This document shows positions 1-64,000 of a DNA stretch of 64,000 nucleotides, piece by piece. The notes beneath the pieces are model-generated. The model had not been told where the DNA came from. It searched no databases and was given only the letters and a program-made list of their open reading frames with translations. The position numbers and the translations under genes are program-made. This DNA comes from Pseudomonadota bacterium (lineage in GTDB: Bacteria > Pseudomonadota > Gammaproteobacteria > JAADHS01), in contig JAKACW010000014.1 of NCBI GenBank assembly GCA_021821045.1, forward strand, positions 1-64,000. Reading direction: 5' to 3'. Every line of letters starts with the position of its first letter. The first letter of the stretch is position 1.

Positions 1-30
1 CCGATGTAACCTACATCAAACGAGACAGGG

Positions 31-1476
31 ATGAGTTCAACCATAGACGAAGCACAGCGGATTATCCTCGATCCCGCCCACCTGACCGAACGGGACTTGT
101 CGGGAGTGTTGGGCGATGTAATGACCCACGCGGTGGACTACGCCGATTTGTATTTCCAGATCAGCCGCCACGAGTCGTGGGTGCTCGAGGACGGCATCGT
201 CAAAGAGGGCAGTCATAGCATCGACCGCGGTGTGGGCGTGCGTGCCGTCAGCGGCGAAAAAACCGGCTTTGCCTATGCCGACGAAATCGGCAAGACCGCC
301 CTGACCGAAGCCGCCCACGCGGCGCGATCCATCGCCCGCAGCGGCAAGAGCGCCGGCATCAAGGCGTGGACCCGGAAAGCCCCCGCTCCACTGTACAGCG
401 GAATTGATCCCATCCCAGCGCTAAGCGAAGACCACAAAGTTGCGCTATTGCGCCGTATCGACGAGGCAGCCCGGCGCGAAGATCCTCGCGTGTCGCAGGT
501 GATCGTGAGCCTGTCCGGCGTCCATGAGTTGATATTCATCGCCGCCAGCGACGGCACGTGGGTGGCGGATGTGCGGCCGCTGGTCCGGCTCAATGTCAGC
601 GTGGTTGTCGAAGACAACGGTCGGCGCGAGGTCGGGTACAACGGCGCCGGCGGACGATTCGACTACGCGTTCTTCAATGCCCAGGATCGCGGCCTTGCCC
701 TGGCGCGGGAGTCGGTGCGCCAAGCGTTGGTGAATTTGGATGCGCGGGATGCGCCGGCGGGAACCATGACGGTGGTGTTGGGACCGGGCTGGCCCGGCGT
801 GCTGTTGCACGAAGCCATCGGCCATGGCCTTGAAGGGGATTTCAACCGCAAGGGTACGTCGGCGTTCAGCGGCCGCATCGGTCAAAAGGTCGCGGCTCCG
901 GAGTGCACGGTTGTCGATGACGGCACCATGCCGTCGCGCCGCGGATCGCTGACGGTGGACGACGAAGGCACCGCCACCCAGCGCACTGTGCTCATTGAAA
1001 ACGGCGTGCTGCGCGGCTATATGCAGGACAAACTCAATGCGCGCTTGATGGGTGTGGCGCCCACCGGCAACGGCCGGCGCGAATCTTATGCCCATATGCC
1101 CATGCCGCGCATGACCAACACCTATATGCTGGCCGGCAATCACGCGCCGGAAGAGATCATTCGGTCCGTCGACAAGGGTTTGTACGCCGTGAATTTCGGC
1201 GGCGGACAAGTGGACATTACCTCGGGCAAGTTCGTGTTCTCCGCCAGCGAAGCGTACATGATCGAGAACGGACGGGTGACTTATCCGGTCAAGGGCGCGA
1301 CGCTGATCGGCAACGGGCCGGATGTGCTGACGCGCGTGTCGATGGTGGGCAGCGATCTCAAACTCGATGAAGGCGTCGGCACTTGCGGCAAGGAGGGGCA
1401 AAGCGTTCCGGTCGGCGTTGGACAGCCCACCCTGCGCGTTGACGGACTAACGGTCGGTGGGACTGCGAGCGAATGA
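31..1476 (+). CDS. tldD: TldD, metalloprotease subunit
   Basis: TldD forms a heterodimer with TldE/PmbA that degrades unfolded peptides and matures some ribosomal peptides in the cytoplasm. The 481-aa length is typical of the family. The zinc-binding HEAIGH motif lies at about residues 260-264. A conserved C-terminal TCGKEGQ segment supplies a Cys near residue 452, matching the conserved C-terminal cysteine of TldD proteins. The ATG follows a weak ACAGGG ribosome-binding site. The stop overlaps the next start as ATGA, so the two subunits are translationally coupled. A small inverted repeat (GATGTA-ACC-TACATC) just upstream is close to the window edge. The assignment is secure. Confidence 0.95.
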
Positions 1477-2795
1477 GCGAAATACAACAATTAGAAGCAA
1501 TGGTTCAGCAACTGGTGGACGAGGCCAAGAAGCGCGGCGCGACGGCGGCCGAAGCGGATGTCAGCGTGGTGACGGGATTGTCCGCCACCGTGCGCTTGGG
1601 CGAAGTCGAGACCGTCGAATACAACAAGGATCGCGGCCTGGGTTTGACCGTCTATTTTGGCAAGCGCAAGGGATCGGCCAGTACTTCGGATTTTCACGCC
1701 GGCGCTATCGAGGAAACGGTGGCGGCGGCCTGCGGCATCGCGAAATACACTGCGGAGGATGAATTCTCTGGTCTGCCCGAAAAGGACAGTCTGGCGTTCG
1801 ACTATCCTGAATTGGATTTGCATCATCCCTGGGAAATCGACTCGGAGAAGGCGGTCGATCTGGCCAAGGCGTGCGAAGACGCGGCGCGCGGTTACGACCA
1901 GCGCATCACCAACTCCGAAGGTGCGTCGGTCTCGACCCATCGCGGGGTGCGGGTGTACGGCAACAGCCTCGGCTTCGTCGGCGGCTATGGCACGACCCGT
2001 CACTCCATCAGTTGCTCGGTCATTGCGCAGCAAGGCGAGAGCATGGAACGGGACCATTGGTATACGTCGTCCCGGGTTCCCGCAACGCTCGACGATCCCG
2101 AGGCCGTCGGCTTCGAAGCGGCGCGCCGCGCGGTGCATCGGCTCAATGCGCGCAAGCTGGCCACCGGCGTTTGGCCGGTGCTGTACATCGCCGATGTCGC
2201 GGGCGGATTGTGGTCCCACTTCACGGGCGCGATTCGCGGCGAAAGCTTGTACCGCAAATCGACGTTTTTGCTCGATTCCCTGGGCACGCAAGTGTTTCCG
2301 GATTACGTGACCTTGACCGAGGAGCCGCACCTGGCGCGGGCCATCGGCAGCGCGCCGTTCGACGGGGAAGGCGTGCGCACCCGCGCTCACGACATCGTGC
2401 GCGACGGCGTCGTGCAGAGTTATATCCTTGATACCTACTCGGCCCGCAAGCTCGGCATGACCTCCACCGGCAATTCGGGCGGTGTTCACAACCTGCACGT
2501 TCGCAGCGGCGACCAAGGGCTGGATGCCTTGTTGAAGCGCATGGACAAGGGACTGTTGATCAACGAACTAATGGGCCAGGGCGTGAACCGCGTCACCGGC
2601 GATTATTCGCGCGGCGCGGCGGGCTTTTGGGTCGAAAACGGTGAGATCCAATATCCGGTTCACGAGATCACCGTGGCCGGCAATCTGCGCGATATGTTCA
2701 AGAGAATTGTCGCCGTCGGCAACGATATCGACCCGCGGCGCAATGTTCGAACAGGGTCCGTGCTCTTGGAAGCCATGACGATCGCGGGCACCTAG
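1473..2795 (+). CDS. pmbA: PmbA/TldE, partner of TldD
   Basis: This is the non-zinc subunit of the TldD/TldE protease. The protein has the characteristic N-terminal block ([21 protein letters not shown]) and the C-terminal [10 protein letters not shown] and GSVLLEAM segments of PmbA. It lacks an HExxxH motif, as expected for this subunit. The start overlaps the tldD stop by four bases. In E. coli the two genes are unlinked, so here the arrangement itself predicts the heterodimer. The length (440 aa) is normal. Confidence 0.93.
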
Positions 2796-2813
2796 AGCGT
2801 CACTGATCCACCA

Positions 2814-3632
2814 ATGGCCAACGCAAGTAAAGACGAAGTACTAGTCCGCATTCGCGGATTGCACTTCAGTCACGGACCCCGCGTGATTCTTGACGGCATC
2901 GATGTCGACATTCGCCGCGGCAGTGTGGCAACGATCATGGGTCCGAGCGGCACCGGCAAGACAACGCTGCTGCGACTGATCGGCGGGCAGCTTAAGCCGG
3001 ATGCCGGCACCGTCGAGGTCGACGGCCAAAACGTGGCGAGTCTTTCCCGCGGCGAGTTGTTCCAATTGCGCAAGCGCATGGGCATGATGTTTCAGACCGG
3101 CGCGTTGTTCACCGATCTGACGGTGTTCGATAATGTCGCTTTTCCTCTGCGCGAACACACCGATTTGCCGGAATCGATGATTCGCGATTTAGTGATCATC
3201 AAGCTCAACGCGGTCGGTTTGCGCGGCGCGCGCGATTTGATGCCCAGCGAACTCTCCGGCGGCATGGCGCGGCGGGTGGCGCTGGCTCGCGCTATTTCGC
3301 TCGACCCGATGATGATCATGTACGATGAGCCGTTCACGGGCCAGGATCCCATCACCGTCGGGGTCATCATGCAGCTTATTAGACGGCTCAATGACAACAT
3401 GGGGTTGACCAGCGTCATCGTGTCTCACGACGTCGCCGAGGTGTCGGCCATTTCGGATCAGATTTGTCTGTTGTCCGGCGGGAAAGTCGTCGCCGATGGG
3501 TCGCCCCGGGACTTGCGCGAATCTCAGTCGGCTTGGGCGAAACAGTTCTTGAATGCCGAGCCGGACGGGCCGGTGCCGTTTCACTATCCGGCCAAAGACT
3601 ACCGCGACGATTTGTTCGGCGAGAGGGATTAG
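2814..3632 (+). CDS. mlaF: MlaF, phospholipid ABC transporter ATPase
   Basis: MlaF is the cytoplasmic ATPase of the MlaFEDB complex, which moves phospholipids between the inner membrane and periplasmic MlaC to keep outer-membrane lipid asymmetry. Visible motifs in order are Walker [11 protein letters not shown], the Q-loop region MMFQTGALF, the ABC signature LSGGMARR, Walker [13 protein letters not shown] and the switch histidine in VSHD. The gene opens the mlaFEDCB cluster and is followed five bases later by mlaE. Confidence 0.95.
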
Positions 3633-3637
3633 AGACT

Positions 3638-4420
3638 ATGGACCAATGGCTGCAAGCCTTGGGCAAGGGCGGCTTGAGTTTCTTCGAGCGGCTGGGTCGC
3701 GGCAATGTGTTTCTACTGCGCACGCTCACCGGTCTGCCTTCGGCGATGGGGCATTTCCGCCTCGTAATTCAACAGTTGCACTCAGTGGGCGTGCTGTCGA
3801 TTCAAATTATCGGCGTGTCGGGTCTCACGGTTGGCATGGTGTTGGGACTGCAGATGTACAACACCTTGGTCGATTTCGGCGCCGAGGATTCTCTTGGACC
3901 CGTGGTGGCGCTGTCGCTGGTGCGTGAACTTGGGCCGGTGCTCGCCGCGTTGTTGTTCGCGGGCCGGGCCGGGTCGGCGCTCACTGCCGAAATCGGTTTG
4001 ATGAAAGCGACCGAACAGCTCTCTGGCATGGAGATGATGGCGGTGGATCCGATCAAGCGGGTCATCGCGCCGCGATTCGTCGCCGGGTTTATTTCCATGC
4101 CGCTGCTTGCGGCCATATTCAGCGCGGTGGGTATTCTAGGCAGCTACTTTGTCGGTATTGGGTTGCTGGGTGTTGACTCCGGGGCCTTTTGGTCGCAAAT
4201 GCAATCCAAGGTTGATTTAATGGAAGATGTGGTCAATGGCGTAATCAAGAGCGTGGTGTTCGGTTTTGTCGCCACCTGGATCGCCGTTTTCGAGGGTTAC
4301 GACGCGGTTCCGACCACCGAGGGGGTCAGCCGAGCGACGACGCGAACCGTGGTTCACACCGCGTTTGCAGTGCTGGGGCTGGACTTTGTACTGACGGCGA
4401 TGATGTTCGGGGAAGATTGA
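3638..4420 (+). CDS. mlaE: MlaE, phospholipid ABC transporter permease
   Basis: Integral membrane permease of the Mla system (MlaE/YrbE family, 260 aa). The ORF track begins earlier in the same frame, inside mlaF. I chose the ATG whose product starts [11 protein letters not shown] because it lies five bases after the mlaF stop and gives the family length. The sequence contains the conserved [24 protein letters not shown] stretch (quoted from its middle: [16 protein letters not shown]) and EQLSGMEMM, plus several hydrophobic segments. It forms a dimer that contacts two MlaF subunits. Confidence 0.94.
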
Positions 4421-4421
4421 T

Positions 4422-4910
4422 ATGGTGAAACAAAGACAAATCGAAGTGCTGGTGGGCGGGTTTATCGCCATTGGCATCGCCGCGTTGGTGATGTTGGCCA
4501 TGAAGGTGAGCAATATCAGCGCCTTCACCGAGCACGAAGGCTATGAGGTCGTCGCGAAGTTCAACAACATCGGCGGTCTTAAGGCCAAGGCTCCGGTAAC
4601 CATGGCCGGAGTGCACGTCGGGCGTGTCGTGGGCGTGGATTTCGATCAGGACGCCTATAAGGCGGTGGTGCGGCTGCGCATTTTGCCTAAGTTTGATCGC
4701 ATTCCGGTGGATACGTCGGCCGGGATCTTTACCTCCGGGGTTCTGGGGGAAAGCTATGTCGGCTTGGAAGCCGGCGCCGAAGAGGAATACCTTCGAGCGG
4801 GAAGCGAAATCACCTTAACGCAATCGGCGATGGTGTTGGAGAATCTGATCGGCAAGTTTCTTTTCGACAAAGCCGCTGGCGATGACTCCAGCAAGAACGA
4901 CGAATTTTAG
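4422..4910 (+). CDS. mlaD: MlaD, MCE-domain lipid-binding subunit
   Basis: MlaD is anchored by one N-terminal membrane helix (about residues 8-28). It exposes a single MCE domain to the periplasm, where a hexameric ring forms the lipid channel above MlaE. The MCE hallmark is seen in VVAKFNNIGGLKAKAPVTMAG and GILG-type turn SGVLGESYVGLE (short parts quoted). The start is one base after the mlaE stop, so the two are coupled. At 162 aa it is slightly shorter than E. coli MlaD (183 aa) and has a Lys/Asp-rich tail. Confidence 0.93.
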   Translation: MVKQRQIEVLVGGFIAIGIAALVMLAMKVSNISAFTEHEGYEVVAKFNNIGGLKAKAPVTMAGVHVGRVVGVDFDQDAYKAVVRLRILPKFDRIPVDTSAGIFTSGVLGESYVGLEAGAEEEYLRAGSEITLTQSAMVLENLIGKFLFDKAAGDDSSKNDEF

Positions 4911-5069
4911 AGAGCCTCGAATTTGCCTTCGAAGCCCTGCCCGCAAATTGCGATTGGGCGGACATGCTCCCGACGCGGCACTTATCGCGGATCGATCTGG
5001 TCCCATGGCAACGGGGATAGCAAATATTCTCTCCTTTTCGAAATGGATTTTATTTCGATTTATTCCCCG

Positions 5070-5075
5070 TAAAAT
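5070..5075 (+). promoter_or_regulatory. possible -10 element upstream of mlaC
   Basis: The gap between mlaD and mlaC is about 200 bases, unusually wide for this operon and AT-richer than its surroundings. It contains TAAAAT shortly before the mlaC ribosome-binding site. No convincing -35 box is placed correctly, so an internal promoter is only a possibility. Confidence 0.25.
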
Positions 5076-5112
5076 AGCCTGCGCATAAGGACCGACACGA
5101 ATAGGAATGGTT

Positions 5113-5745
5113 ATGCTCCGAAGTACTGCTCTCCGCACATTGATTCACGGGATCTTCGTCTTGATCTCGTTTGTGGTGTTGCCAATGTCGGTGGCGGCGA
5201 GTATCGACCAATCGCCTCAGCGGCTGGTGGAGGAAACCGCCGAAAAGATGCTGACCACGCTTAAGGCGGAGAAGGAAGCAGTTAAAAAAGATTCCGGTCG
5301 CCTTTATGCCTTGGTCGATGAAATCGTGCTGCCCCATTTCGATTTCGAGCTCATGGCCAAGCGCGTGCTCGGCAAGTACTGGCGTGACGCGTCGGCCGAG
5401 GAGCGGGCCCGTTTCACCGATGCGTTCCGCGGTCTTTTGGTGCGCACTTACGCCAACTCGTTGACCGAATATACCGACCAGACGATCAACTATCTGCCCA
5501 TGCGTCGGGAGAGCGGCAACCAGCGCGTCGAAGTTCGTTCCGAAGTGGAGCAAGCGGGGCGCCATCCGATCCAGATCAACTACCGGCTGGTGCAGACCGG
5601 TTCGGAGTGGAAAGTGTACGACGTAACGATCAACAACGTGAGTTTGGTAACCAATTACCGCAGCTCCTTCGCCAATGAAATCGACCGCGGCGGTCTTGGC
5701 GCGCTAATCAGCAAAATAGACAGCAAGAACAAGGGCACGCCGTGA
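5113..5745 (+). CDS. mlaC: MlaC, periplasmic phospholipid carrier
   Basis: MlaC shuttles phospholipids across the periplasm between the outer-membrane MlaA complex and MlaFEDB. The N-terminus is a clear Sec signal peptide ending around VAAS. The mature part carries the family segments LPHFDFELMAKRVLGKYWR and YRLVQTGSEWKVYDV. The track starts at ATG 5107, but AGGA directly abuts that codon. The second in-frame ATG, six bases further on, has proper spacing, so I chose it (210 aa). Confidence 0.93.
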   Translation: MLRSTALRTLIHGIFVLISFVVLPMSVAASIDQSPQRLVEETAEKMLTTLKAEKEAVKKDSGRLYALVDEIVLPHFDFELMAKRVLGKYWRDASAEERARFTDAFRGLLVRTYANSLTEYTDQTINYLPMRRESGNQRVEVRSEVEQAGRHPIQINYRLVQTGSEWKVYDVTINNVSLVTNYRSSFANEIDRGGLGALISKIDSKNKGTP

Positions 5746-6059
5746 GTCGGCAGGGGAGCGGCGATGACCGCGTTGTGCGTGCCGGCGGAGTCGTGCAGCT
5801 CAAGGGTGATCTCGTTTTTCAGACGGTTCCCGCCATCTGGCGCGGGCAAAGGAACCTGTTTGAAGGAGGAGAGGCGGTCACGGTCGACCTGAGCGGCGTC
5901 GGGCGCGTGGACAGCTCCGCACTTGCCCTGCTTTTGGGCTGGGTACGGTTGGCTCGGGCGGCGAAGAGCCCCCTTAGTTTTTCTCACATCCCGGAGTCGC
6001 TGTTGACAATTGCCAGAGTGACCGGGGTCGAGGAGTTGTTGCGCGACCCGTTGGGTTAG
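5742..6059 (+). CDS. mlaB: MlaB, STAS-domain subunit
   Basis: This small cytoplasmic STAS protein (105 aa) binds MlaF and stabilises and activates the transporter. The STAS signature is seen as VTVDLSGVGRVDSSALALLL, the serine pair being the usual phosphorylatable position. The GTG start overlaps the mlaC stop (GTGA), which implies coupled translation and completes mlaFEDCB. The N-terminal 12 or so residues are variable, so a slightly later start cannot be excluded. Confidence 0.88.
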   Translation: MSRQGSGDDRVVRAGGVVQLKGDLVFQTVPAIWRGQRNLFEGGEAVTVDLSGVGRVDSSALALLLGWVRLARAAKSPLSFSHIPESLLTIARVTGVEELLRDPLG

Positions 6060-6149
6060 CCCTCGCCATCGCCAATCCAGGCCAAACTCGCTAAAATAGC
6101 CGGCCTTGTGCCTTGGCACTTATCAAAACCAGCGCGAAGTGACGGGTCA

Positions 6150-6401
6150 ATGCAGCCGGATCAAATCAAACAGCTTATTCAGAGCGGCTTACCGGACGCG
6201 CAAGTGTTCGTCGAAGGCGACGATGGTCAGCACTTCACCGCTGTCATCGTGTGCCCCTCGTTTGCGGGCAAAACCATGTTGCAGCAGCATAAAATGGTTT
6301 ACGGCACCTTAGGAAATGCCATGCAGGGCGCCATTCACGCCTTGTCCATGCGGACCTTTACGCCCGAGGAATGGCAAACGGCCCAGAAGTCTCGGCCCTA
6401 A
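6150..6401 (+). CDS. ibaG: IbaG/BolA-family protein
   Basis: BolA-like protein of the IbaG (YrbA) branch, which partners with monothiol glutaredoxin in Fe-S/haem-related regulation. The 83-aa product starting MQPDQIKQLI has the family segments GDDGQHFTAVIV, MLQQHKMVYGTLG and HALSMRTFTPEEW. The track extends upstream to a GTG, but the internal ATG gives the standard length and start. The position between mlaB and murA is conserved in gammaproteobacteria. Confidence 0.92.
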   Translation: MQPDQIKQLIQSGLPDAQVFVEGDDGQHFTAVIVCPSFAGKTMLQQHKMVYGTLGNAMQGAIHALSMRTFTPEEWQTAQKSRP

Positions 6402-7676
<1,275 letters not shown>

Positions 7677-7689
7677 GCGTGAAAAGGCC

Positions 7690-8349
7690 ATGGTTTCAGC
7701 CGACGTACTGACGATCGCGGTTTCCAAAGGGCGCATTTTCAAGGATGCGCTGCCTTTGTTGGCGCGGGCGGGAATAACGCCCAGCGACGATCCCGAGACC
7801 AGCCGCAAGCTGATTCTGGAAACCAACCAGCCCGACGTGCGCTTGGTGATCATTCGCGCGGCGGACGTGCCGACGTTTGTCGAGTACGGCGCCGCGGACG
7901 TCGGTATCGCCGGCAAAGACGTGCTGATGGAATATGACAGCGATGGGCTGTATGAGCCGCTCGATCTGAAAATCGCCCAGTGCAAACTGATGACCGCGGG
8001 CTTCGCCGGTAAGGCTGCTTCGCGCGGTCGTCTGCGGGTGGCCACCAAATACGTCGAAACCACCCGGCGCTATTTCGCCCGCCAGGGTCGCCAGGTGGAC
8101 ATCATCAAGCTCTACGGCTCCATGGAGTTGGCGCCGCTGGTGGGGTTGGCCGACGTCATCGTCGATCTCGTGGACACCGGCAATACCTTGCGCGCCAACG
8201 GGCTGGTTCCGCTGGAAACTATCGCCGAAATCAGTTCCCGTTTGATCGTCAACAAGGCCTCCATGAAGATAAAGCATGAGCGCATCAAAGCGCTGATCGA
8301 CGGAATCAGCGCAGCCGTCGCCGCCAAGCAGGAGGGCAAGGGCGTATGA
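7690..8349 (+). CDS. hisG: HisG, ATP phosphoribosyltransferase (short form)
   Basis: First enzyme of histidine biosynthesis. The ATG beginning [15 protein letters not shown] gives a 219-aa protein. The track's longer start lies inside murA. It carries AVSKGRIF at the N-terminus and [12 protein letters not shown] near the C-terminus, but no C-terminal regulatory domain. This is the short HisG_S form, which in known species needs the HisZ subunit for activity and feedback control. No hisZ is in this window, so it should be elsewhere. The stop overlaps hisD. Confidence 0.95.
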
Positions 8350-9653
8350 CGTCCATCAAACGCCTATCGAGCGCCGAGCCGGATTTTTGGGCGAAGTTCG
8401 ACGCCTTGCTGGCATGGGAGAGCGTGTCCGATGACCGGGTCAATGCCGTCGTGCTGGAAATACTCAACGCCATCAAGACGCGCGGCGATGCCGCTCTGGT
8501 CGAATATACGAACAAGTTCGACCGTCTCAACGTCACGTCGGCGGCCCAACTCGAGATTCCGGCGCAGCGCTTGGGTGATGCGTTTGACGCCGTCGGACGC
8601 GAGGCGCAAGATGCGCTCGCTTACGCGGCGGACCGCTTGCGGGATTATCATCAGCGTCAACGCGTCGACAGTTGGAGCTATGTCGACGGCGATGGCAATA
8701 CCCTCGGCCAGAAGATAACGCCCCTCGATAGCGCGGGGCTCTATGTCCCCGGCGGCAAGGCGGCCTATCCCTCGTCGGTGCTGATGAATGCCATTCCCGC
8801 CAAAGTGGCCGGCGTCGGGCAACTCATTATGGTGGTGCCGACGCCCGGCGGAGAAGTAAACGAGCTGGTGCTCGCCGCCGCCAAGGTGGCGGGAGTAGAT
8901 CGAGTGTTTTCGGTGGGCGGCGCGCAGGCGGTCGGCGCGCTGGCCTACGGCACCCGAACGGTTCCCCGCGTCGACAAGATCGTCGGGCCTGGCAACATTT
9001 ACGTGGCCACCGCCAAGCGCCACGTTTACGGCACGGTGGGGATCGACATGATCGCCGGCCCATCGGAGATTTTGATCATCTGCGACGGCGGCACCGATCC
9101 GGATTGGATCGCCATGGATTTGTTTTCCCAAGCCGAGCATGACGAAGACGCGCAGTCGATTTTGATCTCTCCGGACGCCAAGTTCCTCGATGAAGTCGAG
9201 AAGGCCATCGCCCGGTTGCTGCCCACCATGGAGCGGCAGGACATCATTCGCGCATCGCTGGCCAATCGGGGCGCGCTGATTCAGGTCGACAGTCTCGAGG
9301 AGGCGGCAGACGTGGCCAATTATGCCGCGCCGGAACATCTCGAGCTGTCGGTGGAGCAGCCCGAGATCTTGGCTGAGCGGATACGCCACGCCGGCGCCAT
9401 ATTCATGGGCCGTTACACCGCCGAGGCGCTGGGCGACTATGTGGCGGGGCCCAACCACGTGCTGCCCACGTCGCGTACGGCGCGGTTCTCGTCGCCACTG
9501 GGCGTTTATGATTTTCAAAAGCGGTCGAGCATAATCATGGCCTCCAGCGAGGGCGCGAACGTGCTCGGACAGCACGCGGCGATCTTGGCGCGCGGCGAAG
9601 GTCTTACCGCGCACGCCCGTTCCGCGGAGTATCGCGTCAAGAAGCATCGCTAG
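8346..9653 (+). CDS. hisD: HisD, histidinol dehydrogenase
   Basis: Zinc-dependent enzyme performing the last two oxidations to histidine. The 435-aa protein contains [21 protein letters not shown] (partial: [12 protein letters not shown]), the NAD/substrate segment [12 protein letters not shown] and the catalytic/zinc region [13 protein letters not shown]. The C-terminal [14 protein letters not shown] block is also intact. It is coupled to hisG by an ATGA overlap. Confidence 0.96.
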
Positions 9654-9670
9654 CATGCCGCGGGTGATGT

Positions 9671-10759
9671 GTGGTTGATTCCGTGAAGACATTAATCGAG
9701 AAATGGGTACGGCCCGAGATTCGCGCCTTGCGCGCCTATCACGTACCGAGCGCTCAGGGAATGGTGAAGCTGGACGCCATGGAGAATCCGTATCGTTGGC
9801 CGGAAGACCTGTTGCCAGGCTGGTACGCGCGTTTGGCGGGGGCCGAGATCAATCGTTATCCGGATCCGGAAGCGGCGCGCCTGAAAGCTCGCCTGCGGCA
9901 GGTGTTCAGCGTGCCGGAAGGCATGGGCGTCACGTTCGGCAATGGTTCGGACGAGCTGATTCAACTGATCATCATGGCGCTGGCCGGCGCGGGCTCCAAA
10001 GTACTGGCGCCGCACCCCACCTTCTCCATGTATCAAATGATCTCCACGTTTGTCGGCGTGGGTTATGTGGATGTGCCATTGCGCGCGGACGATTTCAGTT
10101 TGGACCGCGACGCCGTGCTGCAAGCGATCCACAAGGAACAACCGGCGGTGGTTTTCCTGTCCTATCCCAACAATCCTACGGGCAACTTGTTCGACAATGA
10201 CGCGATTCGCGCCGTCATTGAAGCCGCGCCGGGACTGGTGGTGATCGACGAGGCTTACCACGCCTTCGCCGAAACGTCATGGTTGAACGAGGTTGCAACA
10301 TATCCGAACCTGCTCGTGCTGCGGACGGTCTCCAAGCTCGGTTTGGCCGGCCTCCGGCTGGGCTGGCTATGCGGCGATCCGGCCTGGCTGCGGGAAATCG
10401 ACAAGATCCGGTTGCCTTACAATATAAATGTGTTGACTCAGGCGACGGCTGAGTACGCGCTCGAGCACTACGCCGTGTTGGAGCGCCAGACCGCCGCGTT
10501 GCGAAGCGAGCGTGGCGCGCTGCTGCGGGCGCTGGACGGGTTCGCGGGTGTGCGAGCTTTCCCAAGCGCGGCCAATTTCATCTTGTTTCGCGTGCCGACG
10601 GGGCGCGCAGCCGAAATCTTCGACGGCCTGAAAGCGCGCGGAGTGCTAATAAAGAATATGGACCCCGCGGCGCCGATGCTGCGCGATTGCCTGCGGGTGA
10701 CCGTGGGCATGCCGGAGGAAAATCAAAGGTTTTTGGACGCCTTGCGCGCAGTGATCTGA
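9671..10759 (+). CDS. hisC: HisC, histidinol-phosphate aminotransferase
   Basis: PLP-dependent class I/II aminotransferase of histidine biosynthesis. Recognisable parts are LDAMENPYRWP, FGNGSDELI, SYPNNPTGN, IDEAYHAF and the Schiff-base lysine in TVSKLGLAGLRLG. The start is a GTG (MVDSVKTL); another GTG four codons later is possible. Neither has a strong ribosome-binding site. Length 362 aa is normal. Confidence 0.94.
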   Translation: MVDSVKTLIEKWVRPEIRALRAYHVPSAQGMVKLDAMENPYRWPEDLLPGWYARLAGAEINRYPDPEAARLKARLRQVFSVPEGMGVTFGNGSDELIQLIIMALAGAGSKVLAPHPTFSMYQMISTFVGVGYVDVPLRADDFSLDRDAVLQAIHKEQPAVVFLSYPNNPTGNLFDNDAIRAVIEAAPGLVVIDEAYHAFAETSWLNEVATYPNLLVLRTVSKLGLAGLRLGWLCGDPAWLREIDKIRLPYNINVLTQATAEYALEHYAVLERQTAALRSERGALLRALDGFAGVRAFPSAANFILFRVPTGRAAEIFDGLKARGVLIKNMDPAAPMLRDCLRVTVGMPEENQRFLDALRAVI

Positions 10760-10764
10760 TCCTC

Positions 10765-10953
10765 ATGACCCGCCCGCGTAACTTTCCAACAAAATTGCCG
10801 TTAACCAGTAGCGGAGACCGGGAAAAAGCCGGTTACGTACTGAGGCTTTTGTACAGCAAATGTGGCGTGCCCTTGCCGCGGTTGCTAGCATTAGATCAAA
10901 GCGATGCCCTGGCGCAACAATATATGAAAACTGCCTATGGTGACCCTCAATGA
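10765..10953 (+). CDS. 62-aa uncharacterised ORF between hisC and hisB
   Basis: I do not recognise this protein. The ATG lies five bases after the hisC stop, and the TGA overlaps the hisB ATG (ATGA), exactly the spacing used by genuine genes in this operon. The product is basic at the N-terminus ([12 protein letters not shown]), has one cysteine ([12 protein letters not shown]) and no membrane segment. Third codon positions are richer in A/T than in neighbouring his genes, so it may be a recent or imported piece, or mainly serve to couple translation into hisB. The track lists a longer version starting inside hisC. Confidence 0.5.
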
Positions 10954-11543
10954 ACGTGCGCAAAGCGCGAGTCACGCGCAACACGTTGGAAACTCAAGTC
11001 GAAATCAACGTTAATCTCGATGGTACCGGTGCGGCCAAGCTCAATACCGGTGTGCCGTTTTTCGACCACATGCTGGATCAGGTCGCGCGCCACGGCTGTA
11101 TCGATTTGGAGATCAACGCCAACGGCGATTTGCACATCGATGCTCATCACACCGTGGAGGATGTCGGCATCACGCTGGGACAGGCGGTGAAGGAAGCGCT
11201 TGGCAACAAACAAGGCATTCGTCGCTACGGGCATGCCTATGTGCCCCTGGACGAAGCGTTGTCGCGGGTGGTTATCGATCTCTCCGGCCGGCCGGGCTTG
11301 GAGTATCACGCCGACTATCCGCGGGCGCGTATCGGCGATTTCGACGTTGACTTGCTGCTCGAATTTTTTCGCGGGTTCGTCAACAATGCCGCCGTGACCG
11401 TGCACATCGACAATTTGCGCGGCGTTAACGCTCACCACGTCGCGGAAACGATCTTCAAGGCATTTGGCCGGGCGTTGCGTATGGCTGTCGAGCCCGATCC
11501 CCGTTTGGCTGGCGTGACGCCTTCGACAAAGGGGGCGCTGTAA
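10950..11543 (+). CDS. hisB: HisB, imidazoleglycerol-phosphate dehydratase
   Basis: Monofunctional IGP dehydratase of 197 aa, lacking the N-terminal histidinol phosphatase domain fused to it in enterics. A separate histidinol phosphatase must therefore exist elsewhere. Metal-binding histidine motifs are visible as [16 protein letters not shown] and NAHHVAE. Translation is probably coupled to the small ORF upstream; GGTGA sits six bases before the ATG. Confidence 0.96.
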
Positions 11544-11594
11544 GGCCCGTTGGGCTAAGCATTGCCTTTCCATGTTTAGACTGGATCGAATCAA

Positions 11595-12233
11595 ATGACT
11601 ACCGTCGCCGTTGTTGACTACGGCATGGGTAACCTGCACTCGGTCGCCAAGGCTTTGCAAAAAGTTCAGCCCGGCGTTGAAGTGATCGTGTCCGACAGAC
11701 GTCAGGATATCCTGGCCGCCGAGCGCGTCGTTTTTCCCGGCGTCGGCGCGCTGCGCGACTGCATGAACGCGCTGGCCGAGCGCGGTCTCGAGCAAACGAT
11801 CATCGACGTCGCGCGCGACAAACCCTTTCTCGGCATCTGCCTGGGCATGCAGGCGTTGCTGGAGTTCAGCGAAGAGAACGGCGGCACTGAGGGTCTCGGT
11901 ATTTTGCCGGGCCGCGTTCTTAAATTTCGCGATTCGCTCACCGATACTTCCGGGGCGCTTTTGAAGGTTCCCCATATGGGTTGGAACCAAGTGCGCCAGA
12001 GCGTTCCCCACGCCATATGGGACGGCATTCCGGACCAAACACGGTTCTACTTCGTGCACAGCTACTATGTCATGCCTGCGCAGCGAAGCGTCGCGATAGG
12101 CGAAACGGATTATGGCGGCGACTTTCCCGCCGCGATCGCCAAGGACAATGTCGTGGCGGTGCAGTTTCACCCGGAGAAGAGTCAACAGTTCGGGTTGAAG
12201 TTGTTGGAGAATTTTCTGCAATGGAACGTTTGA
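11595..12233 (+). CDS. hisH: HisH, glutamine amidotransferase of IGP synthase
   Basis: Class I glutaminase that feeds ammonia to HisF. The nucleophile elbow GICLGMQALLE and the C-terminal His-Glu dyad in VQFHPEKSQ are intact, and DYGMGNLHS marks the N-terminus. Length 212 aa. It is separated from hisB by about 50 bases, the second-largest gap inside the operon, without an evident terminator. Confidence 0.96.
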   Translation: MTTVAVVDYGMGNLHSVAKALQKVQPGVEVIVSDRRQDILAAERVVFPGVGALRDCMNALAERGLEQTIIDVARDKPFLGICLGMQALLEFSEENGGTEGLGILPGRVLKFRDSLTDTSGALLKVPHMGWNQVRQSVPHAIWDGIPDQTRFYFVHSYYVMPAQRSVAIGETDYGGDFPAAIAKDNVVAVQFHPEKSQQFGLKLLENFLQWNV

Positions 12234-12271
12234 AGTGTATGTTGGCGAATAACAGGCGTTGAGGCAAAACT

Positions 12272-13012
12272 ATGTTACTCATTCCGGCGATTGATCTGAA
12301 GGACGGCAAGTGCGTTCGTCTACGTCAGGGCAAGATGGAACAAGACACGGTGTTTTCGGATGACCCTGTTGCGGTCGCCGAACGGTGGGTCGAAGCGGGT
12401 GCGCGGCGCCTGCACATCGTCGACCTCAATGGCGCATTCGCCGGCAAGCCGGTGAACGAGAAAGTGATTCGCAAGATCGTCGAGGCCTTCCCAGACTTGG
12501 ATATTCAAGTGGGCGGCGGCATTCGCGATGACGAGACCATCGAAATCTACATGAACATGGGCGTGCGCTATGTGATCATTGGCACCAACGCCGTGAATGC
12601 GCCCCATTTCGTCGCCGACGCCTGCACCGAGTTCCCCGGTCATATCATCGTCGGACTCGATGCGAAGAACGGCAAGGTGGCCATCGATGGTTGGTCGAAA
12701 TTGTCTCACCACGACGTGTTGGATCTGGCCAAGAAATTCGAGAAAGAAGGCGTCGAAGCCATCATTTACACCGACATCAGCCGCGACGGCATGATGTCGG
12801 GCGTCAATGTGGAATCGACGGCGGCCTTGGCCCGCGAGTTATCCATTCCCGTCATCGCCTCCGGCGGCGTGACGAACATGGACGATATCAAGGCGCTTTG
12901 CGCCGTAGCGGGTGACGGCGTCATGGGCGCGATCATCGGTCGCGCCTTGTATGAAGGCAAGATCGACCTTGGCGAGGCTCAAGCATTCGCGGAGAGTGAG
13001 GCCGAGAGATAG
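12272..13012 (+). CDS. hisA: HisA, ProFAR isomerase
   Basis: TIM-barrel isomerase of the fourth histidine step. Catalytic aspartates are visible in [13 protein letters not shown] (first half) and [12 protein letters not shown] (second half), and phosphate-binding glycines in QVGGGIR and ASGGV. Length 246 aa. The gene is three bases ahead of hisF, its structural homologue. Confidence 0.96.
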
Positions 13013-13014
13013 TC

Positions 13015-13788
13015 ATGGCGCTGGCAAAGCGAATCATTCCCTGCTTGGACGTCGACAAAGGTCGCGTCGTCAAAGGCGTGCGCTTTGTCGGCATTCGTGA
13101 TGCGGGGGATCCCGTGGAGATTGCCCGACGCTATGATGAGCAAGGCGCCGACGAGTTGGTGTTTCTGGATATCACGGCAAGCCACGAGGCCCGCGAGACA
13201 TTGCTGCACGTGGTAAAGGACGTGGCGTCCCAGGTCTTCATCCCGCTCACCGTGGGCGGCGGCGTGCGCACCTTGGACGACATTCGAGTTCTGCTCAGCG
13301 CCGGCGCCGACAAAGTGGCGATCAATACCGCCGCGGTGGCTCGCCCCGAGTTTGTCAAGGAAGCGGCCGAGCGCTTCGGTTCGCAGTGCATCGTGCTGGC
13401 CATGGACGCCAAGCAGGTCAGCGGCGTCGGCGAACCGAAACGGTGGGAGATTTTCACCCATGGCGGCCGCAAGAGCACGGGTTTGGACGCGGTGGAGTGG
13501 GCGCGGCGCATGACCGCGTTCGGGGCCGGCGAAATTCTGCTGACCAGCATGGATCGGGATGGCACCCGCGACGGCTTCGATGTCGATCTGACGCGCGCGG
13601 TGAGCGCGGCGGTGAGCGTTCCGGTCATTGCATCGGGCGGTGTCGGCAGCTTGGATCACTTGGTGGACGGCGTCGTGAAAGGCAGGGCCGACGCGGTTTT
13701 GGCGGCCAGCATTTTTCATTTCGGCGATTTCACGGTGGCCCAGGCGAAGGCGCGGATGCGCCAAGCCGGCATCGAAGTTCGGCTATAG
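13015..13788 (+). CDS. hisF: HisF, cyclase subunit of IGP synthase
   Basis: TIM-barrel synthase subunit working with HisH to form imidazole glycerol phosphate and AICAR. The signature [14 protein letters not shown] with the catalytic Asp and the second catalytic Asp in [11 protein letters not shown] are present, together with [10 protein letters not shown] and [10 protein letters not shown]. Length 257 aa is standard. Confidence 0.97.
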
Positions 13789-13797
13789 GGTGAGCGT

Positions 13798-14196
13798 ATG
13801 ACCGCGAACACGAATTGGCTGGATGCGGTGAAATGGAATGCCGAAGGCCTTGTCCCCGCCATTGCCCAAGAGAGCGGCAGCGGGCAAGTGCTGATGATGG
13901 CTTGGATGAACCGCGACGCGCTGGCCGAAACCGCCGCCTCGGGAAAGGCGGTTTATTGGTCCAGATCGCGGCGGGCGCTGTGGCGCAAGGGCGAGCAGTC
14001 GGGGCACCAGCAGGTGGTTAAATCGATCCGGCTCGACTGCGACGGCGACACCGTGCTTCTGGAAGTGGAGCAAAAAGGCGGCATCGCCTGTCATACCGGC
14101 CGCCATCACTGTTTTTTTAACAAGCTGGACGACGGGGTTTGGGTGGTAACCGACCCGATCCTCAAACCGGCGGACCAGATTTACGACAAGGGTTAG
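13798..14196 (+). CDS. hisI: HisI, phosphoribosyl-AMP cyclohydrolase
   Basis: Zinc/magnesium enzyme opening the purine ring in the third histidine step. Motifs include [26 protein letters not shown] and the metal-binding [17 protein letters not shown] (core GHQQ...DCDGD) with the [10 protein letters not shown] cysteine/histidine block. At 132 aa it is the separate HisI, not the enteric HisIE fusion; hisE follows three bases later. Confidence 0.96.
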
Positions 14197-14199
14197 ATC

Positions 14200-14523
14200 G
14201 TGTTGGACGACACACTTACTGAGTTGGCCAAGATTCTCGAGGAGCGTAAGGGCGCGGACCCCGACACGTCCTATGTGGCCAAGCTCTATTCCAACGGCCT
14301 GGACGCGATCTTAAAGAAGATCGGCGAAGAAGCTACCGAGACGGTGATGGCCGCCAAGGACGGGACGCCGAAGCGAATCGTATCGGAAATCGCCGATTTA
14401 TGGTTTCATTGCTTGGTACTGTTGGCCCATCAAGGACTTAAACCCGATGACGTGGTGCAGGAACTGGCCCGCAGATTGGGCCGATCGGGTCTCGATGAGA
14501 AGGCCGCGCGGGGGAATAAGTAG
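14200..14523 (+). CDS. hisE: HisE, phosphoribosyl-ATP pyrophosphatase
   Basis: All-alpha pyrophosphohydrolase (MazG-like fold) of the second histidine step. The family motif [13 protein letters not shown] and the downstream EIADLWFH supply the acidic metal ligands. A GTG start follows the hisI stop directly. The gene closes the biosynthetic operon; tatA has its own promoter-like sequence just after the stop. Confidence 0.95.
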
Positions 14524-14530
14524 AGGCCTG

Positions 14531-14539
14531 TGCTATAAT
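14531..14539 (+). promoter_or_regulatory. extended -10 promoter for tatABC
   Basis: TGCTATAAT is an extended -10 element (TGn plus a perfect TATAAT) lying just after hisE and about 45 bases before tatA. There is no good -35, which is acceptable for an extended -10 promoter. It would allow tatABC expression independent of the his operon. Confidence 0.6.
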
Positions 14540-14584
14540 TCCCCGCCACTTTGAGTTGTTTTTGCACATTATTGGGAGCAGAGA

Positions 14585-14836
14585 ATGGGTATCAGCATTT
14601 GGCAGTTATTGATTGTCCTGGCTATCGTCGTGCTGCTTTTCGGAACTAAGAAGCTGCGCAGCATCGGCACCGACCTGGGTGGCGCGATCAAGGGTTTTCG
14701 CGAGTCGCTCAGCGGCGATAAAGACGCGGCGCAAGCGGAAGAGGAAAAGAAACTTGGTCATTCCACCGACGACAGCCAGCGCGTTGTCGACGCCGAGGTC
14801 ACCAAAAAGGAAAACGACAAGGCGTCGTCAGGTTAA
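14585..14836 (+). CDS. tatA: TatA, twin-arginine translocase subunit
   Basis: The N-terminal membrane helix ([18 protein letters not shown]), the [20 protein letters not shown] hinge and amphipathic helix (core GTKKLRSIG), and a charged tail are typical of the pore-forming TatA. It is 83 aa long and preceded by a GGGAGCAGAG ribosome-binding region. The Tat system here has obvious local clients: ActB1 downstream and CopA at 50 kb carry RR signal peptides. Confidence 0.95.
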
Positions 14837-14874
14837 GCAATTAACCTTCAACCGTCTCGTCGTGCCAAGCCGCT

Positions 14875-15252
14875 ATGTTTGATATCGGATTTTGGGAGCT
14901 GGTGGTCGTCGGCGTGGTTGCGCTCTTGGTCGTCGGCCCCGAGGATTTTCCGAAATTGGTTCGCACCGCCATGGGCGGCATTTCCAAGGCCCGGCGAATG
15001 ATGGCGGCCATGCGTGATGATCTCGAGCGGGAGGTTGGGCGAGCCGACGACCTCAAGCGCTTGGTCGAAGATGAAGTGCGGCTCAAGGAATTGCACGACA
15101 AACTGGCGGAACTGCCAAAAGACTTGAATATTCCATCGTCAATCGCCATCGCTGACGGGAAGAAAGTGGACCATGACCGCGCCAACACCGCCCCGGCCGA
15201 TCAAGACCCGGCTAAAGAAGACCTGGCTGGGTCGAATACTCGATCCCGCTAA
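14875..15252 (+). CDS. tatB: TatB, twin-arginine translocase subunit
   Basis: TatB (125 aa) forms the substrate receptor with TatC. The N-terminus MFDIGFWELVVVG with the Glu in the membrane helix and the VGPEDFPKLVR hinge are diagnostic. A long charged helix follows. The 3' end overlaps tatC by 80 bases in another frame. Confidence 0.94.
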   Translation: MFDIGFWELVVVGVVALLVVGPEDFPKLVRTAMGGISKARRMMAAMRDDLEREVGRADDLKRLVEDEVRLKELHDKLAELPKDLNIPSSIAIADGKKVDHDRANTAPADQDPAKEDLAGSNTRSR

Positions 15253-16006
15253 ACCAGTCGATACTTCGCAGCCGTTTGTTTCGCATCTGGTGGAGCTGCG
15301 CGACCGCCTGCTGCGAGTCGTGCTAGCCGTTTTGACGGTGTTCTTGGCGATGTCGCCGTTCGCCAACGAGATCTACGGTCAGTTGGCCCAGCCCATGATG
15401 GAGAGCCTGCCCCAAGGCTCGTCGATGATCGCCATCGACGTGGCCGCTCCGTTTCTGACGCCATTCAAATTCACGTTGGTCTGCGCGATTTTTATCACGG
15501 TGCCGTTCGTGCTGTACCAAATGTGGGCGTTCGTGGCCCCCGGCCTTTATGCGAGCGAGCGGCGCCTCGTTCTTCCGTTGCTGGTGTCGAGTTCGGTGCT
15601 GTTTTACCTCGGTATGGCCTTCGCGTACTTTGTTGTGTTCCCCGTGGTGTTTGGGTTTATGGCGACATCCGCGCCGGACGGTGTGGCCGTCATGACCGAC
15701 ATTAGCCGCTATCTGGATTTCGTCATCGTTATGCTTTTTGCGTTTGGAATAGCGTTCGAAGTTCCGATTGCCACCGTGCTGATTATCAAGGCTGGACTTA
15801 CCACGGCTGACAGCCTGGCGAGCAAGCGCAAGTACATTATCGTCGGTGCGTTTGTGGTCGGGATGTTGCTCACACCGCCGGATGTCCTGTCGCAAACGAT
15901 GCTGGCCATCCCGATGTGGATGTTGTTTGAAGTGGGATTGTGGGCGTCTCGCAAGTTTTACTCATCGCCGAATGAAGAGGGCGATGACGCCGGTGGTGCG
16001 GCCTAA
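15173..16006 (+). CDS. tatC: TatC, twin-arginine translocase subunit
   Basis: Polytopic receptor for RR signal peptides. The N-terminal cytoplasmic motif SHLVELRDRLLR, the YQMWAFVAPGLYASERR loop (core FVAPGLY) and six hydrophobic segments are clear. No alternative start lies closer to the conserved region than the ATG used, so the 80-base overlap with tatB is probably real. The first 30 residues are a non-conserved basic extension. Length 277 aa. Confidence 0.94.
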   Translation: MTAPTPPRPIKTRLKKTWLGRILDPAKPVDTSQPFVSHLVELRDRLLRVVLAVLTVFLAMSPFANEIYGQLAQPMMESLPQGSSMIAIDVAAPFLTPFKFTLVCAIFITVPFVLYQMWAFVAPGLYASERRLVLPLLVSSSVLFYLGMAFAYFVVFPVVFGFMATSAPDGVAVMTDISRYLDFVIVMLFAFGIAFEVPIATVLIIKAGLTTADSLASKRKYIIVGAFVVGMLLTPPDVLSQTMLAIPMWMLFEVGLWASRKFYSSPNEEGDDAGGAA

Positions 16007-16011
16007 GTCCA

Positions 16012-17169
16012 CTACCGCGCCGGCCGCTCGCCGATCACGGCATCCAACGAAACGTTCTTTTGCGCCCGGACGACGTCGACTTTGATCGACGAGTTCGGCG
16101 GCATGTTGGCGATCTGGTTCATCAAGTGATTCGCGTCGCGAATGTCCTGGTCGTTGAGCTTGACGATGATGTCGCCGGGCTGAACGCCGGCCAGCGCGGC
16201 CGGTCCTTGCTTGAGGACGCCCGCGACGATCACGCCTTGGGTCGTCTTGAGGTTGAATGATTCGGCCAGTTCAGGCGTGAGATCTTGCACCTCAATCCCA
16301 AGCCAGCCGCGGATCGCGCGGCCGTACTCGATGATCTGTTCGAGCACCTGTTTGGCAATGCTCGTCGGGATCGCAAAGCCGATGCCCTGCGACCCTCCGG
16401 TGCGGGAGAATATCGCCGTGTTGATGCCCACCAATTGCCCATAAGCGTTAATCAGCGCACCGCCCGAGTTGCCGGGATTGATCGCGGCGTCGGTCTGAAT
16501 GAAATTTTCAAACGTGCTGATGCCGAGCTGGGTGCGGCCGGTTGCCGAAACGATCCCCATGGTTACCGTTTGGCCGACGCCGAACGGATTGCCGATGGCC
16601 AGAACGACATCCCCAACTTGAAGCTTTTCCGATTGCCCAAGCGTTACGCTCGGCAGATTGTCCGCGGGAACTCGCAGGACGGCGAGATCGCTATCCGGGT
16701 CCGTGCCGACGACGGATGCCGCCACCGATCGTCCGTCGCGCAGGGCGACCAGGATTTCGTCGGCGTCGGCGATGACGTGATTGTTGGTGAGCACATAACC
16801 TTGCGCGCTGATGATAACGCCTGAACCCAGGCTGTTCTGCAGCCGCTGCTGCGGCGCTTGACTGAAGCGGTCGCCGAAAAAGCGCCGAAACAAAGGATCG
16901 TCGAACAGTGGGTTGGCTTGGTTGCGCACGATCTTCGTTGTGTAGATGTTGACCACCGCGGGAGCGGCTTGGCCGACGGCCGCGGCGTAGGATACGGCGC
17001 CGCTGCCGAGTGCCTGATCGGAAAGATCAGGCGTTTCTGCTTCCTTGAGCTCGACGACTTTCGGTCGCTCGCTGGCCGGCTTGAACAGCCACAAAAACAA
17101 AACGCCGGCAATGATGCCGACGATCAAGCCTTGCATGACGTACGGAGTTAGCTTTTTGAGCTCGGACAT
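16012..17169 (-). CDS. DegS/AlgW-like periplasmic serine protease
   Basis: S1C (HtrA) protease of 385 aa. It has an N-terminal membrane anchor (about residues 12-30), a trypsin-like domain and one PDZ domain. The catalytic triad is visible: His in VLTNNHVI, Asp in DPDSDLAVL and Ser in NPGNSGGAL. A single PDZ and an anchor fit the DegS/AlgW type, which cleaves anti-sigma factors during envelope stress, rather than DegP. The start was moved from the track's ORF to the ATG of MSELKKLTPYV. It is convergent with tatC (five-base gap) and divergent from the NIF3 gene. Confidence 0.9.
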   Translation of the reverse strand: MSELKKLTPYVMQGLIVGIIAGVLFLWLFKPASERPKVVELKEAETPDLSDQALGSGAVSYAAAVGQAAPAVVNIYTTKIVRNQANPLFDDPLFRRFFGDRFSQAPQQRLQNSLGSGVIISAQGYVLTNNHVIADADEILVALRDGRSVAASVVGTDPDSDLAVLRVPADNLPSVTLGQSEKLQVGDVVLAIGNPFGVGQTVTMGIVSATGRTQLGISTFENFIQTDAAINPGNSGGALINAYGQLVGINTAIFSRTGGSQGIGFAIPTSIAKQVLEQIIEYGRAIRGWLGIEVQDLTPELAESFNLKTTQGVIVAGVLKQGPAALAGVQPGDIIVKLNDQDIRDANHLMNQIANMPPNSSIKVDVVRAQKNVSLDAVIGERPAR

Positions 17170-17248
17170 AATTGTTAATGTAGCATACAATCACGACCTC
17201 AATGCTCGCGCCCATGATCGAAATCACAGTGCAAAGGAGAGTGTCGGT

Positions 17249-18004
17249 ATGGTCACCATTTACGCACTTGCTGCCTATTTGGACGACTATCTCGCCAGTG
17301 CAGAGTTTCAAGATTACGCGCCTAACGGTTTGCAGATCGAAGGCCGCGCGCAAGTGCGTCGCATCGTCAGCGGCGTGAGCGCGTGCGGTGCGTTGATCGA
17401 TGCGGCGATCGATCGCGGCGCCGATGCCCTGCTGGTTCATCACGGTTATTTTTGGAAGAGCGAGCCACTGCCCATCGTTGGAATGAAACGTCGTCGCATC
17501 GGGCGGCTGCTCGAACATGACATCAGTCTGCTCGCCTATCATCTACCGTTGGATGCGCACTCCGAATATGGAAACAATGCGCAGCTTGCCCGAGTGCTGG
17601 ATCTTGAGGTCGATGGTCCGTTCGGGGCGGGGCGGATGCCGATCGGTTTGCACGGTCGTCTGCGTCAACCGTTAGCCGGAGTGGACTTCGCCCGGTTCAT
17701 CGCCGCGCGACTGGGACGGGAACCATTGCATATTCCGGGCACGGCTGATCCCATTCGCACCGTCGCGTGGTGCACGGGCGCGGCCCAAGGTTATATCGAC
17801 GCCGCCGTCGCGGCGGGCGTCGATGCCTACCTCAGTGGAGAAATTTCCGAACCGACCGTGCATGTGGCCAGGGAGACGGGCGTGCACTACTTCGCGTGCG
17901 GACACCATGCCACCGAACGTTACGGCGTCCAGGCGTTGGGCGAACATCTGGCGCGCACCTTCGACATTGATCATGAATTTGTCGACATAGACAATCCGGT
18001 TTGA
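17249..18004 (+). CDS. NIF3/YbgI-family dinuclear metal protein
   Basis: Member of the NIF3 family (often annotated GTP cyclohydrolase 1 type 2 homologue), a hexameric protein with a dinuclear metal site. Its physiological role is unclear. Metal-ligand histidines are seen in LVHHGYFWKS, YHLPLDAHSEYGNN and ACGHHATERYG. The ATG (MVTIYALAAYL) has AAGGAGA eight bases upstream, giving 251 aa. The track's longer frame overlaps the divergent protease gene. Confidence 0.9.
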   Translation: MVTIYALAAYLDDYLASAEFQDYAPNGLQIEGRAQVRRIVSGVSACGALIDAAIDRGADALLVHHGYFWKSEPLPIVGMKRRRIGRLLEHDISLLAYHLPLDAHSEYGNNAQLARVLDLEVDGPFGAGRMPIGLHGRLRQPLAGVDFARFIAARLGREPLHIPGTADPIRTVAWCTGAAQGYIDAAVAAGVDAYLSGEISEPTVHVARETGVHYFACGHHATERYGVQALGEHLARTFDIDHEFVDIDNPV

Positions 18005-18716
18005 AACCGAGCGGTTACGCGCGTGCGGACATTTGTGTCGAGGATTGATGTGTCGGTGACCGCCGCGGCCGGGCAATTTTGTGTGTCCCACACACTAACT
18101 TTCGGCCATGATATATCCCTAGGAATTGCGTGGACCGGATGGGGTGCGATGCGAGCTAATGCTGTGGTTTTTCGATAAAAACTAAGCGTTGACACGTCGC
18201 GGAACTTTGGTCTAGCATTCTGAACTTCCGCTCCTGAATGATAATTAGATGCATTTGGGGAGCCTCTGATAAAGTTCGTTGAAATGGTCTGTTGGAGTTG
18301 TCAATCGTGCGGGTGCTGCTCACGCGCAGCGACGACGACCCCGACCTGATCGCATAACGGGTTAAGAGACGAGCTTTATCGAGGGTTGGCCGCGTTAAGG
18401 GGAATGCGCGCCGACTTAAGCTCTGGCCGAAAGTGCCCAGGGACTTAATCAGGGGCCCTCTATGTGATGGGGCTGACTGGGGCGGTTTGGAGAACTGAGA
18501 ATCGGCGTGTGGCGCAGTGGGAACGCAATCCGTTGCCTAGTGCACCCATGTTTTGGGGGGGATACCAACAACACACCATCGCTTTTGCGGCGTAACGTAG
18601 GCTACGGCGGTTTCCGGCGTCAATCCGGGGTCCCATGATGCTTGCAGGGTGAGTTGTCGCCATTTTTCCTCGAGATCGATAATCGGCATCAAAGCAAAAA
18701 ACCAACGAGGGTGGAA
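18005..18716 (+). other. 712-base non-coding stretch before the ACIII operon
   Basis: No credible ORF is present on either strand. A short perfect inverted repeat (GTGTGT-CCC-ACACAC) about 80 bases after the NIF3 stop could end that transcript, though it lacks a strong T-run. A -35/-10 pair near 18.2 kb would give a leader of nearly 500 nt before actA. I recognise no known riboswitch or small-RNA family in this leader. Confidence 0.6.
18189..18218 (+). promoter_or_regulatory. candidate sigma-70 promoter of the act operon
   Basis: A perfect TTGACA is followed after 18 bases by TAGCAT. It is the best promoter match in the gap between the NIF3 gene and actA. If it is used, the act transcript has an unusually long untranslated leader. 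Confidence 0.45.
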
Positions 18717-19364
18717 ATGCCAGTGAATCGTTGTACATGGACTAGTCGGTCACTCCTGGATGCGTTCCGGGGTTCGATCGTTACGCAAATTGCACGGGTT
18801 GGTAAGGTGCTTGTGACGGGAATCTTCGTCGCGTCCACCGTGATTGGCGCCAATGCTGCCGTCGCCGACGTCCCCAATGCAAACCCGCCGAAGGGAACGC
18901 ACAAGGGCGAAGACGTGCCGCAGCCCATCGAGTTTCCGCACGACATACACGCCAAAATCAACGAAATTAACTGCATGTACTGCCACACCTATGCGCGGCG
19001 CAGCAAAGTGGCGGGCATTCCTCCCACTAGCAAGTGCATGGGGTGTCATTCCGTGATCGCCACCGACCGTGATCGCATCAAGAAACTCACAGAGTACTGG
19101 GAGAAAAAGGAACCGCCACCGTGGAAGAAAGTCCACGACATGCCCGACTACGTGCATTTCACTCACGAGAAGCACTTGCAGCGTTTTGTTTTCAATAACG
19201 AAGGCATGGACGTGACCCGCGTATCCGAGGTTTGCGCATTTTGCCACGGAGACGTGAAAGAAATGACCGTGGCAAAGAAGACGAAGCCGTTGAACATGGG
19301 CTTCTGCCGGCGCTGCCACGAGGCCAATAACGGCCCGTCCGATTGCTGGCACTGTCACAAGTAG
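18717..19364 (+). CDS. actA: ActA, pentaheme cytochrome c of alternative complex III
   Basis: Five CxxCH haem-binding motifs (CMYCH, CMGCH, CAFCH, CRRCH, CWHCH at about residues 86, 107, 173, 197 and 210) follow an N-terminal hydrophobic signal/anchor. This matches the pentaheme ActA that carries electrons out of ACIII on the periplasmic side. I chose the ATG of MPVNRCTW, with GAGG upstream, over the longer track ORF (215 aa). It starts the seven-gene act operon. Confidence 0.9.
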   Translation: MPVNRCTWTSRSLLDAFRGSIVTQIARVGKVLVTGIFVASTVIGANAAVADVPNANPPKGTHKGEDVPQPIEFPHDIHAKINEINCMYCHTYARRSKVAGIPPTSKCMGCHSVIATDRDRIKKLTEYWEKKEPPPWKKVHDMPDYVHFTHEKHLQRFVFNNEGMDVTRVSEVCAFCHGDVKEMTVAKKTKPLNMGFCRRCHEANNGPSDCWHCHK

Positions 19365-19429
19365 GTTGTCGCGGGACTGGCTGAACCGCGACACAACTTG
19401 AAACTGCAACGATAAAAAACAGGTGCAAA

Positions 19430-21661
19430 ATGAGTGGTAAGGAAATCGACCGCAGAAGTTTTCTAAAAGTGATGGGCTGGAGCGGAGCCGGTGCGGCTAC
19501 CCTCAGCGGTTGTGATTTGCCCACGACGGTGACCATCGAAGAAGGCAAAGAAACCGTCGTTTCGTACTTAATGCCTGAAGAGTACGTCATTCCGGGTCAA
19601 GGCGTATGGTATGCCTCGACATGTCAGCAGTGCAGCGCGGCGTGCGGCGTTCACGGGCGCGTGCGCGAAGGTCGCTTGCTGAAGGTCGAAGGCAATCCCT
19701 CATCCCCCATCGGCCGCGGCAAGCTGTGCAACATGGGTCAGGCCAGCCTGCAGGCCCACTACAATCCGGATCGCCTCAAGAAGCCCTTGCTGCGCAAAGG
19801 CGCCGAGCTGCAGGAAGCGACCTGGGAAGAAGCGCTGAAATACATTGAAGAAAGGGCCGGCAAGAAATCCGGCGTGCAGGGCAACCGAGCCGCCTGGTTG
19901 ACCGGCAATGTCAGCGGGCACCAAGCTGTCCTGCTGCAGGCTCACATGGATAGTTTCGGTTCCATAAGCCACTACGTTCACGAACTCATCAACACTGCGG
20001 TAAGTGGCCTGGCGAACAAGGATGTGCTGGGCGAAGTTCAGCCCGTCTATCATCTGGACAAAGCGAAGGCGGTCTTGTCGCTCGGTGCCGATTTCCTCGG
20101 CGCCTCCACTTCGCCGGTTCATTTCGCGACCCAGTATGCTTCTTTCCGTGAGGCGCCCCGAGGTGTATTGATTCAGGTCGAGCCGTCAATGTCACTCACC
20201 GGCGCCAATGCCGACTTGTGGATTCCGGCGCGACCGGGAACCGAGGGTGTGCTGGCAATGGGCATCGCCAATGCGCTGATCGGTCAACACGGTGTCTCCG
20301 CGGCCAATCTGCCGGCCGGTGTCAAGCAAGCCATTGATGGCTATGGTATCGACCGCGCTGCGGATATTACGGGTGTTCCAAGAACGCAAATCGAAGCGAT
20401 CGCGAAAACGCTGAAGGAGCGCGCGCCGAGCCTGGTTCTTACCGGTGCTTCCGCCGAAGGCCACGCGCACGGATATAACATCGCGGCCGCCGCGTTGATG
20501 CTCAATGTGCTGCTGGGCAATGTCGGGCAAACCATTACGTCATCGGGTGATCCCGCGTTCCCGCAATTAGCGGCCCGCGCCGGCAATACTCGCGACCTAT
20601 TTGCGTTCGCCGAGGGTGCCGACAAGGGGGCGTTTGATGTTGTGTTCATGTGGGGCACCAACCCTGTTTACACCGCGCCCGCATTTCTGAACTTCGAAGA
20701 CAAACTGAGCAAGGTGCCCGTAAAAGTCGCGTTCGCCATGTACCGTGACGAAACGGTCGCGAAGGCGGATGTCGTCCTTCCGCTGTCTTCGCCGTATGAG
20801 AGCTGGGGCACCCATCTCGCGGCCTATAATTCCGACGAACCCACGGTTGCCGTGCAGCAACCGCTGATGCAACCGATTTACCCCGATACCAAGAGCGTCG
20901 GTGACGTTCTGCTGGCGTTACTCAAGATGCGGGAACCCAACACTTACAGCGCGTTCAACGACTATTACGCGTACCTGCGCAAAGCGTTCAGCGAGCTGCC
21001 GGCGACGCACAAGGTGGGTGGTTCCGACGACGCAATGTGGGTGCAAAGCCTGCAGCGTGCGCTGCTGGCCGCCAAAGGCACGCCCAAGGAACTTTCGGCC
21101 AAACCCGTCGCGGTGGATTTTCCTGCGTATGAGAAGGACGCCGCCTACCCCATGCATCTCGCTCCCGCCGCACGATTGGGGATGTGGGACGGTCGGAACG
21201 CGAACCTGCCCTGGCTGCAGGAGCAACCCGATCAAATTAGCAAAGTGGTGTGGGGATCGTGGGCAGAGCTGCATCCCAAGACCGCGGATCGTCTTGGCGT
21301 CAAGAACGGCGACTATATCAGCGTGACATCGGCTCAAGGTTCGATCGAAGTGCCCGTGTACGTGTACCGCGGCGTTCATCCGGACGTGGTGGCCGTGCCA
21401 ATCGGACAGGGGCACACCGACTACGGTCGCTATGCCACGGGCCGTGGCGTGAATCCATTGAAGGTGTTGTCCCAGGTTACGGATGGCAAGACCGGTGAAT
21501 TGGCGCTGTACGCCACTCGCGTCAAGGTTGCCAAGGTCGAGAAAAAGAAACCCGGTATCAACGAGCTCATGGTCCGCTTCGGCGGCAGTGAATCTCAAGT
21601 CGGTCGCAAGTTGGTGGCTTCCGTCACCGCCGACTCGTTCAACCGGACTGAAGGAGCTTAA
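19430..21661 (+). CDS. actB: ActB1, molybdopterin-oxidoreductase-like subunit of ACIII
   Basis: The 743-aa protein belongs to the complex iron-sulfur molybdoenzyme family. It begins with a Tat signal (DRRSFLKVMGW) and a lipobox-like cysteine (LSGC). A four-cysteine motif (CQQCSAAC plus a later Cys in GKLCNMGQ, about residues 65-100) could bind a [4Fe-4S] cluster. Vestiges of pterin-binding loops remain (MWGTNPVYTAP, ADVVLPLSSPYESWGT). In canonical ACIII this domain is fused to the ferredoxin domain and is devoid of Mo; here the two are separate genes two bases apart. Whether it holds metal cannot be told from sequence. Confidence 0.85.
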   Translation: MSGKEIDRRSFLKVMGWSGAGAATLSGCDLPTTVTIEEGKETVVSYLMPEEYVIPGQGVWYASTCQQCSAACGVHGRVREGRLLKVEGNPSSPIGRGKLCNMGQASLQAHYNPDRLKKPLLRKGAELQEATWEEALKYIEERAGKKSGVQGNRAAWLTGNVSGHQAVLLQAHMDSFGSISHYVHELINTAVSGLANKDVLGEVQPVYHLDKAKAVLSLGADFLGASTSPVHFATQYASFREAPRGVLIQVEPSMSLTGANADLWIPARPGTEGVLAMGIANALIGQHGVSAANLPAGVKQAIDGYGIDRAADITGVPRTQIEAIAKTLKERAPSLVLTGASAEGHAHGYNIAAAALMLNVLLGNVGQTITSSGDPAFPQLAARAGNTRDLFAFAEGADKGAFDVVFMWGTNPVYTAPAFLNFEDKLSKVPVKVAFAMYRDETVAKADVVLPLSSPYESWGTHLAAYNSDEPTVAVQQPLMQPIYPDTKSVGDVLLALLKMREPNTYSAFNDYYAYLRKAFSELPATHKVGGSDDAMWVQSLQRALLAAKGTPKELSAKPVAVDFPAYEKDAAYPMHLAPAARLGMWDGRNANLPWLQEQPDQISKVVWGSWAELHPKTADRLGVKNGDYISVTSAQGSIEVPVYVYRGVHPDVVAVPIGQGHTDYGRYATGRGVNPLKVLSQVTDGKTGELALYATRVKVAKVEKKKPGINELMVRFGGSESQVGRKLVASVTADSFNRTEGA

Positions 21662-21663
21662 GC

Positions 21664-22512
21664 ATGTCGCTGCAAAACATCCTCAATAACTGGGACAAGT
21701 ATCGCAAGGGCCACGAAGCCGGCGGTCACCACGTGTACGAGCACATGTGGAGTATGGTCATCGACCTCAACAAGTGTATCGGCTGCGGCGCCTGCTCTGT
21801 TGCATGTTATGCGGAAAACAATCTGGCGGTCGTCGGCAAGGATCGCTTCGAGAAGGGGCAGGCCATGCACTGGTTGCGGATCGAACGCTACTGGGATGAG
21901 CCTAATCTCAAACCGACGGCCAGTGATGAGTTCCAGCAACATGGGGCGAGTTTCCTGCCCATGATGTGCCAGCAGTGCAACGCGGCAACCTGCGAACCGG
22001 TTTGCCCCGTCGCGGCGACCTACCATACGCCCGACGGACTCAACGCTCAGGTTTATAACCGCTGCATTGGTTCGCGCTATTGCTCGAACAACTGTCCTTA
22101 TCGTCTGCGCTACTTCAACTTTTATTCGTTCTACGAAACCTCCTGGCCCGAGCCGCTCAATCTGCAGCTCAATCCCGATTTGTCCGTGCGCGACAAGGGT
22201 GTCATGGAGAAGTGCACGTTCTGCGTTCAGCGTATTCGCACCGCGAAGGACACCGCGCGTCGAGAAGGGCGCAAGGTTCGCGATGGGGACGTCCAGACCG
22301 CCTGTCAGCAGAGCTGTCCGACGACGGCGATCGTGTTCGGCGACATGCTTGATCCGGAAAGTCGGGTCACGAAGTTGTGGAAGGCCCACGAAGTGGAGTT
22401 GGGGAAGACAGCGCAACACAAACAGCACCCAGAAAAACGCGGTTATCGCATATTCGAAGGGTTGAACACGGATCCCTGTGTAATGTATCTCGAGCGGGTT
22501 CGCGAGGTTTAA
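21664..22512 (+). CDS. ActB2, four-cluster Fe-S subunit of ACIII
   Basis: A 282-aa ferredoxin-type protein homologous to the C-terminal half of fused ActB. Cysteine groups in order are CIGCGACSVAC, CQQCNAATCEPVC, CIGSRYCSNNC (one Cys replaced by Ser) and CTFCVQRI paired with CQQSCP. That pattern suits three [4Fe-4S] and one [3Fe-4S] cluster. Electrons from quinol would pass through it to ActA/ActE. It has no signal peptide of its own and so probably rides through Tat with ActB1. AAGGAG precedes the ATG. Confidence 0.87.
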   Translation: MSLQNILNNWDKYRKGHEAGGHHVYEHMWSMVIDLNKCIGCGACSVACYAENNLAVVGKDRFEKGQAMHWLRIERYWDEPNLKPTASDEFQQHGASFLPMMCQQCNAATCEPVCPVAATYHTPDGLNAQVYNRCIGSRYCSNNCPYRLRYFNFYSFYETSWPEPLNLQLNPDLSVRDKGVMEKCTFCVQRIRTAKDTARREGRKVRDGDVQTACQQSCPTTAIVFGDMLDPESRVTKLWKAHEVELGKTAQHKQHPEKRGYRIFEGLNTDPCVMYLERVREV

Positions 22513-22552
22513 ACGGGCGAGGGGTTAAGACTCGAAAGAGCTGAGGGGAAGC

Positions 22553-23959
22553 ATGAAAGATATAAACGAGGATATTAAGTGGGCGCAAATTAACGCCGAT
22601 GTGCTGCGGAGCATGGAGACTCCCCGCCTCGGTTATTGGATCGCCGTCGCAACCTGTGTTGCGATGATCGCTTGTGCGGTGGTGGCTGAGATCTACCAGT
22701 ACAAACACGGCATGGGTTACGGTCTGCTCAACTGGCCCCACATGTGGGATATCTACATCGCGACGTTCATTTTCTGGATCGGCATGAGCCACTCCGGGAC
22801 ATTGTTGTCGGCAATTTTGCACATCATCCACGCCGACTGGCGTAAGCCGATCTACCGCTTCGCCGAAGCGATGACAACGTTCTCGCTGATGACGGCCGGT
22901 CTGTTCCCGATCATCCACATCGGACGCTTGTGGAACATGTACTGGGTACTGCCTTATGTCACCGACCGCGGTATTTGGCCCAACTTCCGTTCGCCGTTGG
23001 TGTGGGACGCGTTCGCCATCAGTACCTACCTCACCTCGTCCGCGCTCTTCCTATATATAGGCATGATTCCCGACTTGGCTATCTGCCGCGACAACGCGCG
23101 CGGCTGGCGCAAGAAGCTCTACATCGCGCTGTCCCTGGGTTGGCGCGGCGATGACCGTCAATGGCGCAACTTCCGACGCACGTATCTCTTAATGGCGTGT
23201 TTCCTGATCCCGCTGGCGGTTTCCGTGCACTCCATCGTATCGTCCGACTTCGCCATGTCCATCATGCCGGGTTGGCACGTCACGACCTTCCCGCCCTACT
23301 TTGTCGCTGGGGCGTTGTACTCGGGTTGCGCAGCCATCATCACACTGTTCGTGCTCTTGCGGTATTTCTTCCGCTTTGAGGAGTACATGACCATCGCGAT
23401 CCTGGAAAAGACGTGCAAACTCACGTTCGCGATCGCCATGGCCTGGACCTATCTGAACCTGATCGAGTTCGCCTCCACCTGGTACGGCCACGACGTTGCG
23501 TCGAAGGAAGTGCTGCTGCAGAAGTTCTACGGGCCCTACGCTCCGTTCTTCTGGATGATGATGTTCTGCGGCTCGGTGGTGCCGTTCACTCTGGCCATCC
23601 GCAAGTTCCGGCGTCACATACCCACGATGTTTGTCGTGTCCCTGCTCTTGAATCTGGGTATGTGGCTCGAGCGCTGGATGATTGTCACGCCGACGCTTGC
23701 CAACGCCTATCACCCGATTGCATGGGATACGATGTGGCCTGGCATGGTGCAGTGGGCCATCGTGTTCGGCAGCTTCGGCTGGTTCGGCTTGCTGTTCCTT
23801 GTATTCGTCAAGATCTTCCCGTCGGTCTCCATGTACGAGGTCAAGGAAATGGTGTACCACCGTCGCGGCCACGCCGGAAAAGACACCGAGGAAGTTCTGC
23901 ATCGGCCGGTGGAGGGAGTTCGCGCCACCACGGGAAGACCTGGATTAGAAGGAGCCTAG
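22553..23959 (+). CDS. actC: ActC, NrfD-like quinol-oxidising membrane subunit
   Basis: Polysulfide reductase/NrfD-family protein of 468 aa with about ten membrane helices. YRFAEAMTTF matches the conserved RxAEAMT-type segment at the quinol site of ActC. It has the ACIII-specific extended C-terminal tail facing the cytoplasm. A GAGGGGAAG ribosome-binding site is present. Together with ActF it anchors the Fe-S module in the membrane. Confidence 0.9.
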   Translation: MKDINEDIKWAQINADVLRSMETPRLGYWIAVATCVAMIACAVVAEIYQYKHGMGYGLLNWPHMWDIYIATFIFWIGMSHSGTLLSAILHIIHADWRKPIYRFAEAMTTFSLMTAGLFPIIHIGRLWNMYWVLPYVTDRGIWPNFRSPLVWDAFAISTYLTSSALFLYIGMIPDLAICRDNARGWRKKLYIALSLGWRGDDRQWRNFRRTYLLMACFLIPLAVSVHSIVSSDFAMSIMPGWHVTTFPPYFVAGALYSGCAAIITLFVLLRYFFRFEEYMTIAILEKTCKLTFAIAMAWTYLNLIEFASTWYGHDVASKEVLLQKFYGPYAPFFWMMMFCGSVVPFTLAIRKFRRHIPTMFVVSLLLNLGMWLERWMIVTPTLANAYHPIAWDTMWPGMVQWAIVFGSFGWFGLLFLVFVKIFPSVSMYEVKEMVYHRRGHAGKDTEEVLHRPVEGVRATTGRPGLEGA

Positions 23960-23962
23960 ACA

Positions 23963-24490
23963 ATGAAAAAATACAGAATCATGGGCTTGTTCTCCAACTT
24001 CAGAGAAGCGTTTCGGGTTGTGGAGGACATCAAGGGCGGCAAAGTGTCCGGTTTGAAGCTGGACGACGTTTCGACCATGTCGCCCATCGAGCACCCCGAA
24101 ATCGACGAGGTCCTGGGGGCGCGACCGTCCCCCGTGCCGAAGTTCACGCTGACGGGCGCGCTCTTTGGAATGACCTTTGGCTTCTTATTCCTAGCCTCGG
24201 CCCAGGCGACCTTCCTGGTGCAGCCTCAGGGGGGCAAACCGGTCATTCCTTTGCCGTCCAACATCGTACTGACCTATGAAATGCTGATCCTCTTCGGCGT
24301 GCTGTTCACGCTTGCGGGCTTTCTTATCAGCGCCCGCATGCTGACCAAACGCCCGGCGATTTACAGCGAGAAGGTTGGTATTGACCAAATCGGGATCGTG
24401 CTGGAGTTGGACGAGAAGAGCTATGAACCCGCCAAGGCGTTGTTCAAGTCCCACGGCGTGTTGGAAATTCGAGAAGAGGTTGTGAAATGA
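23963..24490 (+). CDS. actD: ActD, small membrane subunit of ACIII
   Basis: DUF3341-type protein of 175 aa. It has a cytoplasmic N-terminal domain (KKYRIMGLFSNFREAF) and two transmembrane helices (around residues 58-78 and 92-112). A C-terminal domain ends in VLEIREE, resembling the 'alternative complex III, subunit D' family. AAGGAG precedes the start by eight bases and the stop overlaps actE (ATGA). Confidence 0.87.
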   Translation: MKKYRIMGLFSNFREAFRVVEDIKGGKVSGLKLDDVSTMSPIEHPEIDEVLGARPSPVPKFTLTGALFGMTFGFLFLASAQATFLVQPQGGKPVIPLPSNIVLTYEMLILFGVLFTLAGFLISARMLTKRPAIYSEKVGIDQIGIVLELDEKSYEPAKALFKSHGVLEIREEVVK

Positions 24491-25050
24491 AGCGCTCCCT
24501 AATTCTAATCGCCGCCCTTGCGGCCCCACAGGCGGTCTTTGCTTGGCCGTGGTCGACCGACATGATGAACCAACCAAGCATCAAGCCGCAGGAGCCGGTG
24601 GGCGACACCGCTCAGATGTATCCGCTGCCCACACTTTCGGTGCCCGTGCAGGGGATTCCCACGCCGGTCGCCAACCGGGAGGAAGCGAAAACGATTGCTA
24701 ATCCGATCGCGGTGTCCGACGCCTCGTTGAAACAGGGACGCAACCTGTTTCGCATTTACTGCGCGGCGTGCCATGGTCTGACCGGCAAAGCCGAGTCCCC
24801 GATCGCCAGCAAAATCGGCGCGATCGACTTGACCGACAGTTACGTGCAAAAGGAACTCACCGAAGGGTGGATTTTCGGCACGATCACGTTCGGTAGCTAT
24901 GTCATGCCGGCCTATGGTTCCCCCGCCGGCAACGCGGAAGGCCGCGGTTCCAACGACCTGACCGTCGAGGAGCGCTGGCATGTCGTGAATTATGTGCGTA
25001 ATGGTTTGCTGAAGGAAACTAACGTAAAAACCGCCGCGGCGAACCAGTGA
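24487..25050 (+). CDS. actE: ActE, monoheme cytochrome c of ACIII
   Basis: Periplasmic class I cytochrome with a signal peptide ending near VFAW, one haem motif (YCAACHGLTGK) and a distal methionine candidate in SYVMPAYGS. ActE delivers electrons from ACIII to a terminal oxidase or soluble carrier. The signal appears to be type I rather than the lipobox type found in some ActE proteins. Length 187 aa. Confidence 0.89.
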   Translation: MKRSLILIAALAAPQAVFAWPWSTDMMNQPSIKPQEPVGDTAQMYPLPTLSVPVQGIPTPVANREEAKTIANPIAVSDASLKQGRNLFRIYCAACHGLTGKAESPIASKIGAIDLTDSYVQKELTEGWIFGTITFGSYVMPAYGSPAGNAEGRGSNDLTVEERWHVVNYVRNGLLKETNVKTAAANQ

Positions 25051-25082
25051 AGTAAACACCACCAAGAGGCCTGAGGGATAAT

Positions 25083-26147
25083 ATGGAACACTTTGGAACC
25101 TGGTCAGTATTGACGACAAATTTTCTGATCGTGTTGTATCTCGCGTTAAACGGGGTCACGTTGGCGGCCTTGCTCCACCTGGCCAACGGCAAATGGCGTT
25201 TCAAGGTGCGACGTCTCGCCGTGTCGATGGCATCGCTGTTTCCGCTGGCGTTTGTGCTGATGGTGATCGTGCTTGCCAACGGCGAACACACGTTCGTCTG
25301 GATGGCCAACGCGGCCCACAATGCGGCAGCCGGCCACGGCGGCGAGGAGCATCAAATTTCAGGCTGGTTGAACTACAATTTCCTGGTTGCGCGGGAAGTC
25401 ATCGGCTTTTTCATCATCGCCGGTTTGTACACCCTGTTCATTAAATACCAGCATGAGAGTGAGATCGACAGCTCCTACGAGGCCCAGCGCCGGTTTCGCA
25501 ACATTGCATTGCTGATCCCGTTTTTCTACGTCATCTACGGCACCATGGTGGCGTGGGACTTCGAAATGACTCAGTACGGGGTGTGGCACAGTGCCTCTTA
25601 TGGCTTCTACCACTTCCAAAGCAACTTCCACATGTTCCTTGGCTTCTTCACCGTGCTGTTGTATCAATTGACCAAGCGTGACGTGCTGACCAAGAAAGTT
25701 GACGAATACATTCTCAACTACATGGCGCAGTTCATGTTGGCCATGACGATTCTGTGGACGTATCTGTACTTCACCCAATACCTCATCATGTGGTACGGGC
25801 GTCTGCCGGACGACATGAATCGCTACAACGCCATGATGCTCGAGGGCTTGGGGCCGATCTGGTGGACGTTCCTGACCTTGAAGTTCATCATTCCGTTCTG
25901 CACGTTGGCTATCGCGCCGAACCGTCATAATCCGCCGGTGATCGCGTTTGTTGGTGGAAGCATCGTGCTGGGCACCTGGTTGGAGCGTTACACCTGGATC
26001 TCCGGATCGACCGACAGCCAGTACTACCACATGCCGATGACGTCCATCATTGACATCGGTATAACGGTCATCGTGTTCGCGATCGCCTGGTTCATTGTGC
26101 GCCAGAAGCTGCGTTCATCGGGCCAGATCGTTACGCAATCGAATTAA
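25083..26147 (+). CDS. actF: ActF, second NrfD-like membrane subunit of ACIII
   Basis: A 354-aa polytopic membrane protein (about ten helices) paralogous to ActC but shorter, as in other ACIII clusters. Family features include YYHFQSNFHMF-like periplasmic segments (seen as GFYHFQSNFHMFLG), WTYLYFTQYLIMWYG and GTWLERYTWISGS. It is the last gene of the operon. No coxABCD-type oxidase genes follow, unlike some ACIII loci; a strong terminator comes next. Confidence 0.9.
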   Translation: MEHFGTWSVLTTNFLIVLYLALNGVTLAALLHLANGKWRFKVRRLAVSMASLFPLAFVLMVIVLANGEHTFVWMANAAHNAAAGHGGEEHQISGWLNYNFLVAREVIGFFIIAGLYTLFIKYQHESEIDSSYEAQRRFRNIALLIPFFYVIYGTMVAWDFEMTQYGVWHSASYGFYHFQSNFHMFLGFFTVLLYQLTKRDVLTKKVDEYILNYMAQFMLAMTILWTYLYFTQYLIMWYGRLPDDMNRYNAMMLEGLGPIWWTFLTLKFIIPFCTLAIAPNRHNPPVIAFVGGSIVLGTWLERYTWISGSTDSQYYHMPMTSIIDIGITVIVFAIAWFIVRQKLRSSGQIVTQSN

Positions 26148-26209
26148 CAATAACGACAAAGCAAGATGGAGGGGGAGACGGCTTAGTCGATCGACGCCTC
26201 GAACAAAGT

Positions 26210-26238
26210 GGGCAGGTCAATGACCTGCCCTTTTTTTT
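26210..26238 (+). terminator. intrinsic terminator of the act operon
   Basis: A near-perfect hairpin GGGCAGGTCA-ATGACCTGCCC-type stem (arms GGGCAGGTCA and TGACCTGCCC) is followed by eight T residues. Its T-run overlaps the stop codon of convergent rlmL, so both genes end inside one element. Confidence 0.88.
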
Positions 26239-28399
26239 AGGGCCGTTTAATCATCCAACACTGATGAATTTTTGGGTTGCGGCGGAAATCCCAGGGAATC
26301 GTGGTTTGACTGATGTCCTCCACGCTCCAGTTTTCGCTGGCGCTTGCAGCGAGTTTAAATCGCTGCGCATTGGTGGAAAAGACCAACGTGCCCGCTGGCT
26401 TCAGCAGCGCCATGGCGGCGCCAATCAACGCCTCGTGGTCCCGCTGAATATCGAAGGTCTGGTCCATGCGTTTCGAGCGCGAAAAGGTCGGCGGATCGAG
26501 AAAAATTAGATCAAAGCTCTCCCGCTCCCGGCGCGCCTGATCCAGCCACTGCAAGCAGTCGGCCTGAATGAATCGATGTTGCTGCCCGCTCAATCCGTTG
26601 AGCTTGAAGTTTCTCTGCGCCCAGTCGAGGTAAGTCGTCGACATATCCACCGTTGTCGTGCTCGCGGCGCCGCCGAGCGCCGCGTAGACGCTGGCCGATC
26701 CGGTATAGGCGAAGAGGTTCAAAAACCGCTTGCCTTTTGCCAGCTCGCCGATCATTGCGCGAGTGGGCCGGTGGTCTAGGAACAATCCGGTGTCGAGGTA
26801 GTCCGTGAAGTTGACCCAAAACTTCGCCATTCCTTCCGCGACGGCAAAAAACTGCTTCTGTTCCGCCAGCTTTTCATATTGCTCGCCCTTGCGCTGACGT
26901 TTGCGAAACTTGAAATACACGCTGTCCGCGGGAATGTCGAAAACTTCGGGCAGAACTTGCAGTGCGATCTGACGCCGCAAGGCAGCTTTATGACTGTCCA
27001 CGCTGGCCGGCGGCGCATATTCTTGGACGTGCAGCCAGCGCTGCTCGCCTTGATATAAGTCAACGGCGAAGGAAAACTCCGGCATGTCCGCATCGTAGAC
27101 GCGATAGCACTGCACATTGTTTTTACGTGCCCAGCGCTCGGCTTCCTTGATGTTTTTGCGCAGACGATTGCGCAGCATGTCGGCGATTTGGGTCAAAGCC
27201 GCATCTGGCGTTTCCACCTTGGCAGGCGCTTCGTCTTCGTTTCGGGGCGCCCGTCGCCGTCCACCCGTCAGCAGAGTGCACGCCAGCGCGCCGTTAAAGA
27301 AGGCATTGCGTCTTGGCCGCTCCAGCCCCAGCGCGTGACTCGGCGCCGTATCCGCTGCAAACACCGCGTAACGCCAGGCGTGAAACTGCTGCTGGATCAA
27401 CGCGCCCAATTGAGCGTAGAGCGGCGTGAGCTGATGGTTGTCGGCGAGTCGTTCGCCATACGGCGGATTGACCGCGAGCAGACCGAAAGGCGCGGGCGCC
27501 GCCGGCCATTCCCGCAGCGACCGCTGCTGAAACTCGATGCTGTCAATGACGCCGGCACGTTTTGCGTTGTCTTGTGCGATGCGCAGAATGTCCCTGTCTT
27601 GGTCCGCGGCGAATAACGGCGGAACCTGCTGGCGACCCTGCTCCGCGCGTTCTCGAGCAGCCTGCGCGATGGGCAGCCAAGCCGTCTCATCATGACCCAG
27701 CCAGCCCTGAAACCCCCACCATCGTCGATTCAGTCCCGGTGCCCGATCGGCCGCATAAAGGGCGGCCTCGATCGCCAGCGTTCCCGAGCCGCACATGGGA
27801 TCCACAAACGCGCCCCCATCGCGGGCGATGTCAGGCCAATGAGCACTCAGTAAAATCGCCGCGGCGAGATTCTCCTTCATGGGCGCCTGTCCGGCCGTGG
27901 CGCGGTAGCCTCGCTGGTGCAGGCTTGTTCCCGACAGATCGATATAGAAGGTTACTTTCGGGCTGCGAGCGAAGGCGCTGATGCGCACGTCAGGCTGGTC
28001 GGTTTGAACCGACGGCCGCTGCCCGGATGTTTTTCGAAAGTAGTCGGCCACCGCATCCTTGATTTTCAGGGCGCAGAACTGGCTATGGCGAAACGATGCG
28101 TTCCTTCCCGTGTAGTCGATGGCGAAGGTGCGGCTTGGATTCAGGTGATCCTGCCAGTCGATGCTTAGCGCGGCGTCATACAACGCTTGTTCGTCCGCCG
28201 CTTCCAACTGCGCGATCTGCAGCAAGATTCGATTGGCCAGCCGCGACCACATGCAGACCGCATACGCCACGCCGATCGGGCCCTGGAAACTCACGCCCGC
28301 CGTGACCGGTTGGGTGTTCACGGCGCCAAGTGCGCGCAGCTCATCGGCGAGCAATCGGCTGAGGCCTTTCGGCGCGGTGGCGAAAAAAGTGTGGTTCAC
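26237..28399 (-). CDS. rlmL: RlmKL, bifunctional 23S rRNA methyltransferase
   Basis: Fusion of RlmL (m2G2445) and RlmK (m7G2069) methyltransferases, 720 aa, acting on 23S rRNA. It has an N-terminal THUMP region and a first methyltransferase domain with DPMCGSGTL and the catalytic NPPYGERL. The second Rossmann domain contains LNLFAYTGSASVYAA and LDPPTFSRS. The start codon is GTG, eight bases after the upstream CopD-like gene. The stop codon is located in the act terminator. Confidence 0.94.
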   Translation of the reverse strand: MNHTFFATAPKGLSRLLADELRALGAVNTQPVTAGVSFQGPIGVAYAVCMWSRLANRILLQIAQLEAADEQALYDAALSIDWQDHLNPSRTFAIDYTGRNASFRHSQFCALKIKDAVADYFRKTSGQRPSVQTDQPDVRISAFARSPKVTFYIDLSGTSLHQRGYRATAGQAPMKENLAAAILLSAHWPDIARDGGAFVDPMCGSGTLAIEAALYAADRAPGLNRRWWGFQGWLGHDETAWLPIAQAARERAEQGRQQVPPLFAADQDRDILRIAQDNAKRAGVIDSIEFQQRSLREWPAAPAPFGLLAVNPPYGERLADNHQLTPLYAQLGALIQQQFHAWRYAVFAADTAPSHALGLERPRRNAFFNGALACTLLTGGRRRAPRNEDEAPAKVETPDAALTQIADMLRNRLRKNIKEAERWARKNNVQCYRVYDADMPEFSFAVDLYQGEQRWLHVQEYAPPASVDSHKAALRRQIALQVLPEVFDIPADSVYFKFRKRQRKGEQYEKLAEQKQFFAVAEGMAKFWVNFTDYLDTGLFLDHRPTRAMIGELAKGKRFLNLFAYTGSASVYAALGGAASTTTVDMSTTYLDWAQRNFKLNGLSGQQHRFIQADCLQWLDQARRERESFDLIFLDPPTFSRSKRMDQTFDIQRDHEALIGAAMALLKPAGTLVFSTNAQRFKLAASASENWSVEDISQTTIPWDFRRNPKIHQCWMIKRP

Positions 28400-28407
28400 G
28401 AATGCGT

Positions 28408-28866
28408 CTAGATAAGAAATCGGCCCGCCGAGGCGACGGCCAACACGCCCACGCCGATCAACAAGTTGATACCGACCCAGCGCCGAATAGTGGCGAGATG
28501 GTTGGCGCCGGATTTGAAGTCTTGGCCGGCAACGGCGGTCTTCAGGCGCTGGAAGGACAGAAAATAGAGCTTTATGAAAATCACGATCATGACCCAGCCG
28601 AATCCCTGCATGATGTGTATGTACACCGGCGCGCCGCCGAAGCCGCCGTAGCGGCTAAACAACATGGCATAGCCGGTGATGGGCAGAATGATGACGAACG
28701 CCCAAACCCAGGGAAAAAAGCGCTTGAACGTGCGTACCCACAGCCCGAGTCGCAGCGGCGGGTCCAAATCCAATGCCGCCGGGCGTTGCGCTTGGTGCGC
28801 GAAAAACATGCCGCCGACCCACAGCGCGGCGGCGACGAGGTGAAGAGCGATGAGAATAGAATCCAT
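28408..28866 (-). CDS. CopD-like integral membrane protein
   Basis: A 152-aa membrane protein with four hydrophobic segments. The N-terminal LHLVAAALWVGGMFF block is typical of the CopD/PcoD family domain, whose members are linked to copper import or haem-related functions. The ORF track extends far upstream into the next gene's antisense; the ATG of MDSILIALHL gives the family length. It precedes rlmL on the same strand and is far from the copper locus at 50 kb, so a copper role is not implied by context. Confidence 0.8.
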   Translation of the reverse strand: MDSILIALHLVAAALWVGGMFFAHQAQRPAALDLDPPLRLGLWVRTFKRFFPWVWAFVIILPITGYAMLFSRYGGFGGAPVYIHIMQGFGWVMIVIFIKLYFLSFQRLKTAVAGQDFKSGANHLATIRRWVGINLLIGVGVLAVASAGRFLI

Positions 28867-28917
28867 GGTTGTCCTCGGTATCGAGTGTCGGCGCGGGTTG
28901 TTGTGGCGGGTCACTTT

Positions 28918-28945
28918 GTGGGAGCGGATCCTTCCGCGATTCTTC
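28918..28945 (+). repeat. single REP element, loop type A variant
   Basis: Core GGAGCGGATCCTTCCGC with flanking GTG and GATTCTTC matches the A-type REP seen repeatedly downstream, with two loop changes. It lies between the CopD-like gene and the hydrolase, and is the first REP of the window. Confidence 0.8.
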
Positions 28946-28949
28946 ACCA

Positions 28950-29840
28950 TCAGCGTTGTACCGTGACCCCCGTCGCATGGCGACGCAGCCAACCCACGAT
29001 ACGTTTGACTAGAATCTCTTCCTGGCCGACGAACGCGGGATTCGCGCCGGGAACAACAATCTGTCGGTAGGCGATAAACCCCGTTTTGTCGTCGAAGGGC
29101 GATTGTGCCACAGCCGAGCGCTTGAATGGATCGATATTTTGATCGGCACGGGCGGCGGCGCCCGACTTTTTGGCCGCCAACGCCCGCGCCGCGGAGTCGG
29201 CACGCACGCCGGCCGCGGCCCGTTCGCCATAGAGGTCCAGGATCGGCAACGCAATCTTCTCGAGGTAGACCGCCGGCGTCAGGGTGGGCGCGGTGGCGGG
29301 AAAAGGCGCCATGTTGATGCCGATAAACGCATCGACGCCATGGCCCGGGCTGTTGGCAAGAAACGCGGCGGAGACTGTCGCGCCCAGGCCCACGCCGATC
29401 AACGCTACATTTTCGTAGCCTCTGGCGCCCAGATACTTCAGCGCACTCTCGAGCGCCTCGGCGGTGGCCTTCTGTAACGCATCCATATCCGCGGGAACAA
29501 CATTGCCCTGCAACGCCGGCGGACTTATCGATAGGGTTGTCCAGCCGACGGTCGGGAGTCCGTTGCGCAAGGGTGTGACGACTTCCGGCCAATCCGGATT
29601 CATTCCCAAGTCATGAACCACGACGGCGGCCCCCTGTTTCATACCCGTCTGCTCTTCCTTATATATGGCGGGTATTTTGCCGTCGGCTAGTTCCAACCAC
29701 ACCGCGACGCTTGGCGCCGCCACGTTTTCCAGAATGGACTCAATGGATTGGGTGCGCTGGGCGGCGGCCGGCGCGAGCCCGATCACCTGGTGCGCGCTGA
29801 CGAGCAGCGCGGCCACGACACTGAATTTTGTTCTTGCCAT
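28950..29840 (-). CDS. DUF3530-like secreted alpha/beta hydrolase
   Basis: Protein of 296 aa starting MARTKFSVVAALL, with a Sec signal peptide cleaved near PAAAQ. The alpha/beta-hydrolase character is suggested by the VVVHDLGMNPDW oxyanion-like strand and ENVALIGVGLGATVS. The nucleophile position is Gly-Val-Gly-Leu-Gly, lacking the usual serine, so catalytic activity is doubtful. This resembles DUF3530 proteins of gammaproteobacteria, whose function is not known. It is divergent from rpe. Confidence 0.7.
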   Translation of the reverse strand: MARTKFSVVAALLVSAHQVIGLAPAAAQRTQSIESILENVAAPSVAVWLELADGKIPAIYKEEQTGMKQGAAVVVHDLGMNPDWPEVVTPLRNGLPTVGWTTLSISPPALQGNVVPADMDALQKATAEALESALKYLGARGYENVALIGVGLGATVSAAFLANSPGHGVDAFIGINMAPFPATAPTLTPAVYLEKIALPILDLYGERAAAGVRADSAARALAAKKSGAAARADQNIDPFKRSAVAQSPFDDKTGFIAYRQIVVPGANPAFVGQEEILVKRIVGWLRRHATGVTVQR

Positions 29841-29976
29841 GGCGGCTTCGTAACGTCTCCGTGTTGGCCCTGTCAAGCGTCGAGCGCGCTGCCGAATGGT
29901 TGTAAATGCTCGTTTAGGATGAAATTTTGCCCAGAATCAGGTAAATTTTGCCGTTCCGTTTGGGGCGGGATCGTCA

Positions 29977-29994
29977 CACCTACAGGTGACACCT
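29977..29994. promoter_or_regulatory. triple CACCT/AGGTG half-site upstream of rpe
   Basis: Three alternating half-sites CACCT-AC-AGGTG-A-CACCT form two overlapping palindromes in the divergent region between the DUF3530 gene and rpe, about 26 bases before the rpe start. This looks like a regulator-binding site; no regulator is identified. Confidence 0.4.
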
Positions 29995-30020
29995 AATTAA
30001 GTTTAGCAGAGGGTTTTCGT

Positions 30021-30701
30021 ATGACTGATTACAAAATTGCGCCGTCGATCTTATCAGCCGACTTCGCGCGTCTGGGCGAAGAAGTCACCAACGTGCTGGA
30101 AGCAGGCGCCGACATCGTTCACTTCGATGTCATGGACAACCATTACGTGCCCAATCTGACCATCGGGCCGCTGGTGTGCGAAGCCCTCCGAAAGCACGGC
30201 ATCAAGGCGGACATCGATGTCCATTTGATGGTGAAGCCCGTCGATCGCATCATCCCGGACTTTGCCAAGGCCGGCGCGACTTACATTACGTTCCATCCCG
30301 AGGCGTCGGAGCACGTTGACCGTTCGTTGCAACTGATTCGCGACAGTGGCTGCAAATCCGGCCTGGTTTTCAATCCCGCCACGCCCCTCGATTATCTGAA
30401 GTATGTCATGGACAAAGTCGACATGATTCTTCTCATGTCCGTGAATCCTGGCTTCGGCGGCCAGAAGTTCATTCCCAATACGCTGCCGAAGCTTCGCGAG
30501 GCACGCCGCATGATCGATGAGAGCGGCCTGCCTATCCGGCTGGAAATCGACGGCGGCGTCAAGGTCGACAACATTCGCGAGATCGCCGAGGCGGGCGCGG
30601 ACACGTTCGTCGCCGGCTCGGCCATCTTCAATACGCCCGACTACAAGGCGACCGTAAACGCCATGCGGGCCGAGCTGGCCAAGGCCAAAGTCAAAAAATA
30701 A
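30021..30701 (+). CDS. rpe: Rpe, ribulose-phosphate 3-epimerase
   Basis: TIM-barrel epimerase interconverting ribulose-5-P and xylulose-5-P. Motifs are [32 protein letters not shown] (core [10 protein letters not shown]), [17 protein letters not shown] and the phosphate-binding EIDGGVK. The length of 226 aa is normal. It heads the rpe-gph-trpEGDC arrangement common in pseudomonads and relatives. Confidence 0.96.
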
Positions 30702-30716
30702 CGTAACAGCATTTCG

Positions 30717-31388
30717 ATGAAACTACGTAAACCGAAAATGATCTTGATCGACCTGGACGGCACGCTGGTGGATAGCGTGCCGGACCTTCACTTTTGCGTC
30801 GATCGCACCATGGAGAGCATCGGGCGGGCCCCGTGGACGGAAGACCGCGTGCGCGACTGGGTGGGCAACGGCGTGGAACGCTTGGTCAAACGCGCTCTCG
30901 TCGGGCAATTGGACGGCGAGCCGTCGGAAGCGGACTTTAACCGGGCGCTGCCTATCTTCATGTCTTTCTATAAAGACAACGTGAGCAAGCGCAGCATGCT
31001 CTACCCGGGCGTCAAGGAAGGGTTGGCAAAGCTCAAGCAAATGGGTTTCCGCGTCTGCTGCGTCACGAACAAAGCGGCCGCGTTCACCGAGCCCTTGCTG
31101 AAGGATATGGGCATCTACGACACGTTCGAATTGATTGTCAGCGGCGACACCACGCCGAAGAAAAAACCCGATCCGATGCCGCTGCTGTATGCCGCTGAGA
31201 AATTCAACGCGGCGCCGGCCGATTGTTTGATGGTGGGAGACTCCTCCAACGACGTCACTGCGGCGCGGGCGGCGGGATTTCAAGTGGTGTGTTTGCCGTA
31301 TGGCTACAACCACGGCAAGGATATTCGCGACTCCAAGCCCGACGCGGTCATCGACACGCTGGCGGATTTGCCGGCATTGCTGGCCTAG
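30717..31388 (+). CDS. gph: Gph, phosphoglycolate phosphatase
   Basis: HAD-superfamily phosphatase that clears 2-phosphoglycolate. The nucleophile motif DLDGTLVDSVPDL, motif II in VTNKAA, the lysine in KKKPDPMPL and motif IV GDSSNDVTAARAAG are complete. Length 223 aa. It follows rpe by 15 bases and precedes trpE. Confidence 0.94.
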   Translation: MKLRKPKMILIDLDGTLVDSVPDLHFCVDRTMESIGRAPWTEDRVRDWVGNGVERLVKRALVGQLDGEPSEADFNRALPIFMSFYKDNVSKRSMLYPGVKEGLAKLKQMGFRVCCVTNKAAAFTEPLLKDMGIYDTFELIVSGDTTPKKKPDPMPLLYAAEKFNAAPADCLMVGDSSNDVTAARAAGFQVVCLPYGYNHGKDIRDSKPDAVIDTLADLPALLA

Positions 31389-31426
31389 GGTGAGAACAAG
31401 GGCGGGCGATCCGACAGTGTGCGCGC

Positions 31427-32941
31427 ATGGACAGTAAAACCTTCGGTCGTCTGGTCGCTCAGGGCTACAACCGCATTCCGCTCATGGCCGAAGTGTTGGC
31501 CGATTTGGATACGCCACTGAGCACTTATCTGAAGCTGGTGGACGAGCCTTACGGCTATCTATTGGAGTCGGTGCAAGGGGGCGAGAAGTGGGGCCGCTAT
31601 TCCATCATCGGTCTGGCTTGCCGCACCGTGGTGCGCGTGCGCGGACACGATATCGCCGTTGCCGTCGGCGGCAAGGTCGTGGAACAGGCGGTTGCCGAAG
31701 ATCCGCTGGCCTGGATCGAGTCGTTCCAGGCCCGCTATCGTGTGCCGGAATTGGCCGGACTGCCGCGCTTCACCGGCGGCTTGGTCGGGTATTTCGGTTA
31801 CGACACGATTCGCTACATCGAGCCGCGACTTGCCAAGACGCGTAAGCACGATACGTTGGATACGCCGGATATCACGCTCATGCTGTCGGAGGACGTCATC
31901 GTCTTCGACAACCTGCGCGGCAAGTTGTATGTCGTGATCCATGTCGATCCCGCGCAAGCGAATGCGTTGACCGATGGCTTGGCGCGACTCGCTTCCCGCG
32001 TCGAGCAGTTGCGCCAGGGGCGCATCATGCACCGATCTTCCGCCGTCCAGGCGACACCGGTGAACGAGGGTGACTTCGTGTCCGGCTTCAGCCAGAAGGA
32101 TTACCAGAACGCGGTCGAGAAAATAAAAGAGTACATTCTTGCCGGCGACGTCATGCAAGTCGTTTTGTCGCAGCGGCTGTCGACTCCCTTTACCGCGGCG
32201 CCGTTGGACTTATACCGCGCGCTGCGCAGCCTCAATCCGTCGCCGTACATGTTTTTTCTCGATTTCGAGGATTTCCAAGTGGTGGGTTCCTCGCCGGAAA
32301 TCCTGGTGCGTTTGGAAGACGGCATGGTTACGGTGCGCCCCATTGCCGGCACGCGGCCCCGCGGTGCGACGGAACAGGAAGATGTTGCCTTCGAGGAGGA
32401 TTTGTTGGCCGATCCGAAGGAACGGGCGGAACATCTCATGCTCATCGATCTTGGCCGCAACGATGTGGGCCGTGTTTGCGAAACCGGTAGTGTCAAAGTG
32501 ACCGAGCAAATGGTCATCGAGCGCTACTCCCACGTCATGCACATCGTCTCCAACGTCACCGGTCGTCTGAAGCCGGAAATGACGCCCCTCGATGTGCTGC
32601 GAGCGACCTTTCCCGCCGGAACATTGAGCGGCGCGCCGAAGATCCGCGCCATGGAAATCATCGACGAACTCGAGCCCGTCAAGCGCGGCGTTTACGGCGG
32701 CGCGGTGGGCTACATCGGCTGGCACGGCACCATGGACACGGCCATCGCGATCCGAACTTCGGTGATCAAGAACGGCCGTCTCCATATACAAGCCGGCGCC
32801 GGGATCGTGGCCGATTCGGTGCCGGAGAGCGAGTGGCAGGAAACCATGAACAAGGGCCGCGCCACTTTTCGCGCGGTGAGCATGGCGGTGCAAGGTCTCG
32901 ACCGTGAGCGTATCGTCAGCCCGTCGTCGGACGAGGATTGA
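31427..32941 (+). CDS. trpE: TrpE, anthranilate synthase component I
   Basis: Chorismate-using subunit of anthranilate synthase, 504 aa. The feedback-binding ESVQGG-type motif ([15 protein letters not shown]), the catalytic region [20 protein letters not shown] and [11 protein letters not shown] are present. No leader peptide with Trp codons is evident in the short gap after gph, so attenuation is not supported by the sequence. Confidence 0.95.
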
Positions 32942-32948
32942 AACAACT

Positions 32949-33533
<585 letters not shown>

Positions 33534-33535
33534 TG

Positions 33536-34555
33536 ATGAACATACAAGAAGCGATAAAAGCCGTGGTCGAGAATCGCGATTTGACGCGGGAAGAGATGAC
33601 GCAAGTCATGCAAGCCGTCATGAGCGGCAACACCACCCAGGCGCAGATCGGCGGCTTCTTGGTCGGGTTGCGCATGAAGGGCGAAACCGTGGATGAGATT
33701 GCCGCCGCCGCCGCGGTGATGCGCTCGCTGGCCCAGCATGTCGACGTCGATGTGCCGGCGCTGGTGGACACTTGCGGTACCGGCGGCGATTCGTCGGGCA
33801 CGTTCAATATTTCGACCGCCAGCGCGTTTGTCGTCGCGGCGGCCGGGGGCCATGTGGCCAAGCACGGCAATCGAGCGGTATCGAGCAAATCGGGCAGCGC
33901 CGACGTGCTCGAAGCCGCCGGCGTGAATTTGGAACTGACACCGCAACAAGTGGCGCAATGCATCCGCGAGGTAGGCGTCGGTTTCATGTTCGCGCCGCTG
34001 CACCATGGCGCCATGAAGCATGCCATCGGTCCGCGTCGCGAGATGGGCGTGCGCACGATCTTCAACTTGCTTGGCCCGCTGACCAATCCGGCCGGTGCGC
34101 CAAACCAGGTCATCGGGGTGTTCTCCGACCAGTGGTTGAAGCCCATGGCCCAAGTGCTGGCCCAGTTGGGGAGTCGCCACGTTTTGGTGGTGCACGCGGG
34201 GGATGGGCTGGATGAAATCAGCATCGGCGCGCCGACCCGCATCGCCGAGCTTTTGAACGGCGAAGTCACCACGTTCGAGATCGCGCCGGAGAAATTCGGT
34301 ATGAAGCGGGCCGACCTCAAGCAAATCACCGCGCAAACGCCGCAAGAGAGTTTGGCGGTTATCAAACGGGTGCTCGGCGGCGAAGCGGGTCCGGCGCGGG
34401 ACATCGTGGCACTGAATTCCGGAGCGGCGATTTACGCCGCGGGCCTTGCGCCGTCGCTGGAAGCGGGCGTCGAAAAAGCGCAATCCGTTTTGGATAGCGG
34501 GGCGGCTTTAGCGAAACTCGATGCGTTGGTGAAGCTGACTTCCTCGTTTTCGTAG
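33536..34555 (+). CDS. trpD: TrpD, anthranilate phosphoribosyltransferase
   Basis: Transfers phosphoribose to anthranilate. The [18 protein letters not shown] motif, [15 protein letters not shown] and the [11 protein letters not shown] block are conserved. The track starts at a GTG overlapping the trpG stop; the ATG immediately after it is the more likely start (339 aa). The TAG stop is part of a REP element (GTAGGAGCGG). Confidence 0.94.
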
Positions 34556-34678
34556 GAGCGGATTTATCCGCGATAAAGATCGGTGCGCCAGTGTCGTTGT
34601 GGGAGCGGATCATTCCGCGATGCTTCGCTCGAATTAACGCCGCCGCCGATTCGAATCGCGGTAGGAAACCGCTCCCAC
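34552..34678 (+). repeat. REP cluster in the trpD-trpC gap (one singlet, one A/B doublet)
   Basis: A singlet with core GGAGCGGATTTATCCGC begins on the trpD stop codon. It is followed by an A-type copy (from about 34599) and an inverted B-type copy (ending about 34678). The doublet arms are complementary over the flanks and could fold into one long hairpin between the two genes, perhaps modulating the trpD-trpC transcript. Confidence 0.88.
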
Positions 34679-34724
34679 AAATCATGCGCATTTTTTGCAG
34701 TTCGAACAGAGATCCTGAACCACT

Positions 34725-35519
34725 ATGTCCGACATTCTTCAAACCATCCTTGCCGAAAAGCAGCGCGAGCTGGCCGAGCGCTTACGCAACTGCTCGCTGG
34801 CGGCCATCACGGCGCGCGCCAAGGACGCCGATCCGCCGCGCGGTTTTCTTAGTGCGCTGCAGAATCGAGTCTCGGCGCGCCGTTCCGCCGTCATCGCCGA
34901 AGTGAAAAAGGCCTCGCCGAGCAAGGGCGTCTTGCGGCCGCAATTCGACCCAGTCGCTATCGCCGAGTCTTACGCCCGTCACGGCGCGGCGTGTCTGTCG
35001 GTGTTGACCGACGAAAAGTTTTTCCAGGGCGCGGACGCCTATCTGCAACAGGCGCGCGCCGCGTCGGGGCTGCCGGTGCTGCGCAAGGACTTCATCATCG
35101 ACACCTATCAGGTGGTGGAAGCGCGCGCTCTGGGGGCAGATTGTGTCCTGTTGATCGTTGCCGCCCTGGACGACGACCAATTGCACCGGTTTTACGATGC
35201 CGCCTGCGACCTGAACATGGATGTGCTGATCGAAGTCCACGATCGCGCCGAATTGGAGCGGGCGTTAGCGCTCAACCCGCCCATGATAGGAATCAACAAC
35301 CGCAATCTGCGCACCTTCAAAACCCGCTTGGAGACGACTTGGGAGTTGCTGGCATCAATTCCGAAAGGGACTCTCGTGGTCACCGAGAGCGGCATTCACA
35401 CACCTGACGATGTAAAGCGCATGCACGAGCACAACGTATTCACCTTCCTCGTCGGCGAAGCTTTCATGCGGGCCGACGATCCGGGGCAGGAACTGGCGCG
35501 ATTGTTCGGCGCCGATTGA
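34725..35519 (+). CDS. trpC: TrpC, indole-3-glycerol phosphate synthase
   Basis: TIM-barrel enzyme of tryptophan synthesis, 264 aa, without a fused TrpF domain. [53 protein letters not shown] and VVTESGI are all family motifs. It is separated from trpD by 169 bases filled with REPs, but is presumably still co-transcribed. trpFBA are not in the window. Confidence 0.95.
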
Positions 35520-35597
35520 CAGCCGCTTCGCAGTTTCTGCCCCGCATCCATAAACGTCTTGAGGTATCGTCGCTATCACGTTTGCGTTTGTGCGGCC

Positions 35598-35624
35598 AAA
35601 AAAAAGCCCCCGGGTTACGAGGGC
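35598..35624 (-). terminator. probable terminator of crp
   Basis: On the minus strand a GCCC...GGGC hairpin (GCCCTCGTAACCCGGGGGC) is followed by eight T residues, 25 bases past the crp stop. The stem is short and G-rich, so confidence is moderate. Confidence 0.55.
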
Positions 35625-35649
35625 AAGGAGGGGGGTAAAAATTCGAAAA

Positions 35650-36318
35650 CTATGCTTCAATGCCGCGCAGTTTGTCCCGATCGCCGAACACAACGATGGT
35701 CTTGCCTTTGACGTTGATCAAATTCTGCTGCTCGAGATTTTTGAGGACCCGGCCCACCATCTCGCGCGAACAACCCACGATGCGTCCCAGCTCCTGGCGG
35801 GTGATGCGGATCTGCATCCCCTCCGGATGAGTCATGGCATCGGGCTCTTTGCACAAGTCCTGCAGTGTGCCGGCGATGCGGCCGGTCACATCCATGAACG
35901 CCAGCCGGGTCACCGTGCCGCTGGTGCGGCGCAGACGGATCGCCATTTGACTGGCCAGCGCGAACAAAATGTCGGGATCTTCGCGCGCCAGACGGCGAAA
36001 CTTGGTGTAGCTGATTTCCGCGATTTCGCATTGCGAGCGGGCGCGAATCCAGGCGCTGCGGTTTTTCTCCTGCTGGAAAAGGCCCATTTCGCCAAAGAAA
36101 TCCCCGGCGTTCAGATAGGCCAAAACGATTTCACGGCCGCTATCGTCTTCGGCAAGCACGCTTACCGAGCCTTTAACGACGTAGTACAAAACATCCGGTG
36201 AGTCACCGGCGCAAATGATCACGGCCTTGGCCGGATAGCGTCGCTGGTGGCAGTGCGTGATGAAACGCTCAATGACCGGATTTTCTAAAACCTGAGGTTG
36301 TGTAGCTGTCCGCCCCAT
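35650..36318 (-). CDS. crp: Crp/Vfr-type cAMP receptor protein
   Basis: Global transcription regulator of 222 aa with an N-terminal cyclic-nucleotide domain ([10 protein letters not shown], then the RSAW segment holding the cAMP-contact Arg-Ser) and a C-terminal helix-turn-helix. The recognition region is [20 protein letters not shown] (core [11 protein letters not shown]). The sequence and neighbourhood (trpC, osmC, speD, coq7) match Vfr/Crp of pseudomonads. It is transcribed divergently from osmC. Confidence 0.93.
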
Positions 36319-36389
36319 AATGGTAAAGTCCTTTTGTGACCCCCCCGAATCTCCAACTACCTATGTGATCGGCAAACGCGCTGCATTGT

Positions 36390-36418
36390 TTAGACGCGGA
36401 CCAAGAAACTGTTATAAT
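36390..36418 (+). promoter_or_regulatory. promoter of the OsmC-like gene
   Basis: A perfect TATAAT lies 31 bases before the ATG, with TAGACG 17 bases upstream as a weak -35. The sequence TTATAATttGGCCCC recurs almost exactly in front of the next gene. Confidence 0.55.
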
Positions 36419-36449
36419 TTGGCCCCTTTTGCGTGGGGTCAAAACCGAT

Positions 36450-36878
36450 ATGAAAGCGCGGATCAAATGGGTCGAGAACGTTACCTTCGTCGCTGAGTCC
36501 AGCAGCGGACATGCTTTGGTCATTGACGGTCCACCGGATGCCGGCGGCAGAAACCTGGGCGTGCGGCCCATGGAAATGGTGTTGATGGGCATGGGCGCCT
36601 GCACGGCGTTCGACGTGGTGAGCATTTTGCGCAAGGCGCGCCAGGACATCGTCGATTGCGTGGCCGAACTTTCATCCGAGCGGGCTGCCGAAGTGCCGAA
36701 GGTGTTCACCAAGATTCACGTCCATTTCATCGTTAAGGGCAGGGGTTTAAAGTTGGAGGCGGTAGAGCGGGCAGTAAAATTGTCGGCGGAGAAATACTGT
36801 TCCGCATCCATCATGCTGGGCAAGACCGCGGACATCACCCACGACTTCGAGGTAGTGGACCTGAATGAAGTGCAATAA
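36450..36878 (+). CDS. OsmC-family (YhfA-like) protein
   Basis: A 142-aa OsmC/Ohr-superfamily protein of the YhfA branch, which often sits next to crp. PMEMVLMGMGACTAFDVV contains the first conserved cysteine and KYCSASIMLGKTADI the second; these two cysteines could form a peroxidatic pair. The function of YhfA itself is not established. The ATG of MKARIKWVEN was chosen over the track's GTG seven codons upstream. Confidence 0.88.
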   Translation: MKARIKWVENVTFVAESSSGHALVIDGPPDAGGRNLGVRPMEMVLMGMGACTAFDVVSILRKARQDIVDCVAELSSERAAEVPKVFTKIHVHFIVKGRGLKLEAVERAVKLSAEKYCSASIMLGKTADITHDFEVVDLNEVQ

Positions 36879-36903
36879 GGGTACCCCTGCCGGACGTTTG
36901 CCT

Positions 36904-36909
36904 TATAAT
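36904..36909 (+). promoter_or_regulatory. -10 element of the VOC gene
   Basis: TATAAT lies 45 bases before the ATG of the VOC protein, in the context TTATAATgtGGCCCC, the same layout as the osmC promoter 490 bases earlier. No good -35 is seen. Confidence 0.45.
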
Positions 36910-36953
36910 GTGGCCCCACCGGTGGGCGCTCGCGGCGGCCGAGGCGTGCGTCC

Positions 36954-37355
36954 ATGATCCCGGCCGGAATGCGCGGGTTGCGCCATGTGGCGCTGTATTG
37001 CGTTGATTTGGACGCGTGCGAGCGGTTTTACGTTGACTTGCTTGGCATGGCCGTGGAGTGGCGACCCGACGCGGATAATGTGTATCTAACCTCTGGTAGC
37101 GACAACTTGGCGCTGCACAGGGCGCCCGCGGATTTGATTGTTCAAGCGCCACAGCGCCTTGACCATATTGGATTTGTGTTGGCAACCCCGGCGGACGTCG
37201 ATAACTGGTACGCCTATTTGCAGCCCAAGGGGGTTGCGATGGTGAACCCGCCGAAGACGCACCGCGACGGGGCGCGTAGTTTTTACATGAAAGATCCGGA
37301 CGGCAACGTGGTGCAAATGATTTATCACCCGCCGATCTCGGGCAAAGAAGGGTAA
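36954..37355 (+). CDS. VOC (glyoxalase/bleomycin-resistance fold) protein
   Basis: A 133-aa vicinal-oxygen-chelate protein. The first half has LRHVALYCVDLDACERFY with a metal-type His. The second half has LDHIGFVLAT and the C-terminal YMKDPDGNVVQMIYH with an acidic residue and His. The ligand set (two His plus Glu/Gln) is only partly recognisable, and the substrate cannot be deduced. An ATG five codons in is an alternative start. Confidence 0.8.
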   Translation: MIPAGMRGLRHVALYCVDLDACERFYVDLLGMAVEWRPDADNVYLTSGSDNLALHRAPADLIVQAPQRLDHIGFVLATPADVDNWYAYLQPKGVAMVNPPKTHRDGARSFYMKDPDGNVVQMIYHPPISGKEG

Positions 37356-37425
37356 GTTGTTCTCGTAAGCGACGCGAGACAACCGGCGTTTTAACTCTCT
37401 TGATTCGGGGTTCTATGCGGTGACC

Positions 37426-38226
37426 ATGCTCAAGCCTCTCAAAAAACTCAAGCTGCACGGGTTCAACAATCTGACGAAGACCCTCAGCTTCAATATCTAC
37501 GATATTTGCTATGCCACCACGGAAACGGAGCGCCGCAAGTACATCGAGTACATCGACGAAGCGTATAACGCTGAGCGATTGACGCAGATTCTCACCGACG
37601 TGTCCAACATCATCGGCGCGACGATCCTTAACATCGCCCATCAGGATTACGATCCCCAGGGCGCCAGCGTGACCATGCTGATTTCCGAGGAACATGCTTC
37701 CGCGGAGATGATGAGCGAGTCGCACGCGCCCGGCCCGCTGCCCGATGCCGTGGTGGCGCACTTGGACAAGAGCCACTTGACCGTCCACACCTATCCGGAA
37801 AGCCACCCGGCGCAAGGTATCAGCACATTTCGGGCCGACATCGATGTGTCCACCTGCGGTCGCATTTCGCCGTTGCGCGCCTTGAACTATCTGATTCACA
37901 GCTTCGAGTCGGACATTGTCACCATGGACTATCGGGTGCGCGGCTTTACCCGCGACGTGAAAGGGCGCAAGCACTTCATCGACCACTCGATCACGTCCAT
38001 TCAAGACTTCATCGCCAACGATACGAAGCAGAAGTATCAGTTGATCGACGTTAACGTGTACCAGGAGAACATCTTTCACACCAAGATGATGTTGAAAGAG
38101 TTCAATTTGGATAACTACCTGTTTGGCGTGTCGAAGAAAGAATTGACCCGGCAAGAGGAAAAGCAGATCAGCGATCGCTTGTCGCGGGAAATGTCCGAGA
38201 TCTTCTACGGCCAGAATATGGGCTGA
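37426..38226 (+). CDS. speD: SpeD, S-adenosylmethionine decarboxylase proenzyme
   Basis: Enterobacterial-type AdoMet decarboxylase (266 aa) providing aminopropyl groups for spermidine. It is close to E. coli SpeD throughout: [24 protein letters not shown]-like [15 protein letters not shown], and the self-cleavage Lys-Ser in [14 protein letters not shown] that generates the pyruvoyl group. [11 protein letters not shown] and [13 protein letters not shown] also match. The track starts at a GTG two codons earlier; the ATG is preferred. Confidence 0.96.
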
Positions 38227-38246
38227 CTTCTGCCTGGATGACGGTC

Positions 38247-38482
38247 GTGGGAGCGGATCATTCCGCGATTCTTGGCCCGACTTGTCACTTGCGCTGATTC
38301 AATCGCGGAATGATCCGCTCCCACAACGACAACTGAATGGTGTGGGAGCGGTTTCCTACCGCGATTCTTCGCCGAGTCTCTTCGCGGAATGATCCGCTCC
38401 CACAATGACAACTGAACGGTGTGGGAGCGGTTTCCTACCGCGATTCTTCGCCGAGTCCATTCGCGGAATGATCCGCTCCCAC
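38247..38482 (+). repeat. REP cluster: A/A doublet plus two tandem B/A doublets (79-bp period)
   Basis: Six REP halves fill the gap between speD and coq7. First comes an A-type pair in inverted orientation, then two consecutive B-forward/A-reverse doublets. The latter two are a 79-base tandem duplication differing at a few positions, including the spacer (CTCTT versus CCATT). All cores are GGAGCGGATCATTCCGC or GGAGCGGTTTCCTACCGC. The region separates two convergent genes. Confidence 0.92.
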
Positions 38483-38505
38483 AGTGATGGCCGGCTCGCA
38501 GTGCC

Positions 38506-39153
38506 TTAAATCCAATACGCCGTCTTGGTCATCACCATCGAAGTGATCGCCATGATTTTCTTCACCGGCGCCGGCAACTCCGCGGCGCCGGATTGCATGG
38601 CCGTCGTGGCGTGGTGGCTTTCGTCTTCCTTCATCTGAATCAGCACCGCACGGCTCTTGTCGTCGTCGGCGGGCAGTTTCGCCAAATGCTCTTCAAGATG
38701 TTTGATCACCTGGCGCTCGGTTTCGACGATAAAACCGAGACTCCATTTATCACCGACGGCGCCGGCCAGGGCGCCGATGGCGAAGGAGCCGGCATACCAC
38801 AGCGGATTGAGCAGGCTGGGACGGCTGTCCAGTTCAGTCAAGCGTTGTTCGCACCATACGAGATGGTCGTTCTCTTCCGCGGCGGCGCGCTGCATTTTTT
38901 CTCGCACCCCTTCTTCGCGGGCCGTCAGCGCTTGCCCCTGATACAGCGCCTGGGCGGAAACTTCGCCGGCGTGATTCACCCGCATCAGGCCCGCCGCATG
39001 TTTGGCTTGCCCGGCGTCCAAATTCGCGGCCTCGCGGTCCTCGGCCGGGCTCGGTCGTCCGGTGCCGAAAGGTTTGCCGGCGATGGTCGTCAGGGCGTCG
39101 TTTGCCAGATTCAGCAGACGGTCCAAGGGGGTGTAATGGCGTGCGGTGGTCAT
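38506..39153 (-). CDS. coq7: Coq7, demethoxyubiquinone hydroxylase
   Basis: Di-iron monooxygenase adding the last hydroxyl group in aerobic ubiquinone synthesis, 215 aa. Both EXXH repeats are visible: the ligands in MRVNHAGEVSAQALYQGQ and AAEENDHLVWCEQRL, and the second half in ETERQVIKHLEEHL and KEDESHHATTA. The ATG of MTTARHYTPL was chosen. It lies 32 bases downstream of the GlcF-like gene on the same strand. Confidence 0.94.
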   Translation of the reverse strand: MTTARHYTPLDRLLNLANDALTTIAGKPFGTGRPSPAEDREAANLDAGQAKHAAGLMRVNHAGEVSAQALYQGQALTAREEGVREKMQRAAAEENDHLVWCEQRLTELDSRPSLLNPLWYAGSFAIGALAGAVGDKWSLGFIVETERQVIKHLEEHLAKLPADDDKSRAVLIQMKEDESHHATTAMQSGAAELPAPVKKIMAITSMVMTKTAYWI

Positions 39154-39185
39154 AGGCGATACTCTAAACCGAGCGCGAATCCTGA

Positions 39186-40415
39186 TCAATCAGACAGGGC
39201 GTCGGCGAGAATTTCCACCGGGTGAACCACGGCAATCGCGCTGCCGCGGCGGCGTAGTTCGGCTTGCAGGTGCATGGCGCAGCCGATGTTGGCCGAAACG
39301 ATGACGTCGGGCGCCAGGGCCAGGAGCGCGTCGACCGTGTTCTGGGCCAGCGGATCGGCGATTTCCGGGTGGGAAAGCAGGGTGCTGCCGCCCGCGCCGC
39401 AACAAGGTGCACTACGCGGCAGCGCAGTCAATTTAATGCCCGGGATGACCTTGAGCACGTTTTCGGTGATGGCACCTTGTTTCAGTCCGTGGCGCAAGCT
39501 GCACGGCTCGTGGACCGCAACCTTCAAATCTGATTTCACGAACCGGCAGTCCGTTGCGGCCAAGGCTTGCTCCACAAACACCATGAAATCCGTAAACCGC
39601 GTCGTCCATGCCAAAGGCGCGTCCGTGAGCGGCAAGATGGAGGGGTAGAGTTTTACTTGCGACGAACAGCCCGCCGCCAGACTAACGATGGGTGAATCCG
39701 GGTGGTCCGCCGCGAGTTTATCCACCGCGCCGAGATTGCGGGTCATTCCGGGCAGATCGCCTTCGCTCAGGCTCAGCGCGCCGCAGCAGGTCGTTCGTTG
39801 CGGCATCACAACCCCATATCCCAGCCGGTTGAGCAGCGTTTGCGCCGCGGTGACGGTGGCAGGCGCCATGGCCGGGACGACGCAGCCGGGAAACAGCACC
39901 ACCGAACCCTTTGGCCCCTGGCTTGTCACCGGTTCTTGCGGCGCTTTGACCTTGCGTAGGGGGCCGGCGGCGTAGCGAGCGAGCCGTCCCAAGCGACTGG
40001 ACTTGAATCGGCGATTCGGAATCCTTAGCGCCAGTCGCGCAGCAATGCCGACTGCACGCATGGCGAGAGGGTGGCGGCGCATTGATTTCGCCAAGCGCTC
40101 GCCCATGCCGGCCTTTGGTTTTCGGCTCGGTCCGATTAATCGAAACTCCGCCAGCGCCGCGCCGTAGGGCACCTTTGCCGGGCACACGGTTTCGCAGGCG
40201 CGACAGCCCACGCAGCGATCGATGGCGTCCGTGGCATGTTCCGCGTCGCCGAGTTTGTCCGAAATCAATCCTTGCATGAGGGCAATGCGTCCCCGCGGCG
40301 AGTCGCCCTCCCGTTGCGAGATCGGGTAGGTCGGGCAGTGGGGAATGCAAAGCCCACACACCACGCACTGGTCAAGCGACTTCAGTAAATGTTCAGAAGC
40401 GGTGGGAGTATTCAA
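39186..40415 (-). CDS. glcF: GlcF-like (Fe-S)-binding oxidoreductase subunit
   Basis: A 409-aa protein with two [4Fe-4S] ferredoxin motifs (CVVCGLCIPHCPTYP and CVGCRACETVCPAKVP) and two CCG domains (TTCCGALSLSEGD, APCCGAGGS). This is the architecture of the glycolate oxidase Fe-S subunit. The glcD/glcE flavoprotein genes are not adjacent, so the partner dehydrogenase (glycolate, lactate or another 2-hydroxy acid) is unproven. Transcription is divergent from the ferredoxin gene. Confidence 0.8.
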   Translation of the reverse strand: MNTPTASEHLLKSLDQCVVCGLCIPHCPTYPISQREGDSPRGRIALMQGLISDKLGDAEHATDAIDRCVGCRACETVCPAKVPYGAALAEFRLIGPSRKPKAGMGERLAKSMRRHPLAMRAVGIAARLALRIPNRRFKSSRLGRLARYAAGPLRKVKAPQEPVTSQGPKGSVVLFPGCVVPAMAPATVTAAQTLLNRLGYGVVMPQRTTCCGALSLSEGDLPGMTRNLGAVDKLAADHPDSPIVSLAAGCSSQVKLYPSILPLTDAPLAWTTRFTDFMVFVEQALAATDCRFVKSDLKVAVHEPCSLRHGLKQGAITENVLKVIPGIKLTALPRSAPCCGAGGSTLLSHPEIADPLAQNTVDALLALAPDVIVSANIGCAMHLQAELRRRGSAIAVVHPVEILADALSD

Positions 40416-40447
40416 AGAGGGCAGTCCAAGGGCGAAAATGAAACAAC

Positions 40448-40468
40448 TATACTATACTGGCTAGCCAG
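40448..40468. promoter_or_regulatory. divergent promoter region with a 12-bp palindrome
   Basis: Between glcF and the ferredoxin gene are two overlapping TATACT -10-like boxes, followed at once by the perfect palindrome CTGGCTAGCCAG. This arrangement would place a regulator over the ferredoxin transcription start. Confidence 0.4.
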
Positions 40469-40492
40469 CCCTAGCGTGATCGAGTACCGCTT

Positions 40493-40810
40493 ATGTCGTA
40501 CTACAAGCACCATGTTTTTTTCTGCACCAACAAGCGCCACGACGGTCGACCTTGTTGTCAGGATCACGATGCCCAAAATATGCGCGATCACGCCAAAGCA
40601 TTGGTCAAGAATTTGAAACTGGCGGGCAAGGGCAAGGTCCGTGTCAGCAACGCGGGGTGCCTGGATCGTTGCGCCGAAGGGCCGTGCATCGTCGTTTATC
40701 CGGAGGCGGTGTGGTACACCTACGGCAGCGAGGCGGACGTGGAGGAAATCGTCCACGAGCACCTGCAGCACGGCAGAGTCGTTGAGCGACTTAAGTTAAA
40801 AGATAAATAA
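40493..40810 (+). CDS. thioredoxin-like [2Fe-2S] ferredoxin
   Basis: A 105-aa protein with the thioredoxin-like ferredoxin pattern: an N-terminal HHVFFCTNKR cysteine and a second pair within NAGCLDRCAEGPCIVVYPE. It resembles the small ferredoxins (Shethna type) found in many proteobacteria. No partner enzyme is encoded next to it apart from the divergent GlcF-like gene. Several extra cysteines (RPCCQDH) make the exact ligand set uncertain. Confidence 0.85.
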   Translation: MSYYKHHVFFCTNKRHDGRPCCQDHDAQNMRDHAKALVKNLKLAGKGKVRVSNAGCLDRCAEGPCIVVYPEAVWYTYGSEADVEEIVHEHLQHGRVVERLKLKDK

Positions 40811-40910
40811 AACAATAGGTTATTTGTTTAAGACTTGGATGAGCGCCGGGCAGTGGCCATCTCGCGCCAGGTTTTGGCCGCAAAATCATGCGCTCGCCGC
40901 CACGAAGTTC

Positions 40911-40939
40911 TTGAGCGCCGGCACAAACTTAGGTAACAT
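40911..40939 (+). promoter_or_regulatory. promoter of rplM-rpsI
   Basis: TTGAGC and TAACAT are separated by 17 bases and lie about 80 bases before the rplM start, giving a short leader typical of ribosomal protein operons. Confidence 0.5.
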
Positions 40940-41017
40940 TCCCGCTCTTTTGATGCGGGCCAGGCGCACAGCGCCATATTTGTCAGTGGCCCGAGGGATA
41001 TTTTGGGGAACAATGAT

Positions 41018-41446
41018 ATGAAGACCTTTTCTGCGAAACCGGCGGAAGTCAAACGCGATTGGTATGTGGTAGACGCGGCGGGCAAGACGCTGGGTCGCTT
41101 GGCGACTGAAATTGCGCACCGTTTGCGCGGCAAGCATAAAGCGGAGTACACGCCCCACGTCGATACCGGCGACTACATCGTCGTCATCAACGCCAAGGAC
41201 GTCGCCGTCACCGGCAAAAAGGAAACAGACAAGATCTATTACCATCACACGGGTTACATCGGTAACATGAAATCCGCGTCGGTGGAAAAAATGCGAGCAA
41301 CCCATCCCGAGCGCATTCTCGAAATCGCCGTTCAGGGCATGTTGCCGAAGAATCCGCTGGGCCGGGCCATGTTCAAGAAGCTCCGAGTTTATCCGGGCAC
41401 CGAGCATCCGCATGCCTCGCAGCAACCCAAAGCGCTTGAAGTCTAA
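41018..41446 (+). CDS. rplM: Ribosomal protein uL13
   Basis: Large-subunit protein L13 of 142 aa, the same length as in E. coli. [20 protein letters not shown] at the start, [27 protein letters not shown] and [15 protein letters not shown] are diagnostic. The ATG of MKTFSAKP was chosen over the ORF-track start five codons earlier. Confidence 0.98.
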
Positions 41447-41466
41447 TTGAACGGTTAGGTATACAC

Positions 41467-41859
41467 ATGGCAGCAGCACAAAAAGTCATTACGGGTCGGC
41501 GCAAAACGGCAACCGCGCGCGCCATTCTGAAATCCGGCAACGGCAAGTTTGTCATCAACGACAAACCGATCGAGCAATACTTCGGTCGTGAAACCACGCG
41601 AGTGATCGCGCGCCAATCCATCGAAGGTGCCGGAGTAGCAGACCGATTTGACGTCATCATCACAGTAAAGGGCGGCGGCATCACCGGCCAAGCCGGCGCG
41701 ATTCGTCACGCTGTAGCCCGCGCCTTGGTCGCTCAAGACGAAGAGATGCGCAGCAAGATGCGTCAAGGCGGCTTCCTGACCCGCGACGCCCGTGAAGTCG
41801 AGCGTAAGAAAGTCGGCCTGCACAAAGCCCGCCGACGTCCGCAATACTCGAAGCGTTAA
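41467..41859 (+). CDS. rpsI: Ribosomal protein uS9
   Basis: Small-subunit protein S9, 130 aa. It begins [10 protein letters not shown]-like ([16 protein letters not shown]) and ends with the basic tail [11 protein letters not shown] that reaches the decoding centre. It forms the conserved rplM-rpsI pair. Confidence 0.98.
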
Positions 41860-41969
41860 TTTTTCTTCGCATCGGTACCTCGAAACCCAGAAGTCAGGCA
41901 TGGCTTCTGGGTTTTCCGATTATTGAGGCTTGCCATCCCGCAACGGCGACGGCAAACTTCAAGCACCAC

Positions 41970-42043
41970 TGGGGGATCGTCTAGCGGCAGGACTATGGAC
42001 TCTGACTCCATCAACCGTGGTTCGAATCCACGTCCCCCAGCCA
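41970..42043 (+). tRNA. tRNA-Gln (anticodon CUG)
   Basis: The cloverleaf is complete. The acceptor stem TGGGGGA pairs with TCCCCCA, there is a D-arm, and the anticodon stem ATGGA/TCCAT carries the loop CTCTGAC (anticodon CTG). The T-arm contains GGTTCGAATCC, and an encoded CCA end follows one discriminator base. The total is 74 nt. No duplicated 3' end was found nearby that would mark an integration site. Confidence 0.96.
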
Positions 42044-42130
42044 ATTAAAACAACCGGTTAGCAGCCAGTAACTGTGTCCGAGCCCGCTTTGTGTTCCCGA
42101 CTGGGGCTTTCCTGAATTCCCGCCGATACA

Positions 42131-42165
42131 GCGTATAGACATTGGCTATACGCGGTTAATAGAAT
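42131..42165 (+). promoter_or_regulatory. palindromic operator-promoter of the toxin-antitoxin pair
   Basis: A perfect inverted repeat GCGTATAG-N7-CTATACGC overlaps a promoter consisting of TAGACA, 18 bases, and TAGAAT, about 36 bases upstream of the antitoxin ATG. The layout is that expected for autoregulation by a ribbon-helix-helix antitoxin. Confidence 0.65.
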
Positions 42166-42200
42166 ACAGTTACGTCAAATCAGCCACAGCAGGCAACGTC

Positions 42201-42503
42201 ATGACCACTTCAACTGCCAAGCGAGCAACAACAAAAAAAATCGCTCGGGCCAAAAAAGACAAGATGATCAACGTGCGGGTGCAGAGCCACACCAAGGATC
42301 TGTTCGACAAGGCTGCCGATCTGTTGGGAGTCGACACCTCGAGTTTCATCATTGCGACGGTCAGTGAGAAGGCGCAGGAAGTGCTCAAGGAGCACGAGCA
42401 GATCGTGCTGTCGGAACGGGATTTCGCATCGTTTTTAGCGGCGCTGGATAATCCGCCGAAGCCCAATGAAGCATTGCGCAAAGCCGTGAAAAAACACGCC
42501 TAG
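42201..42503 (+). CDS. DUF1778 (TacA-type) antitoxin
   Basis: A 100-aa protein with a Lys-rich N-terminus followed by a ribbon-helix-helix-like segment (KMINVRVQSHTKDLFDKAADLLG). A C-terminal toxin-binding region carries SERDFASFLAALDNPPKPNEAL, which is characteristic of DUF1778 antitoxins. It should bind the palindrome upstream and neutralise the acetyltransferase encoded 11 bases downstream. Confidence 0.88.
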   Translation: MTTSTAKRATTKKIARAKKDKMINVRVQSHTKDLFDKAADLLGVDTSSFIIATVSEKAQEVLKEHEQIVLSERDFASFLAALDNPPKPNEALRKAVKKHA

Positions 42504-42514
42504 GCTCTGGCGCC

Positions 42515-43024
42515 GTGGCCGACCCGCGCGATTTTCTGGTCGAGCGAATTTCTCGCGATCATGTCCGCGCGTCTTTTGATTGCGGAAAAGCGCCGTTAAA
42601 CGAATATCTTCATCGCTACGCGCTGCAAAATGACAAGCGCAACCTGTCGCGAGCATTCGTTGCGATCGACGATAAGAGTCAGGTGTGGGGTTATTTCGCT
42701 ATCAGCGCATCGAGCGTCGCCGCGTCCGCCTTTCCGAAGAGCGCGGTCAAAAATCTTCCAAATTATCCCGTGCCGGTTGCGCTGATCACGCGGCTTGCCG
42801 TAGATAGTGAGATGCGTGGCATCGGTCTTGGAGCGCGATTGCTCGTCGAGGCCTTCAAACGAATCGCGGAAGCCCTCGAGTACCTGGCGGTGCGCGCGGT
42901 GGTGGTCGACGCTCTGGATAATGAGGCACGGCCCTTTTATCGAAAGTACGGCTTTGTGGAATTCGACGATGAGCCGATGAGACTGTTCCTGCCGGTAGAA
43001 ACGGTGCTAGCTGCGCTCAAGTGA
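42515..43024 (+). CDS. GNAT-family toxin (TacT/AtaT-like)
   Basis: Acetyltransferase toxin (169 aa) of the type that acetylates aminoacyl-tRNA and stalls translation. Visible features are ASFDCGKAPLNEYL, the acetyl-CoA loop RLAVDSEMRGIGLGARLL (core MRGIGLG) and the catalytic tyrosine context PFYRKYGFVEF. The start is a GTG with a weak ribosome-binding site, which would keep toxin below antitoxin. The target tRNA is unknown. Confidence 0.87.
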   Translation: MADPRDFLVERISRDHVRASFDCGKAPLNEYLHRYALQNDKRNLSRAFVAIDDKSQVWGYFAISASSVAASAFPKSAVKNLPNYPVPVALITRLAVDSEMRGIGLGARLLVEAFKRIAEALEYLAVRAVVVDALDNEARPFYRKYGFVEFDDEPMRLFLPVETVLAALK

Positions 43025-43130
43025 CAAAGCGCGAAACGGGTCGCCATTTGGATCAAGAAAAATCGGGTTGACAGCGTTTGTCCGTGGCGGGATCTTGAGC
43101 GGGTTACTCACGCCAGACCAGGAGGGTGAT

Positions 43131-43460
43131 ATGGGCCTAACCGAAAAAACATGCGTGCCCTGCCGCGGCGGTATTCCACCGCTGACGCCGCAGGAAGCCA
43201 AAGCCATGATGCCCCAGGTGCCCGAGTGGCAGCTCAACAGTGAGTCCACCAAGCTAGAGCGTAAATTCAAGTTCGCCAATTTCGCCGAGGCGCTGGCGTT
43301 CGTGAACAAGGTCGGCGCGCTGGCGGAGGAGGAAGATCATCATCCGGACATCGCGTTCGGGTGGGGTTACGCCACAGTGGTCTTCTATACCCACAAGATC
43401 AAGGGGCTGCACGAGAACGATTTCATCATGGCGGCGAAGGTCAACGCGCTGTTGGGGTAG
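43131..43460 (+). CDS. pterin-4a-carbinolamine dehydratase
   Basis: PCD/DCoH family enzyme (109 aa) that recycles pterin cofactors, usually for phenylalanine hydroxylase. The active-site motif [22 protein letters not shown] (core DHHPDI) and the C-terminal [13 protein letters not shown] are present. GGAGGG lies seven bases before the chosen ATG ([11 protein letters not shown]). No aromatic hydroxylase gene is adjacent. Confidence 0.92.
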
Positions 43461-43463
43461 GAA

Positions 43464-43547
43464 ATCACGGAATGATCCGCTCCCGCAGCGGATCGAGTCT
43501 CCACCCCGATGCGGCGCAACGAGGTGGGAGCGGTTTCCTACCGCGAT
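43464..43547 (+). repeat. REP doublet (degenerate A reverse, B forward)
   Basis: An inverted A copy with two mismatches (TCACGG for TCGCGG, CTCCCGC for CTCCCAC) is followed by an intact B copy. It occupies the gap between the PCD gene and ubiD and begins just past the PCD stop. Confidence 0.8.
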
Positions 43548-43603
43548 TCTTCGCGATTCGGCCGCGGCCCGCGTTTTTGCTATGCTGCACGCGGGAGGGC
43601 GCC

Positions 43604-45067
43604 GTGTATCAGGATCTGCGTGATTTTCTAAAGCTACTCGAACGTTCAGGCGAGCTGAAGCGCGTCAACGTCGACGTCAATCCGCATCTGGAAATGACCG
43701 AGATTTGCGACCGCGTGTTGCGCGCCGACGGTCCGGCGTTGTTGTTCGAACGTCCGACCGGCCACACAACGCCCGTTCTGGCCAATTTGTTCGGCACCAC
43801 CAAACGCGTTGCCCTCGGCATGGGCCAAGAATCGGTCGAAGCGCTGCGCGACGTGGGGCGCTTGCTGGCGTTTCTCAAGGAACCCGAACCGCCGCGCGGC
43901 TTCAAGGATGCGTTGGACAAATGGCCGGTGTTCAAGAATGTACTGAACATGGGGCCGAAGGTGATCAGCCGTCCGCCGTGCCAGGAAGTCGTGCTGCGCG
44001 GCAGCGAGGTGGATCTGTCCCGCTGGCCGATTCAGACCTGCTGGCCGGGCGATGCGGGGCCGTTGATCACCTGGGGATTGGTGATTACCAAGGGTCCGCA
44101 CAAGGAACGGCAGAATCTCGGCATCTATCGCCAGCAAGTCATCGGGCCGAATAAAGTCATCATGCGTTGGTTGGCCCATCGCGGCGGCGCGCTGGATTTT
44201 AGAGAGTGGCAAGCGAAGCATCCCGGCGAACCGTTTCCGGTGAGCGTTGCGCTGGGTGCCGATCCGGCGACAACATTGGGCGCCGTTACGCCGGTGCCTG
44301 ATACCTTGTCGGAATACGCTTTCGCCGGCTTGTTGCGCGGATCGAAAACCGAGGTGGCGAAATGCGTAACCAATGAGTTGCAGGTGCCCGCCACCGCCGA
44401 GATCGTGCTCGAAGGCGTCATTCATCCCGGCGAAATGGCCGACGAAGGGCCTTTCGGCGATCACACCGGCTATTACAACGAAGTCGATCGCTTTCCCGTC
44501 TTCACCATCGAAGCGATCACTCACCGCCGCGATCCGATCTATCACAGCACCTACACCGGCCGCCCGCCCGATGAGCCGGCCGTGCTGGGCGCGGCTTTGA
44601 ATGAAGTGTTCGTGCCGATTCTGCAAAAGCAGTTTCCGGAAATCGCGGATTTTTACTTGCCGCCGGAAGGCTGCTCCTATCGCCTTGCGGTGGTGAGCAT
44701 GAAGAAGCAGTATCCCGGTCACGCCAAGCGGGTAATGCTGGGCATCTGGTCGTTCCTGCGTCAGTTCATGTACACGAAGTTTGTGATCGTGACGGATGAT
44801 GACATCAACATTCGGGATTGGAAGGATGTGATCTGGGCCATGACCACCCGCATGGATCCAGCGCGCGATACGGTGATAATCGAGAACACACCGATTGATT
44901 ATTTGGATTTCGCATCGCCGGTGTCCGGTTTGGGTTCGAAAATCGGCTTCGACGCCACCAACAAGTGGCCGGGGGAAACGACGCGGGAATGGGGCAAGCC
45001 CATTGCGATGACGCCGGAAGTGCGCCGACGCATCGATGAAATGTGGGCGAAGCTGGGCATTTCATAG
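43604..45067 (+). CDS. ubiD: UbiD, 4-hydroxy-3-polyprenylbenzoate decarboxylase
   Basis: prFMN-dependent decarboxylase of ubiquinone synthesis, strongly similar to E. coli Ubi[64 protein letters not shown] and [13 protein letters not shown]. The start is a GTG with GGGAGG upstream (487 aa). The track ORF extends into the REP region. The cofactor-making ubiX is not in the window. The last base of its TAG stop is the first base of a REP. Confidence 0.95.
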
Positions 45068-45290
45068 TGGGAGCGGTTTCCTACCGCGATTCTTCGCTCG
45101 ACTCGCCGTCACAGCCGATTCCATCGCGGAATGATCCGCTCCCACCGTGCAAGATCTCGTTCCGCTGTGGGAGCGGTTTCCTACCGCGATTCTTCGCTCG
45201 ACTCGCCGTCACAGTCGATTCGATCGCGGAATGATCCGCCCCCACCGTGCAAGATCTCGTTCTGCCGTGGGAGCGGTTTCCTACCGCGAT
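45067..45290 (+). repeat. tandem REP array with exact 100-bp period
   Basis: Three B-forward copies start exactly 100 bases apart and alternate with two A-reverse copies. The spacers (for example TCTTCGCTCGACTCGCCGTC and CCGTGCAAGATCTCGTTC) are almost identical between units. The array runs from the ubiD stop into the 3' end of the convergent epimerase gene. Confidence 0.93.
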
Positions 45291-46174
45291 TGCGGTGATT
45301 CCGCCAACGCCGCCGCCACGCCGGTTTTTAGATCCCCATAACGCAGCGTTAATCCCAATTCCCGCAGCAACTTGTCACTGCTGACCCGCCGCGATTCGGT
45401 CAAATACGACAGCATCCCCGGCGAAATTCGAGTCTTCGCTTCATCCCAAGAGATGCGGGGCGGTCGCTGTAAACCGGCGGCATCGGCCACCACATCCATA
45501 TAGGCCGCCATGCTGACCGGTCGATTGCTGCTGACGTTGTAAATCGCTCCGCGCGGCGCACGTTCGGCGGCGGCGATGCAGATATCCACCAGATCGTCGG
45601 CTTGGATGACATTGACATAACTCGGATGCGCGCTGTCCTCCACGATGGGTTCGCCGCGCTGCAGTCGTGCCAGCGGTAATTTGTCCGGCCCGTAGATGCC
45701 GCTGACCCGCAGCACCACATGCCGCATGGGGGGATGCTGTTCCGCGTAATTTTTCAGTGCAGCTTCGGCCGCGACCCGGCGCTTGGCTCGCTCCGTTTCT
45801 GGATTGACGGGCGACTCTTCGGTTACCATTTGCCCTTTGCTGTCGCCGTAAACCCCGGTGGTGCTTATATATATGAGCGCATGGGGCGCAACGGTCAGCG
45901 CGCCGAGGAAGTGCGTCATGCGCGGGTCCGTCACGCCTTCGGTCGGCGGCGGGGCGAGATAAAACACCGCGGTGTCGGCGGTTACGGGAAGATCGGCCAG
46001 GCTGCTTGGTTGATCGAGATCGCCTTGCCACGCGGCAATTCCGAGGCCTTGCGCCGCCGCGATGCCATCGGCGCTGCGGGTGAGGGCGGCCACATGCCAA
46101 TCGGCGGCGCGCAGACGGCGGGCCATCCGGCGGCCAATATAGCCAAAACCAATGATCAACGCGTTGCGAGGCAT
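45281..46174 (-). CDS. NAD-dependent epimerase/dehydratase (SDR) family protein
   Basis: Extended SDR-like protein of 297 aa with the nucleotide-binding IIGFGYIGRRMARRL motif at the N-terminus and YISTTGVYGDSKGQ (Ser/Tyr region) in the middle. Further segments are LRVSGIYGPDKLPL and VIQADDLVDICI. The Lys of the usual YxxxK is not obvious, and the substrate is unknown. The final residues SPQSR and the TAG stop are encoded inside the last REP copy, so the original C-terminus has probably been replaced. Start: ATG of MPRNALII. Confidence 0.85.
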   Translation of the reverse strand: MPRNALIIGFGYIGRRMARRLRAADWHVAALTRSADGIAAAQGLGIAAWQGDLDQPSSLADLPVTADTAVFYLAPPPTEGVTDPRMTHFLGALTVAPHALIYISTTGVYGDSKGQMVTEESPVNPETERAKRRVAAEAALKNYAEQHPPMRHVVLRVSGIYGPDKLPLARLQRGEPIVEDSAHPSYVNVIQADDLVDICIAAAERAPRGAIYNVSSNRPVSMAAYMDVVADAAGLQRPPRISWDEAKTRISPGMLSYLTESRRVSSDKLLRELGLTLRYGDLKTGVAAALAESPQSR

Positions 46175-46257
46175 GCGGAGGCGTCCCAGTTCGTGCGTTG
46201 ATTTTACCCCTGTTTCGCAACCGCAGGGCCCATTGAATTCAGACCGCGAGGAGCGCC

Positions 46258-46974
46258 GTGGCACAGCCAGGCCCATCACAAATCGACGCGACCATCGAAT
46301 CGCTGGACTTTCCCGCCGCGGATGTGGCCCGGCTGATCGTTCGGCCGTCTCGATCCGAAGCGTTTCCGTTTCGCGCCGGACAGTACGCGGAACTCGATCT
46401 GGGCGATGGCGTGTCGCGCAGCTTTTCCATCGCCTGCGCGCCGAACGCCGACGGCCGATTGGAGTTTCACATCCGCGTGATGGGCGCGGATTTGGAAGCG
46501 GCCATCGGTTTGCTGAAGGTCGGCGGAACGATCGCCGTCGCCGGCCCCCAAGGCCTGTTGGCGTTGCATGCCGACGGTCGGCCGATGATCATGGTGGCCG
46601 GCGGCACCGGCTTCGCGCCCATCAAAGCCCTCACTGAGCAATACCGCCATGAGCGTCTCGCGACCCCGCTTCATTTGTATTGGGGCGCGCGATCGCGGGA
46701 GGATCTTTACCTCGCCAGCCTGGCCGAGCAGTGGGTACGCGCCATGCCCCAATTTCGCTACACACCCGTTCTTTCTGCCCCCAAACCGGCCGACGGTTGG
46801 TCAGGCCGTACCGGCTGGGTCCACGACGCCGTCATGGCCGATTACACCCGGCTCGATGAGCTTGACCTCTACGCCGCCGGCCCGCCGCAAATGATCGTCG
46901 CCTTGCGCGACGCGGCGCTGGCAAAGGGACTGCCGCCAAAGCGGTTCTTCTCGGATTTCGCGGCGCTAGACTGA
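46258..46974 (+). CDS. NAD(P)H-flavin reductase (Fre-like)
   Basis: Ferredoxin-reductase-fold protein (238 aa). RAGQYAELDL and RSFSIACAP bind flavin, and VAGGTGFAPIKAL and YAAGPPQMI bind NAD(P)H. It lacks an Fe-S domain. In many proteobacteria such a reductase lies next to ubiD and may supply reduced flavin for prFMN or other uses. GTG start with GAGGAG upstream; divergent from the epimerase gene. Confidence 0.85.
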   Translation: MAQPGPSQIDATIESLDFPAADVARLIVRPSRSEAFPFRAGQYAELDLGDGVSRSFSIACAPNADGRLEFHIRVMGADLEAAIGLLKVGGTIAVAGPQGLLALHADGRPMIMVAGGTGFAPIKALTEQYRHERLATPLHLYWGARSREDLYLASLAEQWVRAMPQFRYTPVLSAPKPADGWSGRTGWVHDAVMADYTRLDELDLYAAGPPQMIVALRDAALAKGLPPKRFFSDFAALD

Positions 46975-47018
46975 TTGACGCGTGCGACTGTAGTTGGAAA
47001 GTACCGCGGATCGCGGGG

Positions 47019-47055
47019 GCTTTGTACAAAGCGCGTTCGCATTTGTTGCAAATGC
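47019..47055. promoter_or_regulatory. two adjacent palindromes upstream of the porin gene
   Basis: GCTTTGTACAAAGC is a perfect 14-bp palindrome. Seven bases later comes GCATTTG-TTG-CAAATGC, another perfect inverted repeat. They sit 140-170 bases before the porin start in a markedly AT-rich stretch and look like regulator-binding sites; the first could alternatively act as a terminator stem for the flavin reductase gene. Confidence 0.5.
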
Positions 47056-47189
47056 GCAACACAATTGTGACCAGTGTTGCTTTTTAGAAAAAAGTTGTTG
47101 CGTTTTAGTTTTTGTTTGGCTATCTTTCGTTTGTCAGTTGGATTTAGGTCACACGTGTTGACTTTTTGCAACAAATGGAGATGAGAGAG

Positions 47190-48269
47190 ATGAACAAAAA
47201 ATTAATCGCGGTCACAGTAGCTGGCGCGCTGGTGGCTCCCGCGGCTTTTGCTGCCGGCGATCCTGAAGTTTACGGTACCTTGCACCTCAGCGTAGGTCAG
47301 TTTGACGATGAAGCGGATGATGCGACCGTTAAAGCTGGTGGCGGCGATGGCAGCTTCATGGACATGGAGTCCAACAACTCCAACCTCGGCGTTCGCGGTA
47401 GCGAAGACCTGGGTGGTGGCTTGAAGGGCGTGTACCAAATTGAATTGAGCATCGACGCGGACGATGCGGCCGCCCCCACCATGCGCGACACATTCGTCGG
47501 TCTGGCCGGCGACTGGGGTTGGTTGGCTTTGGGCCGCCACAACTCGCCGTACAAGAACGCGACCGGCAACTACGACGTTGCTCCCGATACGGTGATCGAC
47601 TACAACGGCATCATGGGCATCGACCCCGCAGGCCGCAAGCATGACGATCGTCGCAACAACGCGATCATGTACAAGACCAACGATATCAACGGCTTCAAGC
47701 TCGAGGCATTGTTCGGTGTAGGTGACAATGCGAAAGATACCAACGCCGACGAGCAGCAAGAGTTTGACATCATGGCTAAGTACGGTCAGGGTCCGTGGGA
47801 AGTCGTCGCTGGCTACTCCACCCACATGGCCCAAGGTGCGAACAAAGCAACGCTCGGAAAAGAAGACGCTGAAGCCATGAAGCTCGGCGGCAAGTTCGGC
47901 TTCAATAACGGCAACACTTGGGTTGCGGCTGTTTGGGAAACTGCAGACGGCGGCGGCAACAACAACGACCGTGATGCCTACTACGTCAGCGGCCAACACA
48001 CCTTCGGGTCCAATGCTATCGGTGTGGGTTACGCCGCAGCTGACGATGTCGGCAATACCAACGACTCCGGTGCGCAATTGATCCAAGTGCACTTGTCCCA
48101 CATGATGTCAAAGCGTACTTCCGGCTATGTCCAGTACGGTGCGCTGTCGTACGATAAAAACACCACTGCGGACTACGGCCTGGTCTACGGCGGCTTCCAG
48201 CCCTACGCCGCCGACAAGACCGCCTCCTGGTTCGGTCTCGGTGTGATCCACAAGTTCTCTTCCATGTAA
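47190..48269 (+). CDS. Gram-negative general porin (OmpC/Por_4-like)
   Basis: Outer-membrane beta-barrel of 359 aa with a signal peptide (MNKKLIAVTVAGAL...AFA). It has the porin start DPEVYGTLHLSVGQ, the RGSEDLGGGLKGVYQIEL motif, GRHNSPYK, and a terminal strand ending in HKFSSM rather than the usual Phe. The acidic, Asn/Asp-rich loops suit a cation-tolerant or marine setting, but the selectivity is unknown. Codon usage and the AT-rich upstream region suggest high, regulated expression. It is followed by a strong terminator. Confidence 0.9.
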   Translation: MNKKLIAVTVAGALVAPAAFAAGDPEVYGTLHLSVGQFDDEADDATVKAGGGDGSFMDMESNNSNLGVRGSEDLGGGLKGVYQIELSIDADDAAAPTMRDTFVGLAGDWGWLALGRHNSPYKNATGNYDVAPDTVIDYNGIMGIDPAGRKHDDRRNNAIMYKTNDINGFKLEALFGVGDNAKDTNADEQQEFDIMAKYGQGPWEVVAGYSTHMAQGANKATLGKEDAEAMKLGGKFGFNNGNTWVAAVWETADGGGNNNDRDAYYVSGQHTFGSNAIGVGYAAADDVGNTNDSGAQLIQVHLSHMMSKRTSGYVQYGALSYDKNTTADYGLVYGGFQPYAADKTASWFGLGVIHKFSSM

Positions 48270-48293
48270 CATCCACGCATGAAGAGGTGACGG

Positions 48294-48326
48294 AAGGGCG
48301 CCCACAAGGCGCCCTTTCTTTTTTTT
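48294..48326 (+). terminator. intrinsic terminator of the porin gene
   Basis: A perfect nine-pair stem AAGGGCGCC-CACAA-GGCGCCCTT is followed by TCTTTTTTTT, 25 bases past the porin stop. Confidence 0.93.
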
Positions 48327-48477
48327 GCGCCCTCCCTCCGTCAACGCGCTTTCGCAACACCTCACACAGCGGTATCAGGCCTTAATTCCCAGACGGGCGA
48401 TCGAACCCTGTTGCGCGGACTGGCTAACTGGGGGTTTGGCGTTCGCCTTCTGATTGAAGGGGTTTTCTTTTAGGTCG

Positions 48478-48506
48478 TTGATTTTTATATACAGAGCCTG
48501 TACTAT
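48478..48506 (+). promoter_or_regulatory. promoter of the DUF4143 ATPase gene
   Basis: TTGATT and TACTAT are separated by exactly 17 bases and lie about 33 bases before the TTG start. A short inverted repeat (TACAG-AGC-CTGTA) lies in the spacer and -10 region and could be an operator. Confidence 0.5.
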
Positions 48507-48538
48507 TTTCCCCTCGTTTCGCCAAAAAGGAAGCAAAA

Positions 48539-49696
48539 TTGGCGGAGATAGGGAGAATTTTCCGAACCCCAAGCGGTGGATTTTTTCTGTTCGGGCCACG
48601 TGGCGTAGGCAAGTCGACCTGGCTGCGTAGCCATTTTTCGGACGCAATCTGGATCGATCTGCTGGCCGCCGACATGTATCGCCGTTTGCTCGCCGGTCCC
48701 GAGCGACTTTTGGAGATACTCGACGCCTATCCAGGGAAGGGCGACGTCGTCATCGACGAAGTCCAAAAAGTCCCGGGCTTACTGGATGTGGTCCATCAAG
48801 TCGTCGAGTCGGAACACCCGCGTCGCTTCATTCTCACCGGCTCCAGCGCGCGCAAACTGCGCCGTGGCGCGAGTAACCTGTTGGCTGGCCGCTTAACGGA
48901 ATCTTCGCTTCATCCCTTCTTGGCATGCGAGTTAGGACTGAAGTTCAAGCTCAATGACGCATTGACGACGGGGCTCGTGCCATTGGTCTGGAGCGCCGCC
49001 GATCGAGAGGCGACCCTACGCTCATACCTGTCGCTCTATTTGAAGGAAGAGGTGCAAGCAGAGGGGCTCGTTCGCAACATCGGCGATTTTTCCCGCTTTT
49101 TGGAGGCGATCAGTTTTTCCCATGGCGCGCAACTCAATATGTCCGCCGTGGCACGGGAATGCGAAGTGAGCCGGAAAACCGTCGAAGGCTATGTTCAGAT
49201 CCTGGAAGACTTGTTGCTGTGCTTTCGCGTCCCGGTTTTTTCCAAGCGTGCCCAGCGTCATCTTGTACAGCACCCGAAGTTCTATATTTTCGACACAGGC
49301 GTGTTCCGAGCGCTGCGACCCAAGGGCCCTTTGGACCGGCCGGAAGAAATCGACGGCGCGGCCTTGGAGGGATTGGTCGCTCAACATCTGTTCGCTATGC
49401 TGCGTTACCGGCGTGATGATTGTCGACTGTATTACTGGCGGACCAAAGCCGGAACGGAAGTCGATTTTGTTGTGTATGGGGAATCGCTGTTTTGGGCAGT
49501 GGAAGTGAAGCGCGCAATTCGCGTCAATTCGTTTGACGTTAAACCCCTGGCGGTTTTCAAGCAGGATTACCCCGAGGCTGAGGCTGTTCTGCTCTATATG
49601 GGGCGAGAGCGACTTGTTATCGATGGCATTCAGTGCGTGCCGGTGGCGGAGTTTCTCCTCACGCTAACTCCGAACACGCCAAGTTTGATCGTCTGA
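48539..49696 (+). CDS. AAA-type ATPase with DUF4143
   Basis: A 385-aa protein with a Walker A motif FGPRGVGKSTWL near residue 18, a Walker B-like VVIDEVQKVPGLLD, and the sensor FILTGSSARKLRRG. The C-terminal DUF4143 domain contains YYWRTKAGTEVDFVV, a PD-(D/E)xK-nuclease-like signature, with EVKRAIRV. These proteins are widespread and strain-variable, with no settled function. The start codon is TTG with AAGGAAG upstream. It stands alone, surrounded by accessory genes. Confidence 0.85.
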   Translation: MAEIGRIFRTPSGGFFLFGPRGVGKSTWLRSHFSDAIWIDLLAADMYRRLLAGPERLLEILDAYPGKGDVVIDEVQKVPGLLDVVHQVVESEHPRRFILTGSSARKLRRGASNLLAGRLTESSLHPFLACELGLKFKLNDALTTGLVPLVWSAADREATLRSYLSLYLKEEVQAEGLVRNIGDFSRFLEAISFSHGAQLNMSAVARECEVSRKTVEGYVQILEDLLLCFRVPVFSKRAQRHLVQHPKFYIFDTGVFRALRPKGPLDRPEEIDGAALEGLVAQHLFAMLRYRRDDCRLYYWRTKAGTEVDFVVYGESLFWAVEVKRAIRVNSFDVKPLAVFKQDYPEAEAVLLYMGRERLVIDGIQCVPVAEFLLTLTPNTPSLIV

Positions 49697-49780
49697 TCTC
49701 ACTAATGCGGTCCCTTGCCGATCGGAACCTTGACGGTATACCCTTTGTCTCATGGTTAAGCCAAGTAGCCGAAAGGCGCG

Positions 49781-50137
49781 ATGAACGTGTCCACCCCACG
49801 AGCGAAAATCACTACGTTGCGAACCTGGATTTCCCGGTTTCTGATCCTGGTGTTATTGGCGAATGCCGGGGCGGCTGCCGCTGCTAGCCTCTTCACGGCT
49901 GATTCGGACGGCTCGGCGGTGCACAGCATGGCCGGCACCCACCACGATCACGGCGATGCTGATGTTTCCTCGTCCGATGACCCATCTTGTTTCAATTGCG
50001 TCGCCCACTGCAGCGGTATGACCGTCGAAACGGTCCTTGACGCTCGTTTGGAACCGCTTGTCTTTTCCTCATCGCTATTCACTTTAGCGGCCGGCATCGT
50101 CGGCCCACCCTCCGACGAACCGCCGCGTTTGATTTAA
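49781..50137 (+). CDS. secreted Cys/His-rich protein of the copper locus
   Basis: A 118-aa protein with a signal peptide (about residues 15-36). A His/Asp-rich stretch (GTHHDHGDAD) is followed by DPSCFNCVAHCSGM, a likely soft-metal site, and the tail is PPSDEPPRL. It resembles the small DUF2946-like proteins encoded ahead of copA in copper-resistance loci, but I cannot assign the family firmly. AAAGG precedes the ATG. Its place just before copA suggests copper sensing, buffering or delivery in the periplasm. Confidence 0.65.
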   Translation: MNVSTPRAKITTLRTWISRFLILVLLANAGAAAAASLFTADSDGSAVHSMAGTHHDHGDADVSSSDDPSCFNCVAHCSGMTVETVLDARLEPLVFSSSLFTLAAGIVGPPSDEPPRLI

Positions 50138-50173
50138 CTGTCCGTCGCTCAAATCGCTGAACCCGCACTCGTT

Positions 50174-50252
50174 GTGGGAGCGGATTATTCCGCGATTTGA
50201 ATCGGCGCTCACTATACTTCTGGCTAAGCATCGCGGAATGATCCGCTCCCAC
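50174..50252 (+). repeat. REP doublet (A forward, A reverse)
   Basis: Two A-type copies face each other with a 33-base spacer, the first with loop ATTATT instead of ATCATT. It fills the gap between the small copper-locus protein and copA. Confidence 0.88.
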
Positions 50253-50298
50253 ATTCACGCTCTGTGGGAAATGACACGCTGACTGAGGTTCATTCACT

Positions 50299-52047
50299 AT
50301 GAAAAAATCTTTGACGAGCGCGAACCACCTGCCGAATTTGACCCGGCGGCGTTTCGTACAAGGGCTTGCGGCGGGCGGTGTGGTGGTGGGCATCTCGCCG
50401 TTGCTGCGGCCGGCATGGGCAAGCGCGGCGACAATGGTCGGTACCGCACCGGTATTAAAGGGCACCGAGTTCGATCTCACTATCGCCGAAACGCCCGTGA
50501 ATTTCACCGGCGCTGTGCGCATGGCGACGACGATCAATGGCACGCTGCCCGGTCCGACCTTGCGCTGGCGGCAAGGCGACACGGTGACCATCCGCGTTAC
50601 CAATCGACTTGCCGAGCAAACCTCCATCCATTGGCACGGCATCATTTTGCCCTATGAGATGGACGGCGTGCCGGGCATCAGTTTTCGCGGCATCGCACCT
50701 GGCGAGACCTTCACGTATCAATTCAAAGTGCAGCAAAGCGGGAGCTACTGGTATCACTCCCACTCAGGTATGCAAGAACAAACCGGCATGTATGGTTCGA
50801 TCGTCATCGATCCCGCGGGGTCAGACCCCCAACAGTTCGATCGCGAGTATTCCATCATGTTGTCGGATTGGTCGGACGACAAACCGTCGACCATTCTCAG
50901 AAAGCTCAAGACCCAGGGCGATTACTTCAACTTCAACCAGCCGACGGCGATGCAGTTTTTTCAAGATGTTTCGGCCTACGGTTGGGCGGCGGCGCTCGAT
51001 AAGCGGCGTATGTGGAATCAGATGCGCATGAGTCCTACGGATCTGGCCGATATCTCCGGACACACCTACACGTATCTTATGAACGGCGCGACGCCGGCCG
51101 GAAACTGGACCGGTCTGTTTCGTGCGGGCGAGCGCGTGCGTTTGCGTTTCGCCAACGGCGGCGCGGCGACCTTCTTCGATGTGCGCATTCCCGGATTACC
51201 GATGACTGTTGTGCAAACCGACGGCGTCGATGTCGAGCCTGTGACCGTGGATGAGTTTCGCATCGGAGCCGGCGAGACCTACGATGTCATCGTCACGCCG
51301 CGCGACGAGGCCTATACGATATTCGCGCAGTCCATGGATCGCAGCGGTTACGCGCGCGGCACGCTGGCGGTGCGCGCCGGGTTAGAGGCGGGTGTTCCGC
51401 CTATGGATCCGCCCGAGTGGCTCACCATGGGCGACATGATGGGCGCGATGGACCACGCCGCAATGCCGAGCATGAATCACGGTGGTCATGGCGACCACGG
51501 CGATCAAATGCTGGAGGAGGCTCAGTCGCCGGTTCGTCACGCCAAAACGGAATACGGCCCCAGCGTCGACATGCGGGTCGATACCCCGCGCATGAATCTC
51601 GATGATCCCGGCGTAGGGCTACGCAACAATGGCCGCCGCGTGCTGACCTATGCCGACTTGCGTACCCTTGGCGGGCCGCCTGATCGGCGCGGTGCCGAGC
51701 GCGAAATCGAACTGCACCTCACCGGCAACATGGAACGCTACACCTGGTCCATCGACGGCGTGGAGTTCGGCAAATCAAAACCGATTCACTTCCGTCGCGA
51801 CGAGCGGCTGCGCGTGATTCTGCACAACGACACCATGATGACGCACCCCATGCACCTGCACGGCATGTGGAGCGACTTGGAATCGCCGGACGGGGAAATA
51901 CAGGTGCGCAAGCACACCATCAACGTGCAGCCGGCGCAGCGCGTTTCCTTCTTGGTGACCGCCGACGCGCCAGGCCGTTGGGCGTTTCATTGCCATCTGC
52001 TCTATCACATGGACGCGGGCATGTTTCGTCAAGTGGTGGTGGACTGA
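50299..52047 (+). CDS. copA: CopA/PcoA-type multicopper oxidase
   Basis: Periplasmic multicopper oxidase (582 aa) conferring copper tolerance. The Tat signal contains TRRRFVQGL. All four copper motifs are intact: HWHGI, WYHSHSG, HPMHLHG and HCHLLYHMDAGM (type 1 site with axial Met). A Met/His-rich linker (MGAMDHAAMPSMNHGGHGDHG) around residues 378-400 is the typical cuprous-ion-binding insert, shorter than in Pseudomonas CopA. It starts a copA-copB unit. Confidence 0.94.
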   Translation: MKKSLTSANHLPNLTRRRFVQGLAAGGVVVGISPLLRPAWASAATMVGTAPVLKGTEFDLTIAETPVNFTGAVRMATTINGTLPGPTLRWRQGDTVTIRVTNRLAEQTSIHWHGIILPYEMDGVPGISFRGIAPGETFTYQFKVQQSGSYWYHSHSGMQEQTGMYGSIVIDPAGSDPQQFDREYSIMLSDWSDDKPSTILRKLKTQGDYFNFNQPTAMQFFQDVSAYGWAAALDKRRMWNQMRMSPTDLADISGHTYTYLMNGATPAGNWTGLFRAGERVRLRFANGGAATFFDVRIPGLPMTVVQTDGVDVEPVTVDEFRIGAGETYDVIVTPRDEAYTIFAQSMDRSGYARGTLAVRAGLEAGVPPMDPPEWLTMGDMMGAMDHAAMPSMNHGGHGDHGDQMLEEAQSPVRHAKTEYGPSVDMRVDTPRMNLDDPGVGLRNNGRRVLTYADLRTLGGPPDRRGAEREIELHLTGNMERYTWSIDGVEFGKSKPIHFRRDERLRVILHNDTMMTHPMHLHGMWSDLESPDGEIQVRKHTINVQPAQRVSFLVTADAPGRWAFHCHLLYHMDAGMFRQVVVD

Positions 52048-52057
52048 GGAGATGAGC

Positions 52058-53023
52058 ATGAAAAAAATAATTGCGCAGATTGCATCTCTTCTCATCGCGT
52101 TGACCGCAGTGCCCGTCCACGCGCAGGATGATGTACATGGCGAGCACGCCGATCCCCACGCCGGTCATGACATGAGTCACGGCGATGATCCGATGCCGAT
52201 GGAAGCAGAGGATCCTCACGCCGGCCACGATATGAGTCACGACATGGAAGAGCAGGCCGTTCCGGCGGCGGAAATGGATCATAGCGGTCACGGTTCGGCC
52301 GTGTCCGCAACGGCGCCGGCCGATGCCCGCGATCCCCATGCCTATTCCGACGGCTACGACTTCGGTCCGTTGCCCCATCCGCAACACGCCGACGAGCACA
52401 GCTTTTACTCGGTGATGGTGGATCGTTTGGAAAGCGTGAACGCCGAGGACAACAGCTTCACGGCCTACGACATCAACGCCTGGTACGGCCGAGACTTTGA
52501 CCGCGTTGTGCTCACCGCGGAAGGTCATATCGACGGCGGCGAGGTGGAGGAGGCGAGCACGGAGCTGTTGTGGAGTCACGCCGTTGCCGCGTTTTGGAAT
52601 GCTCGCGCCGGGGTGCGTTACGATAGCGGCGAGGGCCCTGATCGCGCTTGGTTGGCGCTGGGCGTGGAAGGTTTGTCGCCGTACTGGGTGGAGACCGACG
52701 CAACGCTTTACGTCGGCGAGAGCGGCCGCACGGCGGTGAGCGTCGAAGCGGAGTACGACGTGTTAATCACCCAAAGGCTCGCGCTGCAACCGCGGGTGGA
52801 AGCGGAAATCTACGGCAAGGATGATCCGGAGTTGTCAATTGGCTCGGGGTTGTCCGAGGCGACCGTCGGGCTACGCTTGCGCTACGAACTCCTCCGTGAG
52901 TTCGCGCCTTACGTCGGGATAGAGTGGGCGGGCAGTTTTGGCGGCACTGCCGATTACCTGCGTGATGCGGGGCGGGATACTGAGGAAACGCGTGCGGTCG
53001 CGGGTGTGCGATTTTGGTTCTGA
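52058..53023 (+). CDS. copB: CopB/PcoB-type outer-membrane copper protein
   Basis: A 321-aa CopB family protein: a signal peptide ending at VHAQ, then a Met/His-rich region with repeats of DPHAGHDMSH, then an outer-membrane beta-barrel ending in the terminal aromatic RFWF. It is thought to bind or export copper together with CopA. The track starts at ATG 52052, but GAGGAG abuts that codon. The ATG two codons later has correct spacing. Confidence 0.92.
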   Translation: MKKIIAQIASLLIALTAVPVHAQDDVHGEHADPHAGHDMSHGDDPMPMEAEDPHAGHDMSHDMEEQAVPAAEMDHSGHGSAVSATAPADARDPHAYSDGYDFGPLPHPQHADEHSFYSVMVDRLESVNAEDNSFTAYDINAWYGRDFDRVVLTAEGHIDGGEVEEASTELLWSHAVAAFWNARAGVRYDSGEGPDRAWLALGVEGLSPYWVETDATLYVGESGRTAVSVEAEYDVLITQRLALQPRVEAEIYGKDDPELSIGSGLSEATVGLRLRYELLREFAPYVGIEWAGSFGGTADYLRDAGRDTEETRAVAGVRFWF

Positions 53024-53043
53024 GGGCGGTGAAGACTCGGAGA

Positions 53044-53110
53044 ATCGCGGAATGATCCGCTGCCACAACTAGATGCACGTCTTTCTGTGGGAGCGGTTTC
53101 CTACCGCGAT
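53044..53110 (+). repeat. REP doublet (A reverse, B forward), left copy of a near-identical pair
   Basis: An A copy with one change (CTGCCAC) is followed by the spacer AACTAGATGCACGTCTTTCT and a B copy. A doublet with the same spacer (one base different) lies downstream of the ATPase pseudogene. Confidence 0.9.
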
Positions 53111-53177
53111 TCTTCCCGCGCCGCCGCGGGGCGGTTAAATGTCTGAAATGTTCAGGCGACATCGAAAGGGAACGGAT

Positions 53178-53291
53178 ATGCATGGTACGGAACAATCTTG
53201 GTTTTTCGGTCACGGCTTCGGGATGACGCTTGTTTGGGTTATCGTAGCGTTGTTAGTTGCAGCCTTGGTGAAATACATATTTTTTCGGTAG
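53178..53291 (+). CDS. 37-aa single-span membrane peptide
   Basis: Too short for the ORF track. The ATG is preceded by GAAAGGGAACGG. The product starts MHGTEQSWFFGHGFGM, continues as a single hydrophobic helix (LVWVIVALLVAALVKYIFF) and ends in Arg. Small one-helix proteins of this kind with an aromatic N-terminus are common in metal-resistance loci. Function unknown. It stands between copB and the beta-propeller gene. Confidence 0.6.
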   Translation: MHGTEQSWFFGHGFGMTLVWVIVALLVAALVKYIFFR

Positions 53292-53356
53292 GAGGTTGTT
53301 TAGCTTGGAAACGTAAGCGATTGAGTGCGACGAACTAACCATCTGGGAGAAGGACT

Positions 53357-54412
53357 ATGAAAATTCAGACTGGCTGTGCAGCTCTAGGAATGGTAGCGAG
53401 TATTGCCGCGGTAACCAACATACAAGCGGAAACCTTGCTCTATGTGCCGACCGGGGACAGTAACGAAATAATCGTAATCGATCCGAGCGACAATAAGATC
53501 ACAAAGCGAATCCCCGAACTCGAAAACGCTCACGGTTTGGCGGCGACGCCTGATGGCGAATATCTTATTGCGGGCAGCCAACTCGAGACGGGCGGCGCGG
53601 AGCAAGCGACTGCTGCAAAGCCGGAGGGGGTGTCACAGGATGAGCACGAGGCGCACCACCGCGAAAGCGCCGTTTCCGGCAAGAGCTTTTTGTCTGTCGT
53701 GAATGTGAAGCACGCGCGTGTTGCCCGGCGTATTCCCGTTGAGGGGAGAACCCACCACATCGCCGTTTCCCCGAAGGGAGATTTTGCGGTGGCTGTCCAC
53801 ACGACCACGGGTCGAGCATCGATCGTGGACTTGAATGCCTCTACGGTGATCAAGCGCATCCCAACCGGGACGGCTCCCAATTACGCGGTGTTCGATCGTA
53901 ATGGAGACTTTGTCTACGTCTCAAATGCCGGTTCCGGCACGGTCACCAAAATCAATACGGCAACCTGGGACGTCGCGGCCACATTGAGCGTTGGAAAAGG
54001 GCCGGAACACATGGAGTTTTCACCTGATGGCAAAACGCTATTTGTCGCCAATGTATTCGACAACACCGTTTCGGCCGTGACATTGGCCGACGGTAAAGTC
54101 GCGGCGACTTACAAAGTTGGTAAAGCACCGCACGGCGTATCCGTTTCAAGCGACGGCCGTTACTTGTTTGTCTCGGGGAAGGACGACAACTCGCTTGCGC
54201 GAATTGATCTGAAAGCCGGCGAGACCGTGATGGCCGCGATCGCGCCAGAGCCTTATCACGTCAGCTACATTCGCGGCTTGGACAAGCTTTATGTCTCGAG
54301 CCGCGCCGAGCCGAAGATCTGGGTGGTCAATCCGCAGTCGCTCGTCGTTGAAACCACCATCGACATCGGCAGCGGTGTGGCGCACCAAATGGTTGAAGTC
54401 GATTCAAAGTAA
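53357..54412 (+). CDS. secreted YVTN-type beta-propeller protein
   Basis: A 351-aa protein with a signal peptide (ending near IQAE) and about six propeller blades marked by repeats such as LLYVPTGDSNEIIVID, FVYVSNAGSGTVTKIN, LFVANVFDNTVSAV and LYVSSRAEPKIWVV. A His/Glu-rich insert (QDEHEAHHRES) near residue 95 could bind metal. Related YncE-like proteins are found with copper or redox genes, but their role is undefined. GGGAGAAGG precedes the ATG. Confidence 0.8.
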   Translation: MKIQTGCAALGMVASIAAVTNIQAETLLYVPTGDSNEIIVIDPSDNKITKRIPELENAHGLAATPDGEYLIAGSQLETGGAEQATAAKPEGVSQDEHEAHHRESAVSGKSFLSVVNVKHARVARRIPVEGRTHHIAVSPKGDFAVAVHTTTGRASIVDLNASTVIKRIPTGTAPNYAVFDRNGDFVYVSNAGSGTVTKINTATWDVAATLSVGKGPEHMEFSPDGKTLFVANVFDNTVSAVTLADGKVAATYKVGKAPHGVSVSSDGRYLFVSGKDDNSLARIDLKAGETVMAAIAPEPYHVSYIRGLDKLYVSSRAEPKIWVVNPQSLVVETTIDIGSGVAHQMVEVDSK

Positions 54413-54505
54413 CGCCACTTCGGCAACGGGCCTGCGCAACAGTAGGTCAACGACGAAGCCATCAGGCCGGCGGCCGCGGGTCGCCCGCGAAACGTGGGCA
54501 CGACC

Positions 54506-56288
54506 ATGGTGATACATTCAATACACGGAGCGGCCGCAAGAAAGGGTGCCCGTTCTCTCGGAAGTGCAACTGCGATTTATGTCTGCCCCATGCACCCAGA
54601 GGTGCGGCAGAACGCCCCGGGAAACTGCCCAAAGTGCGGAATGGCGCTGGAGCCACGATCCGCCGCCGTCGAGGCCGAAGAGGAAAACGCCGAGCTGCGC
54701 GACATGAGTTTGCGGTTCTGGATCGGAACCGCCTTGGCTGGGCCGGTGTTTGTCATTTCGATGGTGCATGACTTGCTGCCGAGTGTCGCGGAGGCCATCG
54801 CGTCGCCGCGCATCTTGCAGTGGATTGGATTCGTCCTGGCGACCCCCGTCGTGTTTTGGGCGGGTTGGCCGTTCTTCGTGCGCGGTTGGGCGTCCGTGGT
54901 CAATCGAAGTCTCAATATGTTCAGCTTGATCGCGCTGGGCGTCGGGGTCGCATGGTTGTACAGTGTGGTCGCTCTTCTGCTTCCAGGTATTTTTCCCCCA
55001 TCCATGCGCGGCCACGCCGGCACCGTACACGTTTATTTCGAAGCGGCGGCGGTCATCACGGTGCTGGTGTTGCTGGGCCAGGTGCTCGAGTTAAAGGCAC
55101 GTAGCCGCACTAATGCCGCGATTAAACTATTGCTCGGCTTAGCGCCAAAAACGGCCCGCTTGGTCGAGGACGACGGTGCAGAACGGGACATCTCCCTCGA
55201 TCAGGTGCAGCCCGGCTATACATTGCGCGTCCGTCCGGGCGAGAAGGTGCCGGTGGATGGCGTTGTACTGGAGGGTAAGAGTGCCGTGGACGAATCCATG
55301 GTCACCGGCGAATCCATTCCGGTGGACAAACATCCGGGCGATCGCTTGATCGGCGCGACGGTCAACAGCACCGGTGCGATGTTGATGCGCGCCGAGAAGG
55401 TTGGCGCCGAAACGCTCTTGGCGCAAATCGTCAGGATGGTCGCCGACGCGCAGCGCTCTCGCGCGCCCATTCAAAAATTGGCCGATGTTGTCTCATCCTA
55501 TTTTGTTCCGGCCGTGGTCATTATCGCGGTACTGACTTTCGTTGTTTGGTGGGCCTGGGGTCCTGAGCCGCGTTTGGCACACGGCATCGTCAACGCCGTT
55601 GCAGTGTTGATCATCGCGTGTCCTTGCGCGTTAGGACTGGCGACGCCAATGTCCATCATGGTGGGCGCCGGTCGCGGCGCAACGGCGGGTGTTCTAGTCA
55701 AAAACGCCGAAGCGCTGGAGATCCTGGAGAAGATCGACACGATCGTCGTCGACGCCGGAAGCGATCAAAGCGCTGCACGACGAAGGCATCCAGGTGGTCA
55801 TGCTCACCGGCGACAATCGGGTAACCGCGTCCGCCGTGGCCAAGAAGCTGGGAATCGACAGCGTGGAAGCCGACGTTCTGCCGGAGCGCAAAGCGGAAAT
55901 TGTCAAACAACTCCAGGCCGACGGCCGCAAGGTCGCGATGGCCGGCGATGGGATCAACGACGCTCCGGCTCTTGCGCAAGCTCATGTTGGTATCGCCATG
56001 GGTACGGGAACGGACGTGGCCATGGAAAGCGCCGGGGTGACGCTGATAAAAGGCGGTCTGCGCGGAATTGTGCGGGCCCGCCGTTTGAGCCGCGCGACCA
56101 TGGGCAACATCCGTCAAAATCTGTTTTTTGCATTCATCTACAACTCGCTCGGTGTGCCCATCGCCGCCGGCGTGCTGTACCCCTTTTTCGGTCTGCTGCT
56201 CTCACCGATCATCGCGGCGGCGGCCATGAGTCTAAGTTCCGTGTCGGTTGTCGGCAACGCATTGCGCCTTCGGCGGGCTCAGTTGTAA
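54506..56288 (+). pseudogene. broken P1B-type copper ATPase (internal deletion plus frameshift)
   Basis: The 5' part has a heavy-metal-binding domain ([21 protein letters not shown]), membrane helices, the actuator TGES (VTGESIPV) and the metal-site CPC ([13 protein letters not shown]). The frame then reads EKIDTIVVD and leaves the family: the phosphorylation motif DKTGT and roughly the next 130-140 residues are missing. Homology resumes in the +1 frame as TPEAIKAL, then VVMLTGDN and [11 protein letters not shown], to the normal C-terminus. A 601-aa ORF in the track is a chance read-through. Loss of the phosphorylated Asp motif would abolish transport. An assembly error is the alternative. 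Confidence 0.85.
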
Positions 56289-56299
56289 GGACAGCTTGA

Positions 56300-56366
56300 A
56301 TCGCGGAATGATCCGCTCCCACAACTAGATGCACATCTTTCTGTGGGAGCGGTTTCCTACCGCGAT
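56300..56366 (+). repeat. REP doublet (A reverse, B forward), right copy of a near-identical pair
   Basis: It has the same structure and almost the same spacer (AACTAGATGCACATCTTTCT) as the doublet after copB. It starts 12 bases past the ATPase pseudogene and ends just before the stop of the protease-hydrolase fusion gene. Confidence 0.9.
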
Positions 56367-56377
56367 TCTTCTTGCGC

Positions 56378-58342
56378 TTACTTGCTGAGATTCCGCCGTT
56401 GCGAGCGCATGGACGACTTTCCGCGGGGGAAGCTCACTTCGGCTTTGGTCGTTGCCGTGCCCAGGATGCGAGCCAGCAATCCGACGACAGTGTGCGCATC
56501 GTCATCGAAGTCGCCATGATGGCGCGCGGTCGACGCATGTATCGAGCCCTTCGGTTCCTGGTTTGGCGCTTGTATCCATTCACGCTGATGTGCTTTCCAC
56601 AGTTTTTTCAAGTCCGGGTCGCGCTCGACGAATTTGGCCAGACCCAGGATCGGCTCGCCTTCGCGAAACAACGGTATGCGCGGCTTGTCCTCGAAAGCGT
56701 GGGACACGAGATACAGCAGCGACTTATGGTAGATATTGGCGCAGTGGTCTTCCTGTTCCGCCGTGTCGGTGAGCGTGTACAACGCGAATCGGTTGATCTG
56801 TCCTTGCTGAATGGCTGGCAAATAGCAGTCCTTGAACAAATCCACCGTGCAGGCCGGCGCCCACAAGGTCAGGGAGTCGATGGACAGCCCGTAGCCTTCT
56901 TTGTGGCGCAGCGGTCCGTGGTCGATCTGCCCTGATGTAGACAGTAATTGCACCAGCGGCGCGTGAAAAATGCTTCCCGCGCTGTGTCCCGCGATGTGCA
57001 GTTCGATCGACGGATCGTTCTCAATGAGCTTGGCAAGATTCTGCGCCACCAGCCGCGCGGCGCCGTGGCTCGAAGTGGTGGCGAGCAGCGCATTCTCTTT
57101 CATTTCTTTCCACTGCGCGCGACCCGTTAACGCGCGGGCGATGGGTTCGAGGGAGTCGTCGAGCCGATCGAGCAGAAAATCCTTGGCGTCGTCCAAGATG
57201 CCTTCGGGTTGGCGTTTGCGAATACCGTCTTGCAGGATGTTGGTCAGCGTCGTCCAGAAGTCGGTTTTCCAAACGAACGCGAGCGGGTAGATTTCGGCGT
57301 CGAGCAGGGGGTCGCGATAGTCCGCGACGCGATTGATGGCTTCGGTCTCGGAAACCAACCCGCCATGGGCGTACAGCAAGATGCGCTTCTTTTTCCAATC
57401 GGCGGTGATGCGCGGAAAGTCGTCCTCGAAAATGGCTTCGACATCGTCGGCCGTGGTGCCCAAGGGGCCGGAGTCGCGCAAGCGGCCGTCGTTGCCGACG
57501 CTGACAATGTGGGGGCGAAGATCGGCATGGGTGGGCCGGCCCGATTGGCGCAGGGCCAATGCGCGGCCCTTGCGGGCGACGGTTTTTTCGGCCAATCGAA
57601 TGGGCGCGCCAAGCCGGGCGACCCAGACGTCCGTGCCGTTTTCCAGCCAGTCTTCGTAGCCGATACGGGCGAAGCCCTGCTTGCCCCAGTCGGATCCCCA
57701 GGAGTTTTGAATCCACAGCCCATCCGCATCGTAGGCGACAATGGCGAAGGCGTGGCCGCCGAGGACTTCGCGGTCGTAACGAATCATCCCGTCACGGCGA
57801 ACATTGCTCCAGCCGCTGTGCACGATGGCGGTTGCGTACAGAACTCCGACTTCGGCGATGGCCGCATGCATCGCGACCAGATCCTTGTGGTTGACGCGGA
57901 AGTACGCGCCGAGCGGGCGTAGGCAGGCGTCGCCGGCGCGTTCGTCAGTGAGCCGGCGGCCCGTCTTGCCCTTGCCGTTGCGCCACAGGTCTTTCGAACA
58001 CACGCCGTGTTTATGCCAACCTTTCATGGCACCGCGGGCGCTCGATCCCTCGTATTCTTCTCCGGGCCACTCGTCGTAGCGTTTGGCCAACTGGTAGAGC
58101 ATGTAAGGTGACACCGCCGTCTCGTCAGGTTCGACGCCGCGGGTGCGCAAGAGATAGTTGCACACCGTCGCCAGCCCGAACCCGGTGCAAGCGCCTTCCG
58201 TGCCCTGGTCGAGGATGGGAACGCCCAAGGACTGATAGTCTTCCAATGCGACGCGCGGCGGGACTTCGACCAAGGTTGGAACGAACAGTCGGTCACGAAA
58301 ATCCACGGTGTCGGGACGCGCGTCCAGCGTGCGATTGGCCAT
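56378..58342 (-). CDS. papain-like protease fused to an alpha/beta hydrolase
   Basis: A 654-aa two-domain protein without a signal peptide. The N-terminal third is a C1-type cysteine protease: oxyanion Gln and nucleophile Cys in DQGTEGACTGFG (about residues 46 and 52), His in GGHAFAIVAYD (about 197) and Asn in IQNSWGSDWGKQGFA (about 213). The second half has an HGG oxyanion motif (YAHGGLVSE, about 326) and a serine nucleophile elbow AGHSAGS (about 454), as in lipases and esterases. GGAGGAG six bases before the ATG supports the start; the track's TTG is upstream. Its substrate and role are unknown. Confidence 0.85.
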   Translation of the reverse strand: MANRTLDARPDTVDFRDRLFVPTLVEVPPRVALEDYQSLGVPILDQGTEGACTGFGLATVCNYLLRTRGVEPDETAVSPYMLYQLAKRYDEWPGEEYEGSSARGAMKGWHKHGVCSKDLWRNGKGKTGRRLTDERAGDACLRPLGAYFRVNHKDLVAMHAAIAEVGVLYATAIVHSGWSNVRRDGMIRYDREVLGGHAFAIVAYDADGLWIQNSWGSDWGKQGFARIGYEDWLENGTDVWVARLGAPIRLAEKTVARKGRALALRQSGRPTHADLRPHIVSVGNDGRLRDSGPLGTTADDVEAIFEDDFPRITADWKKKRILLYAHGGLVSETEAINRVADYRDPLLDAEIYPLAFVWKTDFWTTLTNILQDGIRKRQPEGILDDAKDFLLDRLDDSLEPIARALTGRAQWKEMKENALLATTSSHGAARLVAQNLAKLIENDPSIELHIAGHSAGSIFHAPLVQLLSTSGQIDHGPLRHKEGYGLSIDSLTLWAPACTVDLFKDCYLPAIQQGQINRFALYTLTDTAEQEDHCANIYHKSLLYLVSHAFEDKPRIPLFREGEPILGLAKFVERDPDLKKLWKAHQREWIQAPNQEPKGSIHASTARHHGDFDDDAHTVVGLLARILGTATTKAEVSFPRGKSSMRSQRRNLSK

Positions 58343-58701
58343 AGCATGCTCCTCCAAATTCGTTTTGGCATTGGGTGATCGGGAGCAAGGCTTGGCGTCC
58401 CGCGCGTTGCGCTTCAGACGATTGCGACGATAAGTGTTTCCACCTATCTGCGAAAGACTATACGCCCGGCCGAATCGTTTTGAAAGGGCGGATGGGCCGG
58501 TGAGTTAATGGGCGGACTTGGCTGGCAGCGAACTGTTGTGGGAGCGGATCATTCCGCGATCGACTCGGCGAAGAATCGCGGTAGGAAACCGCTCCCACAG
58601 GATAGCGCTTCAGATGTTGTGGGAGCGGATCATTCCGCGATTAACTTGGCGCCCCATCGCAGTAGGAAACCGCTCCCACGGCGGGGCCGAATCGTTGGGC
58701 G
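58343..58701. other. 360-base intergenic region upstream of the fusion protease gene
   Basis: This gap between tpm and the protease-hydrolase gene contains the latter's ribosome-binding site, a two-doublet REP cluster (listed separately) and otherwise no credible ORF. I see no clear promoter on the minus strand. Confidence 0.6.
58538..58679 (+). repeat. REP cluster: two A-forward/B-reverse doublets
   Basis: Two consecutive doublets each consist of an A copy and an inverted B copy, the last B with one change (ATCGCAG). The inner spacers are short (14-15 bases), so each doublet would fold as a compact hairpin. Confidence 0.9.
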
Positions 58702-59358
58702 CTACTTTCGCCGCAGCCGATATATTTCCTCGATCATGCTCGTGAGGCCGCGCTCGCGGAAGCGCGGGTTGGATTCGAGAATGTCTTCGCTGTAGCGCAA
58801 CTCGACATCGAAGTAGGGCGAGAACAGCGATTCGACTTCGCGCTTCGGAACGGAGAATGGCGGGCCGTTCATTTCGCTCTGCGGGTAGTCAAACGCTACC
58901 AGCAGCGTCTGTGTTCCCGGCGGAAGAAGTTTCGCCATGTGCTGGGCATAGCGCGGTCGCATTGCGGGCGGCAGGGCGACTAACGATGCCCGGTCGTACA
59001 CGCCGCCAACGGGCTCGATATGCCGAGGCTCGAGTTGGAAGAAGTCGCCCAGTAGCAGGCTGATTTCACCGGCCTGCCAGCGCGTGAACGACGTCTCCAC
59101 CGACTTGGTCGGAGTGAGTTGGTTTTCATTGAAGAACGCTTCGACCGCAATCGGGCTGATTTCGACGCCGACGATTTTGTGCCCCTGGCCGGCCAGCCAC
59201 AACATGTCACGACTCTTGCCGCACAGCGGCACGAAGATGCGCGCCGCGGGGTCCAGTCCCAGGGTCGGCCAGACGCGCTGAAGATGGGCGTTAATGCCGT
59301 CTTGATGAAAACCCAGTTCGTTTTTTTGCCATCGTTCGTGCCAGAACTCGGGATCCAT
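58702..59358 (-). CDS. tpm: Tpm, thiopurine S-methyltransferase
   Basis: Bacterial TPMT family (218 aa), SAM-dependent methyltransferase that in pseudomonads methylates selenium or tellurium oxyanions and thiopurines. MDPEFWHERWQKNELGFHQ and the SAM-binding VPLCGKSRDMLWLAGQGH (core PLCGKSRDM) are diagnostic, as is YDRASLVALPPAMR. The ATG is the track start. Confidence 0.92.
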   Translation of the reverse strand: MDPEFWHERWQKNELGFHQDGINAHLQRVWPTLGLDPAARIFVPLCGKSRDMLWLAGQGHKIVGVEISPIAVEAFFNENQLTPTKSVETSFTRWQAGEISLLLGDFFQLEPRHIEPVGGVYDRASLVALPPAMRPRYAQHMAKLLPPGTQTLLVAFDYPQSEMNGPPFSVPKREVESLFSPYFDVELRYSEDILESNPRFRERGLTSMIEEIYRLRRK

Positions 59359-59419
59359 ATTTAGATGTCTCTATGTTGATTGCGCAATTGGGAGGGATCG
59401 TCGGAGCGAGTGTGGGATC

Positions 59420-59478
59420 GCGAGCATGCTCGCTCCTGCCGGAGCAAAACACGCCCCGGAAGGAGCGGCCATGGCCGC
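59420..59478. repeat. two further hairpin repeats of the REP scaffold (CATG and CCATGG loops)
   Basis: GCGAGCATGCTCGC and GCGGCCATGGCCGC are perfect 14-bp palindromes flanked by GGAGCG/CGCGAT-type sequence. They therefore share the scaffold of the A and B REPs with different loops. They lie between hemY and tpm. Confidence 0.7.
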
Positions 59479-59501
59479 AATTTCATGCTCGCGATTCTCG
59501 A

Positions 59502-60800
59502 CTAGGTTCCCGTCGCGCTGCTGACCAGCGTCATCTGCGCTGGCGGCGCGGCGATCGCCGCCAGCGCGACCGGTGTGCCGTCGGAGCCCAGCGGCGAACG
59601 TTCCAGCCGCAACAGCTCCTTGTTTACGCTGATGCCAAGGCCCTTGCGGAACACTTCACCCGCGATCAAGTTCTCTCCCGTTTGTTCCAGCAACCGGCCG
59701 AGCAGCATGAACGTTTCGGGTCGCGGATCAAGGCTTGCGCTTTGCTCGAGGTAGGAGCGCGCCTTGCCCCACAGGTGATTGCGCAACGCCAGACGGCCAA
59801 GGGTCAATAACAACGTCGCGTTGTCAGGTTGGCGGCGCAGCCATTTCTCCGCATGCGCCAATTGTTGGGCCGCGTTGGCGTTCTCGACCACGCCGTAAAG
59901 GTAGGCCAGGTCGTCATCCCACTCCGCATTGAGTTTGCTGCGCAGAATCGATTCCGGGCGCGACCCTTCGCCGTGTTCCATGAGATGTCGGATGTAGACG
60001 GACATGAGCTGCTTGTCGCGGCGCAGGCCGTGGGGGACGGCACACCAGGCGTTGTCTAGTGCGCGCGTGTCGTCGCTTTGGTGGGCCGCCTTGGCAAGGA
60101 TCTGAGTGTAGGCGTTACGTTCCATCAGCAGCGCGTCTTGTGCTTTTACGATCTTGTGTTTTTCAAGTAGCGGCATCAGCTCCGCCAGCTCTTGCCAGGC
60201 GTGGCTTTCGAGGTAGCAGTCTTTCAGCAACTGCAATGCGAGCCTGTTTTTCGGATCGGCCTTCAACACTTGGCGCAGGCGGTGTGCAGCGAGGTCGAGC
60301 TCTTGGTTGGCGATGAGCAGCTTCGCCTCGGTGATTCCGGCGGCGATCTGGTCCTCGTCCGCTTGATAGGCCAGCTTCAAGAACTGGTCGCGGGCCTCGA
60401 TGGCACCGGCGGATTGCGCGGCCTGCGCGGCGCCTAGGTAGCCCAATAATGCCGTCTCTTTGTGCGCGACGGCTTTCTGCAGTTGCACGCCGGCAATCTT
60501 CCATTGACCTTGCGCCAAGGCGATCATGCCTTGGTTGAGCGCACGCCGGGCGCGGGAATGCTCGCGCCGTTCGCGCGCGCGACGCAGATCCCGCGGCGCG
60601 TGCCACAGTTTGCCCAGCAGACGAACGACCCAGTAGAACGCGGTCAGGAGCACCAAACCGGCGGCGATGGCGACCGTCAACGGCGTTGAGTACTCTTTGC
60701 CGTAGATGCTGACGGTCACCAGGCCCGGATCTTTCTGAATCTCCAGGCCCAGCAGGACCGCTCCGATGAAAACGATGACAGCAACGATCTGCAATTTCAT
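59502..60800 (-). CDS. hemY: HemY-like TPR membrane protein
   Basis: HemY of the hemCDXY operon (432 aa): two N-terminal membrane helices, the conserved VSIYGKEYSTPLTVAIAAGL-like region (core DPGLVTVSIYG) and then tetratricopeptide-type helices. Despite its name it is not protoporphyrinogen oxidase; its role in haem synthesis is uncertain and may be scaffolding. Starts 18 bases after hemX. Confidence 0.92.
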   Translation of the reverse strand: MKLQIVAVIVFIGAVLLGLEIQKDPGLVTVSIYGKEYSTPLTVAIAAGLVLLTAFYWVVRLLGKLWHAPRDLRRARERREHSRARRALNQGMIALAQGQWKIAGVQLQKAVAHKETALLGYLGAAQAAQSAGAIEARDQFLKLAYQADEDQIAAGITEAKLLIANQELDLAAHRLRQVLKADPKNRLALQLLKDCYLESHAWQELAELMPLLEKHKIVKAQDALLMERNAYTQILAKAAHQSDDTRALDNAWCAVPHGLRRDKQLMSVYIRHLMEHGEGSRPESILRSKLNAEWDDDLAYLYGVVENANAAQQLAHAEKWLRRQPDNATLLLTLGRLALRNHLWGKARSYLEQSASLDPRPETFMLLGRLLEQTGENLIAGEVFRKGLGISVNKELLRLERSPLGSDGTPVALAAIAAPPAQMTLVSSATGT

Positions 60801-60818
60801 GGTCGTCTCACTCCCTAA

Positions 60819-62294
60819 TTAAGAAGACAATCCGGGGCGTACTTCACGCAGCACCCGCAGGGATTGGGATACGTCCGGCAACGCCGGCGTCACGTTGGCG
60901 GTTTTCAGCTCCTCCAGCGTGGCGGCAAAGCGCTGCGTCTCCGGGACTTGCGTATCGAAGTACTTGTTGGTCCACTCCGCCGCGGTAGTCAGGCTGGATT
61001 GATACGCGCTGTTGTTCTGCTGCAGGGCGGCCAGGCGCGCGGCGGAAAGCTGCAATCGCAGATTTTGCTGCAAAAAGTAAAGTTGCTCCGGCGGCAAAAA
61101 CGGCGCGGCGACTTCGCCGTGTTCCCTGACCACCACCAGTCCGCGCAGACTATCCCAAGCGGCCTGGGCGAGACCTTTGGCCGCGCCGGCGGTGTGCTCG
61201 ACGACGGAGGCATCTTCTGGAACTTGCCCGCTCTCTTGGGCTCGTCCGGCACGGTCGCTGGGCACGGGAAGCGTGGCAACCGATTGGGACAGCCGGTCGA
61301 TGGCCAATGCGATGCGTTCCACATCCGGCGAACCGACCTGTTCCAATGCGGCGATGTCGTTTTGCACGGCTTCGCGCACCTTCAGCAAACCCGGGTCGGA
61401 CAGCGACTGTAAACGTTGGTCGGCGGTGCGCAGCGTGGTGATGGCGCGCGGAACGTTGTGTTCCAGCGCCACCTGGCGGTTGGCGATGCTGAGCATGTAT
61501 TCCACTTCATTGAGCGCCCAGTGCAGTTGATTGCGGCCCAGGGCTTCCTTCAATTCCGACTGGGATTGCTGCACCGTCGCCTGCAATTGTTTCTGCGTTT
61601 CCTCGGAGGTCTGGACGCGGGCGTTGACGTGGTCGCGCAGTTCCTGGAACGCGCCGGAAAGCGACGCGACGTCCGTTTTCACGTTGGCGACTTCCGCTTG
61701 GGCCGCGCTCTGCGTTTGTTGAATCTGCTGCTGCAGCGTGGTCTTGGCGTCGCCGAGCGCGGCTTGAACGGCCGCATCTTGTTGCGCGACGGAATTTTGC
61801 ACGGCGGAGATATCTTGGCGCACTTCGCCGATCGTTTGTTGGACGCGGGAATCCACGGCGGCAATTTGCTTTTCGAGATCGGCGCGGGTTGAATTCACCA
61901 GCGACCCCGTTTCCGCGGCGGCACGTTCGCCCTGAGTGGTTACCCAGGAGCGAATATTCATCTCGGACTTCTCCAGTTCGGCGATGCTGACGCCCTCGCT
62001 TTTCGCCGCGCTCAGTTGGATTTGTGAAAGATTCTGCCACAGGAAGTAGCCGCCGCCGGCGGAGGCCAGGGCGATTAAAAACGCGCTGACCGCCAACGCA
62101 GTCGCGCCCGACGATGAGCCCTTGCCCGAGCCGGATGCGGCTTGCATCGCGGGCGCATTCGCGTTCCCCGCCGAGGCCGCGTTCTTGCCTGATCCCCCGC
62201 GTCGTTCGTCTTTGTCGGTGTCTTTGCCGCGAGTCGAGCTTTCCGGTGCATTATTCAGGTCGTGTGAACTTAAGGTAGCGTGCTTTTCATTCAT
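60819..62294 (-). CDS. hemX: HemX-family protein
   Basis: HemX (491 aa) is often mislabelled uroporphyrinogen methyltransferase. It has a Ser/Gly/Asp-rich cytoplasmic N-terminus and one membrane helix (ALAVSAFLIALASAGGGYFLW). A long periplasmic coiled coil rich in Gln/Ala heptads follows, and then the conserved LHWALNEVEYMLSIANRQ and PPEQLYFLQQNLRLQL segments. The ATG of MNEKHATLSS was chosen. The function is unknown; partnership with HemY in haem-pathway organisation is inferred. Confidence 0.92.
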   Translation of the reverse strand: MNEKHATLSSHDLNNAPESSTRGKDTDKDERRGGSGKNAASAGNANAPAMQAASGSGKGSSSGATALAVSAFLIALASAGGGYFLWQNLSQIQLSAAKSEGVSIAELEKSEMNIRSWVTTQGERAAAETGSLVNSTRADLEKQIAAVDSRVQQTIGEVRQDISAVQNSVAQQDAAVQAALGDAKTTLQQQIQQTQSAAQAEVANVKTDVASLSGAFQELRDHVNARVQTSEETQKQLQATVQQSQSELKEALGRNQLHWALNEVEYMLSIANRQVALEHNVPRAITTLRTADQRLQSLSDPGLLKVREAVQNDIAALEQVGSPDVERIALAIDRLSQSVATLPVPSDRAGRAQESGQVPEDASVVEHTAGAAKGLAQAAWDSLRGLVVVREHGEVAAPFLPPEQLYFLQQNLRLQLSAARLAALQQNNSAYQSSLTTAAEWTNKYFDTQVPETQRFAATLEELKTANVTPALPDVSQSLRVLREVRPGLSS

Positions 62295-62368
62295 GGTTTT
62301 TGTCCTCAACCCCGTGTTGCGGCGCCTCCCGATTCATTCGCCCACATGCGCGAGTCAATCAGGGCGTC

Positions 62369-63151
62369 TTAGTTTTCATTTTTCCAGTCAATCAGCGTCT
62401 TCAAAATCCCGTCGTTTCCCGGCAGGCGAATCACCCGCGGCGTGTGCTTGAAACCGAGCGCACGCGCCAATTCGACCGCACGCTCGCTCATTACTACCAG
62501 GGGCAGCGTGCAAAGCCACGGTCGCAATCGTTCACCGGCCATGTCGTAAAGGTTTTGCAGCCCTTCATTGCTCGTTACGACGGCAACATCGATGCGCTGT
62601 TGGTCCTCTTTCGATAACACGCCATCGAGCGCGATGTTCGGGCAGTGGCGCCGATAGACTTCCGCGTACTCGACTTGCGCTCCCCGTTGTCGCAAGGTGC
62701 TGGCCAGCAACTCCCGTCCGCCTTCGCCCCGCACGATGAGGGCTTTCTTTTTCGCGACGTTCGCAAACTCGGGCATCCCCAACAGGCTTTCACTGTCGAA
62801 ACCGTCCGCCGGAGCGATGGGCGCCGGCAAACCTGCTTTAGCCATCGCGGCGGCGGTGCCGGCCCCGACAGCCCCGAATCGCGTTGTCGGCGAAAAACGA
62901 GTGCTTGCCAAATTGAGCAGTGTGCATCCCCATGCCACCGCTGTCGTGCTTATAAATATGACCAGGTCGAACTCATTCAACCGCCGGCGCAGCGCGTCCA
63001 GCTTCGATGGATCGGCGGGTCCGTCGATCTCATATGCCGGAACCTGGTATGCGCGCCCCCCCTGCTGCTCAATGAGTGCAGCCAGCGCTTCGTTCTGTTC
63101 GCGCGGTCGGGTGATCAATACGCCCACGCCTGCCAACGCGCCTGGAGCCAT
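62369..63151 (-). CDS. hemD: HemD, uroporphyrinogen-III synthase
   Basis: Closes and inverts ring D of hydroxymethylbilane to form uroporphyrinogen III. The protein has the poorly conserved HemD pattern: VLITRPREQNEALAALIEQQGG, FISTTAVAWG, AVGAGTAAAMAKAG, VTSNEGLQNLYDMAG. Start at the ATG of MAPGALAGVG (260 aa); a TTG four codons earlier is possible. It is separated from hemC by an unusual gap of about 210 bases. Confidence 0.9.
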   Translation of the reverse strand: MAPGALAGVGVLITRPREQNEALAALIEQQGGRAYQVPAYEIDGPADPSKLDALRRRLNEFDLVIFISTTAVAWGCTLLNLASTRFSPTTRFGAVGAGTAAAMAKAGLPAPIAPADGFDSESLLGMPEFANVAKKKALIVRGEGGRELLASTLRQRGAQVEYAEVYRRHCPNIALDGVLSKEDQQRIDVAVVTSNEGLQNLYDMAGERLRPWLCTLPLVVMSERAVELARALGFKHTPRVIRLPGNDGILKTLIDWKNEN

Positions 63152-63363
63152 GCTTTCTATCAAACCCTTCTTGATCCGGCGTTCTCGCTATTCCGCGTGG
63201 TCTGAGCGAAATACGAAGTATTCGGCTTTTTATAGTCTCAACGCCGGGCACGTTGCGAGGGTACACTTTAAACGCGCCGCGACGTTTTTTCTAGTCGCGA
63301 ATAATTTCTGCGCGAATCGTATGGGTAAGTGCCGTCGCGATCCGCAAATACCCGAGCGAAACA
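63152..63363. other. hemC-hemD gap
   Basis: No credible gene is present in about 210 bases between hemC and hemD. On the minus strand there is an AT-rich segment with TATAAA and an inverted repeat with arms CGCGAC and GTCGCG, so a separate hemD promoter is possible but unproven. Confidence 0.4.
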
Positions 63364-64000
63364 CTAACGTCGCGGCGGCTGTTCGGCGTACACGGCGGCC
63401 AAAATCTCCCGCGCACCCCGTTCCAGCAGTTCATCCGCCAGAGTGATTCCCAACCTTCGGCATTCGGACACGGCACCGCGTATGTCGCCGCGAATGGTGG
63501 TTGTTCCGTCCGGGCTTCCCACCAAACCCCGCAGCCATAACCCCTCTTTGCTTAATACAGCGTGGCCGCCGATCGGCACTTGGCAGCCGCCTTCAAGCCG
63601 CGTATTCATGGCCCGCTCCGCCGCCACGCACCGCGCGGTGTCTTCATGATGTAAGGGCGCGAGAATGGCGTTGATGTCCTTGTCATCGGCGCGGCACTCG
63701 ATGCCCACAGCACCTTGCCCGATAGCCGGCAACATGACGGTTGTCTCAATGATTTGGGTGATGCGGTCCTTGAGGCCAAGGCGGATCAAGCCCGCCGCCG
63801 CCAGGATGATGGCATCGAATTGGCCGCTATCGAGTTTGGCCAGCCGGCTTCCCACGTTGCCGCGCAGATCCTGGATGACGAAATCCGGCCGCATGGCACG
63901 CAGCTGAGTTTGGCGGCGCAAACTGGAGGTGCCGACCACGGCGCCCTGGGGCAATTCATTGAGCGTTCGGTACTTGACGGAGACGAAAGCGTCGCGAGGA
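63364..64000 (-). CDS. hemC: HemC, hydroxymethylbilane synthase (5' part outside the window)
   Basis: Porphobilinogen deaminase, C-terminal two thirds. The frame stays open to the window edge (reading [28 protein letters not shown], short part: [12 protein letters not shown]), so the track's 196-aa ORF start is not the true start. The dipyrromethane-cofactor cysteine is in [29 protein letters not shown] is also typical. It heads the hemCDXY operon. Confidence 0.93.

Follow-up and report, generated by a model that had tools for sequence, protein, structure and literature searches.

The locus raises the question of what a single polypeptide would do with a papain-like protease in its N-terminal half and a divergent hydrolase in its C-terminal half. 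The gene lies in a stretch of 64,000 nucleotides from a Pseudomonadota bacterium, referred to here as the window, and it was analyzed for the state of its two active sites, for its relatives in other genomes, and for the genes that surround it and them.

Two catalytic centres in one polypeptide

On the minus strand of the window, the open reading frame of the fusion is uninterrupted by stop codons. The features of the gene and of its flanks are as follows.

56378..58342, minus strand: papain-like protease / alpha/beta-hydrolase fusion gene, 654 residues, ATG at 58342
57608..58315, minus strand: C1A papain domain of the xylellain type, residues 10-245 (Pfam, sequence and fold matches)
58187..58207, minus strand: Gln46 (oxyanion Gln) to Cys52 (catalytic Cys); C52 in 100% and Q46 in at least 97% of 65 relatives
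57752..57754, minus strand: catalytic His197, 100% conserved in 65 relatives
57704..57706, minus strand: catalytic Asn213 (NSWG), 100% conserved in 65 relatives
57533..57595, minus strand: low-confidence linker between the domains, residues 250-270 (pLDDT 45-48)
56447..57520, minus strand: divergent alpha/beta-hydrolase domain, residues 275-632 (AlphaFold model, Foldseek)
57359..57367, minus strand: HGG motif, residues 326-328, presumed oxyanion hole; invariant in alignment A1
57083..57250, minus strand: helical insertion, residues 365-420, possible lid; low confidence over residues 365-403
56975..56989, minus strand: GHSAG nucleophile elbow with Ser454, 100% conserved in 65 relatives
56765..56767, minus strand: Asp526, probable triad acid, at least 97% conserved; follows strand 516-524
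56516..56518, minus strand: His609, probable triad base, at least 97% conserved in 65 relatives; invariant in alignment A1
56299..56371, no strand: REP-like palindromic element, downstream of the fusion gene
58534..58679, no strand: the same REP-like element in two direct copies, upstream of the fusion gene

The papain half opens with a conserved PDxxDxRD segment and carries its Gln/Cys/His/Asn set in papain order, namely Q46, C52, H197 and N213. It is matched above cut-off by Pfam Peptidase_C1 (E=3.7e-6), and its best solved relative is xylellain (PDB 3ois), both by sequence (E=1.5e-8) and by fold in Foldseek (E=1e-15). The two proteins are 24-25% identical, agree in the order of their catalytic residues and have similar PDxxDxRD segments at the N-terminus, but the xylellain chain, of 291 residues, covers just residues 10-242 of the window protein in the alignment and has no hydrolase domain. 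The papain half is predicted to be an intact and active C1A protease of the xylellain type.

For the hydrolase half, no Pfam family scores above its cut-off; Lipase_3 reaches 13.4 bits (E=0.074) against a cut-off of 22, and DUF900 reaches 11.9 bits (E=0.15) against 20.5. The AlphaFold model of this domain (pLDDT 82, pTM 0.84) is a confident alpha/beta sandwich outside the helical insert, with the HGG motif at the end of strand 320-326, S454 after strand 447-453, D526 after strand 516-524, and H609 last. Structure prediction, which the original prediction had proposed as a check, thus yielded the order of strands and catalytic residues expected for the hydrolase, with the papain fold nearest to 3ois. 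Serine hydrolases, cutinases and lipases head the list of Foldseek matches of the hydrolase domain in the PDB, but weakly, with a best E of 5e-3 and TM-scores of at most 0.36 of the query. Because these matches top the list and yet are weak, we regard the hydrolase half, on its modeled topology and motifs, as a remote branch of the serine alpha/beta-hydrolase superfamily. With the class 3 lipases, cutinases and PlaB it shares the strand order, the GxSxG elbow, the HGG motif and the positions of the Asp and His; it differs from them in its large helical insert and in belonging to a family of its own, and its Foldseek and HMM matches to them are weak, none reaching E<=0.001 by fold or by sequence.

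Across 65 aligned relatives, C52, H197, N213, G327, S454, A455 and G456 are 100% conserved, and Q46, H326, G328, D526, E529, D532, H609 and D613 vary in no more than 3%. The expectation that one polypeptide holds two complete catalytic centres (Q46/C52/H197/N213 and HGG/S454/D526/H609) is therefore borne out, and since the catalytic residues are kept in the aligned relatives, both centres appear to be under selection in the main family. Among the distant relatives, all those that could be scored retain the papain set (L152, whose gene call is too short, was left out). Three distant members, L082, L085 and L164, have lost the catalytic residues of the hydrolase with the papain set intact; hydrolysis would thus not always be needed.

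The 654-residue protein contains no hydrophobic stretch of transmembrane strength (the highest 19-residue Kyte-Doolittle mean, 1.75, falls inside the papain domain) and, by hydropathy, no signal peptide (best 12-residue mean near the N-terminus, 0.8), in agreement with the earlier claim that it has neither a signal peptide nor a membrane anchor. Nor does Pfam detect a peptidoglycan hydrolase domain in it. The gene is present in one copy in its own genome, and its GC and GC3 match the surroundings (GC3 is 0.756 for the gene and averages 0.741 over the window); its composition thus gives no sign of recent acquisition.

As originally described, the gene is solitary between REP elements, with REP-like copies on both sides and no conserved partner. 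The palindromes (TGTGGGAGCGG...CCGCTCCCACA) flank the gene asymmetrically, with a single inverted copy downstream and two copies in direct orientation upstream. From the window sequence, the neighboring genes read as CopA-like and TPMT-like, and no caspase, trypsin, YLATT or pYEATS gene is linked to the fusion gene there. The adjoining copper-type P-type ATPase gene (54494-56288, plus strand) looks broken: at the DKTGT region, near 55.7 kb, the reading frame stops following the ATPase sequence, which continues to its end in another frame from 55794. This gene is either a true pseudogene or an assembly error.

Distribution of the fusion and its added domains

The family was scanned in one genome per species, which gave 92 confirmed loci, of which 80 were kept. 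Full-length relatives, mostly 52-62% identical to the window protein, come from about ten phyla (Pseudomonadota, Planctomycetota (Brocadiaceae), Bacteroidota, Nitrospirota, Acidobacteriota, Chloroflexota, Thermodesulfobacteriota, Myxococcota, Verrucomicrobiota and Ignavibacteriota), several of the carrier genomes being metagenome bins. Carriers account for 8 of the 56 genomes in the relatives sample. With the hydrolase profile, which also counts distant and stand-alone forms, they account for 16 of 399 Pseudomonadota genomes (4%) and 4 of 297 Bacteroidota genomes. The combination of domains had been called unusual; as a singular find this does not hold, since scores of species share the fusion in conserved form. 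Common as the fusion is in the scan, however, nothing pointed to a known housekeeping role, so that the refuting condition originally set, a common fusion with such a role, does not apply; literature searches for a protease-hydrolase fusion and for pYEATS/YLATT returned nothing on the fusion protein.

In a quick tree, in which many inner branches are weak, the rows nearest to the window protein by path include Larkinella (Bacteroidota) and Brocadia. For this reason it is likely that the fusion has moved between phyla, apparently as a single gene. Plasmids bear further versions of it, mostly more distant. Phage matches, eight in number, are all to the papain half only, and IMG/VR yielded a single contig with a family member (L168), whose visible neighbor is not phage-like by eye; a phage origin of the core was rejected on these two grounds. 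As read from these sequences, the fusion gene is patchy, apparently mobile and conserved across phyla.

Many relatives have 870-950 residues, with 200-280 extra residues at the N-terminus, and the domains added there are nearly all of the phage-endolysin type, i.e., GH19, amidase_2 or muramidase. A peptidoglycan hydrolase domain is found in 24 of the 97 tree rows, the window copy and most others being without one. GH19 forms the N-terminus in 19 of these rows (Pfam E=2e-9); in one relative that was searched, the closest solved structure to the GH19 part is the PWe2 endolysin (E=4e-40), and phrog endolysins matched as well. Amidase_2 occupies this position in Hymenobacter and Duganella, with XlyA as the closest solved structure (E=2e-44). 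An endolysin-type muramidase is found in L144, a segment that resembles the peptidoglycan-binding portion of endolysins and precedes GH19 in L143, and a trypsin-like domain, as the N-terminal label, in L082. The label of the N-terminus changes seven times on the tree, and at least six of the changes are forced by well supported branches; at least three concern GH19 and two the amidase, and the changes may be losses as well as gains. The phage endolysins (PWe2 for GH19, XlyA for the amidase, and the muramidases) are thus homologous to the N-terminal domains of relatives, whereas the window protein has no such domain, and members of the family are almost never found in phage sequences. That the window protein lacks a signal peptide and a transmembrane segment is usual for phage endolysins too.

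Other arrangements were also observed. Two genes encode an amidase, the hydrolase and a C-terminal caspase, in that order and without papain: L083:4203-7187, from a cyanobacterial plasmid of Kovacikia (domains by Pfam), and L151:6448-9075, from a Pseudomonadota genome, G193 (domains by sequence). There is, in addition, a separate class of stand-alone hydrolases of 480-540 residues. One such relative, of 537 residues, is encoded in Hymenobacter telluris (L044:944-2557) a few kilobases upstream of an amidase-papain-hydrolase gene. Similar stand-alone genes occur in L156 and L159, and the copy in L159 adjoins a caspase-like gene, recognized by eye and with no Pfam match.

Neighboring genes, secretion and defence

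Among the 123 genes that immediately adjoin close-family members, no Pfam family appears at more than two loci, and a conserved operon partner was therefore rejected. No immunity gene recurs beside these members, VgrG or PAAR is not a recurrent neighbor of the fusion (in the window, the genes present are the CopA-like and TPMT-like ones), and defence families are not enriched around it. No PADLOC model matches the fusion protein; this, together with the lack of enrichment among neighbors, led us to reject membership in a known defence family.

The sheath gene of the type VI secretion system (T6SS; TssC/VipB, PF05943) was not found in the bacterium's own genome, of which about 1.5% is estimated to be missing, and it is absent from 23 of 30 carrier genomes. 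In the relatives sample, the sheath is present in none of the carriers and in 7 other genomes. A T6SS effector, as far as its own genome is concerned, is thus largely refuted, unless the missing portion encodes the system. The original list of possible roles, which named an effector, a toxin, a defence enzyme and a self-processing hydrolase, can be narrowed: a role at the envelope gains from the endolysin-domain fusions and the neighbors of relatives, delivery by a T6SS becomes unlikely here, and a known defence family drops out.

Telling neighbors occur in a minority of relatives, mostly distant ones. An amidase gene lies upstream in L037 and L088, a patatin-like protein was recognized by eye next to L033 and L070, and a gene for a Tle1-like phospholipase follows L151. 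Caspase and YLATT contexts belong mainly to distant members: L066 and L068 have a caspase neighbor, L161 has a caspase, a YLATT gene and a trypsin, and L164 has a CHAP-type peptidase and a caspase, one on each side. In the Bacteroidota locus L155:3586-7075 (minus strand), a PLAT-domain protein, a membrane protein with pYEATS and an N-acetylmuramidase form an operon-like row with the look of an undescribed cassette for lysis or conflict. Two distant, plasmid-borne loci have a heme peroxidase nearby, L085:1415-5908 with an S8 peptidase and PAP2, and L088:4331-11661 with an amidase and a cytochrome P450; these peroxidases hint at a possible link to lipid oxidation.

The Pfam names YLATT and pYEATS reportedly come from work by Burroughs and Aravind on predicted prokaryotic immune systems. 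In the passages of Kaur et al. 2020 (PMC7159879) that bear on this question, peptidase-centred conflict systems are described whose lysozyme-like and papain-like effectors target peptidoglycan; this is the nearest published principle that we found. Some distant relatives, i.e., those beside caspase, trypsin, YLATT or pYEATS genes, resemble such systems. The window gene, however, is without such partners, and those passages do not describe the fusion.

Possible roles of the fusion protein

Because relatives carry fusions with endolysin domains and have envelope-type neighbors, we infer that the family works on the bacterial envelope. Our preferred reading, held tentatively and at slightly less than an even chance, is that the window protein is a latent, stand-alone envelope-dismantling enzyme of the conflict or self-lysis type, made in the cytosol and with both activities predicted. 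The hydrolase would attack membrane lipids as a lipase or phospholipase, and the papain domain would cut proteins, either substrates or its own chain as a switch, while relatives with an added endolysin domain would attack the wall too. The family would then be a compact kit for lysis or cell dismantling, latent until triggered and released from inside, in regulated self-lysis or infection-triggered death. Release from inside is weakly favored over injection into competitors, because there is no signal peptide, no immunity gene and usually no T6SS, and because distant members have caspase and YLATT/pYEATS contexts; this is the weakest step of the reading. Several observations count against this reading: the window copy and most others have no fused wall hydrolase, close-family members share neither a recurrent neighbor nor an enriched defence family, PADLOC has no matching model, and three distant members do without the hydrolase residues. 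Since the window copy carries no wall hydrolase, it may act on membrane lipids and proteins alone.

The same features can be read differently. If the enzyme acted on other cells, which it would reach through lysis of the producer, vesicles or an unrecognized export route, the endolysin domains would breach the wall and the lipase and protease would follow. The endolysin fusions and phospholipase-type neighbor of relatives, the soil and water hosts (e.g., Lysobacter, Variovorax and Hymenobacter) and N-termini whose modularity resembles that of toxins all fit such an antibacterial enzyme, but we consider it unlikely, given the missing signal peptide, the lack of any recurrent immunity or secretion gene beside it, and the absence of a T6SS from most carriers. 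Delivery as a lipase-type orphan effector of a T6SS is far less probable still. Multi-domain effectors with lipase and wall-hydrolase parts are known for the T6SS, Tle phospholipase effectors presumably have serine lipase chemistry in common with the fusion, and the distant relative L151 is the one followed by the Tle1-like gene; against this stand the sheath counts given above, for its own genome, for the carriers and for the relatives sample, and the lack of an immunity gene or of a recurrent immunity-like neighbor.

A solitary gene of host-like GC among ordinary genes, with conserved active sites and a protease and a lipase that make a digestive combination, might instead serve in housekeeping or scavenging, i.e., in the turnover of protein and lipid within the cell or in necromass, with wall hydrolases added for the digestion of dead cells. 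We give this a minor share of the probability: the distribution is very patchy, with likely transfer across phyla, distant members lie in caspase, YLATT and pYEATS contexts, and a secreted digestive enzyme would need the signal peptide that is missing here. It is more doubtful that papain serves chiefly as a switch within the protein, cleaving the linker (residues 250-270) or the lid insert and so releasing or activating the hydrolase. Both segments are of low confidence in the model, a caspase replaces papain or a trypsin joins it in some relatives, and an activation mechanism is announced in the title of the xylellain structure paper (Leite et al. 2013, cited in PMC10380794). Yet papain is intact in members without the hydrolase residues, and there it would have a job of its own.

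Returning to the envelope-dismantling enzyme, a broader form of this proposal is that the family is an undescribed, widely transferred, single-gene self-lysis class, in which a latent protease and lipase have been joined in many lineages by a captured endolysin domain. Although we think this improbable as it stands, the polypeptide would in that case, on a trigger, dissolve the producing cell's membrane, wall and proteins, and the class would be a bacterial equivalent of lytic programmed cell death that needs neither a separate pore nor a partner gene.

Where it is annotated, the whole protein is called a 'C1 family peptidase', a name that gives no hint of the second enzyme. The C-terminal domain represents a conserved family of enzymes that has no entry in Pfam. 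The repeated joining of endolysin domains amounts to a natural experiment, in which lineages have put different wall hydrolases on the same core. Should the family prove to lyse cells, ten phyla would share a lysis device that consists of one gene and needs no partner.
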